DNA of 64,000 nt, taken from a virus. The stretch is from IMG/VR virus record IMGVR_UViG_3300048672_000970, positions 1 to 64,000 of that record, one strand, 5' to 3'. The first letter of the stretch is position 1. Each line of letters starts with the position of its first letter. The translations under genes were made by a program, and so were the position numbers. This document shows, one piece after another, positions 1 to 64,000 of the stretch. Under the pieces are notes generated by a model that worked only from the letters and a program-made list of their open reading frames with translations, ran no database searches and had not been told where the DNA came from.

Positions 1-134
1 AGTTCTTCACTTAGACGCCCGATTTGTTGTTCAGCCTCCATACCCCTCTGATACTGGCCGGCATCTTCGGAATACATGTATTGCCAATTATGCCGGCTCA
101 TCAGGGCTTCGAGCTGTTTTAGTTTATCACTCAT
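1..134 (-). CDS. Hypothetical protein, N-terminal part (runs off left edge)
   Basis: The ATG at 132-134 opens a minus-strand frame without a stop to the window edge (at least 44 codons), starting MSDKLKQLEALMSRHNW. It overlaps the stop of the upstream gene by 8 bases, the translational coupling used throughout this block. The visible part is polar and glutamine/glutamate rich, probably helical. I do not recognise the family. Confidence 0.6.
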   Translation of the reverse strand, partial: MSDKLKQLEALMSRHNWQYMYSEDAGQYQRGMEAEQQIGRLSEE

Positions 135-498
135 ACTTAAGCCCTCGCTTAATCATTTCATTTTCAAGTTGACGCGGACTATACGTTTGAATTTCTTCGT
201 TCATACTCACCAGCCGCAGACGCGGAATGAAATGAGTGATGAGTAGCTTATGCTTGAAATTTTCGCCGAACGCAATGTGTTCAGCCTTATGCAAATCTTC
301 GCCATAAACAGCCGTATTTTCAAGATAGCCCGAGAAAATAGACGGGTGATTCAGGCTAAAAGAAAGCAGATAACTCTGGTTCATCCCCGAATAGTTCGCA
401 ACCAGATTGCTGAGACTCAAGAGAGCATTGGCTGCACGCAGGAGCTTAATAACATTCAACAGGTCAGCATCAGAGACAGTGTTCAGGAGAGTGGTCAT
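127..498 (-). CDS. Hypothetical protein (123 aa)
   Basis: The start MTTLLNTVSDADLLNV is chosen because AAGGAAACGAA stands directly before this ATG; a longer frame back to 543 lacks a ribosome binding site. The protein has a leucine-rich helical N-terminal half and a basic C-terminal tail (KRGLKYE). No catalytic motif or membrane segment is visible. Its 3' end overlaps the next gene's ATG, so the two are likely co-translated. Function unknown. Confidence 0.6.
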   Translation of the reverse strand: MTTLLNTVSDADLLNVIKLLRAANALLSLSNLVANYSGMNQSYLLSFSLNHPSIFSGYLENTAVYGEDLHKAEHIAFGENFKHKLLITHFIPRLRLVSMNEEIQTYSPRQLENEMIKRGLKYE

Positions 499-558
499 TT
501 CGTTTCCTTGAGTTGATAGATGAATTGTACATCCACCTATCATGAAAGTACAGCACTG

Positions 559-1158
559 TTACATTTCGATGCCAAGAAGCCGAAGTTCTTCCTCGGTCAT
601 AACACTGTTAAGTTTCTCTCTGGCCTGATGAACCTTTAGCAGAGTCTTCTGTTCTTCTTGTCGGAATTTCTGGTAACTTTCAAGACCATCCATAATCATC
701 TGAAGTTGCCACATAGCGTCCTCAAAATTCTCTTTGGTGCTTTTTGCACGTTGCTCCCACCCTTCAACCTCAGTAATGCCAATTTCTATGATGCCGCAAT
801 TACTGGATTCAATTTCTTTCTGTGAAATCGAGCCAATTGGCGGCATACGGTCAAACAGCGGCATACGGTCAAACACTGATGCAACCGTATCAAGGCCGTT
901 TTGTAGGGAATAAAATATATCGGGCATCGTATCCGAGGCACAAAGAATAACCCCTGAAATGAAATCGGTCGCAACCGGAGTTAGTACAATATGCGCGGCA
1001 CCGTCACCTAAAGCATTTACATGTGCATTATTTACTTCTGCAATTCGTTTGAACAGTGTGATGAGGTAATGTCCGTTGATAAAGGCACGAAGTTCCTCGC
1101 GTTCACGTTCTTGAGCCTGAGCCAGCTTTTCAGCCTTAGAGAGTTTGGTAGCCATCAT
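559..1158 (-). CDS. Hypothetical coiled-coil protein (199 aa)
   Basis: Preceded by AAAGGA a few bases before tandem ATGs. The N-terminus (about residues 5-25) and the C-terminal third are charged and heptad-like, suggesting coiled coils; the centre is hydrophobic. Residues 96-106 contain an exact short duplication (FDRMP repeated), caused by an 18-bp direct repeat in the DNA near 843-878. The 5' end overlaps the neighbouring gene by 23 bases. No known family recognised. Confidence 0.6.
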   Translation of the reverse strand: MMATKLSKAEKLAQAQEREREELRAFINGHYLITLFKRIAEVNNAHVNALGDGAAHIVLTPVATDFISGVILCASDTMPDIFYSLQNGLDTVASVFDRMPLFDRMPPIGSISQKEIESSNCGIIEIGITEVEGWEQRAKSTKENFEDAMWQLQMIMDGLESYQKFRQEEQKTLLKVHQAREKLNSVMTEEELRLLGIEM

Positions 1159-1330
1159 TGGTTCCTTTCATTTCAACAATTTTAGCTCTAAGATAGTGTT
1201 GGATTTTGTTCCAATGATGTTCTCCCCAAATATCAATTGCTGCTTGTTCGCATTCAGCAATTGATGATTTGACAGTATAGGGAAGAATGTACTTAAAAAT
1301 TGGCCCATCTATAAACACTGCATGCATCAT
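1136..1330 (-). CDS. Small hypothetical protein (64 aa)
   Basis: The start is supported by AAAGGATTG upstream of tandem ATGs, and the frame overlaps both neighbours by a few bases, typical of a coupled phage early operon. The sequence includes an aromatic/acidic stretch (IDIWGEHHWNKI). No recognised domain. Function unknown. Confidence 0.5.
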   Translation of the reverse strand: MMHAVFIDGPIFKYILPYTVKSSIAECEQAAIDIWGEHHWNKIQHYLRAKIVEMKGTNDGYQTL

Positions 1331-1608
1331 TCAATCCTTTCTTCGATGAACATTTCAACTGGTAGGAGATATCCGTTAACGGGAATTTCAGTTCGTTTGA
1401 TTTTGGAATAGAAAACAGTTTGCAGAAAGTCATTCCTGCCATCCCATGAATAGAATAGTTTGTAACACTCGTAATGAGCGATATGATGAATCTCGCAAAG
1501 GTGTTTCACAAATTCGCCATATCTGCCAGCAACATAGTTCTCGCTATCTAACTTATTGAGCTTGAGAAGCTGTTCCCTGATACTCGGCGCCGGCGTGAAT
1601 TTATACAT
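1327..1608 (-). CDS. Small hypothetical protein (93 aa)
   Basis: Starts MYKFTPAPSIREQL and overlaps the upstream gene by 8 bases and the downstream gene by 4. It contains a cluster of His/Tyr/Cys residues (CEIHHIAHYECYKLFYSW, about residues 38-55) that could bind metal, but no family is recognised. Kept because it fits perfectly in the coupled gene chain. Confidence 0.5.
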   Translation of the reverse strand: MYKFTPAPSIREQLLKLNKLDSENYVAGRYGEFVKHLCEIHHIAHYECYKLFYSWDGRNDFLQTVFYSKIKRTEIPVNGYLLPVEMFIEERIE

Positions 1609-1972
1609 TGTTCAAAATCGCCTTCCTATTAGCCTTCAACTGCAAAAGCAGTGCCTGAAGATACTGCTGATAGCTATCGGTACACTCAGGCGAATTCCCC
1701 TCACTGAACGAAACTTCAATCACTTTCCGTGGTATGAAGTCTGCCGGCATCTGAAATGGAATAAAAGAGGGGAGAATATTAACATTTTTCCATTTTGCAC
1801 CGAGAACAGTCTGACTCAGTTCTTTTTCAATTTCGTCATATTCTGAACGCAAAACATCCTTATCAAACACGAAAATGTTACGCTTCAGATAGTCCAGCCG
1901 ATATTCAGTGAACAGCGTTTTATTGCAAATCTCGTTCATCAGTTTACGGTTAGCAGCAGACAATCCCATCAT
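1601..1972 (-). CDS. Hypothetical protein (123 aa)
   Basis: Begins MMGLSAANRKLMNE, immediately after the stop of the 1973-2596 gene, so the pair is probably co-translated. It is a soluble, mixed-charge protein with no visible signal peptide or catalytic motif. The C-terminal 30 residues are glutamine/leucine rich. Function unknown. Confidence 0.55.
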   Translation of the reverse strand: MMGLSAANRKLMNEICNKTLFTEYRLDYLKRNIFVFDKDVLRSEYDEIEKELSQTVLGAKWKNVNILPSFIPFQMPADFIPRKVIEVSFSEGNSPECTDSYQQYLQALLLQLKANRKAILNNV

Positions 1973-2596
1973 TCACCCTTTCATCAAGTTATAAGCATCA
2001 ATCATGGCTTGAGTATCAGTGATGGCCTGCTTATACGCAGCAACCCGTTCCTCAAGGAACTCAACACCCAAATCCATTGTTCCGCCATGATTTGAGGCGA
2101 CGATAACAGGTTTACCATCTACGTTGATGAGCCATGCCTGACTATCGCATTCCCAACCAGACCAGTACACGTCAATGACTTGTTCCGCAAGAATTTCTTT
2201 TCCATTAAACACAACTGTCAGGGCGTTAATTTTGGCCTTCTCAACATTCTCAAGATGCCAACGACCTCTAACGGTTTCGTAAATCATCTTTGCCACTGGC
2301 GCGTGTTTATTAAAAGCATCCTCCCAGAAATTAAACAGTAGCTGATTGTATTCGTACGGAGTGTTTTTATCAGTCATCATTTTCGGCGTGGCTCGAATTT
2401 CCCTAATAACCGCCTGCAGAACCTTCGTCAGTTGAAGTGGATCTACCCGAGAGTGCAGCTCATTGAACCTGTCATAAAATGACTTGGACTCATTACAAGC
2501 GATATCACTCAGTTCATTAACGTCAAGTTCGTTAAAGGACTTGACACACAGTTCTTTGTATTTGTTAACCAGTTCATTCACTTTCTTAATAGTCAT
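1973..2596 (-). CDS. Hypothetical protein (207 aa)
   Basis: Starts MTIKKVNELVNKYKELC with GGAGAATGAG just before the ATG. An N-terminal helical region (1-110) is followed by a beta-rich segment containing ADQVIDVYWSGWECDSQAW-like aromatic residues (about 140-160) and a helical tail. No family recognised. It lies one base downstream of the metallophosphoesterase gene, so it is in the same transcript. Confidence 0.6.
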   Translation of the reverse strand: MTIKKVNELVNKYKELCVKSFNELDVNELSDIACNESKSFYDRFNELHSRVDPLQLTKVLQAVIREIRATPKMMTDKNTPYEYNQLLFNFWEDAFNKHAPVAKMIYETVRGRWHLENVEKAKINALTVVFNGKEILAEQVIDVYWSGWECDSQAWLINVDGKPVIVASNHGGTMDLGVEFLEERVAAYKQAITDTQAMIDAYNLMKG

Positions 2597-2597
2597 C

Positions 2598-3383
2598 TCA
2601 TTCTCCTAAGTCAATAATCATCGGACGACCACCAATGGTGGCGTTCCTGTATTCTGACACATAGCCAGTTGGATTGCAATAGATTTTACATCCATGAAGC
2701 GCTGTTTCGATACGGTCATGAGTATGTCCGTGAAGCCAGAAATCGGCCTTTTCAATCAGATGGTCGCTATCACTGGCAAAGCCGCCATTGATGCCATCAC
2801 CCCAATGTTTGAACCGGGGATGAACAAGTTCCCGGCTAGGAAGGTGATGAGTGATGCATACGTTCTTTTTCGTGCCAGCACTTAACGCAATGTCAAACAG
2901 TGTTTGTTGTTTTTCATGCAGACGCTTCATGTCGCGGACAGAAAACTTTGAGGCAAAATCATCAATCTTTTTGAAATCATTCAGCCCTTCATAAACAGCC
3001 AGTGAATCTAACGGCTGTTTGCCACCATCCGCCCAAAACGTTCCGAGAATGAATTTGAATTCAGGATGTTCAGTAAAGACTTTAACATCGGTGATGCCAG
3101 TGTGCCATAGGTTACTGAATGCTAATTTATCATGATACTCATCAACCGCTTGAAGCGACGTTCCATATGCCTCATGATTACCAAGAACATACAGCACTTT
3201 CTCAAATTTGTCCGTGCAAATGGTGAGAAATTCAGTTAGCCTATCAAAATGCTTCCCACTGAAAATGTCTCCAGCCAGTACCAGCCAAGCATTCTTTTCT
3301 GGGATGATGTAAGCGTTAAACAGGTCTGGAACCGGTGCAGAAAAGCCTTCAAGATGAAGGTCGGAATGGAGTTGAAGTTTCAT
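2598..3383 (-). CDS. Calcineurin-like metallophosphoesterase
   Basis: The protein (261 aa from MKLQLHSDLHLE) carries the metallophosphoesterase signature in order: SDLHLE (D-x-H, residues 7-12), LAGDIFSG (GD), LGNHEAYG (GNHE), ITHHLPS and a C-terminal LHGHTHDR (GHTH). These residues bind the two metal ions of phosphodiesterases and phosphatases. The substrate cannot be told from sequence; phage members include nucleic-acid and cyclic-nucleotide phosphodiesterases. The start at 3383 is chosen because a 31-codon gene ends 1 base before this ATG and supplies GGA at the right distance; an ATG at 3419 would give 12 extra residues. Cytoplasmic; same transcript as its neighbours. Confidence 0.85.
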   Translation of the reverse strand: MKLQLHSDLHLEGFSAPVPDLFNAYIIPEKNAWLVLAGDIFSGKHFDRLTEFLTICTDKFEKVLYVLGNHEAYGTSLQAVDEYHDKLAFSNLWHTGITDVKVFTEHPEFKFILGTFWADGGKQPLDSLAVYEGLNDFKKIDDFASKFSVRDMKRLHEKQQTLFDIALSAGTKKNVCITHHLPSRELVHPRFKHWGDGINGGFASDSDHLIEKADFWLHGHTHDRIETALHGCKIYCNPTGYVSEYRNATIGGRPMIIDLGE

Positions 3384-3384
3384 A

Positions 3385-3480
3385 TTAAATTCCGTTAGCC
3401 AGATGTTCCCACCCAGCATCTAGAGAACTACACATCACCGCATATTCATGCGGGCCGGCGAACACGTTCACGATTCCCAT
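3385..3480 (-). CDS. Candidate 31-aa microprotein
   Basis: A short frame MGIVNVFAGPHEYAVMCSS... of 31 codons sits exactly between two genes. Its ATG overlaps the stop of the upstream gene, AAAGGAATCC lies upstream, and its TAA ends one base before the metallophosphoesterase ATG. This tight fit argues that it is translated, or at least used for coupling. No membrane segment. Below the usual length for gene finders. Confidence 0.45.
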   Translation of the reverse strand: MGIVNVFAGPHEYAVMCSSLDAGWEHLANGI

Positions 3481-3893
3481 TTTGTCGGATTCCTTTCAAG
3501 CAGATGATTTAATGTTTTTATATGAATGACAACATCATTGCCGGCGTACACGGCATTAATGATGGTGGTGAGTAAATCAATTTTAGAAGTGAGTTGCTGA
3601 CACTGCCTGTCGATAATAATTCGTTCACATTCAAATTGGCAGTCATATTCGGGGGTTGAGAAAAATTCGCAAAATTCGTTTTCATGCCACCAGTTATGAG
3701 CCTTTTGACAAAGATTGCGCCAGAAAGAGGCATTAACGTACCGTCGATGCTCGGCATATTTGGCCTCAAATTCTTGTTGCCAACTGCGGACACGGCGAAG
3801 ATCGCTTTCGTGGTCACCCAGCATCAAGCATAAGTTTTCAAAGAGTGGATTCGGCGTTCCAAGATTACCTTTAATATGCACGGTATCGGTCAT
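3468..3893 (-). CDS. Hypothetical protein (141 aa)
   Basis: The start MTDTVHIKGNLGTPNPLF is chosen because GGAGCTACT precedes it; an earlier ATG has no such site. The middle is rich in aromatic and charged residues (WWHENEFCEFF). It has four Cys but no clear zinc-finger spacing. It is the first gene after a strong terminator (3931-3950). Function unknown. Confidence 0.55.
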   Translation of the reverse strand: MTDTVHIKGNLGTPNPLFENLCLMLGDHESDLRRVRSWQQEFEAKYAEHRRYVNASFWRNLCQKAHNWWHENEFCEFFSTPEYDCQFECERIIIDRQCQQLTSKIDLLTTIINAVYAGNDVVIHIKTLNHLLERNPTKWES

Positions 3894-3930
3894 AGTAGCT
3901 CCATTGGTTAGGTTTTTCATTATAGCAAAA

Positions 3931-3950
3931 AGCCGCCCCTTGGGGCGGCT
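3931..3950 (-). terminator. Rho-independent terminator
   Basis: A perfect 9-bp stem (AGCCGCCCC / GGGGCGGCT) with a 2-base loop is flanked by A-runs on the left and T-runs on the right, so it can act in both directions. It ends the transcript of the membrane-protein gene 3954-4679. Confidence 0.85.
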
Positions 3951-3953
3951 TTT

Positions 3954-4679
3954 TTACTTAGGCAGGTCGAAACCGTCTGTCATCTTGGCAACAGCCTGTT
4001 TTCGCAGATTGTCCGCAATACCAAAGTAGATTTGGCGCGCAGCGTCTGCTACGAAATCAAACACGAGAAAGTTCAGGAGAGAAATCGGCCAGCAGGAAAT
4101 CCATCCGATGATTGACTTTTTATGCTCGCTCGGAACAGGCGTCACATGCTCGATAAGCTGTTGAAAGGTGGAGGGAGTGGTAAAAGAATATGTCTTAACG
4201 CTAGAACGCATGCTGTCATCCACCTCGGACACCAGTTTTGCCTGTGAGGATTTCAATCCCAAATGGCTAAATTCAACTTCATCCGCGTAAAGAGCGGAAA
4301 CGGGAATCTTAGACGACTTTGACCATTTAGCAAGTGCTTCATCGAACTGGCGCTTTTGATTTGCCAGTAGACGAGTCCATTGCATCTTTGCCCAAAATGC
4401 ACCAGCGACAAAGAAGCCGATTACTGCAGCAAAATGCACATACCACGGTTGGTCAATAATGGCTGTGAGAAGTGCTGAATCGGCCAGCTTGACTCCGTTA
4501 TGCCAGTTGTTAAAAACCATTGCGAGAAGCACTAGGCCGAGAAGCGATGCCCATCCTTCATACGTGTCACTGTTGACAATCTGACTCAAAATGAGAGTGA
4601 TGAAAAAGACGATGGCCGCGAAAAGCAGCGGGGAGTTCAGAGCGAACACCGTGATGAGAATGCCAGAGAGAAATTCCAT
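3954..4679 (-). CDS. Integral membrane protein (241 aa)
   Basis: Residues 4-30, 40-60 and 80-98 are strongly hydrophobic, giving about three N-terminal membrane spans; a further hydrophobic stretch lies near 192-212. Between them is a soluble charged domain (about 100-185). No family signature is recognised. AAGGAACCATA precedes the ATG. The gene is followed directly by a strong terminator and preceded by a lipoprotein gene, so a small envelope-directed operon is likely. A role in the host membrane (exclusion, lysis control) is inference only. Confidence 0.6.
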   Translation of the reverse strand: MEFLSGILITVFALNSPLLFAAIVFFITLILSQIVNSDTYEGWASLLGLVLLAMVFNNWHNGVKLADSALLTAIIDQPWYVHFAAVIGFFVAGAFWAKMQWTRLLANQKRQFDEALAKWSKSSKIPVSALYADEVEFSHLGLKSSQAKLVSEVDDSMRSSVKTYSFTTPSTFQQLIEHVTPVPSEHKKSIIGWISCWPISLLNFLVFDFVADAARQIYFGIADNLRKQAVAKMTDGFDLPK

Positions 4680-4704
4680 TATGGTTCCTTTTGGTTAGAG
4701 ATAA

Positions 4705-4977
4705 TTATTGCGCGTCAAGACCGCAACCTTTTTCGGTTTTGACGCTATACGGTTCATACAAGTCAAATCCGATGAAATAAAACGGGGCGACGAGAGTTTC
4801 AGACAAAATGAAAGCCCAAACGACGTTGCCCCAAATGACACGATAGCACATCTTTTTGCTTTGGTCAGTTTGTGCATTCAACAGCCCAAACGTAGGGTAA
4901 ACCTTTTCTTGATGATGCATCGGCTGACCGCATGCAGTGAGGCAAAGAACCATCAACACAATCAGAAACTTTTTCAT
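4705..4977 (-). CDS. Small putative lipoprotein (90 aa)
   Basis: Start MKKFLIVLMVLCLTACGQP has a classic lipoprotein signal peptide: Lys-Lys, a hydrophobic core and an LTAC lipobox, so Cys16 would be lipidated. AAAGGCACCAA lies upstream of this ATG. The mature part holds a second hydrophobic segment (VIWGNVVWAFILSETLVAPF, about 47-66), suggesting an extra membrane anchor. Likely targeted to the periplasmic face. Function unknown. Confidence 0.6.
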   Translation of the reverse strand: MKKFLIVLMVLCLTACGQPMHHQEKVYPTFGLLNAQTDQSKKMCYRVIWGNVVWAFILSETLVAPFYFIGFDLYEPYSVKTEKGCGLDAQ

Positions 4978-4987
4978 TTGGTGCCTT

Positions 4988-5410
4988 TCAAAAATCGGTG
5001 CACCGTACAACACTGGTCAGTTCTTTGTACCGACTGAATGGGATTGTAACGCAGGTTTCAGTGTCTTGCAATAGCGTAATCAGTCGTTGCAAAGAATCAA
5101 GATGGGCTTGGGCGGTTTGAAGAAGATTTTCAAGGTCTTTTCGCTGGTCGAAAAGACGCCGCCGCTCAGCGTCGGCGCGGATTTCAACCGCTTCAAATTC
5201 TCCAAACAGCGATTCTTTAATGAGGCTGAATATTGAGATAGTTTGGCGGCATCCTTCTTCGTCCATCTGCTCGATTTGCCGCTCAATATCCGCAATCTGC
5301 TCGCAAAGTTCTTGAATGTGGAATTCAACTGCAGGAATCATCTTCAGAAATTCTTTGACGAAATAGTCTCGGTCTTCCAAAGAATCAATCTGAATAGTGA
5401 TATCAGCCAT
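4988..5410 (-). CDS. Hypothetical coiled-coil protein (140 aa)
   Basis: The start MADITIQIDSLEDRDYF is chosen on GAAAGGCCCC before the ATG. Residues about 25-60 and 80-120 are heptad-like and highly charged (IADIERQIEQMDEEG; RRLFDQRKDLENLLQTAQ), predicting an antiparallel coiled coil. Follows the terminator of phoH. Function unknown. Confidence 0.55.
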   Translation of the reverse strand: MADITIQIDSLEDRDYFVKEFLKMIPAVEFHIQELCEQIADIERQIEQMDEEGCRQTISIFSLIKESLFGEFEAVEIRADAERRRLFDQRKDLENLLQTAQAHLDSLQRLITLLQDTETCVTIPFSRYKELTSVVRCTDF

Positions 5411-5455
5411 TGGGGCCTTTCGTTTGTTATCCAATGACTGAATTCTAGACGAAAA

Positions 5456-5479
5456 AACGGGGACTCGCAAGCCCCCGTT
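5456..5479 (-). terminator. Rho-independent terminator after phoH
   Basis: On the minus strand AACGGGG pairs with CCCCGTT across a 10-base loop and is followed by a run of T residues. It lies just downstream of the phoH stop codon. Confidence 0.75.
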
Positions 5480-5499
5480 ACAAACACTTACATTTTCAA

Positions 5500-6264
5500 T
5501 TATTCCAGATTGTCCAGAATCAGAGAAATCAGTGGATGCCGCTGAATGTCCGCTTTGGTCAGTTCAACCACGCAAATATCAGGCGACTTGCCACGTAACT
5601 TAGTGATAACTTGTTCAAAGCCGGTTTGATTCGTTTTCACATCACTTTGTTTTGTATCACCAGTGAAAACCATTTGGCAATTTTCACTAATGCGGGTGAG
5701 CAACAGTTTGAAAGATTCAACGCTCATATTTTGGGATTCTTCGACCAGTACGATGCAATCCTTAAAAGTCTTGCCGCGTTGGTACGCAAGTGGAGCAAAT
5801 TCGATACGTCCTTCTTCCATCAGTTGATCAACCATCTTCGCGCCAATCAGTTCTTCCATGCAGTTTAATGTCGGCATGAAATAGGGTAGTACCTTATCTT
5901 CCAATTCGCCGGGCAGTGCTCCAAGGTCAAATTCACCTGAAGTCAATACCCCTGCTGGAACGATTGGCCGAGTGACGAGAATCTTTTCAACTTCGTTACT
6001 CAGCAGTTTTTCCAGGGCTGATTGGGCAGCAAGGATACTTTTACCAGTTCCACTAGCGCCGTAACAAAACAGCACCGGGTAACCGTCATCAAGCATTCTC
6101 ACATACATTTCCTGACCATAACTCTTTGGTAAGAGCTTTTTCCGGAACTGGACGTTTTGCTTGATTGGTTGTGGATACTTCTGACGTTTTGGCTTAATCT
6201 GAGTTACTTTCCCTCCAAAAAACTCGTCATCGTCAGTTTCTCTAATTTTTACAGATTTTCCCAA
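5500..6264 (-). CDS. phoH: PhoH-like ATPase
   Basis: The 254-residue protein has the PhoH P-loop core: Walker A GASGTGKS (69-76), the family's TRPIVPAG segment (98-105), LGALPGELEDKVLPY (115-129) and a Walker B variant VEESQN (174-179) in place of the usual DEAQN, then TGDTKQSD (about 201-208). PhoH proteins are ATPases often fused to or associated with RNA-processing functions and are common in large myoviruses; the exact role in phages is unsettled. The N-terminal 45 residues are basic and probably disordered. The start ATG is preceded by AAAGGAGC. Confidence 0.9.
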   Translation of the reverse strand: MGKSVKIRETDDDEFFGGKVTQIKPKRQKYPQPIKQNVQFRKKLLPKSYGQEMYVRMLDDGYPVLFCYGASGTGKSILAAQSALEKLLSNEVEKILVTRPIVPAGVLTSGEFDLGALPGELEDKVLPYFMPTLNCMEELIGAKMVDQLMEEGRIEFAPLAYQRGKTFKDCIVLVEESQNMSVESFKLLLTRISENCQMVFTGDTKQSDVKTNQTGFEQVITKLRGKSPDICVVELTKADIQRHPLISLILDNLE

Positions 6265-6421
6265 TTAATGCTCCTTTATAGTTGGGGTTACTTTTAAGCA
6301 TCGCTGCTCTGAGGGTTAGTTTTATCGTGCCTGAATGGAGAGAAAATTGCTACGGGATGTTTATATACCCGTCTAGGTTATATTTTAGGCACAACCAGAA
6401 AAACTAACAAAAATGGATTCT

Positions 6422-6805
6422 TTACTTATCGTTCCTCATCTTGGTCACCATGTTCATCCAGTCAGTTGTCGTGATGACCATCCCTTCTGGGAATTTAGGC
6501 ATCTTCGCCGACTTGTCCATGCATTGCATCAGATGATGCGCCAGTTTAACACGTTCTTCGTTCGACATTGCACGTAATGCATCTACAGCTTCAGCATCCG
6601 ACGCATGGGAATCCAGTCCGATGCCATTGTTGCTGAGAAAAAATTCTGATGGAACGGCATCTTCATGCTTGAAAAATTCGGACATCTTGGACAGGACGAA
6701 AATGTCTGATGGGTCAGCTTTACCGTCATTGTCGATGATACGCTGAAGAACTAACCGTTCGTTAATGTAGCCATCTTCAGCGAGAAATCGTTGCAGTAGT
6801 TTCAT
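6422..6805 (-). CDS. Hypothetical protein (127 aa)
   Basis: Starts MKLLQRFLAEDGYINERL. A largely helical, acidic protein with several Met residues near the C-terminus; no signal peptide or catalytic motif. A late-promoter-like box lies about 25 bases upstream (6831-6836). The 157 bases between this gene and phoH hold no gene. Function unknown. Confidence 0.55.
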   Translation of the reverse strand: MKLLQRFLAEDGYINERLVLQRIIDNDGKADPSDIFVLSKMSEFFKHEDAVPSEFFLSNNGIGLDSHASDAEAVDALRAMSNEERVKLAHHLMQCMDKSAKMPKFPEGMVITTTDWMNMVTKMRNDK

Positions 6806-6830
6806 AATGAAAACTTTATTGGGTTTCCAT

Positions 6831-6836
6831 TATTTA
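6831..6836 (-). promoter_or_regulatory. Late-promoter-like box (GGTAAATA)
   Basis: The minus-strand octamer GGTAAATA, core TAAATA, resembles the T4 late promoter TATAAATA and lies about 25 bases before the ATG of the 6422-6805 gene, the spacing seen for other boxes in this window. Confidence 0.35.
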
Positions 6837-6842
6837 CCAGAT

Positions 6843-7403
6843 TCAGTAGATGTAATCAACAACTTGGTCGCACAGGCCATACTTCTTGCATTCATGTGCG
6901 GTCAGGAATCGGTCTGATTGCGCGAACACAATATCCTTGATTTGCTTTTCATTCATGGTCGAATGCTTCTTGAAATAAGTGATGAACTTCTTGGCGAGCA
7001 TTTCATTTCGTTTGTTGATGGCGACTAGCTCATGGTACTTACCTTCCATGCCGCCGTAAAACTGGTGAGCCATGATTTCCGTATTGCGGGTAATCTTGCG
7101 AGTTCCTTTATTGCCAGCACAAGCGATTAGAAGGCCCATAGACGCGAGCAAACCGGACGCGGTAGTGTGGACAGGGAGCCGGGAATGGACGATGGCATCA
7201 ACGATGGCAAAGCCATCTGACACCGAGCCACCTTCCGTATTGATGATGAAATTCAGTTGGTCAACATGATTGAGCATATTGGCCTTCAGAATGAAATTAC
7301 ACGCAGCATAGGCTTGGTTAGTTTCCACCTGTCCGAACAGCATGAAAGTGCCTAATGATTCTAGTGAAATTTGCTCAAAGCCAATTAACGTTTGTTCGTC
7401 CAT
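6843..7403 (-). CDS. ClpP-like serine protease
   Basis: The 186-residue protein has the ClpP fold signature with an apparently intact catalytic triad: Ser88 in LLASMG, His113 in IMAHQFYGG and Asp164 in SDRFLTA, plus the oxyanion-loop EGGSVSDG (57-64). Length is close to bacterial ClpP (about 200 aa) but without a propeptide. ClpP forms tetradecameric chambers with ClpX/ClpA; phage homologues may process structural proteins or redirect host proteolysis. Here it is not next to capsid genes, so a prohead-protease role is not supported by context. AAGGAG precedes the start. Confidence 0.85.
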   Translation of the reverse strand: MDEQTLIGFEQISLESLGTFMLFGQVETNQAYAACNFILKANMLNHVDQLNFIINTEGGSVSDGFAIVDAIVHSRLPVHTTASGLLASMGLLIACAGNKGTRKITRNTEIMAHQFYGGMEGKYHELVAINKRNEMLAKKFITYFKKHSTMNEKQIKDIVFAQSDRFLTAHECKKYGLCDQVVDYIY

Positions 7404-7496
7404 AAAAAACTCCTTGTTTTCAGATTGTAAATAATTTTACCACGGATTCATCTTAACTGATGTTTCACGGGAAATTTCTTAATTGAAAGGTATCAC

Positions 7497-8132
7497 ATGC
7501 AACCACTTTACTTTGAATCCCCTTACGGGAAAACTCTACTGACGCCGTATGAATGGCAAAAACCTATCTGTGATGCATTGCAACAAAAACTGGCATCATT
7601 CCGAATCGCCCGGCAAATGGGTGGTTCATTGCTTTCACTATACCACGCATTTCACATTTGTGACCCGTTCGTATCATCTGTTAAGCAACATGTCCTCATC
7701 GTTTCCCCTAATTATCAAACCGCTAATGGGAAAAAGGATATGGCGAGAAACATTTGCCGAAACACCGGCATTCCATTCTATGAATCTCAACGGGTGCTAG
7801 AGTTTGAAAATGGCAGCACGATTCGATTTGAAAATGGAAACAACTTGAGCGAGTTTTCTCTAAAGGGTAGTAAATTTCATTCGGTGTTCATCAACGATGA
7901 TACATTCATTTCGTTCAGCATATATGAGTCAGTTTTCTACCCGTTTGTGATGGGTGAAAGCAATTTCGTCTCATTTGGTATTGGGCCGGATCATCCACTG
8001 GACAAAATGACGGCACGTGGCGAACGATACACCTTTCCTTATACTTGTAATCCAAATGCTGAACAAGTAGTGCAAAATTTGAAGGGAGTGATGACTCCTG
8101 AAATGTGGATGCGGGAAATGCTCGCTGAATAA
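7497..8132 (+). CDS. Terminase large-subunit-like ATPase domain, degenerate and lacking nuclease
   Basis: A lone plus-strand gene of 211 residues. The order of motifs matches the ATPase half of phage large terminases such as T4 gp17: TPYEWQKPICDAL (adenine-side segment), RQMGGS (39-44) where functional enzymes have R-Q-x-G-K-S/T, LIVSPNYQTA, ENGSTIRFENG, and VFINDDTF (130-137) where Walker B normally ends in D-E. The P-loop lysine and the catalytic glutamate are both replaced, and the C-terminal RNase H-like nuclease is absent. It probably cannot hydrolyse ATP. It may be a regulatory paralogue or a remnant. AAAGG precedes the ATG with good spacing, which argues that it is expressed. Confidence 0.6.
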   Translation: MQPLYFESPYGKTLLTPYEWQKPICDALQQKLASFRIARQMGGSLLSLYHAFHICDPFVSSVKQHVLIVSPNYQTANGKKDMARNICRNTGIPFYESQRVLEFENGSTIRFENGNNLSEFSLKGSKFHSVFINDDTFISFSIYESVFYPFVMGESNFVSFGIGPDHPLDKMTARGERYTFPYTCNPNAEQVVQNLKGVMTPEMWMREMLAE

Positions 8133-8150
8133 GTAATTACCAACGACAGA

Positions 8151-8169
8151 AGGGGGCCAATGGCCCCCT
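8151..8169 (+). terminator. Hairpin, probable terminator
   Basis: AGGGGGCC / GGCCCCCT forms an 8-bp GC-rich stem around AAT, 19 bases after the stop of the terminase-like gene. No long T-run follows on the plus strand, so termination efficiency is uncertain. Confidence 0.5.
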
Positions 8170-8278
8170 TCGCATGCAGTCTTTCTCTTGATATCCACTC
8201 CAGGTGGAAACTGAATTTGATTACTCAGTCGGCTGTGCGCTTTTTCAGACTACTGAACGCACTCTTTCAATTTGTTAT

Positions 8279-9376
8279 TTAGATTTGTACCAGTTGCCAA
8301 GTCTTCAGCATGTTCTTTCCGTACCATTCCATCCAATCGATTTCTCGACCATCAAATTGTAGCATGAGCAGCGCCCGTTGCGGATGATTTTTGAACATGA
8401 TGGCAAAGTCCTTCTTGCTCAGTTCACGATGGGCTTGCACGATGGTTTCGACGGCAGCTCGCACATCACGAACGGTTTCCAGCACTTGCTGCTGAATCTG
8501 ATCAAACCGTTCAACGGAAATGCCAGCCATCATTGCCGCTGCTCGCAGGTCATCAAATGTGTCATTCACAACCGCTTCCGCAATGTCTCGCTCACGCAGA
8601 AACGTGATTTGATGATGAAGATTTCGATACCAATCGGTTTTCCACTTGACCATATCACCATTGGTAAACTGAATAACGAACCCTTCAAACCCGTCTCCGG
8701 TTTCGATTTCCTTCTGCATCAGTGCTGGTTGGAAAACACCATTTTCCATGAATCGTTGTTTTTCGTCAATCACCATATTGAACGGCGGGTCAGTTTCCAT
8801 GATTTCCGCTTGAGTCAGATAACGGCCGGTTTCGTTATCTCGCACATGAAGAAGAACCAGTTTCGTTTCCAGATAGCGGACAACGATTTGCGGCAACTCG
8901 GGCGACACCAGTTCAAAAACCGGCGTCAAGCTCTTGGCAAGCATATTGTAAACCCACCGAGTGCCATTTTCCATTTGTTTCATCGCGGCCAATGCGACGT
9001 TACAATGTGGCGCATCCCACGACTTTTTCGTCTTCCAAAAAATTTGACCGTCAATCATGACCGGCACCAGCATCGAGCCATCAACCTTAATCATCACGCG
9101 GTCAACTTGCGTCCAGTCAATCGCGTGAATTTGCGTATGTTCCGTTTCACCGACGTTACGGAACTTGTGCAGCGGGCGACTAATCAGCTTGCCATCCCGG
9201 TCAAAGACGATGCCACGTCCTTCAATCCTTTCTTCATATCCTTCACCGAGAGCAAACGTCTCAGGCGTTTGAACCACGTAAGAAATGGTGGTAGTTCCTT
9301 CAATCCCCGCCATACGAACGAACATAGGATACTGAAGGGAAGAAACGTCATCGATAGTCTTGATTTGCTTGAACAT
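8279..9376 (-). CDS. rnlA: T4 Rnl1-like RNA ligase
   Basis: The nucleotidyltransferase motifs of T4 RNA ligase 1 appear in order: motif I KVDGSM with the AMP-accepting lysine near residue 97, RPLHKFRNVGE upstream (Rnl1 signature), motif III FELVSP (about 154-159), motif IV EGFVIQF (about 231-237) and motif V VKWKTDWY (about 243-250). The enzyme would seal 5'-phosphate and 3'-OH RNA ends, classically to repair tRNAs cut by host anticodon nucleases. Length (365 aa) is close to T4 Rnl1 (374 aa). AAGGAGCG stands before two adjacent ATGs; the second has the better spacing. No polynucleotide kinase gene is seen in the window. Confidence 0.88.
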   Translation of the reverse strand: MFKQIKTIDDVSSLQYPMFVRMAGIEGTTTISYVVQTPETFALGEGYEERIEGRGIVFDRDGKLISRPLHKFRNVGETEHTQIHAIDWTQVDRVMIKVDGSMLVPVMIDGQIFWKTKKSWDAPHCNVALAAMKQMENGTRWVYNMLAKSLTPVFELVSPELPQIVVRYLETKLVLLHVRDNETGRYLTQAEIMETDPPFNMVIDEKQRFMENGVFQPALMQKEIETGDGFEGFVIQFTNGDMVKWKTDWYRNLHHQITFLRERDIAEAVVNDTFDDLRAAAMMAGISVERFDQIQQQVLETVRDVRAAVETIVQAHRELSKKDFAIMFKNHPQRALLMLQFDGREIDWMEWYGKNMLKTWQLVQI

Positions 9377-9436
9377 CATCGCTCCTTGAAAAGATGATGA
9401 AGTGTAGCAAGCGTCTTCAACGAACGCAAGTGCCTA

Positions 9437-9450
9437 TTACACTTTGTTAC
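9437..9450 (-). other. Stop-codon-associated motif TAACAAAGTGTAA
   Basis: On the minus strand GTAACAAAGTGTAA begins at the TAA stop codon of the 9447-10079 gene. The same motif recurs at 36331-36344, 45580-45593 and 51024-51037, always at the 3' end of a minus-strand gene. Confidence 0.55.
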
Positions 9451-10079
9451 TTCTTGTTCGCCATTTCTTTAAGGACGTTTAAGCGCGCACTGGTAGTGTA
9501 CTTTTTAATGTCCACTGAAGGTATCTTAGTGACAACGGGCGCTGCCACCGGAGTTTCTATCTGTTTCAATTTCTCCTTAACTGTCTCGTTAATCTGGTCT
9601 GTTTTTGCCATCTGATTGATGATGCTAAATCTAGGTTTTTCAACTTTTACTTCTGCTACTGGCGGTGTAACGTCCTTAACATCCTTTTTCTCCGGTTCTT
9701 CAGATTTCTTGAAATACGATTTGATACTTGGCACAGTAATCGGTTCTTCAACAGTTTCAATTTCAGGTTCAGGTTCTTTTTCAGCCACAGATGGTGTAAA
9801 AACGTTAACGGCCGTTAAATCCTGTTCCAATCTAATAGGCATCTTGACAGGCGTAACAATGTTGCCATTCGATATGATTTCAATTTCAAAGTTTGCACTT
9901 GACGCAGAAGATAAGTAAGATTCTCTTAAATCAATTTCGGCCTCCCACTCGTTTCCATTTTGCTTGGCAAGAAATGCGAGGGTTGGTTGTTCACCGACCA
10001 AACATCTGACAATCAATCCATGTTGCGAATTAGTAAAAACGGAAAACGCAACTTTGTTCGGTACGTTTGTATAAAGCAT
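9447..10079 (-). CDS. Hypothetical, possible structural protein (210 aa)
   Basis: An N-terminal beta-rich domain (about 1-90) is followed by a long acidic and proline-rich linker (EKEPEPEIETVEEPI and similar, about 97-150) and a basic helical tail. This domain-linker-tail layout is common in phage virion accessory proteins, but no family is recognised. It lies 3 bases downstream of the 10083-10493 gene at the end of the tail-fibre operon, so a role in the fibre or its assembly is plausible. Confidence 0.55.
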   Translation of the reverse strand: MLYTNVPNKVAFSVFTNSQHGLIVRCLVGEQPTLAFLAKQNGNEWEAEIDLRESYLSSASSANFEIEIISNGNIVTPVKMPIRLEQDLTAVNVFTPSVAEKEPEPEIETVEEPITVPSIKSYFKKSEEPEKKDVKDVTPPVAEVKVEKPRFSIINQMAKTDQINETVKEKLKQIETPVAAPVVTKIPSVDIKKYTTSARLNVLKEMANKK

Positions 10080-10082
10080 GAG

Positions 10083-10493
10083 TTATCCTTTGCTGAAGAA
10101 AATATCGGTCGTTCGAGCTTTCAACGAATTGATGTTATCGAACGAAACATGAATTGGGGTGAACACCATAGATTGCTCGGCATACTGGTCATTCAGTTTT
10201 AAGCCTGAGACGGCATACAGACCAGCCGGTGAAATAACAGACCTAGATTTGTAAGTGCGGTCTTGAAATGAGACAGTTACCAGTAACGTCTGGACGTTAT
10301 CGATTTCAAAATCCAACGGAGTAATTTCCCAATCTCTACTCTGCACCGCCATCAATGAAGATGGGCCAATACCCCCACCCGCAATGGATGATTTCTCTTT
10401 TTTAACTAAAAGAGCTGAAACGATTTTAGCGCGTCTAGGATTCTCTAACCCGTTAATCGAGTCAAAGAGAATCCTATTTCCATTTATGCTCAT
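10083..10493 (-). CDS. Hypothetical protein in tail-fibre operon (136 aa)
   Basis: Starts MSINGNRILFDSINGLENPRR; beta-rich with no membrane segment. It has its own late-promoter-like box (AGTAAATA at 10517-10522) inside a 9-bp inverted repeat, and lies directly downstream of the 1231-residue fibre gene. Position suggests a fibre accessory or chaperone; the sequence itself does not show this. Confidence 0.55.
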   Translation of the reverse strand: MSINGNRILFDSINGLENPRRAKIVSALLVKKEKSSIAGGGIGPSSLMAVQSRDWEITPLDFEIDNVQTLLVTVSFQDRTYKSRSVISPAGLYAVSGLKLNDQYAEQSMVFTPIHVSFDNINSLKARTTDIFFSKG

Positions 10494-10497
10494 TCGG

Positions 10498-10522
10498 AAA
10501 TACTGGTGTCAGCCAGTATTTA
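10498..10522 (-). promoter_or_regulatory. Late-promoter-like box inside an inverted repeat
   Basis: AAATACTGG (10498-10506) and CCAGTATTT (10513-10521) form a perfect 9-bp inverted repeat with 6-base centre. Its right arm overlaps the minus-strand box AGTAAATA for gene 10083-10493. It could be an operator, or a hairpin that ends the upstream fibre transcript. Confidence 0.5.
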
Positions 10523-10526
10523 CTTG

Positions 10527-13500
10527 TTAGACATAGAAATTCGGTGCCCGTGCTTTCGTGCCTATACCAGTTGATTGATAATGTAGGTCACAACTTAACA
10601 AGAATGGATTGGTAGCTGCCGACAATGTGTTACCCGTTAATGACACTCTCACCATGATGAGTGTGTCTGGTTCAATTAACGCAGTATCAATTAGAGAAGC
10701 AGAGCCACCAGCGACTGTTAGAGCCGTTTCCGCAATAAAATGCTCATATTGAGTGGTAGGAGTGGCAGTTTGTGTCACTGACGTGGTTTTAGCGGCTGCA
10801 AATGCGGCCTGTTGATGACCCTTTGCAGCAGTCACATCAAACGTCCATGTCACGCCGCCTGTGGTGACGGTTGTGCTGTTATGAGTCCAATGGGTATGGA
10901 TATAAACGACCGTCCCCGGAACGTAATCATGGTCAACGTGGAATGTAAGCCAAATTTCCTGATTGACAGTAAATTGGTATGCATAGATGTTCGTCATGAT
11001 GGCCGCCCACGTTGGGTTATTAACACCCGACCCACGAACGACAAGCTGCCCGATTAAATCACGGAACGGGAAAGTTGGCGTTGTTGTATCAACCTGAATA
11101 CCTAATCCAGAAGTTTTCTGAATGATGACGTTTGACGCAGATTTGATAGTTCCGTTAATGTCAGCGGCGTTAGCATTCACTGAAGCGAACCGTAAAGCCG
11201 TTGTACCAATATTTCCAGTGCCGGCGGTAAACGGCTGCAAATCACTTGCGACTACCGCCAAGCCAGTTGTCGTATTTGAATACAGGCGCATCGCACCACC
11301 CGCATCAAGCAATTGGATACCACCACGGAAAGTGGCGTTAGATGTGCCAGAAATGAGCCATGTTGCATTGGAAGCTGTGCCCATGATGACATTCAATGCA
11401 CCCGTAAATGTGTTGGGGGTGGTCAAAGCTCCGTATGACGCGCTGTATCCAACTGCTTGTAGTGCACCGCCGCCCGTTCCAGAAGTGAAATAATTTCTTC
11501 CCTGTGCGACATAAATTGAATATACATCCGTCATCGTTGTATTTGTACTTGCCACTGGTGTTCCGGCAATATATAACGAACTTGCGCGAGTATAAGTAGA
11601 AGCTGACGTGGCCGCAACAGTCATGCGGCCGATAGAACTCGCTGCCAAATCTGCAATAGAACCACCATTCACTTGAACAGATTTTGTCTCAATGCTCAAA
11701 TCAATACCACTGGCAGTAACTGGAATACTACCTGTCGCGGAAGATGCCATTTGGTCTAAATGTTTATTAAACACCACAGCCGTCGTGTTAAGTGTATCAG
11801 TGGATTTTGTGTATCCAGTGAACGTTCTGCCACCGTTAGCTGTACCCGCTGATACAGTAACTAACGCTCCAGCCAATTCAGCTACAGTATCCGCATCAGT
11901 GGCTCGTGTTAACACCCATGGGACGGTTGTGCTGCCAACTGTAGTCACCGTGTAAATTCCGCGATATGCGGCGCCAGCATTCAGGCCGGCAACAGTAGTG
12001 ATGTCTTTAACTAAAACTCTATCGTTAACCGTGGCAGCAGTTCCATCAGGGGTGAATGCGGCGATAGTTTGTGCAAACGTATGGCTGACCGTTGTGCCGG
12101 CTGCGATACCTGCATTAACATACCCTTGAACAGTTGCGGTAACCGTTTCTGTACTAGCCCAAGAAACAGATGAAGTGGTGCAGGCCGTAACGGTAAATGT
12201 TCCGTTATAAGTGGTAGGAGTGGCCCCTGAAATTGTGATAGACGCACCCACTGCATATGGTGCATAAGTTTTCGCTGCAAAAGTGGCAGTAGCCGTAGTT
12301 CCCGTGCCAGTAATGGCAGTGGTAATTAAATTAGTGATACTACCCTGAACAGTTGCAGTTACGGTTTCTGCACTAGCCCAAGAAACGGTGGTCGTGGTGC
12401 AGGCAGTGACGGTAAATGTTCCGTTATAAGTTGTCGGAGTGGCACCAGACACATAGATGGTTGAGCCAACAGAATATGGCGCTCCAGCTTGCGCAGCAAA
12501 CGTGGCAGTAGCTGTACCGGCTGCGCCAGTGATAGCTGTTGTTGCCAACGTCCATCCCGGAACGTTTTGCGCAATAGCTACCGTCGCACTTGAGATAGTT
12601 GGAATGAGGGTATTGGCCGGAATATTTGTAGTGGCAACTGAAACGGCTGCACCGACTTTAACACCAACTGTTGACGCAAGTGTTAAAGACAAACTGTTAA
12701 GTGTGGTGGTAACAGTCGTAGTATTGGTATTAGAATATCCAGTAAGGACGTTAGCTGAAAAGGTGCTGGGTGCAATATCAACGGTAGTGGCCCATTTCAC
12801 TAATTTATGCGCGAACAATGGCGAATGAGTTGCCATGTCAAAGGTAGACCAAGTGGGTGCTGCTGCTCCATTTGATTGCAGAATTTGAGCTGCAGTACCA
12901 GCAGCAGTTCCCGCTAATGAAGTGGCAGTATCTGCATAAGCAACACCCCATTGGGTGATGGCATTAATACTCTTTCCATCGACAGTTGCCGCATCGCCAT
13001 CAATGGACGTGATACCCGTTAACGCAATAGCCCCCGAAGCTCTATTCAGTGCAATGGACGTGGTGCCAATGAAAACAGATGAATTACCTAAGACCGCCGC
13101 AGGTATGGTGCCTGATAAGTTACCCGCCGTTAAGGACGTTAACGCTGCTCCAGACCCTGAGAATGATGATGCAAACACTGCCCCACCGACACCAAGGCCG
13201 CCTGCAATTGTTAAAGCGCCAGTGGATGTGGACGTTGATGCGGTAGCTAAACTAATTGCAACTGACGTAGAACTAATGGTGGCACGCGATGCACCAGCAG
13301 CATAAAGAATCAGATTTCCAGATGCGCCGGAAGAAATGACGAGTGCATTACTTTCAGCCACATTCGTTGTACTTCGCATCAGAATTGATGCAGTGTTTGT
13401 CCCATTGCTTAGAATCAATCTAGCATCTGAACCTGTACCGGTATCCGGGTTAGTAATTGATAATGACGTACTTCCGACAGTAGTGGCAGAAATACTACTT

Positions 13501-14222
13501 GAAGCTCCCGCATAAATTGCTCCACCGACACCCAATCCACCAGTAATTGTTAATGCACCCGTCGATGTACTAGACGAAGCGGTGTTATTGGTGATAGAAA
13601 CTGCACCAGAAGACGTTAATCCAGTCAACGTCCCTACGGACGTGATACTTGATAAATTATTGGTATGAATCAATTTATACCAAGTACCCCAAGTCGTACT
13701 AGAACCCGACCGATGCCAGATATTGTCATTATCGGTGAAAGCTAATTGATGCGCTTTGCCACCCGACCAATCAGTGCCGGAGCCATATTGACGGATAGAC
13801 ATGACTCCATTAAATGAGCCACCATCCGCCAAAGAATTTGTCGTATTGCTTTTGAAATCTGCCCAAATACCGGGCGAGGCGGTAGTTTCAGGAGTATCAA
13901 CCACTGCACGAGTATCAGACACAACCATTTTTGTACTTGACCCGGCTAGTCCGTCAATTGAAATACCTGTGAGTGATTGTGCGCCGCTGGCTCTGTCAAG
14001 TGTGATGGCGGTTGTACCAAGGTTAACGGTCGTGGACAGCGCGCCGAAATATCCTTTTCTGAATACCAACGTCGATGACCCAATATCTTGTGTCCCGGTG
14101 GCAGCCGGTAACAAATGTTTCGACGCAGAGATATTGAAAGCGTTGCCAATTGTCAAATCAGCAACGTTGAAAATATTTTGATATGCTTCAAATCCGGCTT
14201 GTGTAAAAGATGCTAGTGCCAT
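10527..14222 (-). CDS. Tail-fibre protein (1231 aa)
   Basis: A long, low-complexity Ala/Thr/Ser/Gly-rich protein of the phage-fibre type. It contains repeated modules such as TSTGALTIAGGLGVGGAV and GTTSIALNRASGAIALTGI, which also occur in the neighbouring 2494-residue protein, indicating exchange of shaft segments. Residues about 560-700 hold a 73-residue tandem duplication (DNA 12131-12349 and 12350-12568). The N-terminus MALASFTQAGFEA resembles that of the 494-residue protein (MALVNFKAKGFEA), so this may be a common attachment domain. The C-terminal approximately 150 residues are non-repetitive and may form the receptor-binding tip. Confidence 0.8.
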   Translation of the reverse strand: MALASFTQAGFEAYQNIFNVADLTIGNAFNISASKHLLPAATGTQDIGSSTLVFRKGYFGALSTTVNLGTTAITLDRASGAQSLTGISIDGLAGSSTKMVVSDTRAVVDTPETTASPGIWADFKSNTTNSLADGGSFNGVMSIRQYGSGTDWSGGKAHQLAFTDNDNIWHRSGSSTTWGTWYKLIHTNNLSSITSVGTLTGLTSSGAVSITNNTASSSTSTGALTITGGLGVGGAIYAGASSSISATTVGSTSLSITNPDTGTGSDARLILSNGTNTASILMRSTTNVAESNALVISSGASGNLILYAAGASRATISSTSVAISLATASTSTSTGALTIAGGLGVGGAVFASSFSGSGAALTSLTAGNLSGTIPAAVLGNSSVFIGTTSIALNRASGAIALTGITSIDGDAATVDGKSINAITQWGVAYADTATSLAGTAAGTAAQILQSNGAAAPTWSTFDMATHSPLFAHKLVKWATTVDIAPSTFSANVLTGYSNTNTTTVTTTLNSLSLTLASTVGVKVGAAVSVATTNIPANTLIPTISSATVAIAQNVPGWTLATTAITGAAGTATATFAAQAGAPYSVGSTIYVSGATPTTYNGTFTVTACTTTTVSWASAETVTATVQGSITNLITTAITGTGTTATATFAAKTYAPYAVGASITISGATPTTYNGTFTVTACTTSSVSWASTETVTATVQGYVNAGIAAGTTVSHTFAQTIAAFTPDGTAATVNDRVLVKDITTVAGLNAGAAYRGIYTVTTVGSTTVPWVLTRATDADTVAELAGALVTVSAGTANGGRTFTGYTKSTDTLNTTAVVFNKHLDQMASSATGSIPVTASGIDLSIETKSVQVNGGSIADLAASSIGRMTVAATSASTYTRASSLYIAGTPVASTNTTMTDVYSIYVAQGRNYFTSGTGGGALQAVGYSASYGALTTPNTFTGALNVIMGTASNATWLISGTSNATFRGGIQLLDAGGAMRLYSNTTTGLAVVASDLQPFTAGTGNIGTTALRFASVNANAADINGTIKSASNVIIQKTSGLGIQVDTTTPTFPFRDLIGQLVVRGSGVNNPTWAAIMTNIYAYQFTVNQEIWLTFHVDHDYVPGTVVYIHTHWTHNSTTVTTGGVTWTFDVTAAKGHQQAAFAAAKTTSVTQTATPTTQYEHFIAETALTVAGGSASLIDTALIEPDTLIMVRVSLTGNTLSAATNPFLLSCDLHYQSTGIGTKARAPNFYV
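12131..12568 (-). repeat. Two tandem copies of a 219-bp (73-codon) unit
   Basis: The segment 12131-12349 is repeated with moderate divergence at 12350-12568, in frame. The encoded units share SGATPTTYNGTFTVTACTT. It looks like an in-frame duplication that lengthens the fibre shaft. Confidence 0.75.
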
Positions 14223-14241
14223 TTCAATACCCTTTGAATGT

Positions 14242-14247
14242 TATTTA
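14242..14247 (-). promoter_or_regulatory. Late-promoter-like box (AATAAATA)
   Basis: Minus-strand AATAAATA lies about 20 bases before the ATG of the 1231-residue fibre gene; core TAAATA as in the other candidate late promoters. Confidence 0.4.
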
Positions 14248-14251
14248 TTGC

Positions 14252-17200
14252 TCACAGCTTATTGAAATATGCTGACAAGTACCAATCCGGAAAATCAGAT
14301 GCTCCACCACCAATTTCAAGGATAGCCGTTGCTGAAAATGGAATACCGTAAATGTTTCCGTTAGGGGCCAGCACACCGCCAATATATTTGTCAGCAGTGC
14401 CTAAACTACCAAACGTTGAAGCAGTATCAGTATTCGGGTCGATCACTAATACTGATGTACTGGTTCTAGGCAATCCATAAATTTTTCCGTTAGGTGCCAG
14501 TACGGCACCACACCATTTTGCTGTTCCAGCTAATGAACCCTTGGTAGTTGCTGTCCCTGCTACCGGGTCAATAACTAGAAAATCGGTGGCTGAATAAGGC
14601 ACTGCGTAAATTTTTCCGTTAGGAGCCAATGCGCATCCCATATATTTTGTCGCTGTGGCCGAGAGAGTGCCAATAGTTGTGTAAGTGTCTGTTGACGGGT
14701 CTACCACTAACACAGTGGTAGCACTTGCTGGCGCGAAATAAATTTTGCCATTTAGTGCCAATGCACCCGTTTGATATGAACTTAAACCCGAACCAATCGT
14801 ATAAGTGGTTTGTGTTGCCGGGTCGATGACTAAAATATTTCCACTAGACCCCGGCGCGCAATAGATTTTCCCGTTTGGAGCTAACACCCCTCCCCACCAT
14901 TTGATACTGCCAGTGGCGCCCAATGAACCAAATTGAGTAATTACATTGGTTGCTGGGTCTAGTTCAGCAACTGTCCCGACAAAAGACGGAATGGCATAAA
15001 TTTTTCCATTTTGCCCTAACACACCGCCAACATACGCACTAGCCCCTTGTGCGGCACCAATAGATACTGTAACTCCGGTATCTGGGTCAAAACTGCGGAA
15101 CGGCACCGAGCCATACGGAATCATGTAGATTTTTCCGTTTGGCGCTAATACACCCCCGGTGTATTTTGATGAGCCTGTAATCGCACCTGAACCCGAACGA
15201 ATGGTAGTAACGGTGAACCCTGAAGTTCCTGCTGAAGAATTGGTAAAATCATTCGGCATTGAGCTAACAACCGTGATGCTACCCGCACCATCAACTCCCG
15301 TTGAAGAAAACGCTGTATCGCCTGTTAACGCCGTTTGAATGGCTGCTGCAACTTGAATGGCAGTAGCGCCCGTTGTGATAGATGCCAGCACATAACGTCC
15401 GGCGCCTGACGCCGGTTGAGTGCCAGCACCAGAAACTTGAAACCAGACATCAATAATTTGCTCAACCCCAGAAGGGTTAATTGCACCAGCAGTTCCTTGA
15501 GGGCCATACAACCTGAAATATGTACCTGCTAATGAACCCGCCACATCTGCCACGCAAGTTATTTTAGTGGTTTCATAAGTCGCCGCTGCAAAACTAAGTG
15601 AAGCTTCTTGAGCAGGTAATGAAAACAGGCTGGCGACAGAGTTTTTAACCGAGCTTCTTCCAGCGACAGTAACGACTGGTGCAGTAATTGAGGTGTCATT
15701 AGTGATAGCACCCGTGGTTGCAATTCCGGCTGAATTGACGGTCACACGGTCTACAACCGTGTTGGCAGTAGCGCCTGAACCAGCAGTAACACCGGCTTGA
15801 ATAACTACCGCACCACTGTTTCCAGTACCTTTTCCTAAACCTGGACGAATAGTTAAATTAACACCGGCTGTATCATTGGTGCTAGTATTGGAACCTCTGA
15901 TAATCGTAGCAGATGCGGATGCAACTGAATCCCCATTACCAAAAATAATGTCTCCAGCAGCATTGATACGATGCCGCTCGGTTAACGTTCCTGAAGTATT
16001 GGCAACGTTCACCACGTAAGATGCATTATTGGCCGTTGCACTGGCAGTTTCTTGCAAACCATCAATTCTAACTACTTCCACTGCACTTGCTGACCCTGGA
16101 GCAGCAATGACAAACCCTGTTCCTCGGCCGCTGCCGCCATTACCGGAAGAACTAATGCGCTGTGCAAGCGCAACGCCAGCAATGCCGGGCGTTTCAACAT
16201 GTAATCTGTAAGTGCTGCTTCCTGTAACAGAACCGAAATAAACATTTCCACCTGTGGTTAGCGTTCCGTTAATGAATGCATTACCGCCTGAACCAATACC
16301 ACCCGATACAACTAGCGCGCCAGTGGTTGTACTGGTTGAAGCTGTGGTATCGGTAATTGATACTGCGCCAGAAGAAGTTAAACCAGTTAACGTCCCTAAA
16401 GAAGTAATAGCCGTTTGTGCTGCACCAGTGACCGTTGCTGCACTGCCAGTAACACTGATTGACCAAGTGCCGGAAGCTCCAGTTCCAGTAAGAGTTGGGG
16501 AGTAAGTGTTATACGAAGCCGACGTTAAAATTTCTTTCCATGCTGTCCAGTTGTCGGTAGTGTCACGAAGTCCCCGATACCACAATGAATTGGAAGTATG
16601 CCATGACCCAGCGATTTCAATACTACCACCCGTTCCGCGCCCAAACCCTAACGTCGCCCAATAAGCTACTGGCGTGGTATCACCTAAAGAAGCATTGGTA
16701 GTATTTTGAGTATAAACACCTGCCGCTGGCGAATTCCGGCCGGTGCTGGCAGCGATGTTACTTCCAAGAGATGCAGTAACAGTGTTAACTTGAGTATTAG
16801 TTAAAGTGGAAGTGAACGTATAGGTAGTTAAATCATTTACTAACGAAATAGCCCAACCCGTATTCCACGATGCCACGCCAAACGTACTTTGCGCACCAGA
16901 CCAGCGAACAACCTCCACCCGTGGATATTGCCATAATGAGCCAGTAGTTGCATTTTCATCGCCAATGACAATCACGCATTTTGTGCCATCATGCCCGAAT
17001 CTCACTTTATAGTTTTGAGTAACATCCGGTTGTCCAACGATTCTGGCGCTAGTGTTAAACCATTGAGTAGACGGCTGATAGTTGTATCCAGAGCAATACA
17101 AATCAAATCCTTGCCCCGCTGCATATAAAAACACTCTTATATGCATATCCATCATGGTAGTAGTCCATGATTGCGGTAGAGTGATAACAAAAGCCCCGCG

Positions 17201-20200
17201 CAAGTTCGCGGCGGCATTAGAATATTTTGCTCCACCCGGAGTGAAAATGGTAGTCGTCGCGGCGGATATAGAGGCATAGCCGTTGGTTGCAACGATGGCA
17301 TCACTCACACCCACGCCACCCGCGACGACCAGCGCACCTGTGGTAGCAGACGTGGAAGCCGTTGTGGCCGCCAGTGATAATTGTCCAGCGGCAGTTAGCG
17401 TGGCATAAGTAGTACCATTATTCGTACTGAACGTTAGATAACCACCCGTCGTCCCTGCGCCCCGGAAGAAACTGATACCAGCATTCAATGAGCCAGAGTA
17501 TTCAAGGCCAATTCTTGCAGCTTCAGTGCTAACGGCGGTTCCGGCACCATTTCGGATATTCAATCTAAAGTTCGTATCACCCTGGAATCGGGTCAGTGAT
17601 GCGGTTAAAGCACTTGCGGTACTATTAGCCGTATTGTATGTTCCGGCAAATAGGTCGCCGGCAATACCAACCCCGCCCGCAACCGTTAACGCACCAGTTG
17701 TGGTATTGGTGGATGCTGTCGCATTGGTGATGTTGACCACTCCAGAAGATGTCAATCCCGTTAACGTCCCTAAAGAAGTAATTGCAGTTTGCGCCGCGCC
17801 AGTGACTGTCGCCGCACTTCCATCAATTGAAATTCCGGTCAATGATTGAGCACCACTTGCGCGATTGAGGGTAATACTCGTCGTGCCTAAGTTAAATGAA
17901 TCAGCCGTGTTTACCGCATCAGTAATACCGTATCCAGAAATGGTAGTTGGTTTATTTCCGACATCTGCCCAATTAGTTGAAACCAGTGGGCCAAATTCTA
18001 CATCTTCAATAGTTCCAGAAGACAGCGTAAAAATGGATGAGTCAAAATAAAGCGAGGCAGTGACCGTGGCTGCAACTGTTCTAACAATCGTACCGTTTTT
18101 GTAATATTTGACATTCACACCGTCATACGTGATACTGATAATGTCACCTACGGCAACAGTGGTCAAGTTTGAATAGGCCGTTCCAGATTCATACACACTA
18201 AATGAGGCACTGTTAATATAAACCGCGTAATCAATCCCTGTGTAATTTGAATCGGTTGCCGGGTCGGTATTCAATCCGACCATATAAGCGGTGGAAAGAT
18301 TCGCAATTCTGAATCTAACAAATGAACCACCTGCATATCCAACTGTTGAATATGCACCTGCATCCCATGTACTGTTCACCCCGCCAGTTTTTCTAATTTT
18401 GTTTCCGTTGATAGTGACGTTCGTGCCGACTAATCCTAACGCATTGCCAATACCAGAAGGTGAAGCGAAAAGTTTAGTGTAATCAGATTCGGAGCCGTCC
18501 ATTACTTCAAATTTTGGTTTCCCCCATTGAGCGGTACAAATTTGAGTAGCGGCCGTTGGTTTATGCAGGCCAGAACGCATTCTAAATTGGGTGACGGCTG
18601 CATTCCAGTTAAAATCGGTTAAAGTAGAAACTACCCCTGGCGCTGCATTATCACCAGTATCCATATCAATCAGTTTAGCCTGATTGGTAAAACCAGTAAC
18701 ACCTGTTGGATAAATGTGCCCAACCAGAAGATACCATTTATTCTGAATTAGGTTGGCGATGTTTACCGCAAGGAAATACGCATTTGAGTTAGTAGTCGAG
18801 GTGTTAAGTGTATCAACTACATTGGCAACCGCAGTAGCACCAATATAAATTACATGCCCATCAGTATTGGCACTGGTGCGGCGAATTGGCATGATAAACC
18901 GATAAGTCCGGTCTGGATAAACTTTAACCAGTTTTGAATATGGGCCGGCAAACCAGTTCAGATTACCAATAATACTATCACCCTGCCATACAACCGAGTA
19001 TTCTCCGTTTGGCATGACAGTATAAGCGGTGGAGTTAGTACCTTGAATACCATACGGGTTCCAGCCGTCTAATGAACTTCCCCACCGTGGAGCTTCCATC
19101 AAGTTATTTTTGACGGAATCATCGTACAGGGCAGTGCCATTATCATCACGGACATTACTTAATGGTAATCCACCAGTAGCTGAAAGCGTGCCACCGATGT
19201 TAACGTTGCCCGCAATACCTACCCCGCCCGAAATAATAACGGCACCAGTCGTGGTGGTAGTTGATGCGGTAGTGCTAGTAACCGAAAGTGAACCATCAGT
19301 ACCAGAGATTTTTGCACGTATAGTTGATGAACCGCCGGCGCCAAAAAGTAAATCTTGCCCTGCACCCGCAGCCACAATACCAAGTGGCGCAGAAGCATTT
19401 TGATACACCACCCCAATTGTTCCAGCCGTGTGACCAAAAATTGTTCCGCTAGATTGCCCAATATATAAATCCGCGCCGGTTGAACTGCCAAATAGCCGTT
19501 GATAAAATTTCGTCAGGCCGGCAGTGCCATCCCCAATCTGAAGTGCTTCCGTTACCGATGTCGTTTTTACCCCAACCCCTGTGGCATTAACGGTAATACC
19601 CCTCGCCCATGAAATAGCACCATCGAGTGCTCCAGTAACCGCCGTATCTAAAGTAATCACGCCGTTATAAGACTCAATTTTAGTCGCTAGGCCGGCTGCT
19701 CGATAATTCCACGTGGCAGTACCAGGGTCATTTCCGGTTGTGTAAGCATTGGTGGCTAAAAACAAATCACCCACGGCGCCATTTGTTCCTGCACCAATTG
19801 AACCCCGCGATTGAAAGTCAATAACTTTTGCTGCAGCATTCCAAGAAGTATGCGGGATGATTCCTAGGCCAATATGCCCGTTGGCATCTTTAACAAACTG
19901 ATTGGAATCTAAATTAACAACACCAGTTCCGGTAATCCCACCCGTGTAGGCCGGTGCGGAGGCATTAAGTTTCAGATTCAACGCCGTCTGGGTGGCGGTA
20001 GAAATTGGCTTATTAACGTCACTCGTGTTATCAACATTGCCCAATCCGACATCACTGGACGTTAACGTAATTACGCCCGTTCTACCGGAAACTGAAGTAA
20101 CTGCATCAGTGAAAGAGATTACCCCCGTAGTGGAATTATAGGCAAGGGAACCCGAAACAGAAATAGCATTTCTAGCACGAGTATTAGTGAAATATAAATT

Positions 20201-21736
20201 AGTGACACCTTCAGTCACCGCATCCGTCGAACCGGGTGATGCAGAGATTTCAATGTATGCTGAACCACTCCATCGATAAGTTTTATTTGAATCAAGTGCT
20301 ACGTAAATTTTTCCCGTTGAACCTGTTGCGGGGAAAGATGCCAAAGCGGCAAATTCCAATACATCATCCACATATGACGGAAGTTGTGTGGCGGGCACTA
20401 AACCACTCGCATCCAATGTCGCAACGCCATTCACGGCCCCTAACAAAGTAGAAGACACCTTGCCATCCAATGCCGTTTGAGTGGCAGTGGAAATCGGTTT
20501 ATTCAAATCTGACGTGTTGTTAACATTACCCAATCCGACATCACTGGACGTTAACGTGATTACACCCGTTCTACCCGCCACTGAAGTAACTGCATCAGTG
20601 AAAGAGATTACGCCTGTTGACGAATTATAGGCAAGGGAACCAGAAACAGAAATAGCATTTCTAGCTCTAGCGTTCGTGAAATAAAGATTGGTGACACCTT
20701 CTGGCAAATTATCAGTATTAACGCCCGCAAGAACCGATGATGTAGAGACGTTATTCCAAGTCTGCGTCGTTGAGTTATATGAAAGCAGTTGTCCATTTGC
20801 CAGAGAAGTGAAAGATATGTCATCAAGTTCACTGACCAATGTACCAATTTGAAGCTCAACTCTAATTTGACCTACCACCGCATGACTTCTAACACAGTAT
20901 CCGATTCTGATAGATTTGTGCGGGGCGGCAGGTTTAACATTAGTAATTCCACCCGGCACCGATGCCGACAGCCATAACACATCATTTTCAGTAAATGCAG
21001 AAGTATCAAGGTCGTGAATCAAACCGCCCGTCGTCACAAACCCTTGTTGGTTGTTAAGGATATCTTCAGTCAAAACACCAATGACATTAGTCGCATTTGA
21101 TAAAGTATCAGACTGAGCCAAAGCGACAGTCGTTCTTTGCCCCTGTGAACCAGTTACTCGGACAACTTTTCCGTTCACCAAATCTACACCTGTTTTATTC
21201 AAAACGAGTGCAACTTGTTCTTGACCAATTTGCAGGGTGACGTTGCCACCAATCAAGCCGAGGTCTAACGTCCCATCAGTCGCATTCCACGATAGTTGTC
21301 CAACTGCCGGAGTGACAGTTGCGGCTTGATTGAACCGCATTGAATCAAAAGTCGCAGACGGGCCAGACAGCAAACCCGTAAAAATCGGATTGTTTTTAGG
21401 TAGCGCGTCAGTGATGCCATACCCGGCCAAAGTGGTTGGCGTGGCAAGAATGTTAGAAAAAGAAATGTGCGCGTTGATTGAACCAACCGCGCCAGAAATC
21501 ACTTCACCTGAGTTAGAAGCGTCGGGGATGTAGGTGAATTGTTGCGAGCTGGCGTCAAAACCGAAAAAACCTAGTTTTGGATTAGTTCCGTCATGCCATC
21601 TAAATTCTATACCCCGGTCTTTGTTATCATTAAAGACCAGCGCCTGATTTCCGCCGATGGTAATAATCGGGTCATTCGCGGTAAGCGTATCACCATATAC
21701 GGAAAGATTGTTAGACGCGAATTTAATTTGTGACAT
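14252..21736 (-). CDS. Giant tail-fibre protein with seven-bladed propeller-like C-terminus (2494 aa)
   Basis: The largest gene of the window. Residues about 1-800 hold repeated fibre modules (TLAGYGITDA, SGRTGVITLTSSDVGLGN, EGVTNLYFTNARARNAISV), found in many phage fibres. Around 1090-1270 there is a SPRY/concanavalin-like stretch (VGYAGGSFVRFRI, VNVKYYKNGTIVR). Further TGALVVAGGVG modules follow. The last 340 residues contain seven repeats of about 43 residues, each with APNGKIY and LVIDP, as expected for a seven-bladed beta-propeller. A distal propeller would suit receptor binding, but that is inference. The gene starts after a candidate late promoter placed in a long inverted repeat. Confidence 0.85.
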   Translation of the reverse strand: MSQIKFASNNLSVYGDTLTANDPIITIGGNQALVFNDNKDRGIEFRWHDGTNPKLGFFGFDASSQQFTYIPDASNSGEVISGAVGSINAHISFSNILATPTTLAGYGITDALPKNNPIFTGLLSGPSATFDSMRFNQAATVTPAVGQLSWNATDGTLDLGLIGGNVTLQIGQEQVALVLNKTGVDLVNGKVVRVTGSQGQRTTVALAQSDTLSNATNVIGVLTEDILNNQQGFVTTGGLIHDLDTSAFTENDVLWLSASVPGGITNVKPAAPHKSIRIGYCVRSHAVVGQIRVELQIGTLVSELDDISFTSLANGQLLSYNSTTQTWNNVSTSSVLAGVNTDNLPEGVTNLYFTNARARNAISVSGSLAYNSSTGVISFTDAVTSVAGRTGVITLTSSDVGLGNVNNTSDLNKPISTATQTALDGKVSSTLLGAVNGVATLDASGLVPATQLPSYVDDVLEFAALASFPATGSTGKIYVALDSNKTYRWSGSAYIEISASPGSTDAVTEGVTNLYFTNTRARNAISVSGSLAYNSTTGVISFTDAVTSVSGRTGVITLTSSDVGLGNVDNTSDVNKPISTATQTALNLKLNASAPAYTGGITGTGVVNLDSNQFVKDANGHIGLGIIPHTSWNAAAKVIDFQSRGSIGAGTNGAVGDLFLATNAYTTGNDPGTATWNYRAAGLATKIESYNGVITLDTAVTGALDGAISWARGITVNATGVGVKTTSVTEALQIGDGTAGLTKFYQRLFGSSTGADLYIGQSSGTIFGHTAGTIGVVYQNASAPLGIVAAGAGQDLLFGAGGSSTIRAKISGTDGSLSVTSTTASTTTTTGAVIISGGVGIAGNVNIGGTLSATGGLPLSNVRDDNGTALYDDSVKNNLMEAPRWGSSLDGWNPYGIQGTNSTAYTVMPNGEYSVVWQGDSIIGNLNWFAGPYSKLVKVYPDRTYRFIMPIRRTSANTDGHVIYIGATAVANVVDTLNTSTTNSNAYFLAVNIANLIQNKWYLLVGHIYPTGVTGFTNQAKLIDMDTGDNAAPGVVSTLTDFNWNAAVTQFRMRSGLHKPTAATQICTAQWGKPKFEVMDGSESDYTKLFASPSGIGNALGLVGTNVTINGNKIRKTGGVNSTWDAGAYSTVGYAGGSFVRFRIANLSTAYMVGLNTDPATDSNYTGIDYAVYINSASFSVYESGTAYSNLTTVAVGDIISITYDGVNVKYYKNGTIVRTVAATVTASLYFDSSIFTLSSGTIEDVEFGPLVSTNWADVGNKPTTISGYGITDAVNTADSFNLGTTSITLNRASGAQSLTGISIDGSAATVTGAAQTAITSLGTLTGLTSSGVVNITNATASTNTTTGALTVAGGVGIAGDLFAGTYNTANSTASALTASLTRFQGDTNFRLNIRNGAGTAVSTEAARIGLEYSGSLNAGISFFRGAGTTGGYLTFSTNNGTTYATLTAAGQLSLAATTASTSATTGALVVAGGVGVSDAIVATNGYASISAATTTIFTPGGAKYSNAAANLRGAFVITLPQSWTTTMMDMHIRVFLYAAGQGFDLYCSGYNYQPSTQWFNTSARIVGQPDVTQNYKVRFGHDGTKCVIVIGDENATTGSLWQYPRVEVVRWSGAQSTFGVASWNTGWAISLVNDLTTYTFTSTLTNTQVNTVTASLGSNIAASTGRNSPAAGVYTQNTTNASLGDTTPVAYWATLGFGRGTGGSIEIAGSWHTSNSLWYRGLRDTTDNWTAWKEILTSASYNTYSPTLTGTGASGTWSISVTGSAATVTGAAQTAITSLGTLTGLTSSGAVSITDTTASTSTTTGALVVSGGIGSGGNAFINGTLTTGGNVYFGSVTGSSTYRLHVETPGIAGVALAQRISSSGNGGSGRGTGFVIAAPGSASAVEVVRIDGLQETASATANNASYVVNVANTSGTLTERHRINAAGDIIFGNGDSVASASATIIRGSNTSTNDTAGVNLTIRPGLGKGTGNSGAVVIQAGVTAGSGATANTVVDRVTVNSAGIATTGAITNDTSITAPVVTVAGRSSVKNSVASLFSLPAQEASLSFAAATYETTKITCVADVAGSLAGTYFRLYGPQGTAGAINPSGVEQIIDVWFQVSGAGTQPASGAGRYVLASITTGATAIQVAAAIQTALTGDTAFSSTGVDGAGSITVVSSMPNDFTNSSAGTSGFTVTTIRSGSGAITGSSKYTGGVLAPNGKIYMIPYGSVPFRSFDPDTGVTVSIGAAQGASAYVGGVLGQNGKIYAIPSFVGTVAELDPATNVITQFGSLGATGSIKWWGGVLAPNGKIYCAPGSSGNILVIDPATQTTYTIGSGLSSYQTGALALNGKIYFAPASATTVLVVDPSTDTYTTIGTLSATATKYMGCALAPNGKIYAVPYSATDFLVIDPVAGTATTKGSLAGTAKWCGAVLAPNGKIYGLPRTSTSVLVIDPNTDTASTFGSLGTADKYIGGVLAPNGNIYGIPFSATAILEIGGGASDFPDWYLSAYFNKL

Positions 21737-21742
21737 TTCAAA

Positions 21743-21786
21743 CCTTTTCTAATACTGAACCAGTCATAGTCAGTATTTAGAAAAGG
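21743..21786 (-). promoter_or_regulatory. Late-promoter-like box within a 16-bp inverted repeat
   Basis: The arms 21743-21758 and 21770-21786 are complementary over 16 bp with a single bulged base. The minus-strand box TCTAAATA (core at 21774-21779) lies in the right arm. Its 15 bases TCTAAATACTGACTA are identical to the box before the gp6-like gene at 52743-52757. Confidence 0.6.
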
Positions 21787-21791
21787 AAACA

Positions 21792-23276
21792 TCACGAATT
21801 GATTAAGTGATAGATGGCTTTGATGACTGTCACTGAAGAAGAAATTGCCGTATAAGTAACGGACAGTACACCGGCCGAAATATTGGCATCGAAAGAAATG
21901 CCGGAAGGGCTGTTAGGAGTGATGCGCGCATATTCAGCCACATACGGCGTAACGTCGTTATGCAACACGAGCAATTCACAAGCTTCAAAATTAGTACCTT
22001 GCGAAATTTGAACAGTCAACTTGATAGCACGGACGGAACTTGCTTGCGCCGCCATCAAAGTTCCAGTTCCCACTGCCGATGAAGTGACAGTTGCACTGGA
22101 TGTCGCAGCATGTTGATAATTCAGTTGTGGAGCGCCAATCGTCCCTGTAAAAGTGCCACCGGCAACAGAAACTGCATCTGTGATTCCATATCCAGAAATG
22201 GTCGTCGGCTTATTTTGAATGACTGACCAATCAGGCGTTAAATCAACTGAGCCAGCCGCCGTGAGTTGACCACGAGAATTAACAGTGAACGTTGGAATTT
22301 TAGTAGCACTGCCATATGCTGCTGCCGTAACACCTGTATCAGTAATGGAAAAAGTATTCCCTGATAACGAAAGTCCGGCACCATTGGTATAACTGCCTCC
22401 ACCACCAGTAGATGTATTGAAATGTACAAATACTAATTCAGTTGTACCAACAACAATCGGGTCAACGGTACTTAACACCCATGCAGAACCTGCGTTAGCT
22501 GTTCCTTTCTGCACATACATGTACATGCCGGAACGAACTTCCGTATTCGTATCTGCATCAGATGCTCGCACCCATGCTGATGCATGCGCGACATAAATTC
22601 CGTTAGTAGAAGCATCAAGCTGGTCTTTCACTAACACTCGGTCATTTTCATTGACAGCTTGCCCATCAATAGTTTGCAGACCGGATAAAGTAATTGGCCC
22701 GGTGGTCGCAACTAAAACAGATTGCTTTGGTAACAGACCTGTAATCGCCGCCGATATTGAATCATCCACATATTGTTTTGTGGCTGCGCCTAGTGCAGTA
22801 ATTGGATTGGCGTGCAGAATAACCGCGCCCGTAAACGTCGCCCCTGAAAGTGATACGCCGTCCGTGATGCCGTATCCGGCCAAAGTGGTTGGTGCGCCAC
22901 TGATGCCACTCCAAGCCACGGAAACGGCCGTAGACGACAAACTAACAACTCGTCCCTTCGTATCCACCTGAATGACTGGAATCGCGCTTCCTGAGCCGAT
23001 TACGGCCGTTGGCAGGCCGGCGATGGTTGCTAACGAAGTGGTGATCGCTGGATAGCCTGACCCGGAGACATCACCCGACAATGTGATAGGTGAGCTGGCC
23101 GACAGATAATTTTGCGCCTTGACAAATTCAGTGGTAGCTATCGCCGTCGAATTATCATTGGTTGCCGGAGTAATTGACGTGCCGCCGCCGTTCAGTGCCA
23201 CTGGCCCGGAGAATGAGCTTTGAACTCCTACAGCCGTTGCTTCAAATCCTTTTGCCTTAAAATTGACCAGTGCCAT
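21792..23276 (-). CDS. Tail-fibre / tail collar-type protein (494 aa)
   Basis: Begins MALVNFKAKGFEATAVG, similar to the 1231-residue fibre. Internal modules LAGYGITDGVSLSGATF, VTGLLPKQSVLVATTGPI and VLVKDQLDASTNGIYV are typical of phage tail-fibre and collar proteins; the last recurs in the 1231-residue protein as VLVKDITTVAGLNAGAAYRG. The C-terminus (QASSVRAIKLTVQISQGTNFEACELLVLHND) matches in layout the C-terminus of the next gene, suggesting two related trimerisation or tip domains. Preceded by AAAGGATAACA. Confidence 0.75.
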   Translation of the reverse strand: MALVNFKAKGFEATAVGVQSSFSGPVALNGGGTSITPATNDNSTAIATTEFVKAQNYLSASSPITLSGDVSGSGYPAITTSLATIAGLPTAVIGSGSAIPVIQVDTKGRVVSLSSTAVSVAWSGISGAPTTLAGYGITDGVSLSGATFTGAVILHANPITALGAATKQYVDDSISAAITGLLPKQSVLVATTGPITLSGLQTIDGQAVNENDRVLVKDQLDASTNGIYVAHASAWVRASDADTNTEVRSGMYMYVQKGTANAGSAWVLSTVDPIVVGTTELVFVHFNTSTGGGGSYTNGAGLSLSGNTFSITDTGVTAAAYGSATKIPTFTVNSRGQLTAAGSVDLTPDWSVIQNKPTTISGYGITDAVSVAGGTFTGTIGAPQLNYQHAATSSATVTSSAVGTGTLMAAQASSVRAIKLTVQISQGTNFEACELLVLHNDVTPYVAEYARITPNSPSGISFDANISAGVLSVTYTAISSSVTVIKAIYHLINS

Positions 23277-23278
23277 TG

Positions 23279-24004
23279 TTATCCTTTAGTTATTAATGTG
23301 ACTTTCCCCTTCATGGTGATACTTGAAGAAGAAGGATTGTCAATGGAAATAACTAGAAGATTATTGGCTAGATGGCTTTCAAACTCTACACCACTCAATG
23401 TCCCCATTCTTCCATACTCGACAATATGACTATTTACGTCATCATGGCATACGAGAAATTTGACACAATCTCTTATACCGTCTTTAGTGATTTGAAAGAA
23501 TCCTTCCAAACTACCGAACGAGTTTGAAAACGAGATGATGGAAGACGTTCCGGCAATTAACGCACTGGCTTCAACTTTTTGTTCAATCATCCCCGAGTAG
23601 GAAATGGTTTCGACAGTTGTCGTGCCGGTTAAATTGACGTTATTGAACTGAGGTAACAAAGATAACCGAGTCAAAGTTTCAGCCGTCACTCGCACATCGA
23701 CTAACGTCTGATTATCACCTGTTGAAGTCCAACTTCGAGCTATCGTATTTTCTTGCCCACGTCCATTAGATTCACAAATGAGCAAATCACCTTGTCGAGC
23801 AACAATCTTGACAATTTCTTGAACAGACGCATTAATGTCTTCTAACGTCATTAGAAAATAATCTGACCCATCACCTGTCGGCTGCGGGAAAATTATTCCA
23901 GTACCCGGAATCAATTTGAAGATGGTGGACGATTCAGTGACATCCTCCATTAACAACGAAGTCGCATTGTTGGCAAATAACTGACGTAGAGAAAGAGGAA
24001 TCAT
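23279..24004 (-). CDS. Tail-fibre-associated protein (241 aa)
   Basis: First gene of the fibre operon, ending 2 bases before the 494-residue fibre gene. Its C-terminal half (residues about 130-240) parallels the last 100 residues of that protein: KVEASALIAGTSS, VKFLVCHDDVNSHIVEYGRM versus ACELLVLHNDVTPYVAEYARI. It is therefore probably a paralogous virion component. The N-terminal half resembles short phage fibre-attachment domains (LFANNATSLLMEDV). A late-promoter-like box lies about 20 bases upstream. Confidence 0.65.
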   Translation of the reverse strand: MIPLSLRQLFANNATSLLMEDVTESSTIFKLIPGTGIIFPQPTGDGSDYFLMTLEDINASVQEIVKIVARQGDLLICESNGRGQENTIARSWTSTGDNQTLVDVRVTAETLTRLSLLPQFNNVNLTGTTTVETISYSGMIEQKVEASALIAGTSSIISFSNSFGSLEGFFQITKDGIRDCVKFLVCHDDVNSHIVEYGRMGTLSGVEFESHLANNLLVISIDNPSSSSITMKGKVTLITKG

Positions 24005-24022
24005 GCGCTTGATAGTTTGAGT

Positions 24023-24028
24023 TATTTA
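24023..24028 (-). promoter_or_regulatory. Late-promoter-like box (GGTAAATA)
   Basis: Minus-strand GGTAAATA about 20 bases before the first gene of the tail-fibre operon. Confidence 0.4.
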
Positions 24029-24043
24029 CCAAGCCTAAAACAC

Positions 24044-24069
24044 AAAAGCCGGGCAATGCCCCGGCTTTT
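24044..24069. terminator. Bidirectional terminator between divergent genes
   Basis: AAAAGCCGGG (24044-24053) pairs perfectly with CCCGGCTTTT (24060-24069). A-runs and T-runs on either side allow function on both strands; it separates the fibre operon from the divergent 24133 gene and its neighbours. Confidence 0.75.
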
Positions 24070-24100
24070 CATAGTTCCTCACAAGGTGACCCATGAATTT

Positions 24101-24123
24101 GATAAATACAGGTTGACAACCTG
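24101..24123 (+). promoter_or_regulatory. Late-promoter-like box followed by a palindrome
   Basis: GATAAATA (24101-24108) is followed at once by CAGGTTGACAACCTG (24109-24123), a 6-bp inverted repeat around GAC that would cover the transcription start. The 14 bases GATAAATACAGGTT also occur on the minus strand at 51797-51810, upstream of the 51324-51779 gene. Confidence 0.5.
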
Positions 24124-24132
24124 ATTTAATAC

Positions 24133-24669
24133 ATGTATGTAATTCCATTACCCGGTGACTCTATCACCACGGATGATGACCACACGTTTATCGTCCAGTC
24201 ATTCACCAACTTCAAACCTGAGGGGCCGGCAGTCTATGTGCAAACTGATGACAAGGTTAATTTTTTCTACTTCTCATCTATCAAAAAGATTAACGGAGTA
24301 CATGTCAAATATTCTGTCAGGGACGGAAAAGTTTTTGTCACTTCAGGCGTTTTCAAACGAAAAGGGAAACCGGGTGATTATACCCTTCCTCAGAAAAATG
24401 ACATTATCTTCGCGCATATTAATGGCGAAGTTCAGAAGCTGAAAGTAGTCAAGTATAACATCATGCACAAAGCGGGTGATTATGCGAAGGGGCTGCGTAT
24501 CATCGGATTACTACAATCTGAAGAAGTGGACGAGGATGCCGAACCCGTCATCATTCTGCTATCACAACTTGTGGACGTGCAAGCAGCTATCGGCCACCGA
24601 GCATTTAACCGGGCGGCCTTTAGCAAGCTATACCATGAGTATTACCCACTCAAGGGTAAGAACGTTTAA
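24133..24669 (+). CDS. Hypothetical protein (178 aa)
   Basis: A solitary plus-strand gene starting MYVIPLPGDSITTDDDHTF. It is beta-rich in the first 130 residues with a helical, acidic C-terminus (SEEVDEDAEPVIILL). It converges with the minus-strand 24666-24866 gene, overlapping by 4 bases. No Shine-Dalgarno is obvious, but a late-type promoter lies just upstream, giving a short leader. No family recognised. Confidence 0.6.
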   Translation: MYVIPLPGDSITTDDDHTFIVQSFTNFKPEGPAVYVQTDDKVNFFYFSSIKKINGVHVKYSVRDGKVFVTSGVFKRKGKPGDYTLPQKNDIIFAHINGEVQKLKVVKYNIMHKAGDYAKGLRIIGLLQSEEVDEDAEPVIILLSQLVDVQAAIGHRAFNRAAFSKLYHEYYPLKGKNV

Positions 24670-24866
24670 TCGTCTTTCTCGTCGTCCAGATAGGCGAACA
24701 TGTCGAAATCATCTTCCGCGTCATCTTCCGTGATGACGCGGTGGCGATACTTGTTCTCCTTCTGACGTTCCTTTTCAAGAACGCTGTGTTTTGCCACTCG
24801 ATACGCACGCCCGTCGAGTTGACGGTCACGCGATTGGTCATTACGAGATTGGCTATTCTGACTCAT
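24666..24866 (-). CDS. Small highly charged protein (66 aa)
   Basis: Start MSQNSQSRNDQSRDRQ with AAGGAATCG upstream. The N-terminal half is basic and polar, the C-terminal half is strongly acidic (ITEDDAEDDFDMFAYLDDEKDD). Probably disordered. Ends tail-to-tail with the plus-strand 24133 gene. Function unknown. Confidence 0.5.
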   Translation of the reverse strand: MSQNSQSRNDQSRDRQLDGRAYRVAKHSVLEKERQKENKYRHRVITEDDAEDDFDMFAYLDDEKDD

Positions 24867-24868
24867 GA

Positions 24869-25291
24869 TTACGATTCCTTTGTGTAAAGTTGGTTAATGA
24901 ACGTTTCCCGCAAATCACGGTAACGGTTCATCTTGGTCTGAACTCGCTGCCGTTCAGCTTCGTTCAATTCTATCACTCGACTCATCAATTTGGCAAGTGG
25001 TGCAAACTCATTTGTTTCCGTTGCCGTGTTGATGAAAGTAATTATGCTCTCTATCACTTCTTCTGTCAAGCCAATCGATTCAACTGGTAGAGAGAAATTT
25101 GTGTCTGAATGTAACAACCTGTCTCGAAGTTCGTCTCTATTGAACGGTTCGGTCAAGCTGACCATTTTGAATCGGACGTTGTGCCCACTAGCCGTTTTTT
25201 CAAACGCGAAAGCGATTCCGCCATTTTTTAGCGGCTGGTAAACCCCTTTCCGATTGTCCCACCTAAGGGGACGGAAATACCTAAAAATCAT
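24869..25291 (-). CDS. Hypothetical protein (140 aa)
   Basis: Starts MIFRYFRPLRWDNRKGVYQPL; the ATG overlaps the TGA of a 29-codon membrane microprotein gene. A beta-rich N-terminal third is followed by helical, charged sequence (ELNEAERQRVQTKMNRYRDL). No family recognised. Confidence 0.55.
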   Translation of the reverse strand: MIFRYFRPLRWDNRKGVYQPLKNGGIAFAFEKTASGHNVRFKMVSLTEPFNRDELRDRLLHSDTNFSLPVESIGLTEEVIESIITFINTATETNEFAPLAKLMSRVIELNEAERQRVQTKMNRYRDLRETFINQLYTKES

Positions 25292-25377
25292 CTACACCCC
25301 AAATGCACGAGTAACACACTGAGAAAAATTACGCAAATGAATCCAATCATCACCCGGTAAGTTTTATCGTTCTTCAT
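25288..25377 (-). CDS. Single-span membrane microprotein (29 aa)
   Basis: MKNDKTYRVMIGFICVIFL followed by SVLLVHLGCR: a basic start, a hydrophobic core of about 17 residues and a terminal Gly-Cys-Arg. GGAGTGACAC lies before the ATG and the TGA overlaps the next ATG (ATGA), both strong signs of translation. A late-promoter-like box (AGTAAATA, 25400-25405) lies upstream. Probably inserted in the inner membrane; function unknown. Confidence 0.6.
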   Translation of the reverse strand: MKNDKTYRVMIGFICVIFLSVLLVHLGCR

Positions 25378-25399
25378 GTGTCACTCCATGTTTAACAAT

Positions 25400-25405
25400 T
25401 ATTTA
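25400..25405 (-). promoter_or_regulatory. Late-promoter-like box (AGTAAATA)
   Basis: Minus-strand AGTAAATA between the thyA stop and the 29-codon membrane-protein gene, about 23 bases before its ATG. Confidence 0.35.
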
Positions 25406-26305
25406 CTAGACAGCCATAGGCGCAGAAATTGCTGAGTCATGAGTGTAGTTCACCAGCTTGAAGCTGTCAAGCGTAAATTGCTCCAGCGATGTAACAGCCG
25501 GGTCAACCCACAGTGAAGGGACTTGATGGGGCACGCGGGTCAATTGTTCTTCTACTTGCTTCACATGATTCAGATAGATGTGCGCGTCGCCAATTGACAA
25601 AGTTAATGTACCCACTTTCATTCCAGATAGATGCGCGAAGATATGGGTCATTAATGCATAGCCTGACACATTGAATGGATTGCCAAGAAACATATCATTA
25701 CTTCGGATGTAAACCTTGCACGAAAGGGTGTTATTTCTAACGTAGTATTGGCTCATCATATGACAAGCGGGTAACGCCATCAGTCCATCATCTAGTTCGC
25801 CAGGATTGTAATTCAGAAGAATGTGCCGCCGACTATAAGGGTCAGATTTCAGGCTAGTCAGTAAATTTTGCACTTGGTCAGTCAGATGGATGTTACCCTC
25901 ATTGTCAACCGTCCGCCAGAAACGTAGTTGCTCCCCATATACGCGGCCTAGGTCACCATCGTAAGCGGCTTTAGGCTTCCAGTAATCGGCATTAGCATTT
26001 GCCGTCCAAATGGTCTTTTTACTCGCGTCCCGTGTCCCATACTGAATTTCAGCGAGGCGCCGTTCATCACTAGACCCTTCTAGGAACCAAAGGTTTTCAG
26101 CGACCATTGAGTTAAATGCCAGTTTCTTCGTCGTGATGGCCGGAAAACCAGCCGCCAAATTGACACGAATGTCTACGTCAAAAATACTTTTAGTACCAAC
26201 ACCCGTTCTATCAGTAGACACTTCGCCAAACCGAAGAATGTCTGACATAATATTCAAATACTGATATTCCCACGAAGGGACGGTTACCATATCATCTTGC
26301 CACAT
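25406..26305 (-). CDS. thyA: Thymidylate synthase (ThyA type)
   Basis: Converts dUMP to dTMP with methylene-tetrahydrofolate. The family motifs are present: [10 protein letters not shown], the Arg-binding DPYSRRHIL (about 155-163), catalytic Cys181 in [12 protein letters not shown], dUMP-binding Asn in [14 protein letters not shown], and GDAHIYLNH. The length of 299 aa is close to other ThyA proteins (264-316). The start MWQDDMVTV is preferred because AAAGGAAAAGT precedes it; an ATG 5 codons earlier is possible. It overlaps the J-domain gene by 14 bases. Phage ThyA supplies dTTP for replication. Confidence 0.95.
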
Positions 26306-27035
26306 ACTTTTCCTTTCCATGTCTTTCCATAATTAAAGCCAGTTTCTTTCCATCCAGATGTGCGACATCTGTAATGTCTGGGTGCAGTTTAACATACAAA
26401 TCACCCAATCGATTATTAATCTTGTTCGTGATTGGATTCCAGCCGAACGTCCCTTGACCCGCCACCTTCAAATACTGGTCAGTCTTAAATCCTTCTGGGA
26501 CACGAATTAACGTATTTTTCCCTTGCAGGTTTGGCACCTTGATGACACATCCAAGGATAATGTCCAAAACATCAATCTTGAACTCAGTAATCAAATCACC
26601 AGAATTGGCGATGGTGTTATAGTTTTCACGAAATGAAAACATCGAATCTCTCACACTAACCGATAGTTCAACTGTCAGTTTAGCCGTTCCATCCACACTT
26701 GTTAACACCATTCGACGTTGAAAATCTCGCACCCCTTTAACCAATTTTACTTCATACTCTTTCCCACCATATGAGAACGTGTGCAAAAATCCTTTGTATG
26801 CTTCCGGAATAGTGATTTCTAACGTGAGATGATGCGTATTTGAAAAGAGAGTTTGTCCGTGGACAATATGCTCATAGGCATTCTTGATAATTTTGAACTG
26901 TTCTTCAGCTTCTGCCTTGAACTGGTCTTGAATACGGTCTGGATGAAATTTGGACGCGAGGCGTTTGTACGCTTGCTTGATTTCATCCATTGAAGCATTC
27001 TTTTTAATTCCGAGGATGGCGTGTGGATTGGTCAT
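26292..27035 (-). CDS. DnaJ-like J-domain co-chaperone
   Basis: Residues 1-60 form a J domain ([23 protein letters not shown] at 31-33, YEHIV end). There is no Cys-rich zinc domain; residues 75-245 resemble the two beta-rich substrate-binding domains of DnaJ/CbpA ([42 protein letters not shown]). Together this is a type II, CbpA-like protein (247 aa, somewhat short). It would stimulate host DnaK ATPase and may help phage protein folding or replisome remodelling. The gene ends inside thyA. Confidence 0.85.
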
Positions 27036-27046
27036 AAAGTCCTTTC

Positions 27047-27069
27047 AAGCTGGGGCATGGCCCCAGCTT
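27047..27069 (-). terminator. Rho-independent terminator after topoisomerase gene 52
   Basis: AAGCTGGGGC and GCCCCAGCTT form a perfect 10-bp stem around ATG, directly after the stop of the gp52-like gene. Confidence 0.75.
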
Positions 27070-27072
27070 CCA

Positions 27073-28410
27073 TTACAGTTTTAGTTCGTTCAGTTCACGG
27101 ATATACATCTTTTCCGGCGTATCCGCTTCAACCGTCAGTTTCTTTTCTTCCAGTTGCGTAATGTCTGTTTCCAGTTCAGCAATTTTCGTCTTAGTCAAAT
27201 TCCACATCGGCATGTCGAGTAGTCGGTCATAAGAAGAAAATTCATTGGCTAGCAACAGGGCAATCAATTCGGCTTTCGCCGTCTCCTTGAATATGTTTAC
27301 GTTCGTCAGGTAAAACTTGATAAATCGAATCTTCTCTTTCGCCCACGCGATATCATAGGCAATCTTTTCGAGTAGTTTGATTTTACGAACTTCATACTGA
27401 CCCATGCGCCACATGACAAATTCTTCTAGCATTTCTTCCACGCAGGCGAATTTGGTAATGGTTCCTGACGCATCCCACATGGTAACGTTCTCCGTATTTT
27501 TCACCCGTAGGCCTAGCAGGTCGATGAGTTCTTCTTCCGACTTAGCAAAAGTTTCTCTATCGACATAAACTGAAAAATCAATACCAGTTTCTTCACCTGA
27601 GAAATTATCACAGTCTTTGATAACACCCTCATCAATCAGTTCCGTCAGTTTTTGCTTATACGCAAAAGCTTCGATGGTAAACGGAATCTCAGTCACTTTG
27701 ATGACAGGGGTCTTGCCCGCTACTTTGGTAATTTTTCCCGAGACGATAACTTGTCCAGTGGTTTTAGATTTTTCGACAGTTCCCGTAAATCCTTCCCAAT
27801 ACGGGACTAATGAATTAGGTTCCAGTTTGTTACCTTTCAAAACCTGCTTGATGGCCTTGACAATATCTTTCGGATTGTAGCTGAAGATGTTAGTCGCGTG
27901 ACCAGTTCCCATCCCTGCTACACCATTGAGTAATGTGATAGGTAGAATCGGAATAAAGAATCTTGGTTCAACTCGCATCCCGTCCGACAGTTTCTGTTCA
28001 AGGATGAGGTCATCTTCCTTCCTGAACAGCTTGCGAAAGATGGCAGTGTTCAGTTTGGTTTTGACATATCGAGAGGCAGATGGTTCAAAAGAGAGTCGAT
28101 TGCCAAATTGGCCGTGAGCTTCAAACAGAGGAACGTTATTCGTTCCCGCAAATTTCTGCGCCATCTTAATGATAGTGCCTTCCATACTGACCGCGCCGTG
28201 CCGGTAATCAGTGATGGAGCAAACGGCCGCAGCAATTCGTTCGACCGTATCTTTATCGGCCGATTCCCCTCTCGCCAAAATGCCCCACAATGCCTTTCGC
28301 TGGGATTCTTTCAGTCCGTCAAGAAAAGGAATATGACGGACGTTAGATTGGTTTGAAAAATGAATGAGTTTGGTGTCAATGAACTCAGAGGTGGTGGTTG
28401 TGTTTACCAT
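27073..28410 (-). CDS. T4 gp52-like type II DNA topoisomerase, cleavage subunit
   Basis: Corresponds to the breakage-reunion (GyrA/ParC N-terminal) subunit. The conserved set is visible: GLKESQRKALWG (32-43), MEGTIIKMAQKFAGTNNVPLF, GQFGNRLSFEPSASRYVKTKL with the DNA-linking tyrosine near 115, and GMGTGHATNIFSYNP. Length 445 aa equals that of T4 gp52 (442 aa). It pairs with the downstream 28450-30501 ATPase subunit to relax DNA and support replication initiation and segregation. A terminator separates the two genes. Confidence 0.92.
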   Translation of the reverse strand: MVNTTTTSEFIDTKLIHFSNQSNVRHIPFLDGLKESQRKALWGILARGESADKDTVERIAAAVCSITDYRHGAVSMEGTIIKMAQKFAGTNNVPLFEAHGQFGNRLSFEPSASRYVKTKLNTAIFRKLFRKEDDLILEQKLSDGMRVEPRFFIPILPITLLNGVAGMGTGHATNIFSYNPKDIVKAIKQVLKGNKLEPNSLVPYWEGFTGTVEKSKTTGQVIVSGKITKVAGKTPVIKVTEIPFTIEAFAYKQKLTELIDEGVIKDCDNFSGEETGIDFSVYVDRETFAKSEEELIDLLGLRVKNTENVTMWDASGTITKFACVEEMLEEFVMWRMGQYEVRKIKLLEKIAYDIAWAKEKIRFIKFYLTNVNIFKETAKAELIALLLANEFSSYDRLLDMPMWNLTKTKIAELETDITQLEEKKLTVEADTPEKMYIRELNELKL

Positions 28411-28425
28411 ACTTTCCTTAAAATA

Positions 28426-28443
28426 GGCGGGACGAGTCCCGCC
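28426..28443 (-). terminator. Rho-independent terminator after topoisomerase ATPase gene
   Basis: GGCGGGAC / GTCCCGCC stem of 8 bp with a 2-base centre, followed on the minus strand by TATTTT, between the two topoisomerase genes. Confidence 0.7.
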
Positions 28444-28449
28444 GTTACA

Positions 28450-30501
28450 TTAATCTTCTGACTTGAAATAGTTTGCGCCGGCCAGCCAAGTTTTGCGCGC
28501 GTCCGGAATCTTATCATTGAATGCAAGGTTCAGTTTCGCAAAATCAGCAGCTTCCAGGGCAGTAATTCTAACCAAGTGTTTTTCAGGATTTTGAATGAAT
28601 CGAGAAAAGTCTTTGGTGGCAAATGTGCCAAGTCCTTTGTAATACTCTACCTTATGTTTCGGCGCAGTTTTCGCCCAAGCAAGATAATCTTCTTCCATGA
28701 AAAATTCATGATGCTGCTTTCCTACGGTCGCAATATAGAGTGGCGTATTGAATCGATAGATGGCTGCATGCTTAAACAATTCCGGCCAGAACTTAGCAAA
28801 GAAACTGAACATGAGGGCAGCAATATGATGACCATCATTATCGTAATCACTCAGAATGATAAACTTTGAAAAGCGGGCGTTAAGGCGACGTACGTGTGTT
28901 ATACCGATATTCGCTTCATACTGTTTCAGTTGGTCATCAGTGGGTGATACTTTAACTCGCAGCATGTCGGCCACTAACGTCTGATTGGCGTCGAGTAGCA
29001 TGTCGTTTTCATTATACAGCTTTCCATTACTCATCACCCAATCACCTTCTGGCAAAATGCCAGATTCTGTCAAATAGAGTCCGGAGGCGATGAGGAAATT
29101 GGCAAATTCTTCCGTATCGTGTACTTTCTTCATATCGATGTTATAGACATTCTTCGGCGTACCCTTCAGTGCAAACGCGCCGATATAAGGACTTTTTCCA
29201 CGAGCTGATTGAATGGAGTTAAGAGCTGACAATCCTTCCGTAATGTACATTTCGCACTTGTGCCGTTCATTTCGAGAATTAGCGTCAGTGAATTTGTCCA
29301 CATGCTTTGGATTGGTTTTACTCAACTCCTTTTTCTTCTTAGCCATTTCCGCATCAATAGCCGCCTGTTCTTTCGCTTTCGCCCAGGAGAGAACTGATTG
29401 GATAATGTCAGATTTCAGAATTTTACCAATGAACTTATCAGGCGCCGACCAAGAAGTTTTATATTCAGATACTTGCGAAGTCATGAATTCCTTCGTCTGT
29501 GAATTAAACTTTGGCCGATTGATGCTGGCAGAAATGAATACTCGCAGATGGGATTTGATGTCACTTGGCTTAACATCAACCTTATGCTTTTTCTTGATAT
29601 GTTCTCTAACCGAGCTGACAATCTGATTGGCGACATAATCAATGTGCGTGCCACCCGTATAAGTTTCGATTGAGTTGACAAAACTTACCTGTTCAAATCC
29701 GTCAGAAGCCGCGACAGCTACTGTCCAATCGGGCGTCACATCAATGACAAATTCATCCGTGTATAAATGGATGTAATCTGAAAAAGATTTGATTTGGACA
29801 CGTTCACCATTCAGGTAAAACTTGATACCGGGGTTACAGGCTGCCGCGTCCATGACCCGCTTGATGAATTTGGCCTGATGGTCATCGTCCAGATGGGGGA
29901 TGCCAAAATAGGCGAAATCGGGCGTAAACGTGATGGTTGTGCCGTTCTTCGAGTTCGCCCTGATTTGTGGCTCTGAAATCGTTCTAAGGCCATCCCGATA
30001 GGTCTGCCGGAACATCTTCTTGCCATCGCACGATTCAACTGAAAACACGGTAGAAAGAATGCAGGTGGCAGTTGAACCAAGGCCATTTGTCCCTGCTAGT
30101 TGTTGGTCTTGTTCATCCTTGAAATTTGAGCCGGCGTGAATGGTGGTGAAAATGGTTTCAGCCACGTACTTTCCGGATACCGGATGAATTTCAACCGGAA
30201 TGCCGCGCCCGTTATCAGCGACTGAAATTTCTTTATCACTAACTGTCACGCGAATAGTGTCCATGACGTTCGGCGCGCGTTTGTATTCATCAATCGCGTT
30301 GTCTAGAATTTCAGAGAAGATTTTGATGATGGCTGGAATATAAGTTAGTTCCCGATTAACCATCTTTCCCTGTCCGTTATCAAACACCCAAGTTGTTTGA
30401 GTATTCGGCTTGACATCGCCGACATACATTCCTGGCCGGTGTCGTACTGCCGCGATAGGGTCAAGAATTTGATAATCTGATACTGAAGGTGTAGTTGTCA
30501 T
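28450..30501 (-). CDS. T4 gp39-like type II DNA topoisomerase, ATPase/TOPRIM subunit
   Basis: A GyrB/ParE-type protein of 683 aa. The N-terminal GHKL ATPase has EILDNAIDE (64-72), DNGRGIP (96-102) and LAGTNGLGS (135-143). The TOPRIM part has EGLSAL (E-G in motif I) and SDYDNDGHH (D-x-D-x-D-G in motif II). The length fits fusion of the T4 gp39 and gp60 parts into one chain; in T4 these are split. It forms the holoenzyme with the gp52-like protein encoded next to it. Confidence 0.93.
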   Translation of the reverse strand: MTTTPSVSDYQILDPIAAVRHRPGMYVGDVKPNTQTTWVFDNGQGKMVNRELTYIPAIIKIFSEILDNAIDEYKRAPNVMDTIRVTVSDKEISVADNGRGIPVEIHPVSGKYVAETIFTTIHAGSNFKDEQDQQLAGTNGLGSTATCILSTVFSVESCDGKKMFRQTYRDGLRTISEPQIRANSKNGTTITFTPDFAYFGIPHLDDDHQAKFIKRVMDAAACNPGIKFYLNGERVQIKSFSDYIHLYTDEFVIDVTPDWTVAVAASDGFEQVSFVNSIETYTGGTHIDYVANQIVSSVREHIKKKHKVDVKPSDIKSHLRVFISASINRPKFNSQTKEFMTSQVSEYKTSWSAPDKFIGKILKSDIIQSVLSWAKAKEQAAIDAEMAKKKKELSKTNPKHVDKFTDANSRNERHKCEMYITEGLSALNSIQSARGKSPYIGAFALKGTPKNVYNIDMKKVHDTEEFANFLIASGLYLTESGILPEGDWVMSNGKLYNENDMLLDANQTLVADMLRVKVSPTDDQLKQYEANIGITHVRRLNARFSKFIILSDYDNDGHHIAALMFSFFAKFWPELFKHAAIYRFNTPLYIATVGKQHHEFFMEEDYLAWAKTAPKHKVEYYKGLGTFATKDFSRFIQNPEKHLVRITALEAADFAKLNLAFNDKIPDARKTWLAGANYFKSED

Positions 30502-30524
30502 TCATTTCCTTTACTTCAATTGAA

Positions 30525-30546
30525 AACAGCGGCATTACCCGCTGTT
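30525..30546 (-). terminator. Rho-independent terminator
   Basis: AACAGCGG / CCGCTGTT stem of 8 bp with a 6-base loop, then TTTTC on the minus strand, between the ter cluster and the topoisomerase genes. Confidence 0.65.
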
Positions 30547-30583
30547 CATAAGCCTAACACATTGTTAGTTAGGAGTTCAGATT

Positions 30584-30718
30584 TCAGTCCAGCTTGAATA
30601 ACACATCAGGCCGGGCGATAATCATCGGAACCCCGCGTATCGTCACTCGTTCGCAAAGCTTCATTGCAAGCCATCGAACAACGCATAACGGTAAAATTTC
30701 ACACCAGAGAGCTAACAT
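30584..30718 (-). CDS. Candidate 44-aa protein
   Basis: MLALWCEILPLCVVRWLAMK opens a 44-codon frame whose ATG lies just after the stop of the VWA gene, with AAAGGTTG (overlapping that stop) as ribosome binding site. The N-terminal 20 residues are hydrophobic and may form a membrane anchor; the rest is basic. It is the last gene of the ter-like cluster before a terminator. Confidence 0.45.
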   Translation of the reverse strand: MLALWCEILPLCVVRWLAMKLCERVTIRGVPMIIARPDVLFKLD

Positions 30719-30721
30719 ATT

Positions 30722-31438
30722 TCAACCTTTGTTAATCCAGTTGAGCAGTTTATCAGAAAGAAACTTGTCATACAGGTCTTCATCAGACAGATTGTTGAAC
30801 GAGTTAATGTCGGTGACACGAACATAACTGACGTTTTCTTTCCCTGCATATTGTTCAAGGTGCGGGAACGATGCATTCCGGTCGTTATTCATCCCGACAA
30901 AAATGATGAACTGGTCATTCATTTGGGAGAGAATGCTTCGGGTCGCTTGATGGTCTGAATTTTCTCCGTCAGTGACGAAAAAGACAATAGACCGCTTTTG
31001 AATCACAGGTTCCGCCTTCTTACCAAACCATGAAGACACTTTACCAATAAGCGAAGAACTTGCCTGTTTCTTTTCAGCGATGACTTGCAGCACAAAACTG
31101 TAATCAGTCCCATGACCATATCCGGGGACATTCCGAATGATTTCTCGCTGAACATAATTCGGGTAGTTACTTTCGTTAACAGAACCTACCAGATTGGCCG
31201 AACTGGCACCGTCTGAAAAAGTATAAACCTCCATTTGCTTGTCCGGGTCAAAAACCAGCGCCCACGGAATAACGCGCGTCAGAAAATCATTAGTCAGACC
31301 TTCTTCATGCTCATCGTGAAATGAGCCTGAAACATCTAGGACAAATTTAACGTCCATCGCCGGAATGGCGATATTCTTCTTTGCCATCGACAGCTTGAGC
31401 GCCGAGGTGGACTTTTGAGTATTCAATTGGAGAGCCAT
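30722..31438 (-). CDS. TerF-like VWA-domain protein
   Basis: A von Willebrand A domain fills most of the 238 residues. The metal-ion-dependent adhesion site has D-x-S-x-S in VLDVSGSF (33-40), a later Thr in HGTDYSF, and VTDGENSD. The family match is to the VWA domain of TerF of tellurite-resistance operons, in line with the neighbouring TerD, TelA and TerC proteins. Such proteins are thought to act with TerD in calcium-linked stress and membrane complexes. The N-terminal MALQLNTQKSTSALKLSM resembles the start of the TerD-like protein in the same operon. Confidence 0.8.
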   Translation of the reverse strand: MALQLNTQKSTSALKLSMAKKNIAIPAMDVKFVLDVSGSFHDEHEEGLTNDFLTRVIPWALVFDPDKQMEVYTFSDGASSANLVGSVNESNYPNYVQREIIRNVPGYGHGTDYSFVLQVIAEKKQASSSLIGKVSSWFGKKAEPVIQKRSIVFFVTDGENSDHQATRSILSQMNDQFIIFVGMNNDRNASFPHLEQYAGKENVSYVRVTDINSFNNLSDEDLYDKFLSDKLLNWINKG

Positions 31439-31449
31439 GTTAATTCCTT

Positions 31450-32199
31450 TCAGGTAAGGTCAAGAGAAAATTGCTGCTGTTTAATCGTGCTGAATTGATT
31501 GGCTTGCGCGAGCGCAACGTAATTATCGAACGTCGGTATCCTCACATTGATGATGAGGTCTATTTCATTTTGCACTCGTTCGACCAGCAAAAGGATACCA
31601 TCAACTTGCTGCAAAACCGACAAAGCCAGCAGACAACTTTTCACCAACCCCTCTTGTTTGACAAAATGCAAATTATTGCGATTTTTGGCAAAAACGACTG
31701 CTAATACCTTGCTTTCAAATTCAGCCCTATTTTTCACCGAAGTTAGCTGATTTTGAGCGGATGTTAACTGCTGTTTATAAGAAGTTAACGACAGTTGTTT
31801 CATTTCTTTGGCGATTTCAACAATTTTCACGTTTGTTGTGAGAACGGTTTTGGCCGGATCTGGCCTAAACCATTTTGCATTAAGTGATTCGATGCACGAT
31901 GAAATGGAGCTGATGAATTGCTGAATGAGGAATTGTGCTTTAGTGAGAATTGGTGAGCCAATCAAACTATTGATGGTGTTGATTTGTGAAGTGATGTCGG
32001 ATTGGAGAGTGGTGGACGTAGATTCTGAAAAAGAGTTACACCCTTTCAGAATCTTGTCCACATCTTCTTGGAAGAATGGGATGACATCGGCTTCCACATA
32101 CATCGGCGTGAGAACTGTGCCAATTCTGGTAATTGGTCGAGTTGATGGCCCCGATGGCGTGGCCGGTGTGCCGATAGGCTTACCAATCATCGTGACCAT
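31450..32199 (-). CDS. Hypothetical protein in ter-like cluster (249 aa)
   Basis: Lies between TerF-like and TerD-like genes. The N-terminal 35 residues are Pro/Thr/Ser rich, the remainder is largely helical with Ser/Gln-rich stretches (SESTSTTLQSDITSQINTI; TSYKQQLTSAQNQLTSVKN), predicting coiled coils. No family is recognised. Its place suggests a partner of the ter proteins. Confidence 0.6.
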   Translation of the reverse strand: MVTMIGKPIGTPATPSGPSTRPITRIGTVLTPMYVEADVIPFFQEDVDKILKGCNSFSESTSTTLQSDITSQINTINSLIGSPILTKAQFLIQQFISSISSCIESLNAKWFRPDPAKTVLTTNVKIVEIAKEMKQLSLTSYKQQLTSAQNQLTSVKNRAEFESKVLAVVFAKNRNNLHFVKQEGLVKSCLLALSVLQQVDGILLLVERVQNEIDLIINVRIPTFDNYVALAQANQFSTIKQQQFSLDLT

Positions 32200-32207
32200 C
32201 TTTTTCC

Positions 32208-32858
32208 TTAAGAGTAAACTTCCAGAACAGCGTTAAATTCGCCCTTGAACACAGATACTTGCGTGACGAACACCAGCGAGCCATTATTAGGGTCGATGGT
32301 GAATGCACCAAGTTGTACACCATTGTATCCGGCAAATTCTTGTCCAGTGAGCGAAACGTCGAGAAGGACGTTGCCAGTAGAACTAACAACCTTGACAGCC
32401 GCATCGGTAATGTCGGCAAACGTCTTGTTGTTCGGCGGTTGATTATGAATCATTGCCACCAGTGGAATTTCAATCGGCGCGGAACGGGCCGGAAAGAGTG
32501 ACGGATTGATTTTAATCCATTCATCATCCGTGCCAGCATCACCATTCAGCGCATCCTTCGAGTGGAGCAGGGCACCGTTAAAGATTCCAAACGTGCCATC
32601 CGGATTGAGTGGCAGCGTGCCAACTTCAACCATCTGTCCATTTTCCCGAACCTTCCGAATGACGTTATAGGTCGAAAGAATTTCATCGAAATCAGTGACC
32701 TTCGCGCCGTTAGGCGTTTGACATGCGAACAGTGCATGTAGGTCAAGGTCAGCAGAACCAGACCAGTTCAGGAAGACAGTGACAGTTTCTGCCTTACTGG
32801 TATTGAGGGACAGGGATTGGCGTTGGGTTGCCTTCGTAACATTCACCTTCAGAGCCAT
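32208..32858 (-). CDS. terD: TerD-family tellurite/stress-resistance protein
   Basis: The 216-residue protein matches TerD in layout: VFLNWSGSADLDLHALF (the D-L-D-L strand), DDEWIKINPSLFPARSAPIEIPLVAMIHN (a TerD hallmark) and FADITDAAVKVV. TerD proteins bind calcium with clustered Asp residues and are linked to tellurite resistance, phage inhibition and colicin resistance; in phages their role is unknown. The usual G-D-N-x-T-G calcium loop appears modified here (LNGDAGTDDEW). GGAGAAATC precedes the ATG. Confidence 0.85.
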   Translation of the reverse strand: MALKVNVTKATQRQSLSLNTSKAETVTVFLNWSGSADLDLHALFACQTPNGAKVTDFDEILSTYNVIRKVRENGQMVEVGTLPLNPDGTFGIFNGALLHSKDALNGDAGTDDEWIKINPSLFPARSAPIEIPLVAMIHNQPPNNKTFADITDAAVKVVSSTGNVLLDVSLTGQEFAGYNGVQLGAFTIDPNNGSLVFVTQVSVFKGEFNAVLEVYS

Positions 32859-32869
32859 GATTTCTCCTT

Positions 32870-34075
32870 TTACATAGACCGATTAACACCCGGTTGAATC
32901 CGGGTTCCAAGCTGACCGAGAGTTTGAGTGACACTGGTCAGAGTATTCCACGCCACATCAAATTGTTGCTGTTGATTGGCACGGGCAGTTTCGATTTCCG
33001 ATTGCAGGGCTGCGATGTCATTCACCGTTTGTTGCAGGCGTTCAGCTTCTCGCACTCGGTTATCTCCCATCATTTTAGCAGACTTGAGAGCCACTTGTCC
33101 AGTCAGTTGCCCACGAACAGCGGCAAGATTTTCGTCCAAAGCTTGCCCTTGTAGCATGTTCCGCTGCAGAGTTGCAGTCACCAATGCTTGATGAATGTTA
33201 AGCATCGTCATCTTGATATTGGTGAATCGACTCAGTGCCGTTGACGTACTTTCCGTTAGGGTAATGATACCTGCTTCTTCCAGTTGAGTAATAACCAATT
33301 GGTCGGTCGGCAGCTTAAGCATGGCCGACGATAGGAAAATGGTGCGACTTTCAAGAGCGGCCAATTTCTGTTTCAGTTCAGACAGTTCATAGCCGTCAAG
33401 TTTCCCTTCCGCTTCAATCGCCTGAAAATCTTTTTTGCTCTTAGCAAGAATGAGCATCATGAATGCCACATCAGTTGTAAAGTCGGTAAACGCCTTTTGA
33501 TAAGCAGCCTTCAGTTTTTGCATTTCTTGAATAGACACAATCTGCTTTTGCTGGTCACGTTCAAGTTCAGCTTGCATCTTGTTAATGACATCATTCAGAT
33601 TTTTAGTCTTACCACGCAGAGTGATGCTAAGTCCGTTAATTACTTCATCAATGGCATTGTTGAGTTTCTTTTTAGAAAACATGCCAACAAACTTAGCCAT
33701 CGTCCCCGGTTGCGGATTGATAACTTGAGCAGCCAGTTCACCAACCTTTTCCTTTTCAATTTCTGCATTCAGTTCTTTAACCAGACGGTAAACAACCGGA
33801 GATTCACTGGAACACCGAGAAAGAAAATCACTGACGGTCTTCGCCAAACCCTTTTCAGCCGTATCGGCCAGCTTTGAAATATCGAGCAGATTAACGTCCT
33901 GCAGCGAAAATGAGTTAGCTTGTGCAACGGCTGCTTGCGTCATTTGCGGGGAAAGCTTGGTCGGGAAAGTTTCCAGCACCGACATATCTAGTGAAGGTTG
34001 TTGATAAATCGACGCGGAACTCGATTGTACGGGTTGACCAAAAGAAACGGGCTTGAACAGAGTTTGAGCGGACAT
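32870..34075 (-). CDS. telA: TelA/KlaA-family toxic-anion resistance protein
   Basis: A helical 401-residue protein with the TelA layout: an N-terminal leader, then YQKAFTDFTTDVAFMMLILAKSKKDF, AALESRTIFLSSAMLKLP, and SRFTNIKMTMLNIHQALVTATLQ, the last being a typical TelA signature with a C-terminal helical pair. In plasmids TelA with KilA and TelB gives tellurite resistance; the biochemical role is unknown. It follows TerD-type genes in many bacteria, and the same order is kept here. Cytoplasmic or membrane-associated. Confidence 0.85.
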   Translation of the reverse strand: MSAQTLFKPVSFGQPVQSSSASIYQQPSLDMSVLETFPTKLSPQMTQAAVAQANSFSLQDVNLLDISKLADTAEKGLAKTVSDFLSRCSSESPVVYRLVKELNAEIEKEKVGELAAQVINPQPGTMAKFVGMFSKKKLNNAIDEVINGLSITLRGKTKNLNDVINKMQAELERDQQKQIVSIQEMQKLKAAYQKAFTDFTTDVAFMMLILAKSKKDFQAIEAEGKLDGYELSELKQKLAALESRTIFLSSAMLKLPTDQLVITQLEEAGIITLTESTSTALSRFTNIKMTMLNIHQALVTATLQRNMLQGQALDENLAAVRGQLTGQVALKSAKMMGDNRVREAERLQQTVNDIAALQSEIETARANQQQQFDVAWNTLTSVTQTLGQLGTRIQPGVNRSM

Positions 34076-34110
34076 TAGATACTCCTAAATTGGTTACTTT
34101 CAATTGGGTA

Positions 34111-34128
34111 AAGGGGCCGAAGCCCCTT
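34111..34128 (-). terminator. Hairpin terminator after terC
   Basis: AAGGGGC and GCCCCTT pair around a tetraloop that reads TTCG in the minus-strand transcript, followed by TTT. It lies between the terC stop and the telA start. Confidence 0.65.
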
Positions 34129-34130
34129 GT

Positions 34131-34808
34131 TCAATTCAGAGAGAATGCTCGGTCTTGGCGATGGTACAGATATGTTACCACACCTGCCAGGATACCGGCC
34201 ATCACCATGTTAGTGTGCGGAATCGACCAGATGAAAGTCACCGACAGCAGCATTTCCAGGGCGACATAGGCGAGCAGCGCGGCGCCAAAATCGACCAGAA
34301 CCGGGAACCGTTCCATGATGGCGATAACACCCTTAGAACCCCATACGATGATCGGAATGGACAGGATGATGCCAGCAATTGCGTAGGCAGTTGAATGTTC
34401 GCCGGCACTTTGAGCGGCACTAATGACGGCAAGAACGTTATCGAGGCTCATCGCAAAATCCGCAACAATGATAGTCCAAATGGCGCCACGCAGCGTATCA
34501 GATTGCGCAACTTCATGCTCACCTTCATCATGACCCATCGTTGCAGCCAGATAACCAAGATACCCGGCGCCGGCAACCTTCAGTGCATCGGATAGGTATG
34601 GGACAGAAAGCATCCAGCCGGCGAGAATGAGCATGACAGCTCGCAGTGCGACAGCTCCAGCAGTACCCCAAAAGATACCCTGCTTTTGTAGGGCGGGTGA
34701 TAGACCCATTACCGCCAGTGCAATGACGATAGCATTGTCTGCACCGAGAAGGATATCAATCATGACAATCTTGAAGATTGCCGCAAAGTCAATAGAAAAA
34801 TCAAACAT
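34131..34808 (-). CDS. terC: TerC-family integral membrane protein
   Basis: Seven or so hydrophobic spans and the two TerC signatures: LLGADNAIVIALA (21-33) and ADFAMSLDNVLAV (115-127), each with the acidic D-N pair thought to bind metal. At 225 residues it is like the short YjbE/YkoY subgroup, which exports manganese or loads metal onto exported proteins. In ter operons TerC sits in the inner membrane with TerB and TerD. Here it is the first gene of the cluster. AGGAG precedes the ATG. Confidence 0.9.
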   Translation of the reverse strand: MFDFSIDFAAIFKIVMIDILLGADNAIVIALAVMGLSPALQKQGIFWGTAGAVALRAVMLILAGWMLSVPYLSDALKVAGAGYLGYLAATMGHDEGEHEVAQSDTLRGAIWTIIVADFAMSLDNVLAVISAAQSAGEHSTAYAIAGIILSIPIIVWGSKGVIAIMERFPVLVDFGAALLAYVALEMLLSVTFIWSIPHTNMVMAGILAGVVTYLYHRQDRAFSLN

Positions 34809-34829
34809 GCAAAACTCCTTTAGAGTTGG

Positions 34830-35330
34830 TTAGGAAACGGATTTGGACGCGATGTGTGATTGCAGATTTTGTTCAGCGGTATGAAGTTCGGTTTCTAGCC
34901 GTTTCGTTTTATCCCAGCTATTTTGATATTGCCGGGTAGCCAGCCGCAGGCTGTCGGAAAGTTTCTGCAGAGTGTGAAAATAATACACATCCGACGCATA
35001 TTCATTCAGGTCATAGTACGGGATTCGTATTTCAAAGTAGTCAACCATTCCATTCAGAAAGTTGCCGTATTCATAAGAACAAATTAGAGCGAAATGCAGA
35101 ACCAGCATCCATGCAGAAAATTCACCTGCGCTATTATTAACACGCCGGATGTAAACCCACTTAGCAGAATCAACAATTTTTGTTACATCTGCTTCTCGGA
35201 TACTAGGTTTAGTGACACGAATTACGTCCGTGACAAATTTCTTTTGGTCAGGTTCGTTTTGGAAAGTGTTCAGTAATAGGTTATACTGATATTGAGCAAG
35301 AGCTTCAAAATCACATTGGTTAAGAATCAT
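34830..35330 (-). CDS. Hypothetical protein (166 aa)
   Basis: Starts MILNQCDFEALAQYQYNLL; rich in Tyr and Phe in the centre (ALICSYEYGNFLNGMVDYFEI) with a charged helical tail. No recognised motif. AAAGGAACCCC precedes the ATG. Upstream of terC in the same transcript. Confidence 0.55.
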   Translation of the reverse strand: MILNQCDFEALAQYQYNLLLNTFQNEPDQKKFVTDVIRVTKPSIREADVTKIVDSAKWVYIRRVNNSAGEFSAWMLVLHFALICSYEYGNFLNGMVDYFEIRIPYYDLNEYASDVYYFHTLQKLSDSLRLATRQYQNSWDKTKRLETELHTAEQNLQSHIASKSVS

Positions 35331-35448
35331 GGGGTTCCTTTGTTAAAATACACACTTGAATGACCGCCAGAATAACAAATGATATGATGCATCATGTCCT
35401 TTCAATTCAGTAAAAAACTGTGGTAAAATATGCCAAAACTTATTCAGT

Positions 35449-35769
35449 ATGTCAAATTTCAATTTCGATTGGTGTGTCTACGAAACTAGGCACCCATCAG
35501 GATTCTACTACATCGGAAAAGCGAAAATAGACAGAATTTACAAAGGATACAAAGGAAGTGGCACCCGGTTGAAGACTTCTTTCTTACAAGAAGGTTTTCA
35601 CAAGTCTACATGGAAAACCGACATTTTGCAAGTGTTCAGAACCGAAGAAGAAGCCTATCAATGGGAGGCTTGGTTACTCCCCATTGATAGGCTGGCAGAC
35701 CCGTTTTGTTTGAACAGCAAAGCTGGAGGTAGGCATGCTTCACGGAAAGGTCATTCTGCTTTGCTTTGA
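35449..35769 (+). CDS. GIY-YIG homing-endonuclease-like protein
   Basis: A 106-residue plus-strand gene inserted in a minus-strand block. WCVYETRHPSGFYYIGKAK matches the GIY-YIG core (V-Y near the first strand, YYIG at the second), with YKGSGTRL, a segment frequent in phage homing nucleases, and a Glu in EWEAWL-like sequence (EEAYQWEAWLL). Only the catalytic domain is present; no DNA-binding module follows. No good Shine-Dalgarno is seen. Probably a free-standing mobile endonuclease of low expression. Confidence 0.75.
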   Translation: MSNFNFDWCVYETRHPSGFYYIGKAKIDRIYKGYKGSGTRLKTSFLQEGFHKSTWKTDILQVFRTEEEAYQWEAWLLPIDRLADPFCLNSKAGGRHASRKGHSALL

Positions 35770-35784
35770 CGGTCGGAACGCTGC

Positions 35785-36033
35785 TTAAAGATATTTTCGC
35801 TCAATGGTATATCCACCAGTCAATCGGTCAACCATGTGGTAATCTACAAAATGCAGAATGTATTCAGACCCATGAATTCGCATACCAAATTCGTCAACCT
35901 GACACCGCACTTCTTGGCCCTGGTTAATCGGAATGGATTTAACCCTATTGAACAGCCTGTCCCAAAGATTCAACTACTCTGCTTCGTAGATAGATGCAGA
36001 AATGTCTGATTTGGTGGCACTATAATCAGTCAT
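35785..36033 (-). pseudogene. 82-codon frame interrupted by an in-frame TAG
   Basis: AAGGGAAGTAAC precedes ATG at 36033, giving MTDYSATKSDISASIYEAE, then TAG at 35974-35976, and the same frame continues at once with TTG (LNLWDRLFNRVK...) to 35785. Either the TTG is a coupled start for a 62-residue protein, the TAG is read through, or the gene is broken. TAG is used as a normal stop elsewhere in the window (for example at 57873-57875), so general recoding is unlikely. Function unknown. Confidence 0.45.
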
Positions 36034-36034
36034 G

Positions 36035-36265
36035 TTACTTCCCTTCGCACGGAATGTAGGTGAAAGCCACCGATTGGCTATATCCACCACCAGTGGCAAT
36101 CTTTTCAGTGGACATCACTGCATAGCACCGGCCGGCCGAATCTTTCCCATAATACAGATGTGCCAACAGATTGTCAACGTCCCTCTGTGCCATCGGTGTG
36201 AAAGCCGGTTCAACGCACCCCGTCAATGCAAACGCTGCAACCACCATACCAAACAGCTTCTTCAT
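36035..36265 (-). CDS. Small putative lipoprotein (76 aa)
   Basis: MKKLFGMVVAAFALTGCVEP is a lipoprotein signal peptide with lipobox ALTGC, so Cys17 is the expected lipidation site. GGAGTTAGTG lies before the ATG. The mature part contains two further Cys residues (GRCYAV and YIPCEGK) that may form a disulphide in the periplasm. Outer-membrane or periplasmic; a role in superinfection exclusion is possible but not shown. Confidence 0.65.
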   Translation of the reverse strand: MKKLFGMVVAAFALTGCVEPAFTPMAQRDVDNLLAHLYYGKDSAGRCYAVMSTEKIATGGGYSQSVAFTYIPCEGK

Positions 36266-36330
36266 CACTAACTCCGGTTAAATTTCGATGTAATGATTGT
36301 CGCAAAGTTCAGTCATGCCGGCAAGGGTTG

Positions 36331-36344
36331 TTACACTTTGTTAC
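36331..36344 (-). other. Stop-codon-associated motif TAACAAAGTGTAA
   Basis: Second copy; starts at the TAA of the 36341-36529 membrane-protein gene on the minus strand. Confidence 0.55.
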
Positions 36345-36529
36345 ATCCTCGCCCAAATGAACAGACTCACCGCAAACATCACAACCAGCGGTATTGCACC
36401 CACCGACACTAGCCATAGCGCCGCAGAAAAAATTATCATGAAAGTGAAAATGGCGAGAAATATCATCGCCACCGGGATGAATACCCCTAGCATGATGACG
36501 CCAAAAATAAAGAAAGCTAACAGTTCCAT
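36341..36529 (-). CDS. Small two-span membrane protein (62 aa)
   Basis: MELLAFFIFGVIMLGVFI... is almost wholly hydrophobic, with two to three spans and no charged loop to speak of, ending IWARM. GGGGGATTGA precedes the ATG, which overlaps the TGA of the upstream secreted-protein gene. Size and composition allow a holin-like or membrane-regulator role, but nothing proves it. Confidence 0.55.
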   Translation of the reverse strand: MELLAFFIFGVIMLGVFIPVAMIFLAIFTFMIIFSAALWLVSVGAIPLVVMFAVSLFIWARM

Positions 36530-36742
36530 TCAATCCCCCGTTTCAACTTGAGCTGGACATGTGCCAAAATTGTACTTGATTTCAAACCGTTTTTGAAAGT
36601 AGGTGCCCTGGTAATAATACTCACACCATAAAGCAACCGGCCAAGGGCCATTGCCTTCCACTTTCACATTTCCTGTCCAAAACGCAGTTCCGGCATAACT
36701 CATTTGGCAAACGAGTGCCAATCCCAAAATTGTTTTTCGCAT
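36530..36742 (-). CDS. Small secreted protein (70 aa)
   Basis: MRKTILGLALVCQMSYAGTA is a signal peptide with likely cleavage after SYA. The mature part has two Cys (WCEYY, GTCPAQ), probably a disulphide, and many aromatics. Its ribosome binding site AGGAGGG lies in the 3' arm of the terminator hairpin 36748-36769, so translation may depend on that structure being open. Followed by a membrane-protein gene with overlapping start. Confidence 0.55.
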   Translation of the reverse strand: MRKTILGLALVCQMSYAGTAFWTGNVKVEGNGPWPVALWCEYYYQGTYFQKRFEIKYNFGTCPAQVETGD

Positions 36743-36747
36743 ATAGA

Positions 36748-36769
36748 AAAACCCTCCTAAGAGGGTTTT
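36748..36769 (-). terminator. Terminator whose 3' arm is also a ribosome binding site
   Basis: AAAACCCTC and GAGGGTTTT pair around CTAA, with a T-run on the minus strand. The minus-strand 3' arm contains AGGAGGG, the only Shine-Dalgarno of the 36530-36742 gene. Confidence 0.65.
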
Positions 36770-36771
36770 AG

Positions 36772-37053
36772 TTACCAAACAATCGGCTCGCCAGTCAGCT
36801 TGCGCAACAGCATGTTCACACCAGCCAGGGCAAGCAGTTGAACGTCGGGTGAAGCAACGTATCCATAACGCATTTGCAGGCCGATAGCGACCGCTGTAAT
36901 ACCGTTCACCCACAGTGTCTTACTGGTGTACCAAGGCTTACCGGGAACGCTTCCCATCGAGTCTGAAGCAAGGGCGGTGGCCGCCGTCATGATGGTCTGA
37001 TTAATCTTATCACTCGTTTGTTGATCCATATCTTCTTTCAGTTGTTCACTCAT
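36772..37053 (-). CDS. Membrane protein, holin-like (93 aa)
   Basis: A charged N-terminal half is followed by KPWYTSKTLWVNGITAVAIG and VQLLALAGVNMLLRKLTGEPIVW, two hydrophobic segments separated by a short loop. This K-x-W-x-S-K-T-x-W-x-N...E-P-I-x-W pattern is frequent in small phage membrane proteins, some called holins. The start overlaps the upstream gene by 8 bases and a terminator follows. No endolysin is adjacent. Confidence 0.5.
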   Translation of the reverse strand: MSEQLKEDMDQQTSDKINQTIMTAATALASDSMGSVPGKPWYTSKTLWVNGITAVAIGLQMRYGYVASPDVQLLALAGVNMLLRKLTGEPIVW

Positions 37054-37270
37054 TCAGCGACAGAGTGAGTTCGTCGTTTTTGAAAGTTAGGAAAAACACA
37101 TATCCAATCACTTCATCTAACACTCTGACAATCCTGTCTCGTTTTGCTGCATAGGCGGCTGATGTAATTTTGATAGTGAAGGTGTATTTCTCCGGGCCAA
37201 AGACGGCTTCTGGAAAAACAGACATCACCTTGCGTCTGAACTCATCTTGTGTAATTAAAGAAGTGCCCAT
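37046..37270 (-). CDS. Hypothetical protein (74 aa)
   Basis: The start MGTSLITQDEFRRKVM is chosen on GAAAGGAAAGTT upstream. An alpha/beta protein without known motif. It overlaps the GIY-YIG-like gene end by 16 bases and the membrane-protein gene start by 8. A late-type box AATAAATA lies at 37293-37298. Confidence 0.5.
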   Translation of the reverse strand: MGTSLITQDEFRRKVMSVFPEAVFGPEKYTFTIKITSAAYAAKRDRIVRVLDEVIGYVFFLTFKNDELTLSLNE

Positions 37271-37782
37271 AACTTTCCTTTCTTCCAATCAGTATTTATT
37301 TCCTCATCATCAAAACATAAATTCGGTTTAGCAACGTTCGAGTGAAAGAACTGCCCATATTCCTCTTTCAGTTTCTGCTGACATAAGTATTCAAGGCGAC
37401 GCTTATCACCTTTAGTGATTTTATCACCATCACTAATCAACACGTCAAATATCAATTCGAGTGTTTCTATTTGGTCTGAACCGATAGCTGAGGCGAGTTG
37501 TTTTGCCAACATCGCTTCGCCGGTATTTGGAGTTGATGCCCCTGTGACCAATCTTGACTTATACTCTTTCGCCCTCTGCTTCAAATTTGATGTTTGCCCA
37601 ACTCCTATCGAAGAAAGGACTGTTCCATCAGTCAAATATGCATTGACGAAGATAGAGTAAATGCACCAGCAAGAATCGAAAGATGGTTTGATGACAACTA
37701 TCTTATCTTTCAATTTCTGGTGGTGCATTCTACGCTGTTCAAACAGGTCTTGAATGGACAGCGTTTTAATAAGTTCTTCCAT
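37255..37782 (-). CDS. Possible divergent GIY-YIG nuclease (175 aa)
   Basis: CWCIYSIFVNAYLTDG and SIGVGQTSNLKQRAKEYKSRL resemble the two conserved strands and following helix of GIY-YIG domains (GIY...YVGQT-N-L-x-x-R). A Glu in TPNTGEAMLAK may be the metal ligand. The match is weak because the second strand reads SIGVGQT instead of Y-I/V-G. GGGGAAAC precedes the ATG. It could be a degraded homing nuclease. Confidence 0.4.
   Translation of the reverse strand: MEELIKTLSIQDLFEQRRMHHQKLKDKIVVIKPSFDSCWCIYSIFVNAYLTDGTVLSSIGVGQTSNLKQRAKEYKSRLVTGASTPNTGEAMLAKQLASAIGSDQIETLELIFDVLISDGDKITKGDKRRLEYLCQQKLKEEYGQFFHSNVAKPNLCFDDEEINTDWKKGKLWALL
37293..37298 (-). promoter_or_regulatory. Late-promoter-like box (AATAAATACTG)
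   Basis: Minus-strand AATAAATACTG, 23 bases before the ATG of the 37046-37270 gene and within the 3' end of the preceding gene. Confidence 0.4.
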
Positions 37783-37811
37783 GTTTCCCCATCTTTTCAG
37801 ATGGGATTATA

Positions 37812-38114
37812 TCACAGCGGCTTGACCCGGATGACAAACCAGAAGTTAGCGGGATTGTCTTGATTGAAAACCATTTCCCAATAGGGTTCGATACCAACAG
37901 ACTTGAATGCATTGACAAAACCTTCCCATTCAACATCATGCTTTGAAAAGCCTGCCTTGAATGGAATTTGCCCCTTGCTCAGTCCAAGTTCTGCCCATGC
38001 GAATCGATACGGGCCGGTGGCTGTCACGACCACCCCCACTTCTTTGATGGATGGATTGGTAATTTGCTTCGTCAGCACCTTGTACGCATCATCAAAAAAC
38101 TTTACTACACTCAT
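37812..38114 (-). CDS. Hypothetical protein (100 aa)
   Basis: Starts MSVVKFFDDAYKVLTKQ; ATGA overlap with the upstream stop. An alpha/beta protein with many aromatics in the C-terminal half. No family recognised. Confidence 0.55.
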   Translation of the reverse strand: MSVVKFFDDAYKVLTKQITNPSIKEVGVVVTATGPYRFAWAELGLSKGQIPFKAGFSKHDVEWEGFVNAFKSVGIEPYWEMVFNQDNPANFWFVIRVKPL

Positions 38115-38548
38115 TCTGTTTCTCCTTTCGGAAGTTCATTAAACATCGGATAAATTTGCTGAGGATTAAATTCTTCACTCAGGGTCATGTATTTATAATT
38201 CGGCTTTGCTACCTTATGACCAGTTCGATATAAATTCTCCATGAGAAGCATCGTGCTAAACAACGCCATTCGTTCATGCATTTCTTCCACACAGGATGAC
38301 AACTCAATTCCTTCACCAACCGCCAGAATTTCAAGCAGCATCATCAGTTGATGGCAGGAAGCTTCTGATAAAGCCGTTGGCTTGATTAAGAAATTGATGA
38401 AGAACGTTATTTCTTCATCAGTTCTGTTTTCCATCCAGTGCGAAATTGGATAATGCCCCTTAGCCATTAACTGCTTGGCAGCGTCAGAGACGAAAGGTAA
38501 AAATTCCGGATTGTCGATAACGCGATGTAAATCTAAGCCAAAGGACAT
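38111..38548 (-). CDS. Hypothetical protein (145 aa)
   Basis: Starts MSFGLDLHRVIDNPEFL with AGAGGAATC upstream. A helical protein with Met- and Leu-rich centre (MMLLEILAVGEGIELSSC). No catalytic motif or signal peptide seen. Part of a chain of coupled small genes. Confidence 0.55.
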   Translation of the reverse strand: MSFGLDLHRVIDNPEFLPFVSDAAKQLMAKGHYPISHWMENRTDEEITFFINFLIKPTALSEASCHQLMMLLEILAVGEGIELSSCVEEMHERMALFSTMLLMENLYRTGHKVAKPNYKYMTLSEEFNPQQIYPMFNELPKGETE

Positions 38549-38559
38549 TTTGATTCCTC

Positions 38560-38775
38560 TTAAGAGATGATAACCACTTTTTCTTCCATTCCTGAAAGTT
38601 TCCAGTGGGCGAACAATTGCTTCTGCGCGGCAGGATTCAACTGTTCAAAAGTCACGTATGGTGGATTGCCAGCCATCACCGCGTCAAGAATTCGCACTGG
38701 CATATCGCCATGCTCATTGAGCAAATTAGTCAGTTGAGCGATCAGTTCCGTCAACGTTGCAGCCGGCTTTTCCAT
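38560..38775 (-). CDS. Small hypothetical protein (71 aa)
   Basis: MEKPAATLTELIAQLTNLLNEHG followed by DMPVRI: the L-x-x-L-x-x-x-G-D-x-P-V segment is common in small phage proteins of unknown function. Its ATG overlaps the previous stop codon. Confidence 0.5.
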   Translation of the reverse strand: MEKPAATLTELIAQLTNLLNEHGDMPVRILDAVMAGNPPYVTFEQLNPAAQKQLFAHWKLSGMEEKVVIIS

Positions 38776-39041
38776 CAGGCAGCGTTTCGAGAAATCCAGC
38801 GAAGACCGTGGTGAATGGTCACAAGATCGTTATCACTCGGCATCACTGAAAATTGATGCTTCTTGTTCTTACAAACCGAACCTTGGGCGGTAATCGAGTA
38901 AGTCAGGCCATCGTCCAGTTGAATATAGACTGAGCCGATTTGCTGTTGACGCGGAGTTTGAATAACGTCCGCGCGAGGAAACTTGGTCTTAATTGCTTGC
39001 CAAGTCTTAGAACCAGTGATTGATTGAACGTATGAAGTCAT
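38775..39041 (-). CDS. Hypothetical protein (88 aa)
   Basis: The start MTSYVQSITGSKTWQAI is chosen on AAAGGAAAAT before the ATG. Beta-rich and basic; may bind nucleic acid but no motif is certain. Followed directly by the 71-residue gene. Confidence 0.5.
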   Translation of the reverse strand: MTSYVQSITGSKTWQAIKTKFPRADVIQTPRQQQIGSVYIQLDDGLTYSITAQGSVCKNKKHQFSVMPSDNDLVTIHHGLRWISRNAA

Positions 39042-39125
39042 ATTTTCCTTTCGGTTAGGTTGTGCCAAAATGGCTTAGAGAAGGGTGGGCAATCCACCCT
39101 GTAAGAATTTCTATTGTAACAGATT

Positions 39126-39767
39126 TTACTGCAAGTACGTCTTCGACGTTTGATATTCAAGTGCCGCTGCAATTTGGTGAACACCGGACGCTGAATTGCC
39201 ATCAATGACCGTATCCCAATGAGCACGAGTAAACCAGTCAATTTCACTTGAACTCATTGACACAATCCGCTTGGTATGCTCATCAATTTCGGCATAAAGG
39301 ACTTGCGCGATATCTTGCAAAGTTTCGTTATTAACTAACTTACCGAGCAGCGTGCCAACCGTCCGATTGACAATCCGCTCAATCCTCGCCTGAATATCAC
39401 AATAGACGAATACGGAGAAAACCTTGAAGCCAATTTCCTTCGCCTTTTCTTGCCAAGTGAGAAGTCCGTTCGGTTCAACAATGATAACGGGAATCAGATC
39501 CGTTTCAATGACAGAGCTTTTCTGAGCACCGTACAGATGTCCGTTAATTTCAAGTTTCTCCCATTCGACAAACATGTCATTTTTCACCAGAGACATGAAT
39601 TCATCTTCTGAGACGAAATGATAGTCAATACCGTTAATTTCGCCTTCTCGAATTGGTCGGGTGGTCGTCGTGATAATCCGTTGATACTGGCCCGTATCAA
39701 CCAATTCATCAATCAGGGTTGATTTCCCTGATGCAGTTCCACCCACAATTACAATCATCGTCCGCAT
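39126..39767 (-). CDS. Guanylate/nucleoside-monophosphate kinase-like protein
   Basis: P-loop GGTASGKS (9-16), then TTTTRPIREGEINGIDYHFVS, the GMP-binding segment of guanylate kinases (T-T-R-P...E-x-x-G-x-D-Y-x-F), and an Arg in the lid region (ARIERIV). At 213 aa it has the normal length of Gmk. It would phosphorylate GMP or dGMP for phage DNA synthesis. The C-terminal third departs from the family. AGGAGAAAT precedes the ATG; the AAA gene lies 8 bases upstream. Confidence 0.8.
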   Translation of the reverse strand: MRTMIVIVGGTASGKSTLIDELVDTGQYQRIITTTTRPIREGEINGIDYHFVSEDEFMSLVKNDMFVEWEKLEINGHLYGAQKSSVIETDLIPVIIVEPNGLLTWQEKAKEIGFKVFSVFVYCDIQARIERIVNRTVGTLLGKLVNNETLQDIAQVLYAEIDEHTKRIVSMSSSEIDWFTRAHWDTVIDGNSASGVHQIAAALEYQTSKTYLQ

Positions 39768-39775
39768 ATTTCTCC

Positions 39776-40846
39776 TTATCGACCGAACCCAAATGCTGCC
39801 CGAGTTGGCTTCGCTTCCGCATGGTGTTCAGCATGGTTACCTACTGTAGACAGATTATATACCGAAAGTTCAGGAAGTTCCGGCAGGCCGAGAGCCGAAT
39901 TTACATTGACAGCTTCTGAACGAGTCAGATTACGGAAATTGATAACGTCGAAACACCGGCCTGGGCGAAGAAGTGCTGGGTCAACTTTGTTAATGGATGC
40001 GAGGTTGGTCGAGAAGATAATCTTCTTGTTAGACGACATAACACCATCTGCAATGTTCAGAAACTTGTGCAGAAGGTTATTCCCTCGTTCTCGGTCAACA
40101 CTTAGGAAAGTATCCGCGTCTTCCATGATGAGCATCCGTTGAGCAGTATTTTGCATGAAGTTAGCAAAGAATCCGTCACCGGACAGAATTCGATCATCGT
40201 AGGACAGCAGAGCATCCGCGCGAGAAATGCGGATAAGTTGCTTCAGAAAACTGGTCTTACCAGTACCGGGCGGGCCGATGAGGACTAGAACTGACGATTT
40301 GCTTTCCATGTACCGGCGCATGTATGCGTGCGGGTCTTCGGAAATGAACGGATAAGCTTCCGGGATAAATTCCCGATTGTCCAGTTCAATCGTAACTGAA
40401 TTTCCATTCTCAGCATAAACCCATTCAACAGCGGCGGGTGGATTGGTAAAAGCGTCTGATTCAAACCATTGCGCAACTGGTGCCAAAAATTGAGGATTGC
40501 CGGCATAAGAACAGAACAGACGACTATCAAGCCGGCCGGCGATAGTCAGAATAAACTGAGGGTGAATGACGTTAAAACGGAATCCGTTAGAACCCGCGTC
40601 ATTCGATACCACTTCTTCTTCAAAGATGCGGCAATCTTCCATTTTAACTGCACCATCATAACGTCCAATCAGCTCGGCGAAAAACACATCGACGTTAAAT
40701 TCACTTGGGCATGCGACTGACCGGGTGTATTGCCGCTTTGAAATGTAATGCTGAGTAAGATAATCATCAATACGGAACTTGATGATATCTAGCATGTTAT
40801 GAGTATGCGCGGAAATTTTCGATTCGATTGAAGGGTGAGTAATCAT
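39776..40846 (-). CDS. AAA+ ATPase, BCS1-like
   Basis: A C-terminal AAA+ module with Walker A GPPGTGKT (191-198), Walker B MLIMEDAD (238-245), sensor 1 IFSTNL, and the arginine-finger region DPALLRPGRCFDV. The N-terminal 180 residues match no clear domain and may bind the substrate. The P-loop surroundings (VLVLIGPPGTGKTSF) and LRPGRCFD are like BCS1 and other classical AAA unfoldases. Its role in the phage is unknown; it is co-transcribed with a guanylate-kinase-like enzyme and a helicase. Confidence 0.8.
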   Translation of the reverse strand: MITHPSIESKISAHTHNMLDIIKFRIDDYLTQHYISKRQYTRSVACPSEFNVDVFFAELIGRYDGAVKMEDCRIFEEEVVSNDAGSNGFRFNVIHPQFILTIAGRLDSRLFCSYAGNPQFLAPVAQWFESDAFTNPPAAVEWVYAENGNSVTIELDNREFIPEAYPFISEDPHAYMRRYMESKSSVLVLIGPPGTGKTSFLKQLIRISRADALLSYDDRILSGDGFFANFMQNTAQRMLIMEDADTFLSVDRERGNNLLHKFLNIADGVMSSNKKIIFSTNLASINKVDPALLRPGRCFDVINFRNLTRSEAVNVNSALGLPELPELSVYNLSTVGNHAEHHAEAKPTRAAFGFGR

Positions 40847-40855
40847 GCAAGTCCT

Positions 40856-42592
40856 TTATTCAAGTTGAGAAGTGTAAATGGTTTGGAATTCATCCGCCCA
40901 ATCATTATTGGTTGACCACAGCTTTTTGATATTGCTATCAATGAAATAGGTGGTTGCCCAATCGTTAACGTGGCGTACCGACCGGCCGGCGCCTTGCACC
41001 AATTTTAGCAGCGTTTCAAGCTGATAGATGTGCGGGTACTGATCAAGAATTCGCTTCATGCGCGCGTCACCAAGGCTGCCATACGGCGCTTTAACGATGA
41101 TTTGATACCGTGACTGGTCATTAGGCAAATCGATGCCCTCAAAGCCGGCTGGCGTCAGCAGGATGGCAGACCCCTTGTATGCCTTGAAAGCTTTCAGCAC
41201 CTGATTCAGTTTTTTGCCCTGTTCATGTTGAAAGATTTGCGCATTGGTCTTCAATCCATTGGCAATCAAACTGTTCAGCTTGAAAGACGGCGTAAGAATA
41301 ATTCCCCGCTCTTTCTTCGCATGGTGGTGATTGACAATTTGATTGCTCAGGGAAACCAACTTTTTCCCTGTCTCCGGATTCTGTAATGATTGATAACTCA
41401 GTGGAATCGGATTGAGGAAAATAACTTTCTTGTTCTTCTTCGGAAAGACAGCCGGTGCTTTGATGAATTTCACCTTACCGGGAATCTTCATATAAGCCTT
41501 AACTAACGTTTCGTTAATCGTCGCGCTCATGATAAGCGTATAAGTCGAATTGACCATTTCACGATACATATCACCGATGAACAGCGGTTTGATAATGAGC
41601 TGATATGGCTGATTCGGGTCTTGGGCAGTTGGCTGCTTGAACTCATACGAGTGTTCATAAGTTTTTGAAACGAACTTGTCCGTTACGCCGACCAGATTGC
41701 CGAGCTTGCGCGAAAACTTGTTCAGCGTCTTGAACAGTTCTTTGTTCAGGACGAAATCCTTCATGTTGAGAATTCGCTCATTGACATCTGCGAGAAATGG
41801 CCGATAGACATCTTGAAGCATCAGGGAGAAAAACTCAACATAGTTTTCTTGCGTGATATCACCAGACGTAAAAATACCTTTCAGGTCTTTAACTAACTTA
41901 GCATACTTCGGATTCCCGAGTGCAAGCGTTGCTTCTTCAGCGAGTTTATCAAACAGTGTTTCTGACAGTTCTAACGTGACAAAATCAACGAACAGTGAAT
42001 TAGTCAGATGCCCTTCGTCAAATACTGCGAGGGTACGAGATTGCAGTGCGATTTCATCCGGCATGAAAAGTCGGTCAACGTAGTAATACGCATAATTTGT
42101 CACCAGATGGTGTGACTTTTCTTTTTTCTGACGAAGGAAATTGTATTGACAAAAGCGGCAATGCTCATTGAGCATTTCTTCATTGTTCGACCGAGTGAAA
42201 TCGGAGAAAACGCAATCTTCCGCAGTGGTTGGTTCACCCGTACTGGATAGTGCCGAGCAATTATAGTTCGATGCACCTTTCACCACCAGAAAGTTGAGGT
42301 CGCGTTCAGATTCAGCAAAATCGGTCGCATACTGATCGAGCAGGACGTTAGTTGCTGATAGCAGAAATGATGCTTGTTCGTGCTGGTCTGGGTGCAGAAT
42401 TGAATGGAGTGCTTCAGCAGTAACGACCGCTATCGTTGACTTACCTCGGCCAGTGGGTGCGGATAGGATGATGGTTTTGTTATCTTCATCCAGAAATGAG
42501 ACAAGAAGCTGATTGATAATTTCTTCTTGTCCGTCCCACGGCTCACGGCCGACCTTCTTGAACGCGGCTAAAATTTGTTCCTTGTATTTCAT
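40856..42592 (-). CDS. XPD/DinG-like superfamily 2 helicase with Fe-S cluster motif
   Basis: The 578-residue protein (start MKYKEQILAAFKK, preceded by AAAGGACTGC) has Walker A APTGRGKS (45-52), a DEAH-type box VFDEGH, LIMSATI (motif III), and motif VI KLVQGAGRSVRH. Four cysteines at about 112, 127, 145 and 148 fall between motifs Ia and II, the place of the 4Fe-4S cluster in XPD, FANCJ and DinG. These helicases unwind DNA 5' to 3'. It could act in phage replication, recombination or repair. Confidence 0.85.
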   Translation of the reverse strand: MKYKEQILAAFKKVGREPWDGQEEIINQLLVSFLDEDNKTIILSAPTGRGKSTIAVVTAEALHSILHPDQHEQASFLLSATNVLLDQYATDFAESERDLNFLVVKGASNYNCSALSSTGEPTTAEDCVFSDFTRSNNEEMLNEHCRFCQYNFLRQKKEKSHHLVTNYAYYYVDRLFMPDEIALQSRTLAVFDEGHLTNSLFVDFVTLELSETLFDKLAEEATLALGNPKYAKLVKDLKGIFTSGDITQENYVEFFSLMLQDVYRPFLADVNERILNMKDFVLNKELFKTLNKFSRKLGNLVGVTDKFVSKTYEHSYEFKQPTAQDPNQPYQLIIKPLFIGDMYREMVNSTYTLIMSATINETLVKAYMKIPGKVKFIKAPAVFPKKNKKVIFLNPIPLSYQSLQNPETGKKLVSLSNQIVNHHHAKKERGIILTPSFKLNSLIANGLKTNAQIFQHEQGKKLNQVLKAFKAYKGSAILLTPAGFEGIDLPNDQSRYQIIVKAPYGSLGDARMKRILDQYPHIYQLETLLKLVQGAGRSVRHVNDWATTYFIDSNIKKLWSTNNDWADEFQTIYTSQLE

Positions 42593-42646
42593 GCAGTCCT
42601 TTGGTGCAAAGTTGGAGATGCTGAATGATAGCATCTTTTAACGAAC

Positions 42647-42669
42647 AATCCCCGCGTTTAGCGGGGATT
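42647..42669 (-). terminator. Rho-independent terminator
   Basis: AATCCCCGC and GCGGGGATT pair over 9 bp around GTTTA, just after the 42676-42942 gene. Confidence 0.75.
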
Positions 42670-42675
42670 TGTGTT

Positions 42676-42942
42676 TCATCGGTCTTCTGGTTCAACCCAC
42701 ATCTGTTCGGCAGAATAGGTTGCTTGCAGAATCTTTTGCAAATCCATCGTACCAAGCGACCGTTCAAATTCAGAAGACGGATAAGCAATCACCCGTGCAA
42801 CATTCTTGAATCGTTGCAGCTCTTTGTACAGTTGAAGAATATCTGCTTTAGCGTCTTCAAACGCGTACTGAATGGCTGCAGGGCTTTGAGTTACCATTGC
42901 CCGAGGGTCGCAGTTAGTCCATTGGTCAATAGTGCGTTGCAT
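42676..42942 (-). CDS. Hypothetical protein (88 aa)
   Basis: Starts MQRTIDQWTNCDPRAM one base after the stop of the 42944-43429 gene (TAAAATG). A helical, acidic protein without recognised motif; a longer frame back to 43206 is only the shadow of the upstream gene. A terminator follows. Confidence 0.55.
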   Translation of the reverse strand: MQRTIDQWTNCDPRAMVTQSPAAIQYAFEDAKADILQLYKELQRFKNVARVIAYPSSEFERSLGTMDLQKILQATYSAEQMWVEPEDR

Positions 42943-42943
42943 T

Positions 42944-43429
42944 TTAACGACCCCCGATAATGATTCGTGCCCGAGATTCCAGCCCGTAAAGCTGATGATG
43001 CTCTTGCTTTTGAGCATGCTTCGCCCGCGCCTTTGCCTCATCGGCAAATTCATACCGGCGAGCCGTTTGAAAAGTTTGAATGATCTTGCCAACGTCAGAC
43101 AGCACACTTGCACGCGTTGCCAGGATTTCTCCTTCCACGTCCACGTCAATCTTGCTGAAAGAGAAAATGGACGGCTGCGTGTGCTCCAGAGTTTCAACCA
43201 GCACATGATCCATGGCTTGTCGAATATTCTTCACCAGCACTTCATCCTTTTGGCCGGTGGCAAACTGTTCGCGCATCAGCTTTGCCAGCGCAGCATACGC
43301 CTTCGATGCTGCGGGCGTCAGCACGCCGGGGATCGGGAGATTCTTGCGATTCCACGCCTGTTGCTGGCGGGTCAGGAAAGGTTGTTGTGCGGCAATCTTC
43401 TGGCTCGGTTCAACGATGTGCTTTTGCAT
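42944..43429 (-). CDS. Hypothetical protein (161 aa)
   Basis: Start MQKHIVEPSQKIAAQQPF with AAAGGAAGCATC upstream. Helical throughout, with a basic C-terminal part (EAKARAKHAQKQEHHQLYG) that could bind nucleic acid. It is the gene next to the trailer end of the CRISPR array, 96 bases away. No similarity to a Cas protein is visible: no HD, RAMP glycine-rich loop or Cas6 His was found. Confidence 0.6.
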   Translation of the reverse strand: MQKHIVEPSQKIAAQQPFLTRQQQAWNRKNLPIPGVLTPAASKAYAALAKLMREQFATGQKDEVLVKNIRQAMDHVLVETLEHTQPSIFSFSKIDVDVEGEILATRASVLSDVGKIIQTFQTARRYEFADEAKARAKHAQKQEHHQLYGLESRARIIIGGR

Positions 43430-43525
43430 GATGCTTCCTTTCAGGTGGTGTTGCGATGGAATGAATTTTAACGGATTTGACGAAAGAGACAATCAGAAAG
43501 TTGTATCAGGATGTAACCAGATTTT

Positions 43526-44164
43526 ATGTTAATCCGCACAAGTGGCGGCGAGGGACTCACGTAGCTTGAGCATCAAAGACGCGAGCCTTTTAAGCCGCAC
43601 GTATGGCGGCGAGGTCAGCAGAGTATCACCGCATTGCTGAAATCTGCTCTTTTAAGCCGCACGTATGGCGGCGAGGAACTCATCTAACCTGACGCTCATC
43701 GCAGGGCTTCTTTTAAGCCGCACGTATGGCGGCGAGGCTGCTCGGTTTGAGTGCTGATGCAAAAGCTGTTCTTTTAAGCCGCACGTATGGCGGCGAGGGG
43801 ATTTTCTCAGTCAGCGGCAGTCACATCAGTTCTTTTAAGCCGCACGTATGGCGGCGAGGTTTGCAATCCGGCCAGCGGAGTTGAGTGAGATACTTTTAAG
43901 CCGCACGTATGGCGGCGAGGCCAGTCGTTTTCAACGGCGGAAGATTCTTGATTCTTTTAAGCCGCACGTATGGCGGCGAGGATGCGGTCAACTGAAAATT
44001 CTTCTTTCTCAGTTCTTTTAAGCCGCACGTATGGCGGCGAGGGTTGTTTGACAGAATGACTGAATTAGTCGTCAACTTTTAAGCCGCACGTATGGCGGCG
44101 AGGCGCACTCGTGATAGTTCCTGCAGCGATTTCAGCCTTTTAAGCCGCACGTATGGCGGCGAGG
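43526..44164 (-). CRISPR. Orphan CRISPR array, 11 repeats and 10 spacers, type I-F-like repeat
   Basis: Ten identical 28-base repeats (on the plus strand starting CTTTTAAGCC and ending GGCGGCGAGG) end at 43614, 43676, 43737, 43798, 43859, 43920, 43981, 44042, 44103 and 44164. An eleventh, at 43526-43553, differs at six positions and is the degenerate trailer repeat. Spacers are 33 bases, one is 34 (43615-43648), all different. The minus strand is the likely sense: there the repeat has a GCCGC/GCGGC stem and ends CTTAAAAG, close to the stem and CTTAGAAA-type 8-base handle of type I-F repeats, with 18 of 28 positions equal to the common I-F repeat by eye. Transcription would run from the leader at 44165 leftwards. 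No cas gene is near. Confidence 0.95.
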
Positions 44165-44339
44165 TAGAGCTTTTCAGAAAAACATTAATTAAATCAATAA
44201 CTTACATCATTAACTTAAAGTAACCCTTTCTCAAAAGTTACCGTTTCTCACTGTCAAAAAGATGATATAAATCAATGACTTACCTCACTTTCTTCAAGTG
44301 ACTGAAAAATAAAGGGGGTCATTTGGCTGGACTATCTCC
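44165..44339 (-). promoter_or_regulatory. CRISPR leader with two IHF-consensus sites
   Basis: This 175-base A/T-rich stretch without a gene adjoins the conserved end of the array. Two matches to the IHF consensus (WATCAA-N4-TTR) lie at 44192-44204 and 44270-44282, 78 bases apart, within near-identical 20-base direct repeats (AATCAATAACTTA and AATCAATGACTTA). The first is 27 bases from the first repeat. Minus-strand TTGACA occurs at 44251-44256 as a possible -35 element, but a good -10 is not seen. In types I-E and I-F, IHF bends the leader for spacer integration. Confidence 0.6.
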
Positions 44340-44753
44340 TTATCGGATGACTTCCAGCGAGAACGGAAGCGAGCGGAACCGCAACACTTTGCCCGCATCG
44401 GCCTCCGTCACGCCCACCGGGAAACGCTTCGACCGGCGACCCTTGATGGTCGGGTCATGCACCCACAGGCCGCCCTTTTGGCGCAGGGTCGCTTCAAATT
44501 CATAACCCTGCTTGGCAGCATCGCGTTCATTCCGGCGACGGATTTCCTCATTTCGAGCCTGATTTGCCCGTTCTTCCGCAGCAGCCCTTGCGGTACGGTG
44601 CTCTGCAAGAGCCTTTTCAGAACGGGCGTTAGACGCCGCCCATTCAGCGTACAGAGCTTGCGCTTCAGCACTTTGCGGGTGGAGCAGCTTAACACCATTC
44701 GGCAGAGTGGTGCATCCGAACATTTCATGATCAGCTTGGCGTGCGTCAGACAT
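44340..44753 (-). CDS. Hypothetical protein beside CRISPR leader (137 aa)
   Basis: Starts MSDARQADHEMFGCTTLP. A long Ala/Glu/Arg-rich helix (about 45-85, EKALAEHRTARAAAEERANQ) predicts a coiled coil; the C-terminal 40 residues are basic and beta-like (GRRSKRFPVGVTEADAGKVL). The codon choice is more G/C-rich than in neighbours. It ends at the distal limit of the CRISPR leader; no Cas motif is seen. Function unknown. Confidence 0.6.
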   Translation of the reverse strand: MSDARQADHEMFGCTTLPNGVKLLHPQSAEAQALYAEWAASNARSEKALAEHRTARAAAEERANQARNEEIRRRNERDAAKQGYEFEATLRQKGGLWVHDPTIKGRRSKRFPVGVTEADAGKVLRFRSLPFSLEVIR

Positions 44754-44770
44754 TTTTTGCTCCGAGAAAT

Positions 44771-44846
44771 TGGTGGGTTGTGCCGGCTACGATCCGGCGA
44801 CCTACTGATTAAAAGTCAGTTGCTCTACCTACTGAGCTAACAACCC
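44771..44846 (-). tRNA. tRNA-Lys (anticodon TTT)
   Basis: The minus strand folds into a full cloverleaf: acceptor GGGTTGT/ACAACCC, D arm GCTC/GAGC, anticodon arm ACTGA-CTTTTAA-TCAGT, T arm GCCGG/CCGGC, discriminator A and an encoded CCA at 44771-44773. The length is 76 bases. Lysine AAA codons are frequent in these A/T-rich genes. It is the only tRNA found and lies between the CRISPR leader gene and a hypothetical gene. Confidence 0.95.
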
Positions 44847-44887
44847 GTTGTGTTCAAGACTCTATTATATACGATTTCAAAGCCGCG

Positions 44888-45514
44888 TCAAACAATTTCT
44901 GCTTCTTTCCGGCGAGCAAGTTCTTCCGCTGCGGCGCAGATGACGTTCAGCGGAGTCAGCTTGCCGAACAGATAGTAGAACGAACGCACGAACTGAGTGC
45001 CATGCGAATTGACAACCATGTGAGTGTTTGCGTACACACTCAGACCATTGAACAGTTCACCGAGATAAATGCCTCGGAGATACTGTTGCTGCCGCTGTTC
45101 GATGATTTCACTGAGCAGCTTTTCAACGCGCACCACCCGTTCAGGCTTTGCAGCCACTTCCGGCGCAACGATTTCAGTAGCCATCACTTCAGCCCGCAGG
45201 CCGACCAGTTCGTTGATCAGGTCGATTTCACGTTCAGCTTCCGGAAACATCTTCAGAACCGCTTCTGCATGACGGTCACGCCAGTGGTTCAGTTGATTCG
45301 GGATGTCGTAATAAACATCCGTTTGTTCTTGAGTACGAACATCATACGGAACGTTCAGAAAATGAGCATGAACCGCATCACGCACAGAATCATAGGCCCG
45401 TCCCAGCATGTCAGTAACACGCTTCTTGGCGGCCTTGCTGGAAAAACCATCAGCCATCATTTGCATGGCATTAGCGATGTTCTTTTCTGCGCGGGTGATG
45501 TATTGCGAGGTCAT
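44888..45514 (-). CDS. Hypothetical protein (208 aa)
   Basis: Starts MTSQYITRAEKNIANAM. Largely helical with a charged, heptad-like centre (LINELVGLRAEVMATEIV; VEKLLSEIIEQRQQQYL). No enzyme motif is visible. It lies directly upstream of the tRNA. Function unknown. Confidence 0.6.
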   Translation of the reverse strand: MTSQYITRAEKNIANAMQMMADGFSSKAAKKRVTDMLGRAYDSVRDAVHAHFLNVPYDVRTQEQTDVYYDIPNQLNHWRDRHAEAVLKMFPEAEREIDLINELVGLRAEVMATEIVAPEVAAKPERVVRVEKLLSEIIEQRQQQYLRGIYLGELFNGLSVYANTHMVVNSHGTQFVRSFYYLFGKLTPLNVICAAAEELARRKEAEIV

Positions 45515-45579
45515 GTCGTTGCTCAGTTCGGTTTCGATAGGTGTTATTGTAGCGAACTGAGCAACGGAGGCAAGCGGTG

Positions 45580-45593
45580 TTACACTTTGTTAC
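45580..45593 (-). other. Stop-codon-associated motif TAACAAAGTGTAA
   Basis: Third copy; minus-strand TAA of the 45590-45916 gene is the first codon of the motif. Confidence 0.55.
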
Positions 45594-45916
45594 GGAATCA
45601 CTTTGAAATATTGTAGGCGCCATTTTTGTGTGTTGGAATCAAAACAGATGGGACAAAATTGCTTAAGAGTGCCACACGAGCCTTTTATATTATCATCAGG
45701 TATAAACAATGTAATACCATCCCCATTAAACATTTTGCCTCCCTGGATTTCAACCTGAGTTAAAAGCGCATCAACTGCAGCTTCCACCGAAATAAACTTC
45801 AGCGCATCTTTTTGATTGTTGGTTAGTTCAGCCGAGAAACGGGCTGGATTAGAGGCATCGTCCCCTGTTTTAATGAATCCAGAATAAGTTAGGTAAGAAA
45901 ATTCGATAAGAGCCAT
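45590..45916 (-). CDS. Hypothetical protein (108 aa)
   Basis: The start MALIEFSYLTYSGFIK is chosen because GAAGGAAAACTTT precedes it. A GTG at 46042, overlapping the upstream stop, would add 42 residues and is an alternative. Four Cys in the C-terminal third (GSCGTLKQFCPICFDS, C-x6-C-x2-C) may bind zinc. Function unknown. Confidence 0.5.
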   Translation of the reverse strand: MALIEFSYLTYSGFIKTGDDASNPARFSAELTNNQKDALKFISVEAAVDALLTQVEIQGGKMFNGDGITLFIPDDNIKGSCGTLKQFCPICFDSNTQKWRLQYFKVIP

Positions 45917-46038
45917 AAAGTTTTCCTTCGCCAGAGTGACGCATCCCGGCATTAGCTTTTGTCCATTACCCGTGCACGATAAGGATAGAGATTTTACACC
46001 CCTACCTGAATATGTAACAAACGCGTTTTCGATTTTAG

Positions 46039-46458
46039 TCACCCAAACACTTCATCATAGTCCACCGTCAGCCCATTAGCGCATACGATGTTACGTTCAA
46101 CGATGTGCCGAAATTCTTCATGACCTGCTAGAAGTCTATCACGGCATAGCTGGACGTTATCGGGCATGATGTCAATCCCGTAAATGGTTGATAGTGCTTG
46201 TTCCAGCGTAGAGCCGTTTTCCAGCTTCCTGATGAGGATTTCTGAAAGGAACTGCCCATCCCCGCAGGCGTTGTCAATAAACGTCTTAGAAGGGTCTTTG
46301 AAGACTTCTGGGTTGATATGGTCAAGCACTTCTTGAACGAGTGGAGTGGGGGTGAAAACTTCAGCAGTAGCTTTTACCCGATTTGCATCACGTTCGATAC
46401 CTGACATATATTCCCGGTTTCGGGCATGATTGATGATATGAGTTAGTTCAGGATTCAT
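46039..46458 (-). CDS. Truncated N6-adenine DNA methyltransferase (SAM-binding half)
   Basis: The start MNPELTHIINHARN follows GGAAAGTCAA. Residues 34-42 VFTPTPLVQ are motif X, and IDNACGDGQFL (61-71) is motif I, the SAM-binding loop; IYGIDIMPDN is motif II and IVCANGLT motif III. The chain ends at YDEVFG, just where motif IV (NPPY/F) should follow, and neither frame downstream restores it. So it could bind SAM but not methylate alone. The 48153-49478 protein has NPPF but a poor motif I; the two might work together. Length is 139 aa against more than 300 for complete enzymes. Confidence 0.7.
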   Translation of the reverse strand: MNPELTHIINHARNREYMSGIERDANRVKATAEVFTPTPLVQEVLDHINPEVFKDPSKTFIDNACGDGQFLSEILIRKLENGSTLEQALSTIYGIDIMPDNVQLCRDRLLAGHEEFRHIVERNIVCANGLTVDYDEVFG

Positions 46459-47458
46459 TTGACTTTCCATTCTTGAGTTCTTTCTTAATAGCTTCCACGA
46501 GTTTTTGGCAAAAGGTATTCCCAATAAATTGAGTAAATGGGAATACTTCAACCGCCGGGCCATCATATAGCCGCTCATTTAGCAAATAGATATATCCGCT
46601 TGTCATCGATGCATCTGATGGGTCAGATGCCGCTTTCATTTTCCCAAATTCCTCTTTAACAAAAAGAGGCGTGCTACCGGGAATATCATGCATCATTACG
46701 TCATATTCGGCGGATTGCAAAGAGCATTTAACGTAATAGGTTGAGCGAATATTTCTATACTTCATCCTAAGTTCGTCAAACCCCACGTTGGTAGTCATAA
46801 TAGCATCAATTTTGTAGTGCGAATTATATTTCAGCGGGGCGGAAGGGGATAAAAAACTACTTACTGTATATTCAGTTCGGCTTACCCATTGTTCAAACAG
46901 ACCCGTATGGGTGACTTCGGAAACGAAAGTTACTTCTCCCGGCGTTTCAGTGCTAGCCGTACTGCCTTTAATTACACATTCATCTTTGGTTAGATTTTGC
47001 TTCGGACACACAAAATTCAACAGGCCCATTTTGTTGGCAAAGAAAAATACGGGAACTTCTGTAACGGATGCATCAATGTAACGTGCCACACGGCCTTCAC
47101 CATAAAGTCTATAAGCCGCACTTTTCTTATTTCGTGGATCACCCTTGCCACATACGGCATTCTTAAGAGAGTCCAAAGACGAAGTGGGATTAATGACGAT
47201 TCTACCAGTTGTTGTAATTACGGTGTTATCACTACACACGAGATTAAAAGGGGAGGTGAACACAACCACCCCGTTTTTGTTTTCACTTTTTGTCATTACA
47301 TCTACTGACCCATTTTTATTAATGGCTACTGAGTCAACGTCGAGGAAAAATTTCCTATAGTCACCCCCATAACCATTGGTAGCATAAGCCACCCAATCAG
47401 CAGCATTTGCCCCAACACCCATTACGGCCAATAACCCAGCAATCAAAGTCTTCTTCAT
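46448..47458 (-). CDS. Secreted protein with duplicated adhesin-E-like domains (336 aa)
   Basis: MKKTLIAGLLAVMGVGANAA is a signal peptide with AxA cleavage site. The mature protein starts DWVAYATNGYGGDYRKFFLD, VDSVAINKNGSVDVMTKSEN, a layout like surface-adhesin-E proteins of Gram-negative bacteria; a second similar region begins near residue 190 (YTVSSFLSPSAPLKYNSHYKID). There are eight or so cysteines, likely paired in the periplasm. It sits oddly between the nuclease gene (4-base overlap) and the methyltransferase fragment. It might be a lysogenic- or envelope-modifying factor; the function is unknown. Confidence 0.6.
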   Translation of the reverse strand: MKKTLIAGLLAVMGVGANAADWVAYATNGYGGDYRKFFLDVDSVAINKNGSVDVMTKSENKNGVVVFTSPFNLVCSDNTVITTTGRIVINPTSSLDSLKNAVCGKGDPRNKKSAAYRLYGEGRVARYIDASVTEVPVFFFANKMGLLNFVCPKQNLTKDECVIKGSTASTETPGEVTFVSEVTHTGLFEQWVSRTEYTVSSFLSPSAPLKYNSHYKIDAIMTTNVGFDELRMKYRNIRSTYYVKCSLQSAEYDVMMHDIPGSTPLFVKEEFGKMKAASDPSDASMTSGYIYLLNERLYDGPAVEVFPFTQFIGNTFCQKLVEAIKKELKNGKSNES

Positions 47459-48138
47459 TCTTCCACCCCTTCTCGCAGTTGATAAGCTTCAAAGTCAATT
47501 TCACAACTGGCAACCGAGATAGGTGCCAGACCATTTTTCTCACGGAGCATGTTAAGAAAGCCGAAGTTATCTTTCACCTTCTTCTTAATCATATCTCCGT
47601 TGACAACTTCCACGCAGCCAAAACACATTTCATTCAGATTGAAATGGATGCCCTTGGCGGTGGTGAACAAAATCTTTCTAGCCTTATAGGCTACTCGCTC
47701 AACCAGCGCACGCATACTCGCATGTGTGATAAAATTGGTAATACCGTATTCATCATTTGCTGTAAATTCATATGAAGACTTTTCAACGTACTTCATCTGA
47801 ATAAAAACGGGGGCGCCGGGATGGCCGGAAATCTTGCCATCATGATAAGGCTTCAGTGTAGTAGTCTTCCCCTCTGCATCAATGCCATAATCCTTAGCGG
47901 TATCACACAGCTCTTTTGAGAGGGCTACTCCATGCAGGTTGAAATCCTTACCAAAATAATTAAGGAACTCTTTTCCAAACCATTCGAGGAAATCACCCTT
48001 AAAGACTTCAGGATGGTTTTTATACGCATCCTGAATCGGCTTAGAACGAGCTTGTTTCTTCACACGGTCAATGATATCTGAAAAGTCAGGCTGCTGGAGC
48101 AGTTGAGCAAAATCAGCATACTTTTCAAATCTGGTCAT
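47455..48138 (-). CDS. Mrr-like PD-(D/E)xK restriction endonuclease candidate
   Basis: AKDYGIDAEG (81-90, Asp87) followed 26 residues later by VFIQMKYV (111-118, Gln114-x-Lys116) matches the D...Q-x-K active site of Mrr-type and type ISP nucleases. The C-terminal part (NLNEMCFGCVEVVNGD) is of unknown role. It is encoded 14 bases after the methyltransferase gene and 1.4 kb from an SF2 helicase gene, the partners expected in ATP-dependent restriction enzymes. The nuclease may cut DNA of host or competing phages. Confidence 0.65.
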   Translation of the reverse strand: MTRFEKYADFAQLLQQPDFSDIIDRVKKQARSKPIQDAYKNHPEVFKGDFLEWFGKEFLNYFGKDFNLHGVALSKELCDTAKDYGIDAEGKTTTLKPYHDGKISGHPGAPVFIQMKYVEKSSYEFTANDEYGITNFITHASMRALVERVAYKARKILFTTAKGIHFNLNEMCFGCVEVVNGDMIKKKVKDNFGFLNMLREKNGLAPISVASCEIDFEAYQLREGVEE

Positions 48139-48152
48139 GATACCCTCTGTTG

Positions 48153-49478
48153 TTACGGTGCCTTACGTTGCTTTTTCGCCTTACCGGGTGCGTTTGCTTC
48201 AATGTATGCAATTTCTTCCGGCGTCAGCTTGAGAGCATTGTAAATCAGGTTTGGCGAAAAGTCAACGGCTAAGTCAATCTTTGGGATGTGGGCCAGCAGA
48301 GTTCGGTTGGTGAATCCGGCCGTTTTCGTTTGGTCAAGAAGCCATGCCATGATGTCAGATGTGAGGTATTCCATAATATGCGTACCTTCTAATGGCGTAT
48401 CCACCAAAATGGCGGCGGCGTGCTCGGTATATCCCCACTCGCCATCCATATCAAAAACCATTTTGTCGGACACCGTTCCTCTGGCGGCGTAAAGGGGGAA
48501 CACAATTTTCCGTTTGAACTGATTAGGATGGGGCTTAGAGCCATATCGAATGCTCGCGCCGTGCACATTCGGATAATGAAATACATTATCATCAACTTTC
48601 GACATATGCGGCCTGCGGGCATCATTATTCGAGTCAAACAACACTTCCATGTTTTCACGAGTTCTATCATTGAATACTTTATTCATAATAGAAAGACTGA
48701 TAGTGTCAACCGTTTCAGGCATAACTGTAATATTATTTAAATTGATAAAAACCGTATCTTTACCATTCACCGCAGTGGTTAAATGTTCCCGCGAAGGAAG
48801 TTCTTTTTTAACAATGAACCAAGAAACAGTCGTACCAACGGTAGGGAAATATTCACGGGCATTTAAGCAAATGTACTCGGCGCTGTATTTGTTTATCACC
48901 TCTTTAAACACTTTTGTTTTGGAATCGGCCCAAGCATTTGGCGTAATCATTGCCAGATGGCCGGACGGCTTGACAAGTTTCATACCTGCCAGGACAAATT
49001 CCGTCCACGCCTTCTTACTGCTGGCTGCGTCTTTATCTTGAAACGGCGGGTTGCCGCACACCACATCAAATCTCATATATCTCCAATCAATGTTGCCAGT
49101 GGAAATGCAAGCATACTTGATGCCATGCATTTCACACAGTTGACGGATTTTATCATGATAGTCGTTGGTGGCGAGCGTAACGGATGCGTTATTTTGTAGT
49201 TTCAGCCACAGCGCCCATTCAAACGTCTCAAAGACCAACACGGATTGATTTCCACGGGGCAGATACGTCTGAATGTTTTCAATCAACTGATACGCAGTAA
49301 ACGGTTGGGTGAAGGCATCTTCACGGTCGGATGGTGCCGCATAAATGTCAGAAATTAAAAAATCGGCAATGGCACTCAGAATTTCAGAATTGGCAGTGTG
49401 TTCACAGTCAGTGAAATTTTCCGTGTTCAGCATGTCGTTCCAATCAAAGTTATTTGGTATGGGTGAATTATGGTACAC
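48153..49478 (-). CDS. N6-adenine DNA methyltransferase-like protein (NPPF, weak motif I)
   Basis: A 441-residue gamma-class type protein. Motif X FTQPFTAYQLIENIQ (56-70) and motif IV DVVCGNPPFQDKD (138-150) are clear, with LVKPSGHLAMITPNAWADS after it (motifs V-VI). Motif I, which should read like D-P-x-x-G-x-G, is VLVFETFEWAL (81-91) and lacks the glycines, so SAM binding is doubtful. The C-terminal 200 residues resemble target-recognition regions (KIVFPLYAARG; TSDIMAWLLDQTKTAGFTNR). It is coupled in order helicase, methyltransferase, nuclease. Confidence 0.75.
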   Translation of the reverse strand: MYHNSPIPNNFDWNDMLNTENFTDCEHTANSEILSAIADFLISDIYAAPSDREDAFTQPFTAYQLIENIQTYLPRGNQSVLVFETFEWALWLKLQNNASVTLATNDYHDKIRQLCEMHGIKYACISTGNIDWRYMRFDVVCGNPPFQDKDAASSKKAWTEFVLAGMKLVKPSGHLAMITPNAWADSKTKVFKEVINKYSAEYICLNAREYFPTVGTTVSWFIVKKELPSREHLTTAVNGKDTVFINLNNITVMPETVDTISLSIMNKVFNDRTRENMEVLFDSNNDARRPHMSKVDDNVFHYPNVHGASIRYGSKPHPNQFKRKIVFPLYAARGTVSDKMVFDMDGEWGYTEHAAAILVDTPLEGTHIMEYLTSDIMAWLLDQTKTAGFTNRTLLAHIPKIDLAVDFSPNLIYNALKLTPEEIAYIEANAPGKAKKQRKAP

Positions 49479-49501
49479 CCATTTAACGCCGTCAAGCTCT
49501 G

Positions 49502-50941
49502 TTACACAATCTTTGCGCGCAACATTTGAAGATATCGGGCATGTGACTTCTTAACGGCGGTCAGTTCCTTTTCTTCACGTTCTTGTTCTTCCACTTCAAT
49601 TTGAAGACCAGGGTCAATGGCCTTACGAACCGTCATCAAGTCTTGATATCCAGTAGCGTCAACAAGAGCTTGCAGCACTTGTTTTGCATCCGGGCCGGTC
49701 AGTTCATGGTGGTCAATGACCGGGATGATCACCAAACATTCTCGCTTCTGCCTAATGTCAAAATTGGCGGCGCGACTGAACTTGCCAGGGTCGGGGAGAT
49801 AGTCGGGGCGAGTCAAATCACCAATGTAAGGGCGGGCGCATCGACCAACTGATTGAATCAGCTTTTCACGAGTCTTTTCACTCATGAACAGAACTGCAGA
49901 CAAAGTGGAAATGTCAATCCCTTCTGCCAAAGTGTCATAATGCGCAACAATACAGTTTCGCTGATTTTCCTGAATGTCCTTCAGCAGAGCTTCCCGCGAC
50001 TGGAAAAAGTTACCGTCTTTCATCTGATTCTTGGAAGATACGGTATTAATGTTAAAACATCCGGCCACTTCCGGCAGTTCAGCAACAATACGGTCATAGA
50101 TTTTCCGCACGTTAGTTTGAATGGTGGTAATGTCAACTTGCACGTCACGAGTACAAACCAGCATCTGTGTATGCGGCATACCATTGAGCCGATTTCGCTT
50201 ATACGATTCAACAAACCCGGCGACCAGAATATCAACAATAGTTGCCGAAAGTTCGACATTCTTTCGATTGGCATGCAGTTCAATAATGGCCGGAGGGACA
50301 ATGTAGCCATCCTTGTAAAGTTCATACGGAAGCACTTCAGCAAGCACGCGTCCATACATCGATTCATTCATCGCCGAATGCATGTCAACTTTTTCACCAT
50401 TCTCATATACCACCGGGGTTGCGGTATAAAGCAAACACTTCGTTTTGAAAGACAAATTCATGGTGTAGTCCCTGAATTGCTTTTGCGCCAGATAATGTCC
50501 CTCATCAGCAATGACCAAATCAAATTCAAAATCATTGATGTGGGTGAAACTGTCATACGACGCATACGTGATATGCACATTACCCACATCCATAGCGGAA
50601 TTGATACATTCCGTCAAAATGGAAGCATTGGTAGTATTGATTTCCATCCGCATGTAACCTTCAGGGTGAGCGCCAGAATTGAAAGAATTCTTCACGACTT
50701 CAATTCCGCAAATCCATTCAGCACCGTTACGCACTTGTTGCTGACTGAGCGCAATGCGCGGCGTGACAACACAGAAATTACGCATACCAAGTTCAACTGC
50801 ATGCTCGATTGCCTTGTTGAACAGGACAGTCTTCCCCGCGCCAGTAGGCGCATAAATTTGCCCAAGCATTTCATCATTTTCGATAAACGCCTTGGTGGCG
50901 TTGTGAATCTTTTCTTGGTACGGGCGCAGGGTCTTGGACAT
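49502..50941 (-). CDS. SF2 (type III/ISP restriction-like) DNA helicase
   Basis: A 479-residue helicase with Walker A APTGAGKT (31-38), VVTPRIALSQQQ (Ia), IADEGH (II, 145-149 region), YTATP (III), HYDTLAEGIDI (V) and QSVGRCARP (VI). This set is like the motor domain of type I, III and ISP restriction enzymes, and also of T4 UvsW. The downstream methyltransferase and Mrr-like nuclease favour the first. The tail (about 440-479) is a charged coiled coil. It follows terminator 50995-51017. Confidence 0.85.
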   Translation of the reverse strand: MSKTLRPYQEKIHNATKAFIENDEMLGQIYAPTGAGKTVLFNKAIEHAVELGMRNFCVVTPRIALSQQQVRNGAEWICGIEVVKNSFNSGAHPEGYMRMEINTTNASILTECINSAMDVGNVHITYASYDSFTHINDFEFDLVIADEGHYLAQKQFRDYTMNLSFKTKCLLYTATPVVYENGEKVDMHSAMNESMYGRVLAEVLPYELYKDGYIVPPAIIELHANRKNVELSATIVDILVAGFVESYKRNRLNGMPHTQMLVCTRDVQVDITTIQTNVRKIYDRIVAELPEVAGCFNINTVSSKNQMKDGNFFQSREALLKDIQENQRNCIVAHYDTLAEGIDISTLSAVLFMSEKTREKLIQSVGRCARPYIGDLTRPDYLPDPGKFSRAANFDIRQKRECLVIIPVIDHHELTGPDAKQVLQALVDATGYQDLMTVRKAIDPGLQIEVEEQEREEKELTAVKKSHARYLQMLRAKIV

Positions 50942-50994
50942 TTGCTTAACTCACGTAGAAAGTTGTTCGATGAAATGGATTATGCACAAAAGAA

Positions 50995-51017
50995 AAACCG
51001 GCGTCAAGCGCCGGTTT
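50995..51017 (-). terminator. Rho-independent terminator
   Basis: AAACCGGCG and CGCCGGTTT pair over 9 bp around TCAAG, with T-run on the minus strand; separates the 51053 gene from the helicase gene. Confidence 0.75.
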
Positions 51018-51023
51018 AGGTTG

Positions 51024-51037
51024 TTACACTTTGTTAC
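51024..51037 (-). other. Motif TAACAAAGTGTAA near a gene end
   Basis: Fourth copy; here about 16 bases beyond the stop of the 51053-51310 gene, between that stop and the terminator. Confidence 0.5.
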
Positions 51038-51052
51038 CGCATTCACATACTT

Positions 51053-51310
51053 TCAATGTCCGTAATTACATCCGATGAAAGCTTGGCGGCCTCCAACCAT
51101 GATTGGAACGTCAGCAAATCCGCAGCATCCCTTTAGTAGTTTGGCGTAATACCCGTCTTTGGCCGATTCTTCATCGGCATAAGCAAACCGATAATTATCA
51201 ATACACGGGTCGTTACATTTTTCTTCCAACCAGTCGAAAGCGGCTGTTTCCGAATCGAATTCTTTCTTAACGCCGGTTTTGAGAAGTTTAGTGAAAAATT
51301 GATGATTCAT
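51053..51310 (-). CDS. Hypothetical Cys-containing protein (85 aa)
   Basis: The start MNHQFFTKLLKTGVKKEF is chosen on GAAAGCACATA; an earlier ATG at 51358 overlaps the previous gene. It has five cysteines (CNDPC, GCCGF, GCNYGH) that may hold a metal, and many acidic residues. No family recognised. Confidence 0.5.
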   Translation of the reverse strand: MNHQFFTKLLKTGVKKEFDSETAAFDWLEEKCNDPCIDNYRFAYADEESAKDGYYAKLLKGCCGFADVPIMVGGRQAFIGCNYGH

Positions 51311-51323
51311 TATGTGCTTTCTA

Positions 51324-51779
51324 TCACGTTTTGTTAGGGTCAACAACTTGCCCATCAACTGACAGCATCTTCAAAATATCTTCACGGTTCGCCATGACGA
51401 CATTGTTGACAGTTTTACCACCAGCATTCGGGATAAATTGCTTCACACGTTTCCGGTCATTTTTAACTCGGGCTTTCGTCGCAGCAGCTTGCAACGCAAT
51501 GTTCAAAAACGTTGCTGCCACTTCCGCATTGCGAGCTGCATAACGCGGCTCGACAATTTCTGTGTATCCATTCTGAGTGCGAAATGCTTCAATCGCTTCT
51601 GAATAGACTACATCAATCTTGCGGTCATTTTCTACATCATCAGCGTCCTTTTCTTCAGGGGCAGCAGATGCATTTTCAACCGGCAGATTTTCTTCATACT
51701 CGGCCAGCTCAGAATCAGCATCAGATGAAAATACGGTTTGCTCGATGTTAAGAGTTTCAAACAGTGGATTCTTAATCAT
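51324..51779 (-). CDS. Hypothetical acidic protein, possible small terminase (151 aa)
   Basis: The first gene of the minus-strand block. The N-terminal half is very acidic (PEEKDADDVENDRK); the C-terminal half is helical and basic (EVAATFLNIALQAAATKARVKN, then DRKRVKQFI). This acidic-then-helical layout, with EPRYAARNAEVAATFLNI, recalls T4 gp16 small-terminase proteins, but the similarity is too weak to be sure. It has a late-type promoter (51797-51810) facing out of non-coding region A. Confidence 0.5.
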   Translation of the reverse strand: MIKNPLFETLNIEQTVFSSDADSELAEYEENLPVENASAAPEEKDADDVENDRKIDVVYSEAIEAFRTQNGYTEIVEPRYAARNAEVAATFLNIALQAAATKARVKNDRKRVKQFIPNAGGKTVNNVVMANREDILKMLSVDGQVVDPNKT

Positions 51780-51796
51780 ACATTAACTTAGGGTGT

Positions 51797-51810
51797 AACC
51801 TGTATTTATC
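51797..51810 (-). promoter_or_regulatory. Late-promoter-like box (GATAAATACAGGTT)
   Basis: Minus-strand GATAAATA about 20 bases before the ATG of the 51324-51779 gene. The 14 bases GATAAATACAGGTT are identical to the promoter of the plus-strand gene 24133-24669. Confidence 0.5.
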
Positions 51811-52039
51811 AACTGGCAGTTCCAGGAAAGCTGATGCCTCATTAGAACACATCTTGATGCGATTGTCAAGGGGTGTGCAGGAAATGATTAAACGGGCCGT
51901 AGAGCGTTTTTAGTAGATGGGTGGTGCATGGGTAGCCTGATGGATGAAAACGGCTGTAACGGCCGTTAAACGCGTCCTGGTGGTGTGTTCTTATTTGTCA
52001 CCTATAGGAGTTTTACTGAATTGGTTAGGAAAGCCGGTA

Positions 52040-52063
52040 GGTTGGTTGGTTGGTTGGTTGGTT
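52040..52063 (+). repeat. Tetranucleotide repeat (GGTT)6 in module A1
   Basis: Six uninterrupted GGTT units between GCCGGTA and CCGTTCAGAGAAAGG. The matching place in module B1 carries a different tetranucleotide repeat. Confidence 0.95.
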
Positions 52064-52110
52064 CCGTTCAGAGAAAGGTTCGTTGATTGGTTGTTCGTTA
52101 GATGCTGATT

Positions 52111-52400
52111 GATTTAACGGCTGTTAGCGCGTTCATAGACCAGTTGGCTACCCATGTAGCCTGTCGGATGAAAACTGCTCTAAAGCCCGTTAAACGCGTT
52201 CTAGACCCATGTTCTTATTTGTCACCTATAGGTATTTTACAAATGAACTGAAGAACTGAGTGGAAAGAGCTTAGTGGTAGCTTAGTTGGTTGGTTCGCAG
52301 AAAAGCTTAGTTGAGTAGTGGCGTGAGTCAGCTTGCAGCCGCGAGGCTCAAGATGCGAAAGAACTACTCAACTACTGAAGCCCTACGGGCTGAGGTTAGG
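52111..52400 (+). ncRNA. Module A2: candidate structured RNA (or cruciform)
   Basis: Read on the plus strand the module folds as: hairpin GGCTAC-CCAT-GTAGCC (52146-52161); long stem 52308-52319 with 52363-52374, 12 of 12 pairs; inside it hairpin 52332-52352 (CTTG-AGCC-GCGA-GGCT-CAAG with a GNRA-type loop); then hairpin 52379-52391 (AGCCC-TAC-GGGCT). The same helices recur in A3, B2 and B3 with different paired bases. The module lies upstream of baseplate genes but before their late-type promoter. Confidence 0.5.
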
Positions 52401-52460
52401 TATGAAACGGATTGAAACCGACAGTAGTTGAATTGGTTCATAAAGGTACTGTGAAATTGG

Positions 52461-52728
52461 TTAAACGGGCCATAGCGCCGTTGGATGATGAAGTAGCTAC
52501 CTGGGTAGCCTGTCGGATGAAAACCGCTCTAACGTCCATTTTAGCCCCTTACAAGTCAATTCCTTATTTGTCACCTATAGGTATTTCTCAAATGAACGGA
52601 GAAAAGCTGGGTAGGTGGCTTAGTTAAGTTGGTTCGGAGAGCTTTAGGTGAGTTAAGCTCATGAGGCAGCTTGCAAGCCGGTAGGCTTCAAGATGTGAAG
52701 GACTTACTCGCCTATCCCGGAGGGATAT
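52461..52728 (+). ncRNA. Module A3: candidate structured RNA (or cruciform)
   Basis: Same plan as A2: long stem 52645-52657 with 52703-52714 (one bulge, one G-T pair), inner hairpin 52670-52692 (CTTG-AAGCC-GGTA-GGCTT-CAAG), end hairpin 52713-52727 (TATCCC-GGA-GGGATA). The stem bases differ from A2 at many positions but still pair. A short open frame across this module (71 codons) is rejected as coding. Confidence 0.5.
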
Positions 52729-52742
52729 GGGTTAATTGATAA

Positions 52743-52757
52743 TCTAAATACTGACTA
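52743..52757 (+). promoter_or_regulatory. Late-promoter-like box (TCTAAATACTGACTA) before gp6-like gene
   Basis: TCTAAATA, core TAAATA at 52745-52750, with 15 bases identical to the giant fibre gene promoter (21767-21781, minus strand). The leader to the ATG at 52777 would be about 20 bases. Confidence 0.55.
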
Positions 52758-52776
52758 AAGAAGATTAGGTTAAGGA

Positions 52777-55700
52777 ATGGCATTCAGAAATACAAATAGC
52801 GCCGAGACTTGGGATAAGATTTATGATGCGTTCGACAAAGTAAACTTCGTCGCATATGATTTCAATACCATCAAAGCCTCACTTGTTGATTACATCAAGA
52901 TATACTATCCAGAGTATTTCAATGACTTGATCGACTCTAACGAACTGTTCATCATGATTGATGCATTCGCATTCATCGCTGAACAGTTAGCTTATCGAGT
53001 GGATATGGTCGGCCATGAGAACTTCATCACTACCGCCCAGCGCAAACAATCTATTCTTAAGCTAGCCAAACTTATTTCATATAAGCCAACTCGCAACATT
53101 CCTTTACGTGGCCTAGTCAAATTCACATCTATCACTTCCACTGAACGAGTTATTGATTCACGGGGAATTGATTTATCGGAAACGACTATCAAATGGAATG
53201 ATGCTAATAACACCAATTGGAAAGAGCAATTCATGTTGTTACTCAATCGAGTGATGACTTCCAATTTTGGACAACCGCAAAAGACGTTTGAGATTAATGA
53301 CGTGCAGATGGAAATTTACGGTTTGAATACTGATGGATTCAAAAATGGCGTGATTGGTTATCAAGCGAATGCCGGACTAGATACTTATCCGATGGAATTA
53401 GTTCCTGCCGACTTGGACGAAAATGGGCCGTATGAACGCGAACCTGATTTAACCACTCCTTTCTCGTTCGTCTATTCAAACGATGGCAATGGCGATGCGT
53501 CCGATTTGACGGGTTTCCTAGCCTATACTAAACAAGGGGCATTAACTCGTGTTGACATCTCAATCGATGCTCAATTGCCTAACAGAGAGCTGAAGTTCGC
53601 GCCGCAAAATGTTAACCATACTGACGTGTGGGTTCAGCAACTGGATGCCAATTCAAACGTATCTGTGAGATGGCAGCAAATTGACAACATTTCCGAACAG
53701 AACCTCATTTTTAACGACAGTTCATCAAGGAAGAAGTTTGAAGTTAACACTCTGGAAAATGACCAGATATCAGTGCTTTTCGGTGATGGTGATTTTGTCG
53801 ATGCACCTATTGGTAATTTCCGTGTATGGATGCGGCAATCTGCCAATAGAAACATTTCCATTCAGCGGTCGAAAGTAATTGATTCCCCATTCACTTTCAA
53901 GTATGTGTCAGCGGCCGGTAACTCAGAATCGTGCACTATCACGTTCAGTTTGACTAACACTCTCCAAAATGGGGCGGCATCTGAAACAACTGAACATATT
54001 CGGCAAGCAGCTCCTGCCACTTATTATTCTCAGAACCGAATGGTGAACGGGCAGGACTACAATACGTATATGCTGAAAGACCAGAGTATCCTTCGCATTC
54101 AATCCATTAACAGAACCTTCGCCGGCCAGCCAAAATATATTGACTGGAATGATGCGTCGGGTAGTTATGAGAATGTCAAGATTTTTGGTGATGATGCCCG
54201 AATGGAATATCAATTAGGAATTGAATCGTTGACGGTATCATCTTCCGGACAGGCGTTAGTTGATTCAGTCATTGAACCAATTCTGAAGAAGACGGGTGTC
54301 GTCTCGCTCATTTCTCATGTTGTCGCTTCTACTCCTGCGCTAAAAGGTGTTATCACCCCCGTTCGTCGGTCATTCATTGAAGACAATCGGGCTATGTACA
54401 AGAACGTCAATAACACCAGTGTCCAATTGATTTCAGGCGTCTCGGCCGATGGGTCACTGAAAGAGAAAACTGCCATTCAAGCTGTCATCGACCGACATTA
54501 TTACGGCGAGCCACTTTCATTTGTTGAAGGAACTGACGGCTCAGTTTGGGCGAAGATTCCTAATCCAGATACGTCACCAATGGATGATGGCAAGATTTAT
54601 GCGATGTCTGTTCCACGGACAGTGGACGGCGTGAACAAATATCCTCCGGGTGATGTTGGGTCAGGATTACAACCCATTGCCGAACAAGAATATTTCGGAC
54701 TAAGATATAATCCGATGATGAAGGGTATTGGTAACGGAACGTTAGTTATCAATACTTCCAATCCATCATGGAAAATTGTCGGGGAAGTGTGGACGATTGA
54801 AGTGTTAGCGGACAAAGTTTCGTTCAGTGTCCGGAGCAGTATTCGAGGGACGTTTGCTACTGGTTTGATTGGTCAGACGTATCAAATCAATCCAGCTAAC
54901 GCCAGTCTATCAACCGACTTTTTCACCTTAACTAACGGTTCAGTTGCCTTCGAGCCGGGTGACTCATTTGTCATTGATACTGCATCAGGCGGATTTAGTT
55001 ATCGGACGAATACCTATCCAAATGCGGGTGGTATCTTTCTGCCGAATGGCTGTATCAATTTGAATGGCTATTGGGAAATCATCTCGTATAACGAACTGAC
55101 GCATTATGCAGGTGGTATTGTCAATCCGGGCGATGAAAATCTGTTCACACCGTCCAATTCGTCTCTCATTCAAAAGCAGCATTCTTGGACAATCTTCGTC
55201 AAGAAAGTGAGAAATACACAGACGAATGTTGTCACTGGATATGAGATTCATCATCGGACATTAGACCTTATCGTGCAGTCAAATAACACTAAATTCTGGT
55301 TCAATGAATCGGACAAGATTCTCGACTATTCCACAAAGAAGACAGTGTTTGACAATATCAAAATTTTGCGCAGTAACAAAGATTCGGCGGGTTTGTTATT
55401 CGTCAATAGTCAAATTTATGATGTCGTTGCTGCTATCAAAGATTCTAACGGAAATGTGCAAGTGAATAAACTGTCCATTCTGCCGTCAGATATGTTACAA
55501 GAATCTTCGTCAGGTGATTTGATTCCAGACCGGGCGTTACAGTTTGAATTGGTTTCTGAAGGCAACTACAAATATTTCTATTTGTCAGACCCGACGACCA
55601 TTATTTCAAATCCGGGCGGAACGTGGGAAGATGGGTCGTTTGTTGACACTACTTTCACTTATGGTCGCAGTCAGTTTTTGGATAATGCCGGTGAAGGTCT

Positions 55701-56316
55701 TGATTTCATGTGGAGTCATTATGCCAGTCAGCATAACATTATCGATGGAAGTCCGACTAATATCATTGATGCGTATGTGTTAACTCGTGGCTATTATGAT
55801 AACGTCACCAACTACGTTCGTGGATTGACGGCCGTCAAACCGATTCCGCCAACGTCGTTAGAGTTGCGTAACGCGTATGGCTACATGATTAAGAACAAGA
55901 TGTTGTCCGATACTTTAGTGATGCATTCAGGTAAAATTAAACTGCTGTTCGGTTCATTAGCCGAACCCCAACTACGCGCATCTATCAAAGTAGTTAAAAG
56001 CATGTCAGCATCCATTAGTAACGAACGTATCAAAGAAGAAATTCTAAAAGTAGTTAACACCTATTTCGACATTCTGAATTGGGACTTTGGCGAATCATTT
56101 TACGCAACTGAACTGATTAGTTTAATTCATCAACGGCTTCCCGGTGATGTGGCGGGAGTGGTGTTAGTACCTACTTACAGTTCAAATTCGTTTGGTGATA
56201 TGTTAACTGTCACTTCTGGACTAGATGAAATTTTACAAAGCTGCCTGCAAATGTCGGATATTGAAATTGTTGACGCGTTTTCACCAACCGTAATTAGACA
56301 AGTCAAGACTGTCTGA
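52777..56316 (+). CDS. Baseplate wedge protein, gp6-like (1179 aa)
   Basis: The N-terminal 130 residues (YDFNTIKASLVDYIKIYYPEYF, DAFAFIAEQLAYRVDMVGHENF, RKQSILKLAKLISYKPTR) have the layout of T4 gp6 and baseplate-J-like wedge proteins, where this region precedes a beta-sandwich (LRGLVKFTSITSTERVI). A middle part has VLFGDGDFVDAPIGNFRVW, typical for gp6/gpJ. Gp6 dimers form the inner ring of the baseplate. At 1179 residues it is much longer than T4 gp6 (660 aa), with an inserted beta-rich region at about 590-960. AGG lies 6 bases before the ATG. Confidence 0.8.
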   Translation: MAFRNTNSAETWDKIYDAFDKVNFVAYDFNTIKASLVDYIKIYYPEYFNDLIDSNELFIMIDAFAFIAEQLAYRVDMVGHENFITTAQRKQSILKLAKLISYKPTRNIPLRGLVKFTSITSTERVIDSRGIDLSETTIKWNDANNTNWKEQFMLLLNRVMTSNFGQPQKTFEINDVQMEIYGLNTDGFKNGVIGYQANAGLDTYPMELVPADLDENGPYEREPDLTTPFSFVYSNDGNGDASDLTGFLAYTKQGALTRVDISIDAQLPNRELKFAPQNVNHTDVWVQQLDANSNVSVRWQQIDNISEQNLIFNDSSSRKKFEVNTLENDQISVLFGDGDFVDAPIGNFRVWMRQSANRNISIQRSKVIDSPFTFKYVSAAGNSESCTITFSLTNTLQNGAASETTEHIRQAAPATYYSQNRMVNGQDYNTYMLKDQSILRIQSINRTFAGQPKYIDWNDASGSYENVKIFGDDARMEYQLGIESLTVSSSGQALVDSVIEPILKKTGVVSLISHVVASTPALKGVITPVRRSFIEDNRAMYKNVNNTSVQLISGVSADGSLKEKTAIQAVIDRHYYGEPLSFVEGTDGSVWAKIPNPDTSPMDDGKIYAMSVPRTVDGVNKYPPGDVGSGLQPIAEQEYFGLRYNPMMKGIGNGTLVINTSNPSWKIVGEVWTIEVLADKVSFSVRSSIRGTFATGLIGQTYQINPANASLSTDFFTLTNGSVAFEPGDSFVIDTASGGFSYRTNTYPNAGGIFLPNGCINLNGYWEIISYNELTHYAGGIVNPGDENLFTPSNSSLIQKQHSWTIFVKKVRNTQTNVVTGYEIHHRTLDLIVQSNNTKFWFNESDKILDYSTKKTVFDNIKILRSNKDSAGLLFVNSQIYDVVAAIKDSNGNVQVNKLSILPSDMLQESSSGDLIPDRALQFELVSEGNYKYFYLSDPTTIISNPGGTWEDGSFVDTTFTYGRSQFLDNAGEGLDFMWSHYASQHNIIDGSPTNIIDAYVLTRGYYDNVTNYVRGLTAVKPIPPTSLELRNAYGYMIKNKMLSDTLVMHSGKIKLLFGSLAEPQLRASIKVVKSMSASISNERIKEEILKVVNTYFDILNWDFGESFYATELISLIHQRLPGDVAGVVLVPTYSSNSFGDMLTVTSGLDEILQSCLQMSDIEIVDAFSPTVIRQVKTV

Positions 56317-56318
56317 GC

Positions 56319-56324
56319 TAAATA
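56319..56324 (+). promoter_or_regulatory. Late-promoter-like box (GCTAAATA)
   Basis: GCTAAATA overlaps the end of the gp6-like gene and lies 22 bases before the ATG of the 56346 gene. Confidence 0.4.
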
Positions 56325-56345
56325 ACGTAAAAGGAAACTTACACT

Positions 56346-56783
56346 ATGGCTAAGGATTTTGAAGATATGCCAGATGATACTGGTATTGATGATGACAAGC
56401 AAACAGTTGCCCCCGTGGTGGCGAAGGATGTAGAACAAGAACCGGACGTTGACTATGATGTCAAGTTTGACATGACTGCTTTTGCGCCGGAGCCGAAGGC
56501 TGAAGTGACGGATGAGGTAAAGAGCGTAACAGTTTGTTTTGAATACATTCGCGGTAATGGCTATGGCCCGGACGATGTTTTTGAAGTCGAGCTGCCTATT
56601 ACCGTTAGTGCGTTCACTACCGAAAATGGCAAGGACAAGTGTTCTACCTACACCATCATTCGGCGCCTGCGGTTTGACCGCAAGAAGCTGTATGCGGAAG
56701 CGCTGGCAAATGCGCAACATGTGACGGTGGTTGAATCAATTAACGAATCTACGCGGATGCGCAGACTAGCTGGACTGGAGTGA
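56346..56783 (+). CDS. Hypothetical, possible structural protein (145 aa)
   Basis: An acidic N-terminal third (MAKDFEDMPDDTGIDDDKQ) is followed by a beta-rich domain (VKSVTVCFEYIRGNGYG, YTIIRRLRFDRKKL). Preceded by AAAGGAAACTT. The 3' end overlaps the start of the next gene. Co-directional with the gp6-like gene, so probably a virion or baseplate-assembly component; no family recognised. Confidence 0.6.
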   Translation: MAKDFEDMPDDTGIDDDKQTVAPVVAKDVEQEPDVDYDVKFDMTAFAPEPKAEVTDEVKSVTVCFEYIRGNGYGPDDVFEVELPITVSAFTTENGKDKCSTYTIIRRLRFDRKKLYAEALANAQHVTVVESINESTRMRRLAGLE

Positions 56784-56785
56784 AA

Positions 56786-57361
56786 ATGGCTGACGTAATT
56801 ATCATTGCTAAAGACCCGAGCCTGACTGTTGAAGCAGTCAAGGCATTGAAGGATGCTGAAGTATCGTACAAGCTTGTCTCGATGAAGGATAAGCTGTCCG
56901 CCCTTTTCATGGACGATGAGAAGGAAGAAAAAGAAGAAACCAAGGAAGTACCTAAGGAAGAAAAGCCGGTTGAAAAGCCTGCAGAAAAGGAAGACAGGGG
57001 TGCTAAACCGGAAGGTGAAGATAAAACTGACAAGACCCCGAAGGGTGACGAAGACGGCGTACTTGATGACCTTGATTCACTGGCTCCGAAGGAAGTTAAA
57101 GAAGCATTTGAAGTCAAGCTGTTCGGTGAACCAATTAAGGCTGTGTTTGGTAAACAATCTGTTCTGTTCGTCAATCAATATGCTATCAGTGAAGGTCTGA
57201 ATCCATTTGCGGTATTTGAACTGAATGACATGCAGTGCAAAGTTTTCCGAAATGCAGATGGAACCGTTAATCTGGACGTTATCAGCGAAAGCCGTTCATT
57301 CCGTTTATCGAATGTCGTCATTCGGCAAGGTCGAGAGAACGTATTAGTTATTAAACGCTAA
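56786..57361 (+). CDS. Hypothetical, possible prohead or baseplate protein (191 aa)
   Basis: MADVIIIAKDPSLTVEAVKAL is followed by a very charged Lys/Glu/Pro linker (about 50-105, KEEKEETKEVPKEEKPVEKP) and a C-terminal beta-rich domain (VFGKQSVLFVNQYAISEGLN; LSNVVIRQGRENVLVIKR). Such linkers are common in T4-type scaffold and core proteins, but no homology is claimed. GGAGTGAAA precedes the ATG; GTG two codons earlier overlaps the upstream stop. A strong terminator follows. Confidence 0.55.
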   Translation: MADVIIIAKDPSLTVEAVKALKDAEVSYKLVSMKDKLSALFMDDEKEEKEETKEVPKEEKPVEKPAEKEDRGAKPEGEDKTDKTPKGDEDGVLDDLDSLAPKEVKEAFEVKLFGEPIKAVFGKQSVLFVNQYAISEGLNPFAVFELNDMQCKVFRNADGTVNLDVISESRSFRLSNVVIRQGRENVLVIKR

Positions 57362-57365
57362 TCAA

Positions 57366-57389
57366 AAATCCCCGGCTAGCCGGGGATTT
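57366..57389 (+). terminator. Terminator overlapping the next gene's ribosome binding site
   Basis: AAATCCCCGGC and GCCGGGGATTT form a long perfect stem. The 3' arm GGGGATTT is 7 bases before the ATG of the 57396 gene and is its only Shine-Dalgarno candidate. The same arrangement is seen at 36748-36769. Confidence 0.75.
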
Positions 57390-57395
57390 CACTTT

Positions 57396-57875
57396 ATGCA
57401 TCATCCCATTTATATCTCTGATTACTTATTAACTCAGGCTGAGTGCATTGCCGCGCAAGCTGATTTATCAATCATTCACCAACTGGTCATGGATGAAGTG
57501 CCGATGATTGAGGAAAGATATTGGAGTATAGTCACTAACGTCCATGTCTCTCTTTGTTCGCAATCTGAACTAACATCTTCTCACGAACTGATGGGTATCA
57601 TCTGGATTAAATCGAAACAGACTTCGATGCCATTTTCAGAATCATTACACGTCTTTGGTGGAGATTTCAATCTGCCCAGCTATCGAATCAAATTCGCCCA
57701 AGAAGCAGGTCATCTGATGTTAATGCCGGCCACCCGTCATTTCACCAATCAAATTCTACCTACTGAGTTAGGTGATTTGCTCTACTTCAAAATCGAGATA
57801 GACATGATGGATGGAAATGGGCACAGATGGATATATGAACGTGACAAGTTCACGCATGATAACTCAGCTATCTAG
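57396..57875 (+). CDS. Hypothetical protein, possibly 2OG-oxygenase fold (159 aa)
   Basis: MHHPIYISDYLLTQAECIAA begins a 159-residue protein. FGGDFNLPSYRIKFAQEAGHL, MLMPATRHFTNQILPTELGDLL looks like the double-stranded beta-helix of 2-oxoglutarate/Fe(II) oxygenases (H after a G-x-L-x-x-F/M-P run), but the first H-x-D and the 2OG-binding Arg are not clear. It ends in TAG and overlaps the opposite-strand gene by 8 bases. Confidence 0.45.
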   Translation: MHHPIYISDYLLTQAECIAAQADLSIIHQLVMDEVPMIEERYWSIVTNVHVSLCSQSELTSSHELMGIIWIKSKQTSMPFSESLHVFGGDFNLPSYRIKFAQEAGHLMLMPATRHFTNQILPTELGDLLYFKIEIDMMDGNGHRWIYERDKFTHDNSAI

Positions 57876-58665
57876 GTTGCCAAGACCCTTTGGTTGATGA
57901 TTCACCTTTCCATTCATACACTTTACTTATTTCCATTCTAGCTCCTTTATCACTTTCCGCGTAATTGATATGAATCAAACTCCTAGTCGGGCCAGTATCA
58001 ATTTCAGCTAATGGAGGAAAACCAATTCCTCCAGCCAGTTTGGCATTTTCGACAGGTGATAAACTGATGAATGGGAAGGTAGGAAGTGAAACTAATGTCG
58101 GAAAATTGACATCTTGCCCGTCTGTCAAGCATTCAACCCATTTTGAATTGGTATGGATGTTAGTTATCACCGGATTGACATTCCAATAAGTATGAGTGGC
58201 ATGAGTATCAGGGTCTATTTCTGATACTTCACTGATAGGATAAATTTCCAAGTCAGGTTCAAACTGTTGGTCGGATAAATCAGTTAACTTCACTATCAGC
58301 TTTTGTGAAATAGTCAATACTCCTTTTCTGGCAGGAGTTGAAAAAAGGAGTGTTAGTTCATTCGTGAAAAAGTTCTTCCGGTATAAATTTGCTGTTCCGT
58401 TCTCAATCTTGACCAGTTCGTTATACGCTAAGTTATTGAATAACATCTGTTGAGTAGGTAACTCATTTTTGAAGTGAAGAATAAAATAGCCGGCCTGTAA
58501 TTGAGAGATGAACGAGAACGAAAGGTTGTTATATTTGTCTCCATACTCTTTTGCGCGAAGCATGAATGAACCGACCAGTAATCTTGCTTTTACCAAACTG
58601 TACGTTTTCAAAAATGGCTTAACTGATTTAAGCGGTTGGTATGAATAGGTTGGTAAGTTGCTCAT
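57868..58665 (-). CDS. Hypothetical, probable baseplate protein (265 aa)
   Basis: MSNLPTYSYQPLKSVKPFLK. It is beta-rich in the middle with aromatics (YILHFKNELPTQQM), and ends in a polar tail. It overlaps the PAAR gene by 4 bases and shares its transcript with PAAR and the M23-lysin gene, so it is likely a central-spike or wedge component. The T4 gp53 wedge protein is the expected member at this locus in related phages, but I cannot show similarity. Confidence 0.55.
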   Translation of the reverse strand: MSNLPTYSYQPLKSVKPFLKTYSLVKARLLVGSFMLRAKEYGDKYNNLSFSFISQLQAGYFILHFKNELPTQQMLFNNLAYNELVKIENGTANLYRKNFFTNELTLLFSTPARKGVLTISQKLIVKLTDLSDQQFEPDLEIYPISEVSEIDPDTHATHTYWNVNPVITNIHTNSKWVECLTDGQDVNFPTLVSLPTFPFISLSPVENAKLAGGIGFPPLAEIDTGPTRSLIHINYAESDKGARMEISKVYEWKGESSTKGSWQPR

Positions 58666-58952
58666 TCGACGTTCACATCCGGACTACCTGAAGAAACCAC
58701 CCCATTGTGCCATCTGTCATAATATGCATGGGCGACCATTTTAGTTTTATCTGCAAGTGCAACTGGAAATCCATTGACAAAAACAGTTGAGCTATACGGG
58801 CCAATCAATTGAGAAGGCGGCCACGGGCCATGACCAGTGGTGATGAATGTGTCACTGGTCGTCACTGGCATTCCGTTAGCAAACACGTTGTTACTTCCTT
58901 CGGCAACAACTGACCCGCATGAAATCTCATCTCCTAATCGAACCAGTTTCAT
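58662..58952 (-). CDS. PAAR-domain spike tip protein (T4 gp5.4-like)
   Basis: A 96-residue PAAR protein. MKLVRLGDEISCGSVVAEGS, VFANGMPV, TTGHGPWPPSQLIG and VFVNGFPVALADK are the typical beta-hairpin repeats; conserved His (GHGPW, VAHAYY) and Cys12 may bind the tip zinc. PAAR proteins cap the membrane-piercing spike. The genes on both sides are a lysin and a baseplate protein, consistent with a baseplate cassette. Overlaps both neighbours by 4 bases. Confidence 0.85.
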   Translation of the reverse strand: MKLVRLGDEISCGSVVAEGSNNVFANGMPVTTSDTFITTGHGPWPPSQLIGPYSSTVFVNGFPVALADKTKMVAHAYYDRWHNGVVSSGSPDVNVE

Positions 58953-60556
58953 AACTCACTCCGCAAATCCCTAATTCTAGCCATCCATCCCGACAGAAAT
59001 CTAGCTCTATCCGGATTACTTTTGACAATATCTGCATAGGCAGTTACGCGGGCATCGTACAATCGGTTCAATGCGTTAAGCTCATCCGTCGATGATGAGT
59101 TAGCGGCAATTTCCGCATTTGCTTCCCTCAAAATCTTTAAGCCACGTTCCACGCCATGATTGACACATGCATCAAAATGGAATACAGCAATTTTAGGAGG
59201 TAACGTATCACATTTACCTTTCAACCAATACAGATTGAAATAACGTTTCTTCGCATCATCCAATACTAAGTTAGTAATGTCCATATCAGGATTGGCATGT
59301 TTAGCTACCCCAAATTTTACTTCTCCATCAGGGATAGCTGGTGATTTTTGATAGCCGACATTCTTCCTATCGAACAAAGTAGATATCGACCCTGAGATAA
59401 CGGACGGTAACGTCGGATTCCAAAACTGTCCAACTTCATATTTCATAATCTGATTGAACGCAGTATCGAAAGGTGAGTTGGCAGGTGGTGTTAAATTTTG
59501 ATTGGAAGTATCTGGTGGATAATTGGAAAACGCTTCGCAAGCATCCATTCTCGCTTTAATCTCAGCTTCAGATAAAGCTGCATTTGAATTCTGATTCTGT
59601 ATCGAGTTCAAATCTGCTGAATTATCTTCATTTGTTTTGTTAGCGACATTCAACGACCCACGGATATATGGTAACGGGTCGATTTTAACGCCGTTCGGAA
59701 GCATTAGTTCAAAATGCAAATGATTGCCAAATGACCCACCCGTATTCCCTTCCAAACCAATTTTTTGATTGGCAGGAACATACTGCCCAACTTGCACATA
59801 AATTTTAGCCAAGTGAGCATAACGGGTTGAGCAAAGGACGTTACCCGATGAGCCAACATGCTCAATATCGACATAGTACCCGTAGCCACCAGACGGATTC
59901 CCTCCAGCAAACGTCACTTTTCCATCACAAGCGCAAATGACATCTGTGGTTTTATTTCCATTCAGTGCCAAATCAATTCCATAGTGAAATCTAGGAACTT
60001 GCTGGTCTGCTGGTTTTGATTTATCAGACGGATGAAGTCGCATGCCAAACTTTGAAGTGACAACTGCGCCCGGTAACGGACAAATCAAATGAATACTTTT
60101 GTTATCTGCTCCGTCTGAACTGCAGAAATTGAACGTGCGCATGTCAATAACTTCATTTGAAGCAGAGTACGCTTTCACTTTCAGCTTATAGATTTTACCA
60201 TAGGTGGCAGGGTCTAATGTCCCGTCGAGCAATCCATCTGATAAAAAAGTTAGGCCGGCAAATGAAGTGACAATCTGATTGCTCAGTACCAATTCCCAAT
60301 GGTCGGCAGGATTTGACCCTTCAGTTAATTTGAATTGAACATGGACTAACCCTCCTTTTGAAATGGGGATAGTTGTGTTGTCAATCCGTCCATCTGGGTA
60401 GTCGGTGTACTGGTCATGAACACCTTCCAAATTACCAGCTCGTTTCACATAGCAATCCAAGTTTTCACCCATTCGGTAAGCATGATTGTTTCCGTTCGAA
60501 TCGGCATTACTAGCTGAACCAGCGAACACGGACGGAGTAGGTGGGCAACAACTCAT
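58949..60556 (-). CDS. Baseplate lysin: M23 endopeptidase plus GH108-like domain
   Basis: The 535-residue protein has a beta-rich N-terminal part (1-150), an M23 (lysostaphin-type) domain with FHYGID (190-195), YAHLA (247-251) and NHLHFE (278-283), the zinc-binding and catalytic histidines, then a linker and a C-terminal domain (about 362-535). This last part, KYEVG with Glu374, KFGVAKHANPDMDITNLVLDDA, FHFDACVNHG, resembles GH108 muramidases with their C-terminal helix. It would cut both peptide and glycan bonds of peptidoglycan during infection. Located next to the PAAR gene, as gp5 is in T4, but with different enzymatic parts. Confidence 0.8.
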   Translation of the reverse strand: MSCCPPTPSVFAGSASNADSNGNNHAYRMGENLDCYVKRAGNLEGVHDQYTDYPDGRIDNTTIPISKGGLVHVQFKLTEGSNPADHWELVLSNQIVTSFAGLTFLSDGLLDGTLDPATYGKIYKLKVKAYSASNEVIDMRTFNFCSSDGADNKSIHLICPLPGAVVTSKFGMRLHPSDKSKPADQQVPRFHYGIDLALNGNKTTDVICACDGKVTFAGGNPSGGYGYYVDIEHVGSSGNVLCSTRYAHLAKIYVQVGQYVPANQKIGLEGNTGGSFGNHLHFELMLPNGVKIDPLPYIRGSLNVANKTNEDNSADLNSIQNQNSNAALSEAEIKARMDACEAFSNYPPDTSNQNLTPPANSPFDTAFNQIMKYEVGQFWNPTLPSVISGSISTLFDRKNVGYQKSPAIPDGEVKFGVAKHANPDMDITNLVLDDAKKRYFNLYWLKGKCDTLPPKIAVFHFDACVNHGVERGLKILREANAEIAANSSSTDELNALNRLYDARVTAYADIVKSNPDRARFLSGWMARIRDLRSEL

Positions 60557-60581
60557 TAGATAACTCAGTTCTTCAAACCAG

Positions 60582-60587
60582 TATTTA
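60582..60587 (-). promoter_or_regulatory. Late-promoter-like box (CATAAATACTGG)
   Basis: Minus-strand CATAAATA, closest of all to T4 TATAAATA, about 27 bases before the ATG of the lysin gene. Confidence 0.5.
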
Positions 60588-60608
60588 TGAACCGCATACC
60601 CATTGACT

Positions 60609-60903
60609 AACTTAACCTCAGCCCTTACAGGGCTTCAGTAGTCAGGCAGTTCTTTCGCACCTTGAGCCTACCGGCCACAAGCTGACTCACGCCACAGCCC
60701 GACTAAGCTTTTCTGTGAGCCAATCAACTAAGCAACCCACCCAAGCTCTTTCTGCTCAGTTCTTCAGCTCATTTGTAAAATACCCTTAGGTGACAAATAA
60801 GGAATTGACTTGTAAGGGGCTTAAACGGGCGTTAGGGCCGATTTCATCTGTTGGGCTACCTAGGTAGCTACCATCCCTTCTAATCGCTCTACGGCCCGTT
60901 TAA
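60609..60903 (-). ncRNA. Module B3: candidate structured RNA (or cruciform)
   Basis: Minus-strand module: long-range stem 60894-60903 with 60821-60830 (TTAAACGGGC/GCCCGTTTAA, 10 of 10); long stem 60694-60705 with 60639-60650 (one mismatch, one G-T); end hairpin 60620-60634 (AGCCCT-TAC-AGGGCT). Compared with A2 the middle stem has three compensating pair changes. Confidence 0.5.
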
Positions 60904-60943
60904 TCGATGACTAACATCTGTTTGTTAACCTATCTGTACTCAT

Positions 60944-61221
60944 AACCTAAGCCCAAAAAGGGCTTAGGTGGTTGGTTCTTCCGTCTCGCGTTTGAGCCTT
61001 CCGGCATCAAGCCGACTCGCTACAGAACCAACCAAGCTTTTCTGTGAGCTAACCAATCAAGCCCACCTACCAAGCTCTCTCCACTCATTTGAGAAATACC
61101 TATAGGTGACAAATAAGCGAATGTGGCTAGAACGCGTTTAACGGCCGTTACAGCCGTTTTCATCAATCAGGCTACATGGGTAGCCAACTGGTCTACGAAC
61201 GGGCTAACAGCCGTTAAACGA
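60944..61221 (-). ncRNA. Module B2: candidate structured RNA (or cruciform)
   Basis: Minus-strand module: outer stem 61210-61219 with 61136-61145 (10 of 10); long stem 61024-61034 with 60969-60979 (11 of 11, a sequence unlike A2 or B3); inner hairpin 60992-61010 with a GGAA loop in the minus-strand reading; end hairpin 60946-60968 (9 bp, five-base loop). Confidence 0.5.
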
Positions 61222-61290
61222 ATCAGTTGGAACCCAACACGCACAGCTAACTGAACTACGGAACCGGCTTTCTCTGATCGGAATCAACCA

Positions 61291-61324
61291 ACTGACTGAC
61301 TGACTGACTGACTGACTGACTGAC
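61291..61324 (+). repeat. Tetranucleotide repeat (ACTG)8.5 in module B1
   Basis: Thirty-four bases of uninterrupted ACTG, at the position equal to the (GGTT)6 repeat of module A1, between conserved flanks (GCCGGTAGG on one side and AGAGAAAG on the other, minus strand). Confidence 0.95.
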
Positions 61325-61486
61325 CTACCGGCTTTTTCTATCCAATTCCAGTGAAACTGCTTTAGGTGACAAATAAGGAAATACCTCTAGAACACGTTTA
61401 ACGGCCGTTACAGCCGATTTCACTCTTTAGGCTACCCATGCACCAACCCACTCATCAAATCGCCTACAGCTCGATTTAAGCCCGAG

Positions 61487-61492
61487 TAAATA
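61487..61492 (+). promoter_or_regulatory. Late-promoter-like box (AGTAAATA)
   Basis: AGTAAATA ends 7 bases before the ATG at 61500. If it is the promoter, the transcript would start close to that ATG, so translation may begin at the ATG at 61512. Confidence 0.35.
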
Positions 61493-61499
61493 CGGTTTT

Positions 61500-61943
61500 A
61501 TGACCCTTCCCATGAGACTGTTCTTCATCATCCTTTCATTTCTCTGTTCATCCACATATGCTGATACATTGGGCATCCATGCATGGTCACATCACACGCC
61601 ATCCAACTCCAATCAGAACAATGCCAATTTCGGGTTGTATTGGCAAACAGGGCAGTATGAGATTGGATATTACAAAAATACGTTAAGAAGGAATTCGTTC
61701 TATGCTGGGTACAGATATCAGTATCAAGGAATTGATTTCATCGTTGGGGGCATCACTGGCTACAAACGTGAACATTGCCAGTGTGAGATAGATGGGTTTT
61801 CGCCGTGGGTCATCTCACCAATCATCGTCCCCTCAAAGGTATTCACCTTTCAAAATTTTTCAATGCGGGTGTCCGTAGTGCCCAACTTTTCGCCGTTCTC
61901 GCCAATAGGAGTTATTCACTCGTCAATAGAAATTCCGTTTTGA
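61500..61943 (+). CDS. Secreted, possibly outer-membrane beta-barrel protein (147 aa)
   Basis: MTLPMRLFFIILSFLCSSTYA is a signal peptide with cleavage after TYA. The mature part alternates polar and hydrophobic residues (NFGLYWQTGQYEIGYYKN, SFYAGYRYQYQGIDFIVGG) and ends VIHSSIEIPF, with a terminal Phe, typical of small outer-membrane barrels. Length suits an eight-stranded barrel. The start may be at 61512 (MRLFFIIL). No Shine-Dalgarno is clear. A superinfection-exclusion or surface-modifying role is possible but not shown. Confidence 0.6.
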   Translation: MTLPMRLFFIILSFLCSSTYADTLGIHAWSHHTPSNSNQNNANFGLYWQTGQYEIGYYKNTLRRNSFYAGYRYQYQGIDFIVGGITGYKREHCQCEIDGFSPWVISPIIVPSKVFTFQNFSMRVSVVPNFSPFSPIGVIHSSIEIPF

Positions 61944-61984
61944 TGTGTGGTATCATTACATCTTAAAGAGAAAAAGGATATCAA

Positions 61985-62419
61985 ATGAATGCTTATGTCA
62001 AAACCGTCCCGCACATTGCTGCCCGCATCAAAGCAGGCGCATCTGCTTATGAAGTCAGGGAAGAATTTTTACCTGAAGCACTGGACATGTATCGTGAGGA
62101 ATATACGCGCGTCATCCTGAAAGGTTATGATGGACTGTGTGCCGCCTATAAGCAACTGTGCATCAGTGAAGGCGATGTTTTTTCATCCGAAGATTTTGTC
62201 AAGTATCTACTGGTCACTTATAACGTCTGCCCGAAAGTGTTCAAGGATATGATTCACGAAGACGAGACTTTTGCCAAGCATAAGAAGCTGATTGACCGAG
62301 TGTTGAGCAAGTATTCAGTTCAATTACTGGACGATGGCATTTATGAAAATCGCATGGACATGTTCTGGCTGCAGCGTCAAGTGCAGATGATACGCGCCGT
62401 TTTTAACGTCCATACGTAA
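61985..62419 (+). CDS. Hypothetical protein (144 aa)
   Basis: MNAYVKTVPHIAARIKAGAS with AAAAGGATATC before the ATG. A helical, charged protein with several aromatic residues near the end (MDMFWLQRQVQMIRAVF). No motif recognised. Confidence 0.6.
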   Translation: MNAYVKTVPHIAARIKAGASAYEVREEFLPEALDMYREEYTRVILKGYDGLCAAYKQLCISEGDVFSSEDFVKYLLVTYNVCPKVFKDMIHEDETFAKHKKLIDRVLSKYSVQLLDDGIYENRMDMFWLQRQVQMIRAVFNVHT

Positions 62420-62435
62420 CCGAATGTAACAGTGG

Positions 62436-62464
62436 TTGACGAGGGTTGTTGATAGGTTCACAAT
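62436..62464 (+). promoter_or_regulatory. Sigma70-like promoter
   Basis: TTGACG (62436-62441), 17-base spacer, CACAAT (62459-62464); 32 bases before the ATG of the 62497 gene. Confidence 0.45.
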
Positions 62465-62496
62465 TCATTCCATCGACACCCACCCGGTAATTTCAA

Positions 62497-62892
62497 ATGC
62501 AAATCGAACTTGCATCCCTCGTTAGCTTTTGCAATCCCGTTTTCCTTTACGTTGAGGCCGGCAATCTTGAAACCCTTCGGGAAAGAGTTGCTGAAGCAAA
62601 TTCATCCGAAGGCGCCATTCCTTATTCTGCAATGGTGCCTATTCAAAAACATGAACAATATAACCATTTCGCCCGCATCAAATGGCTGATGGAAAATGGG
62701 TGGCAAGAACCCATTTCAATTGAGGTTGGTATTCCTAGTCTGGGGTTCGTTCCGGAATGGATGATTGACGATGGGAATCATCGAACAGCCGCAGCCATGC
62801 TGATGGGCCGGGAAACGATTGAAGTTGAGTTCAGCGGGTCAGTAGCCTATTTTGAAGAATTGTTCAAGCCAGAAAAAAGTAACATCGGTTGA
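62497..62892 (+). CDS. ParB-like nuclease-fold protein (131 aa)
   Basis: WMIDDGNHRTAAAMLMGRETIEVEF is like the core of ParB/sulfiredoxin domains (D-G-x-H-R-x-x-A-A), preceded by a strand ISIEVGIPS. ParB-fold proteins in phages act as DNA-binding or nuclease proteins. The domain is nearly all there is; no HTH follows. Its role is unknown. A sigma70-like promoter lies upstream. Confidence 0.65.
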   Translation: MQIELASLVSFCNPVFLYVEAGNLETLRERVAEANSSEGAIPYSAMVPIQKHEQYNHFARIKWLMENGWQEPISIEVGIPSLGFVPEWMIDDGNHRTAAAMLMGRETIEVEFSGSVAYFEELFKPEKSNIG

Positions 62893-62924
62893 CAGAATTT
62901 GGGATGGACGTTAAAATCCATCCC
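62889..62924 (+). promoter_or_regulatory. Sigma70 promoter with inverted repeat over the -10
   Basis: TTGACA (62889-62894), 17-base spacer, TAAAAT (62912-62917). GGGATGGA and TCCATCCC form an 8-bp inverted repeat around the -10 hexamer, a likely operator. Confidence 0.75.
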
Positions 62925-62947
62925 ATCAACTTACAGGAGAAATTGAA

Positions 62948-63400
62948 ATGTTTATTCCGATTGGTGAATCACGCACACTGCCGACATGTGGTGGTGGCTC
63001 TATTACCATTCGTCCCATTGCTGAAGTCGGTGGGTGTGTCGGGTGCGTTTTTAACAAATGCAATCGTGAAGATGGTCTGGAATGTACAAAAGCAGTCGTT
63101 CTGATTGGAGACGTGCCGCTCTGCAGCTCTGCTCATCCTCTACCCCTGCACCGCCGCACCGATTCGCAGTCGGTAATTTTTATTGAAACTGATGGTAGCG
63201 ACCCTAACAGTGGAAAAAAGTTTCGGGTGCAAGAGCATGTCCCCGACACCTACTTTTTTGTGTGGTTGGATGGTGAAGCCAAAACCTTTACTGGTAGTCG
63301 AGAACAATGCTATGAACGATACCAACAAATCTCGGCAGAAGGGAAGCAAATTCTTCATGAACTGACCAACATCACTTGGTTGTTTAGTAACAAAGGTTGA
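62948..63400 (+). CDS. Cys-rich hypothetical protein (150 aa)
   Basis: MFIPIGESRTLPTCGGGSIT. The N-terminal half has C-x2-C and further cysteines (GGCVGCVFNKCNRE, LECTKAV, PLCSS), likely a zinc-binding site; the C-terminal half is alpha/beta (TYFFVWLDGEAKTFTGS). AGGAG precedes the ATG. The 63458 gene encodes a protein with the same Cys pattern, so they are probably paralogues. Confidence 0.6.
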   Translation: MFIPIGESRTLPTCGGGSITIRPIAEVGGCVGCVFNKCNREDGLECTKAVVLIGDVPLCSSAHPLPLHRRTDSQSVIFIETDGSDPNSGKKFRVQEHVPDTYFFVWLDGEAKTFTGSREQCYERYQQISAEGKQILHELTNITWLFSNKG

Positions 63401-63426
63401 CAGAATTTGGGGGTGGACGATAAAAT
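63397..63426 (+). promoter_or_regulatory. Sigma70 promoter, near copy of the 62889 promoter
   Basis: TTGACA (63397-63402), 18-base spacer, TAAAAT (63421-63426), overlapping the stop of the upstream gene. The inverted repeat around the -10 is less perfect (GGTGGA...TCCATTCC). Confidence 0.7.
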
Positions 63427-63457
63427 CCATTCCATCAACTTTTATTTGGAGTGAAAC

Positions 63458-64000
63458 ATGATTGATTTAGCTATTGGTGAAATTGCAACGATGGTGTTGG
63501 ATGGGGAACAAATTACATACACCGCTCAACTAGCGGGTGTTGGTTGTGATGGTTGTCTTTTCACGAAGACAACCGCTGATGGCGGGATCGGATACGCTAG
63601 TGCCGCCGCTGAAACCAAATGTAAAACCCATGCCTGCGACCATCTTGCGCGGCCTGATGAACGGCCAGTGATTTTTGTTCGCACCACTCCAAAACAGGAA
63701 CAACTCATTTCAACCCAATCACCGACTCTGCTGGAAATTGTCCGCCGTATGATTGTAGGTGAAACTTCTGACACCATTGGCTATCAGATTCAATATGACC
63801 TGGGAAGTGAACCTCTTGTATTCACTAGCTGGGATATGGTGACATACCAAAATCAAATCATGGTTCACGCCATCAGCGGCAAAATCGACTCTGATTGGAA
63901 AGTTGTTCCTGTTAAGAAAACAATTTTCTATTTCAGCTATCAGCAAACACAGGATTCTGAACCGATTTTCTTTCACGGTTCAGAAAATGACTGCGTAGCC
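63458..64000 (+). CDS. Cys-containing paralogue, runs off right edge (at least 181 aa)
   Basis: The ATG at 63458 is preceded by TTTGGAGTGAAAC and opens a frame with no stop to the end of the window. MIDLAIGEIATMVLDGEQIT is followed by VGCDGCLFTKTT and TKCKTHACDHLA, a C-x2-C...C-x4-C pattern like that of the preceding gene. The rest is alpha/beta with aromatic residues. Both genes have near-identical promoters, which suggests tandem duplication and common control. Confidence 0.65.
   Translation, partial: MIDLAIGEIATMVLDGEQITYTAQLAGVGCDGCLFTKTTADGGIGYASAAAETKCKTHACDHLARPDERPVIFVRTTPKQEQLISTQSPTLLEIVRRMIVGETSDTIGYQIQYDLGSEPLVFTSWDMVTYQNQIMVHAISGKIDSDWKVVPVKKTIFYFSYQQTQDSEPIFFHGSENDCVA

What the first reader, a model, noticed from the sequence alone, without database searches (positions are those of the whole stretch)
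43526..44164. Phage-borne CRISPR array without cas genes
Eleven 28-base repeats and ten distinct 33-34-base spacers lie in a T4-like phage genome. Ten repeats are identical, and the one at the far end from the leader is degenerate, as in a normal, ordered array. The minus-strand repeat has a GCCGC/GCGGC stem and an 8-base CTTAAAAG end, resembling type I-F. Period is 61, longer than the usual 60 of I-F. No Cas protein is encoded in the window. The array may borrow host Cas proteins to attack competing phages or plasmids, or silence host targets, or act as anti-CRISPR decoy RNAs.
Basis: partly seen in the sequence, partly recalled or inferred. Interest (0 to 1): 0.9.

Follow-up and report, generated by a model that had tools for sequence, protein, structure and literature searches.

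The report
Cas-less I-F-like CRISPR array in phage
A large bacterial virus carries an intact-looking CRISPR memory bank (leader, ten spacers, eleven repeats) but none of the Cas proteins that read it, so it probably relies on its host's CRISPR machinery to attack rival elements; several viruses with such arrays are already known.

Summary
The array is real: ten identical 28-nt repeats plus one degenerate terminal repeat, ten unique spacers (nine of 33 nt, one of 34), period 61, and an AT-rich leader at 44165-44330. The window is the first third of a 200,363-bp virus record. No cas gene was found in that record, by defence-profile scans of 180 proteins and by six-frame searches for Cas1, Cas6f and Cas7f. 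A type IV-DinG match next to the array is a core phage helicase, conserved in about 14 related large phages that have no array there. The repeat is type I-F-like: 23 of 28 positions match the repeat of a proteobacterial MAG (FK4.bin111), and the hairpin layout is that of Methylomonas and Marinomonas arrays. No genome searched has the exact repeat, so the host is unknown. No spacer matched the phage itself, phage records, plasmids or 27 related viral records. The best explanation is a host-Cas-dependent array for competition with other elements. That is an inference; transcription, processing and targets are unshown. Cas-less phage arrays are already published (Nostoc phage N-1, huge phages, mini-arrays), so this is a new member of a known kind.

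The parts
44165..44330 (-). AT-rich leader upstream of the first (leader-proximal) repeat, non-coding
   Evidence: no ORF of 60 aa or more covers it; contains a 47-nt imperfect direct repeat (family D2)
44192..44204 (+). IHF-consensus site, proximal (AATCAATAACTTA; 28-40 nt before the first repeat)
   Evidence: match to WATCAANNNNTTR; 12 such matches in 64 kb, two of them in this 166-nt leader
44270..44282 (+). IHF-consensus site, distal (AATCAATGACTTA; 106-118 nt before the first repeat)
44206..44234 (-). weak sigma-70-like promoter match pointing into the array
   Evidence: 9 of 12 consensus positions; 4 found against 2.1 expected in shuffles, so weak
43587..44164 (-). ten identical 28-nt repeats CCTCGCCGCCATACGTGCGGCTTAAAAG with nine spacers between them (eight of 33 nt, one of 34 nt)
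   Evidence: the crRNA-like strand folds into a GCCGC/GCGGC hairpin, -9.3 kcal/mol
43554..43586 (-). tenth (oldest) spacer, 33 nt
43526..43553 (-). degenerate terminal repeat, 22/28 identical
44340..44753 (-). neighbouring ORF upstream of the leader, unknown protein, 137 aa; not Cas
   Evidence: no significant family
42944..43429 (-). neighbouring ORF downstream of the array, unknown protein, 161 aa; not Cas
   Evidence: no Pfam match
40856..42634 (-). DinG/XPD-type phage helicase; matches the type IV-A DinG profile but is a core phage gene and not part of the array
   Evidence: typeIV_DinG 1e-47; phrog_2488 1.7e-82

Best explanation
This is a type I-F-like CRISPR array carried by a large phage that encodes no detectable Cas proteins. 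It was most likely captured from a proteobacterial host or host plasmid. It is probably transcribed from its leader during infection, cut by the host's Cas6f at the hairpin, and loaded into the host's I-F complex. The ten guides would then attack other phages or plasmids competing for the same cell. The intact leader with two IHF-like sites suggests that host Cas1-Cas2/3 plus IHF could add spacers while the phage is in the cell. Shown here: array anatomy, leader, absence of detectable cas genes, I-F-like repeat, absence of self-targets. Inferred: transcription, processing, use of host Cas, targets, and acquisition in trans.
For: Ten perfect repeats with a degenerate terminal copy and unique spacers. 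AT-rich leader with two IHF-consensus sites 78 bp apart, only 12 such sites in 64 kb; I-E and I-F adaptation rely on IHF (PMC9602844, PMC12259127). The repeat matches the FK4.bin111 array repeat at 23/28 and has the same fold as I-F repeats. Spacer first-base bias (A 60%, C 0%) runs in the same direction as in 185 spacers from I-F-type bacterial arrays (A 38%, C 7%). No cas gene in the record. No spacer matches the phage's own genome. Precedents: Nostoc phage N-1, whose cas-less array is transcribed (PMC4916379); viral mini-arrays shown experimentally to act through the host system (PMC11656645); huge phages lacking cas genes whose repeats resemble those of their hosts (PMC7162821).
Against: No genome searched carries the exact repeat: genome contigs exact and degenerate scans, 237 Methylomonas-family genomes, and 399 genomes of the order of the best match. 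Compatibility with any host Cas6f is therefore untested. The 8-nt handle CTTAAAAG differs from CTTAGAAA at two positions and the repeat starts CC instead of GT. Spacers are 33 nt, while 177 of 187 spacers in the compared bacterial arrays are 32 nt. No protospacer was found. The leader does not resemble the Methylomonas I-F leaders.
Confidence: 0.6

Rival explanations
1. Relic: a host array picked up by recombination and carried passively, with no present function.
For: No matching targets, no known host repeat, and no array near the helicase in related phages, so it is a recent or lineage-specific gain.
Against: Ten repeats are letter-identical and the leader keeps both IHF-like sites. A neutral passenger in a phage should decay or be deleted, although a very recent capture would look the same.
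Confidence: 0.2
2. Decoy: the repeats make crRNA-like RNAs that tie up host Cas6f and Cas7f, like the RNA anti-CRISPR RacrIF1, protecting the phage from host I-F immunity.
For: I-F repeat mimicry by phage RNAs is experimentally known (PMC10651486). The altered handle and 5' end could make a poor but sequestering mimic.
Against: Racrs are solitary repeats. Ten unique spacers and a leader with IHF-like sites are not needed for a decoy and point to acquisition.
Confidence: 0.1
3. The phage encodes its own divergent effector, for example a minimal type IV-like system using the adjacent DinG helicase.
For: The helicase 0.9 kb from the array matches typeIV_DinG at 1e-47. Many unknown proteins remain in the record.
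Against: The helicase is phrog_2488, common in Ackermannviridae and other large phages. It keeps its place beside an AAA ATPase and a kinase in relatives that have no array nearby. No Cas5, Cas6, Cas7 or Cas8 profile match appears.
Confidence: 0.07
4. The guides silence host genes (gene regulation or host takeover) rather than rival elements.
For: Some huge-phage spacers match host transcription and translation genes (PMC7162821).
Against: No spacer target of any kind was found, and host genomes could not be searched because the host is unknown.
Confidence: 0.03

Closest known systems
Cas-less CRISPR array of Nostoc cyanophage N-1 (PMC4916379)
   Same: Phage-borne array, AT-rich leader, no cas genes, host-like repeat, spacers without database matches; transcribed in infection
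   Different: Five 37-nt repeats of the DR5 (I-D) class in a 65-kb cyanophage; here eleven 28-nt I-F-like repeats in a 200-kb phage record and a leader with IHF-like sites; expression untested here
Arrays of huge phages lacking adaptation and interference genes (PMC7162821)
   Same: Large metagenomic phage, compact array, no recognisable cas genes, possible use of host Cas
   Different: There some repeats were matched to hosts and some spacers to targets; here neither could be
Virus-borne mini-arrays used in inter-virus conflict (PMC6858448, PMC11656645)
   Same: Array in a virus without cas genes, thought to use host Cas against relatives
   Different: Mini-arrays have one or two spacers, repeats identical to the host's and targets in related viruses; here ten spacers, no identical host repeat found, no target found
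Type I-F CRISPR-Cas of Vibrio phage ICP1 (described in PMC11656645, PMC6452262)
   Same: I-F-class array on a lytic phage
   Different: ICP1 carries the full I-F cas set and targets the PLE satellite; here no cas genes and no known target
RNA anti-CRISPR RacrIF1 and other solitary repeat units (PMC10651486)
   Same: Phage-encoded I-F repeat mimic
   Different: Solitary repeat without spacers, against a full array with leader

Membership tests
CRISPR array | Near-identical repeats separated by unique spacers of constant length | tested here: met
   ten identical 28-mers, spacers of 33 nt (one 34)
CRISPR array | AT-rich leader at one end and a degenerate repeat at the other | tested here: met
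Type I-F CRISPR repeat class | 28-nt repeat with a GC hairpin of about 5 bp and an 8-nt 3' handle like CTTAGAAA | tested here: met
   23/28 identity to an array repeat of the same class, same fold; handle differs at two of eight positions
Type I-F CRISPR repeat class | Spacers of 32 nt (period 60) | tested here: not met
   modal spacer 33 and period 61 here; 177 of 187 comparison spacers are 32 nt
[quoted passage not shown]
   no match in the 200,363-bp record (completeness not known)
Type I-F leader | IHF sites upstream of the first repeat | tested here: met
   two consensus sites at -40..-28 and -118..-106; binding not tested. The Methylomonas I-F leaders examined show no match to the same consensus, so this feature is not strict
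Host-dependent viral CRISPR (mini-)array | Repeat identical or nearly identical to that of the host's own system | tested here: inconclusive
   nearest repeat 23/28; host unknown
Host-dependent viral CRISPR (mini-)array | Spacers match related viruses or other mobile elements | tested here: inconclusive
   nothing above chance in phages, plasmids and 27 related records; only three spacers scanned (by their first 22-24 nt) against viral contigs
Type IV-A CRISPR-Cas | csf1, csf2, csf3 and csf5 genes with dinG next to the array | tested here: not met
   only a DinG-family helicase; searches show it is a conserved phage gene
RNA anti-CRISPR (solitary repeat unit) | One isolated repeat with no further repeats nearby | tested here: not met
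   eleven repeats in one array and no solitary copy elsewhere

The most novel reading that the evidence does not exclude
The phage maintains a growing, leader-equipped array that takes up new spacers through the host's Cas1-Cas2/3 and IHF during infection. Its repeat (CC start, CTTAAAAG handle, 33-nt spacers) would be tuned to be read, or preferentially read, over the host's own arrays: a parasitic, self-updating guide library with no Cas genes of its own.
Probability: 0.12. Interest if true: 0.8.

Novelty: new member of a known kind. Interest (0 to 1): 0.42.

Why it matters
If functional, it would add a full-length array with an apparently intact acquisition leader to the few cas-less phage arrays described. 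It would make it testable whether a phage can gain spacers in trans with host adaptation proteins. The unmatched repeat also marks an unsampled host system.

Tried and rejected
Type IV-A with the adjacent DinG helicase: rejected, because the gene is a core phage helicase conserved beside the same neighbours in related phages without an array. Cas3-like profile matches in the rest of the record: compatible with helicases such as UvsW. An array candidate in related phage L091: rejected as an 18-bp minisatellite in a tail-fibre-type gene. The plasmid match in Pseudomonas lundensis pPL-38ph: a 32-bp piece at E=0.2 inside a baseplate gene, chance. Methylomonas as host: its I-F repeats are similar, but no genome in 237 of the family has the phage repeat, their spacers do not match the phage in the part of the listing I could see, and the leader differs. 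FK4.bin111 as host: best repeat match, but its contig starts 160 nt before the array and no Cas6f or Cas7f was found in the incomplete MAG; the weak Cas7f match lies in an ilvE-like gene. Spacer self-targeting: none above shuffled background. Exact repeat in viral contigs: none.

Full report
What is there. The window is bases 1-64000 of a 200,363-bp virus record. On the minus strand at 43526-44164 there is a CRISPR array: ten letter-identical 28-nt repeats, CCTCGCCGCCATACGTGCGGCTTAAAAG, with starts 61 apart (once 62), and an eleventh, degenerate copy (22/28) at the end away from the leader. The ten spacers are all different, 33 nt long except one of 34. No reading frame stays open through the region and the repeat is found nowhere else in the record.

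The leader. Upstream of the first repeat, 44165-44330 is AT-rich, without an ORF, and contains a 47-nt imperfect direct repeat 78 bp apart. Each copy holds a perfect match to the IHF consensus WATCAANNNNTTR, at -40..-28 and -118..-106 from the array. Only 12 such matches exist on both strands of the 64 kb, so two in 166 nt is unlikely by chance (about 3e-4 by my Poisson estimate). IHF is needed for type I-E and I-F spacer integration (PMC9602844, PMC12259127). IHF binding is inferred from sequence only, and the Methylomonas I-F leaders examined show no match to the same strict consensus.

No Cas genes. I called ORFs over the whole record and scanned 180 proteins, nearly all of 120 aa or longer, against PADLOC-DB. 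The best Cas-like matches were helicases: Cas3-type matches, and typeIV_DinG at 1e-47 for the gene at 40856-42634. Six-frame searches of the record for Cas6f, Cas1 and Cas7f gave nothing up to E=10, with controls responding. Limits: PADLOC listings showed the best 25 families per batch, so only matches worse than about 3e-4 (8e-3 in one batch) could be hidden; two long window ORFs (1231 and 2494 aa), a 2744-codon open frame at 154.7-162.9 kb and ORFs under about 120 aa were not scanned with PADLOC; and the record's completeness is not stated.

The DinG trap. A type IV-A system pairs an array with dinG, so the helicase 0.9 kb from the array deserved a test. It belongs to phrog_2488 at 1.7e-82 and occurs in hundreds of cultured phages, many of them Ackermannviridae-type. 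A profile search found 14 related viral loci at 37-44% identity. In several of these the same AAA ATPase or kinase follows it, and in none was a CRISPR array found within the fetched flank. The helicase is core phage equipment and the array is a lineage-specific addition.

Which CRISPR class. A degenerate scan of about 85,000 species genomes found arrays of the same repeat architecture mostly in gammaproteobacteria: Methylomonas (GTTCGCCGCCGCACAGGCGGCTTAGAAA and GTCCGCC... variants), Marinomonas, and one MAG, FK4.bin111, whose 19-repeat array has GTTCGCCGCCATACGCGCGGCTTAGAAA. The phage repeat matches the last at 23 of 28 positions, and only 2 of 200,000 letter shuffles reached even 19. The hairpin is the same. 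Two Methylomonas genomes with such arrays carry Cas6f. The phage repeat is thus I-F-like. It departs in three ways: it starts CC rather than GT, its 8-nt handle is CTTAAAAG rather than CTTAGAAA, and its spacers are 33 nt, whereas 177 of 187 comparison spacers are 32 nt. The first spacer base is A in six of ten and never C, the same direction as in 185 comparison spacers. Five of ten spacers begin AA (nominal p about 1e-3, uncorrected).

Host and targets. The exact repeat is absent from genome contigs and viral contigs, from 237 Methylomonas-family genomes and from 399 genomes of the order of FK4.bin111, where only that MAG itself matched, at 3 mismatches over 26 bases. The host is therefore unknown. 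No spacer matches the phage itself above shuffled background, phage or plasmid records, or 27 related viral records beyond chance-level pieces. The first 22-24 nt of spacers 1, 2 and 8 have no exact match in viral contigs. Lack of a target is common for environmental spacers and is not evidence of inactivity.

How it most likely works. With no effector of its own, the simplest reading is that the array is transcribed from its leader, cut by a host Cas6f and used by the host's I-F complex against competing elements, and that host Cas1-Cas2/3 with IHF could extend it. Anatomy, leader, lack of detectable cas genes and repeat class are shown; everything from transcription onward is inferred. A recent passive capture is the main rival. 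A decoy role is less likely because ten spacers and an acquisition-type leader are not needed for it.

What is known. Nostoc phage N-1 has a transcribed cas-less array with an AT-rich leader and unmatched spacers (PMC4916379). Huge phages often lack cas genes and may use host Cas (PMC7162821). Viral mini-arrays act through host systems in competition (PMC11656645). This array is a well-preserved new member of that kind, with the repeat differences and leader as its distinguishing points. [quoted passage not shown]

Noticed in passing
G000:C1:110334-116576 (L005:8334-14576, +): A bacterial stress-type operon in the phage: a YeaG/PrkA-type serine kinase (about 50% identical to 'YeaG' of Enterobacter phage LAU1 and about 45% to proteins of >630-kb uncultured phages), an FAD-dependent oxidoreductase, a DUF444 (YeaH-type) protein and SpoVR.
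   Followed up: partly
window:46039-46578, 48153-49478 and 49502-50941, minus strand: A cluster of partial or whole DNA methyltransferase genes (one Eco57I-type) beside a ResIII/DEAD helicase upstream of the array; could be a phage modification or defence-related cassette.
   Followed up: no
G000:C1:93046-94455 (L004:10046-11455, +): Nicotinamide phosphoribosyltransferase (phrog_448, 8.6e-116), an NAD-salvage gene.
   Followed up: no
window:44771-44846, minus strand: Single tRNA-Lys (TTT) gene in the gap just upstream of the ORF next to the leader, a possible recombination point for cargo such as the array.
   Followed up: no
G000:C1:about 154689-162900 (L007/L008, +): Open frame of 2744 codons, unassigned; not scanned.
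   Followed up: no
window:43554-44136, spacers: Five of ten spacers start with AA and none with C; nominal p about 1e-3, uncorrected, possible trace of acquisition preference.
   Followed up: partly
G000:C1:190613-193489 (L009:12613-15489, +): A 958-aa protein with an AAA ATPase domain and weak similarity to a porphyrin-biosynthesis-named phrog; resembles chelatase/MoxR-type fusions.
   Followed up: no
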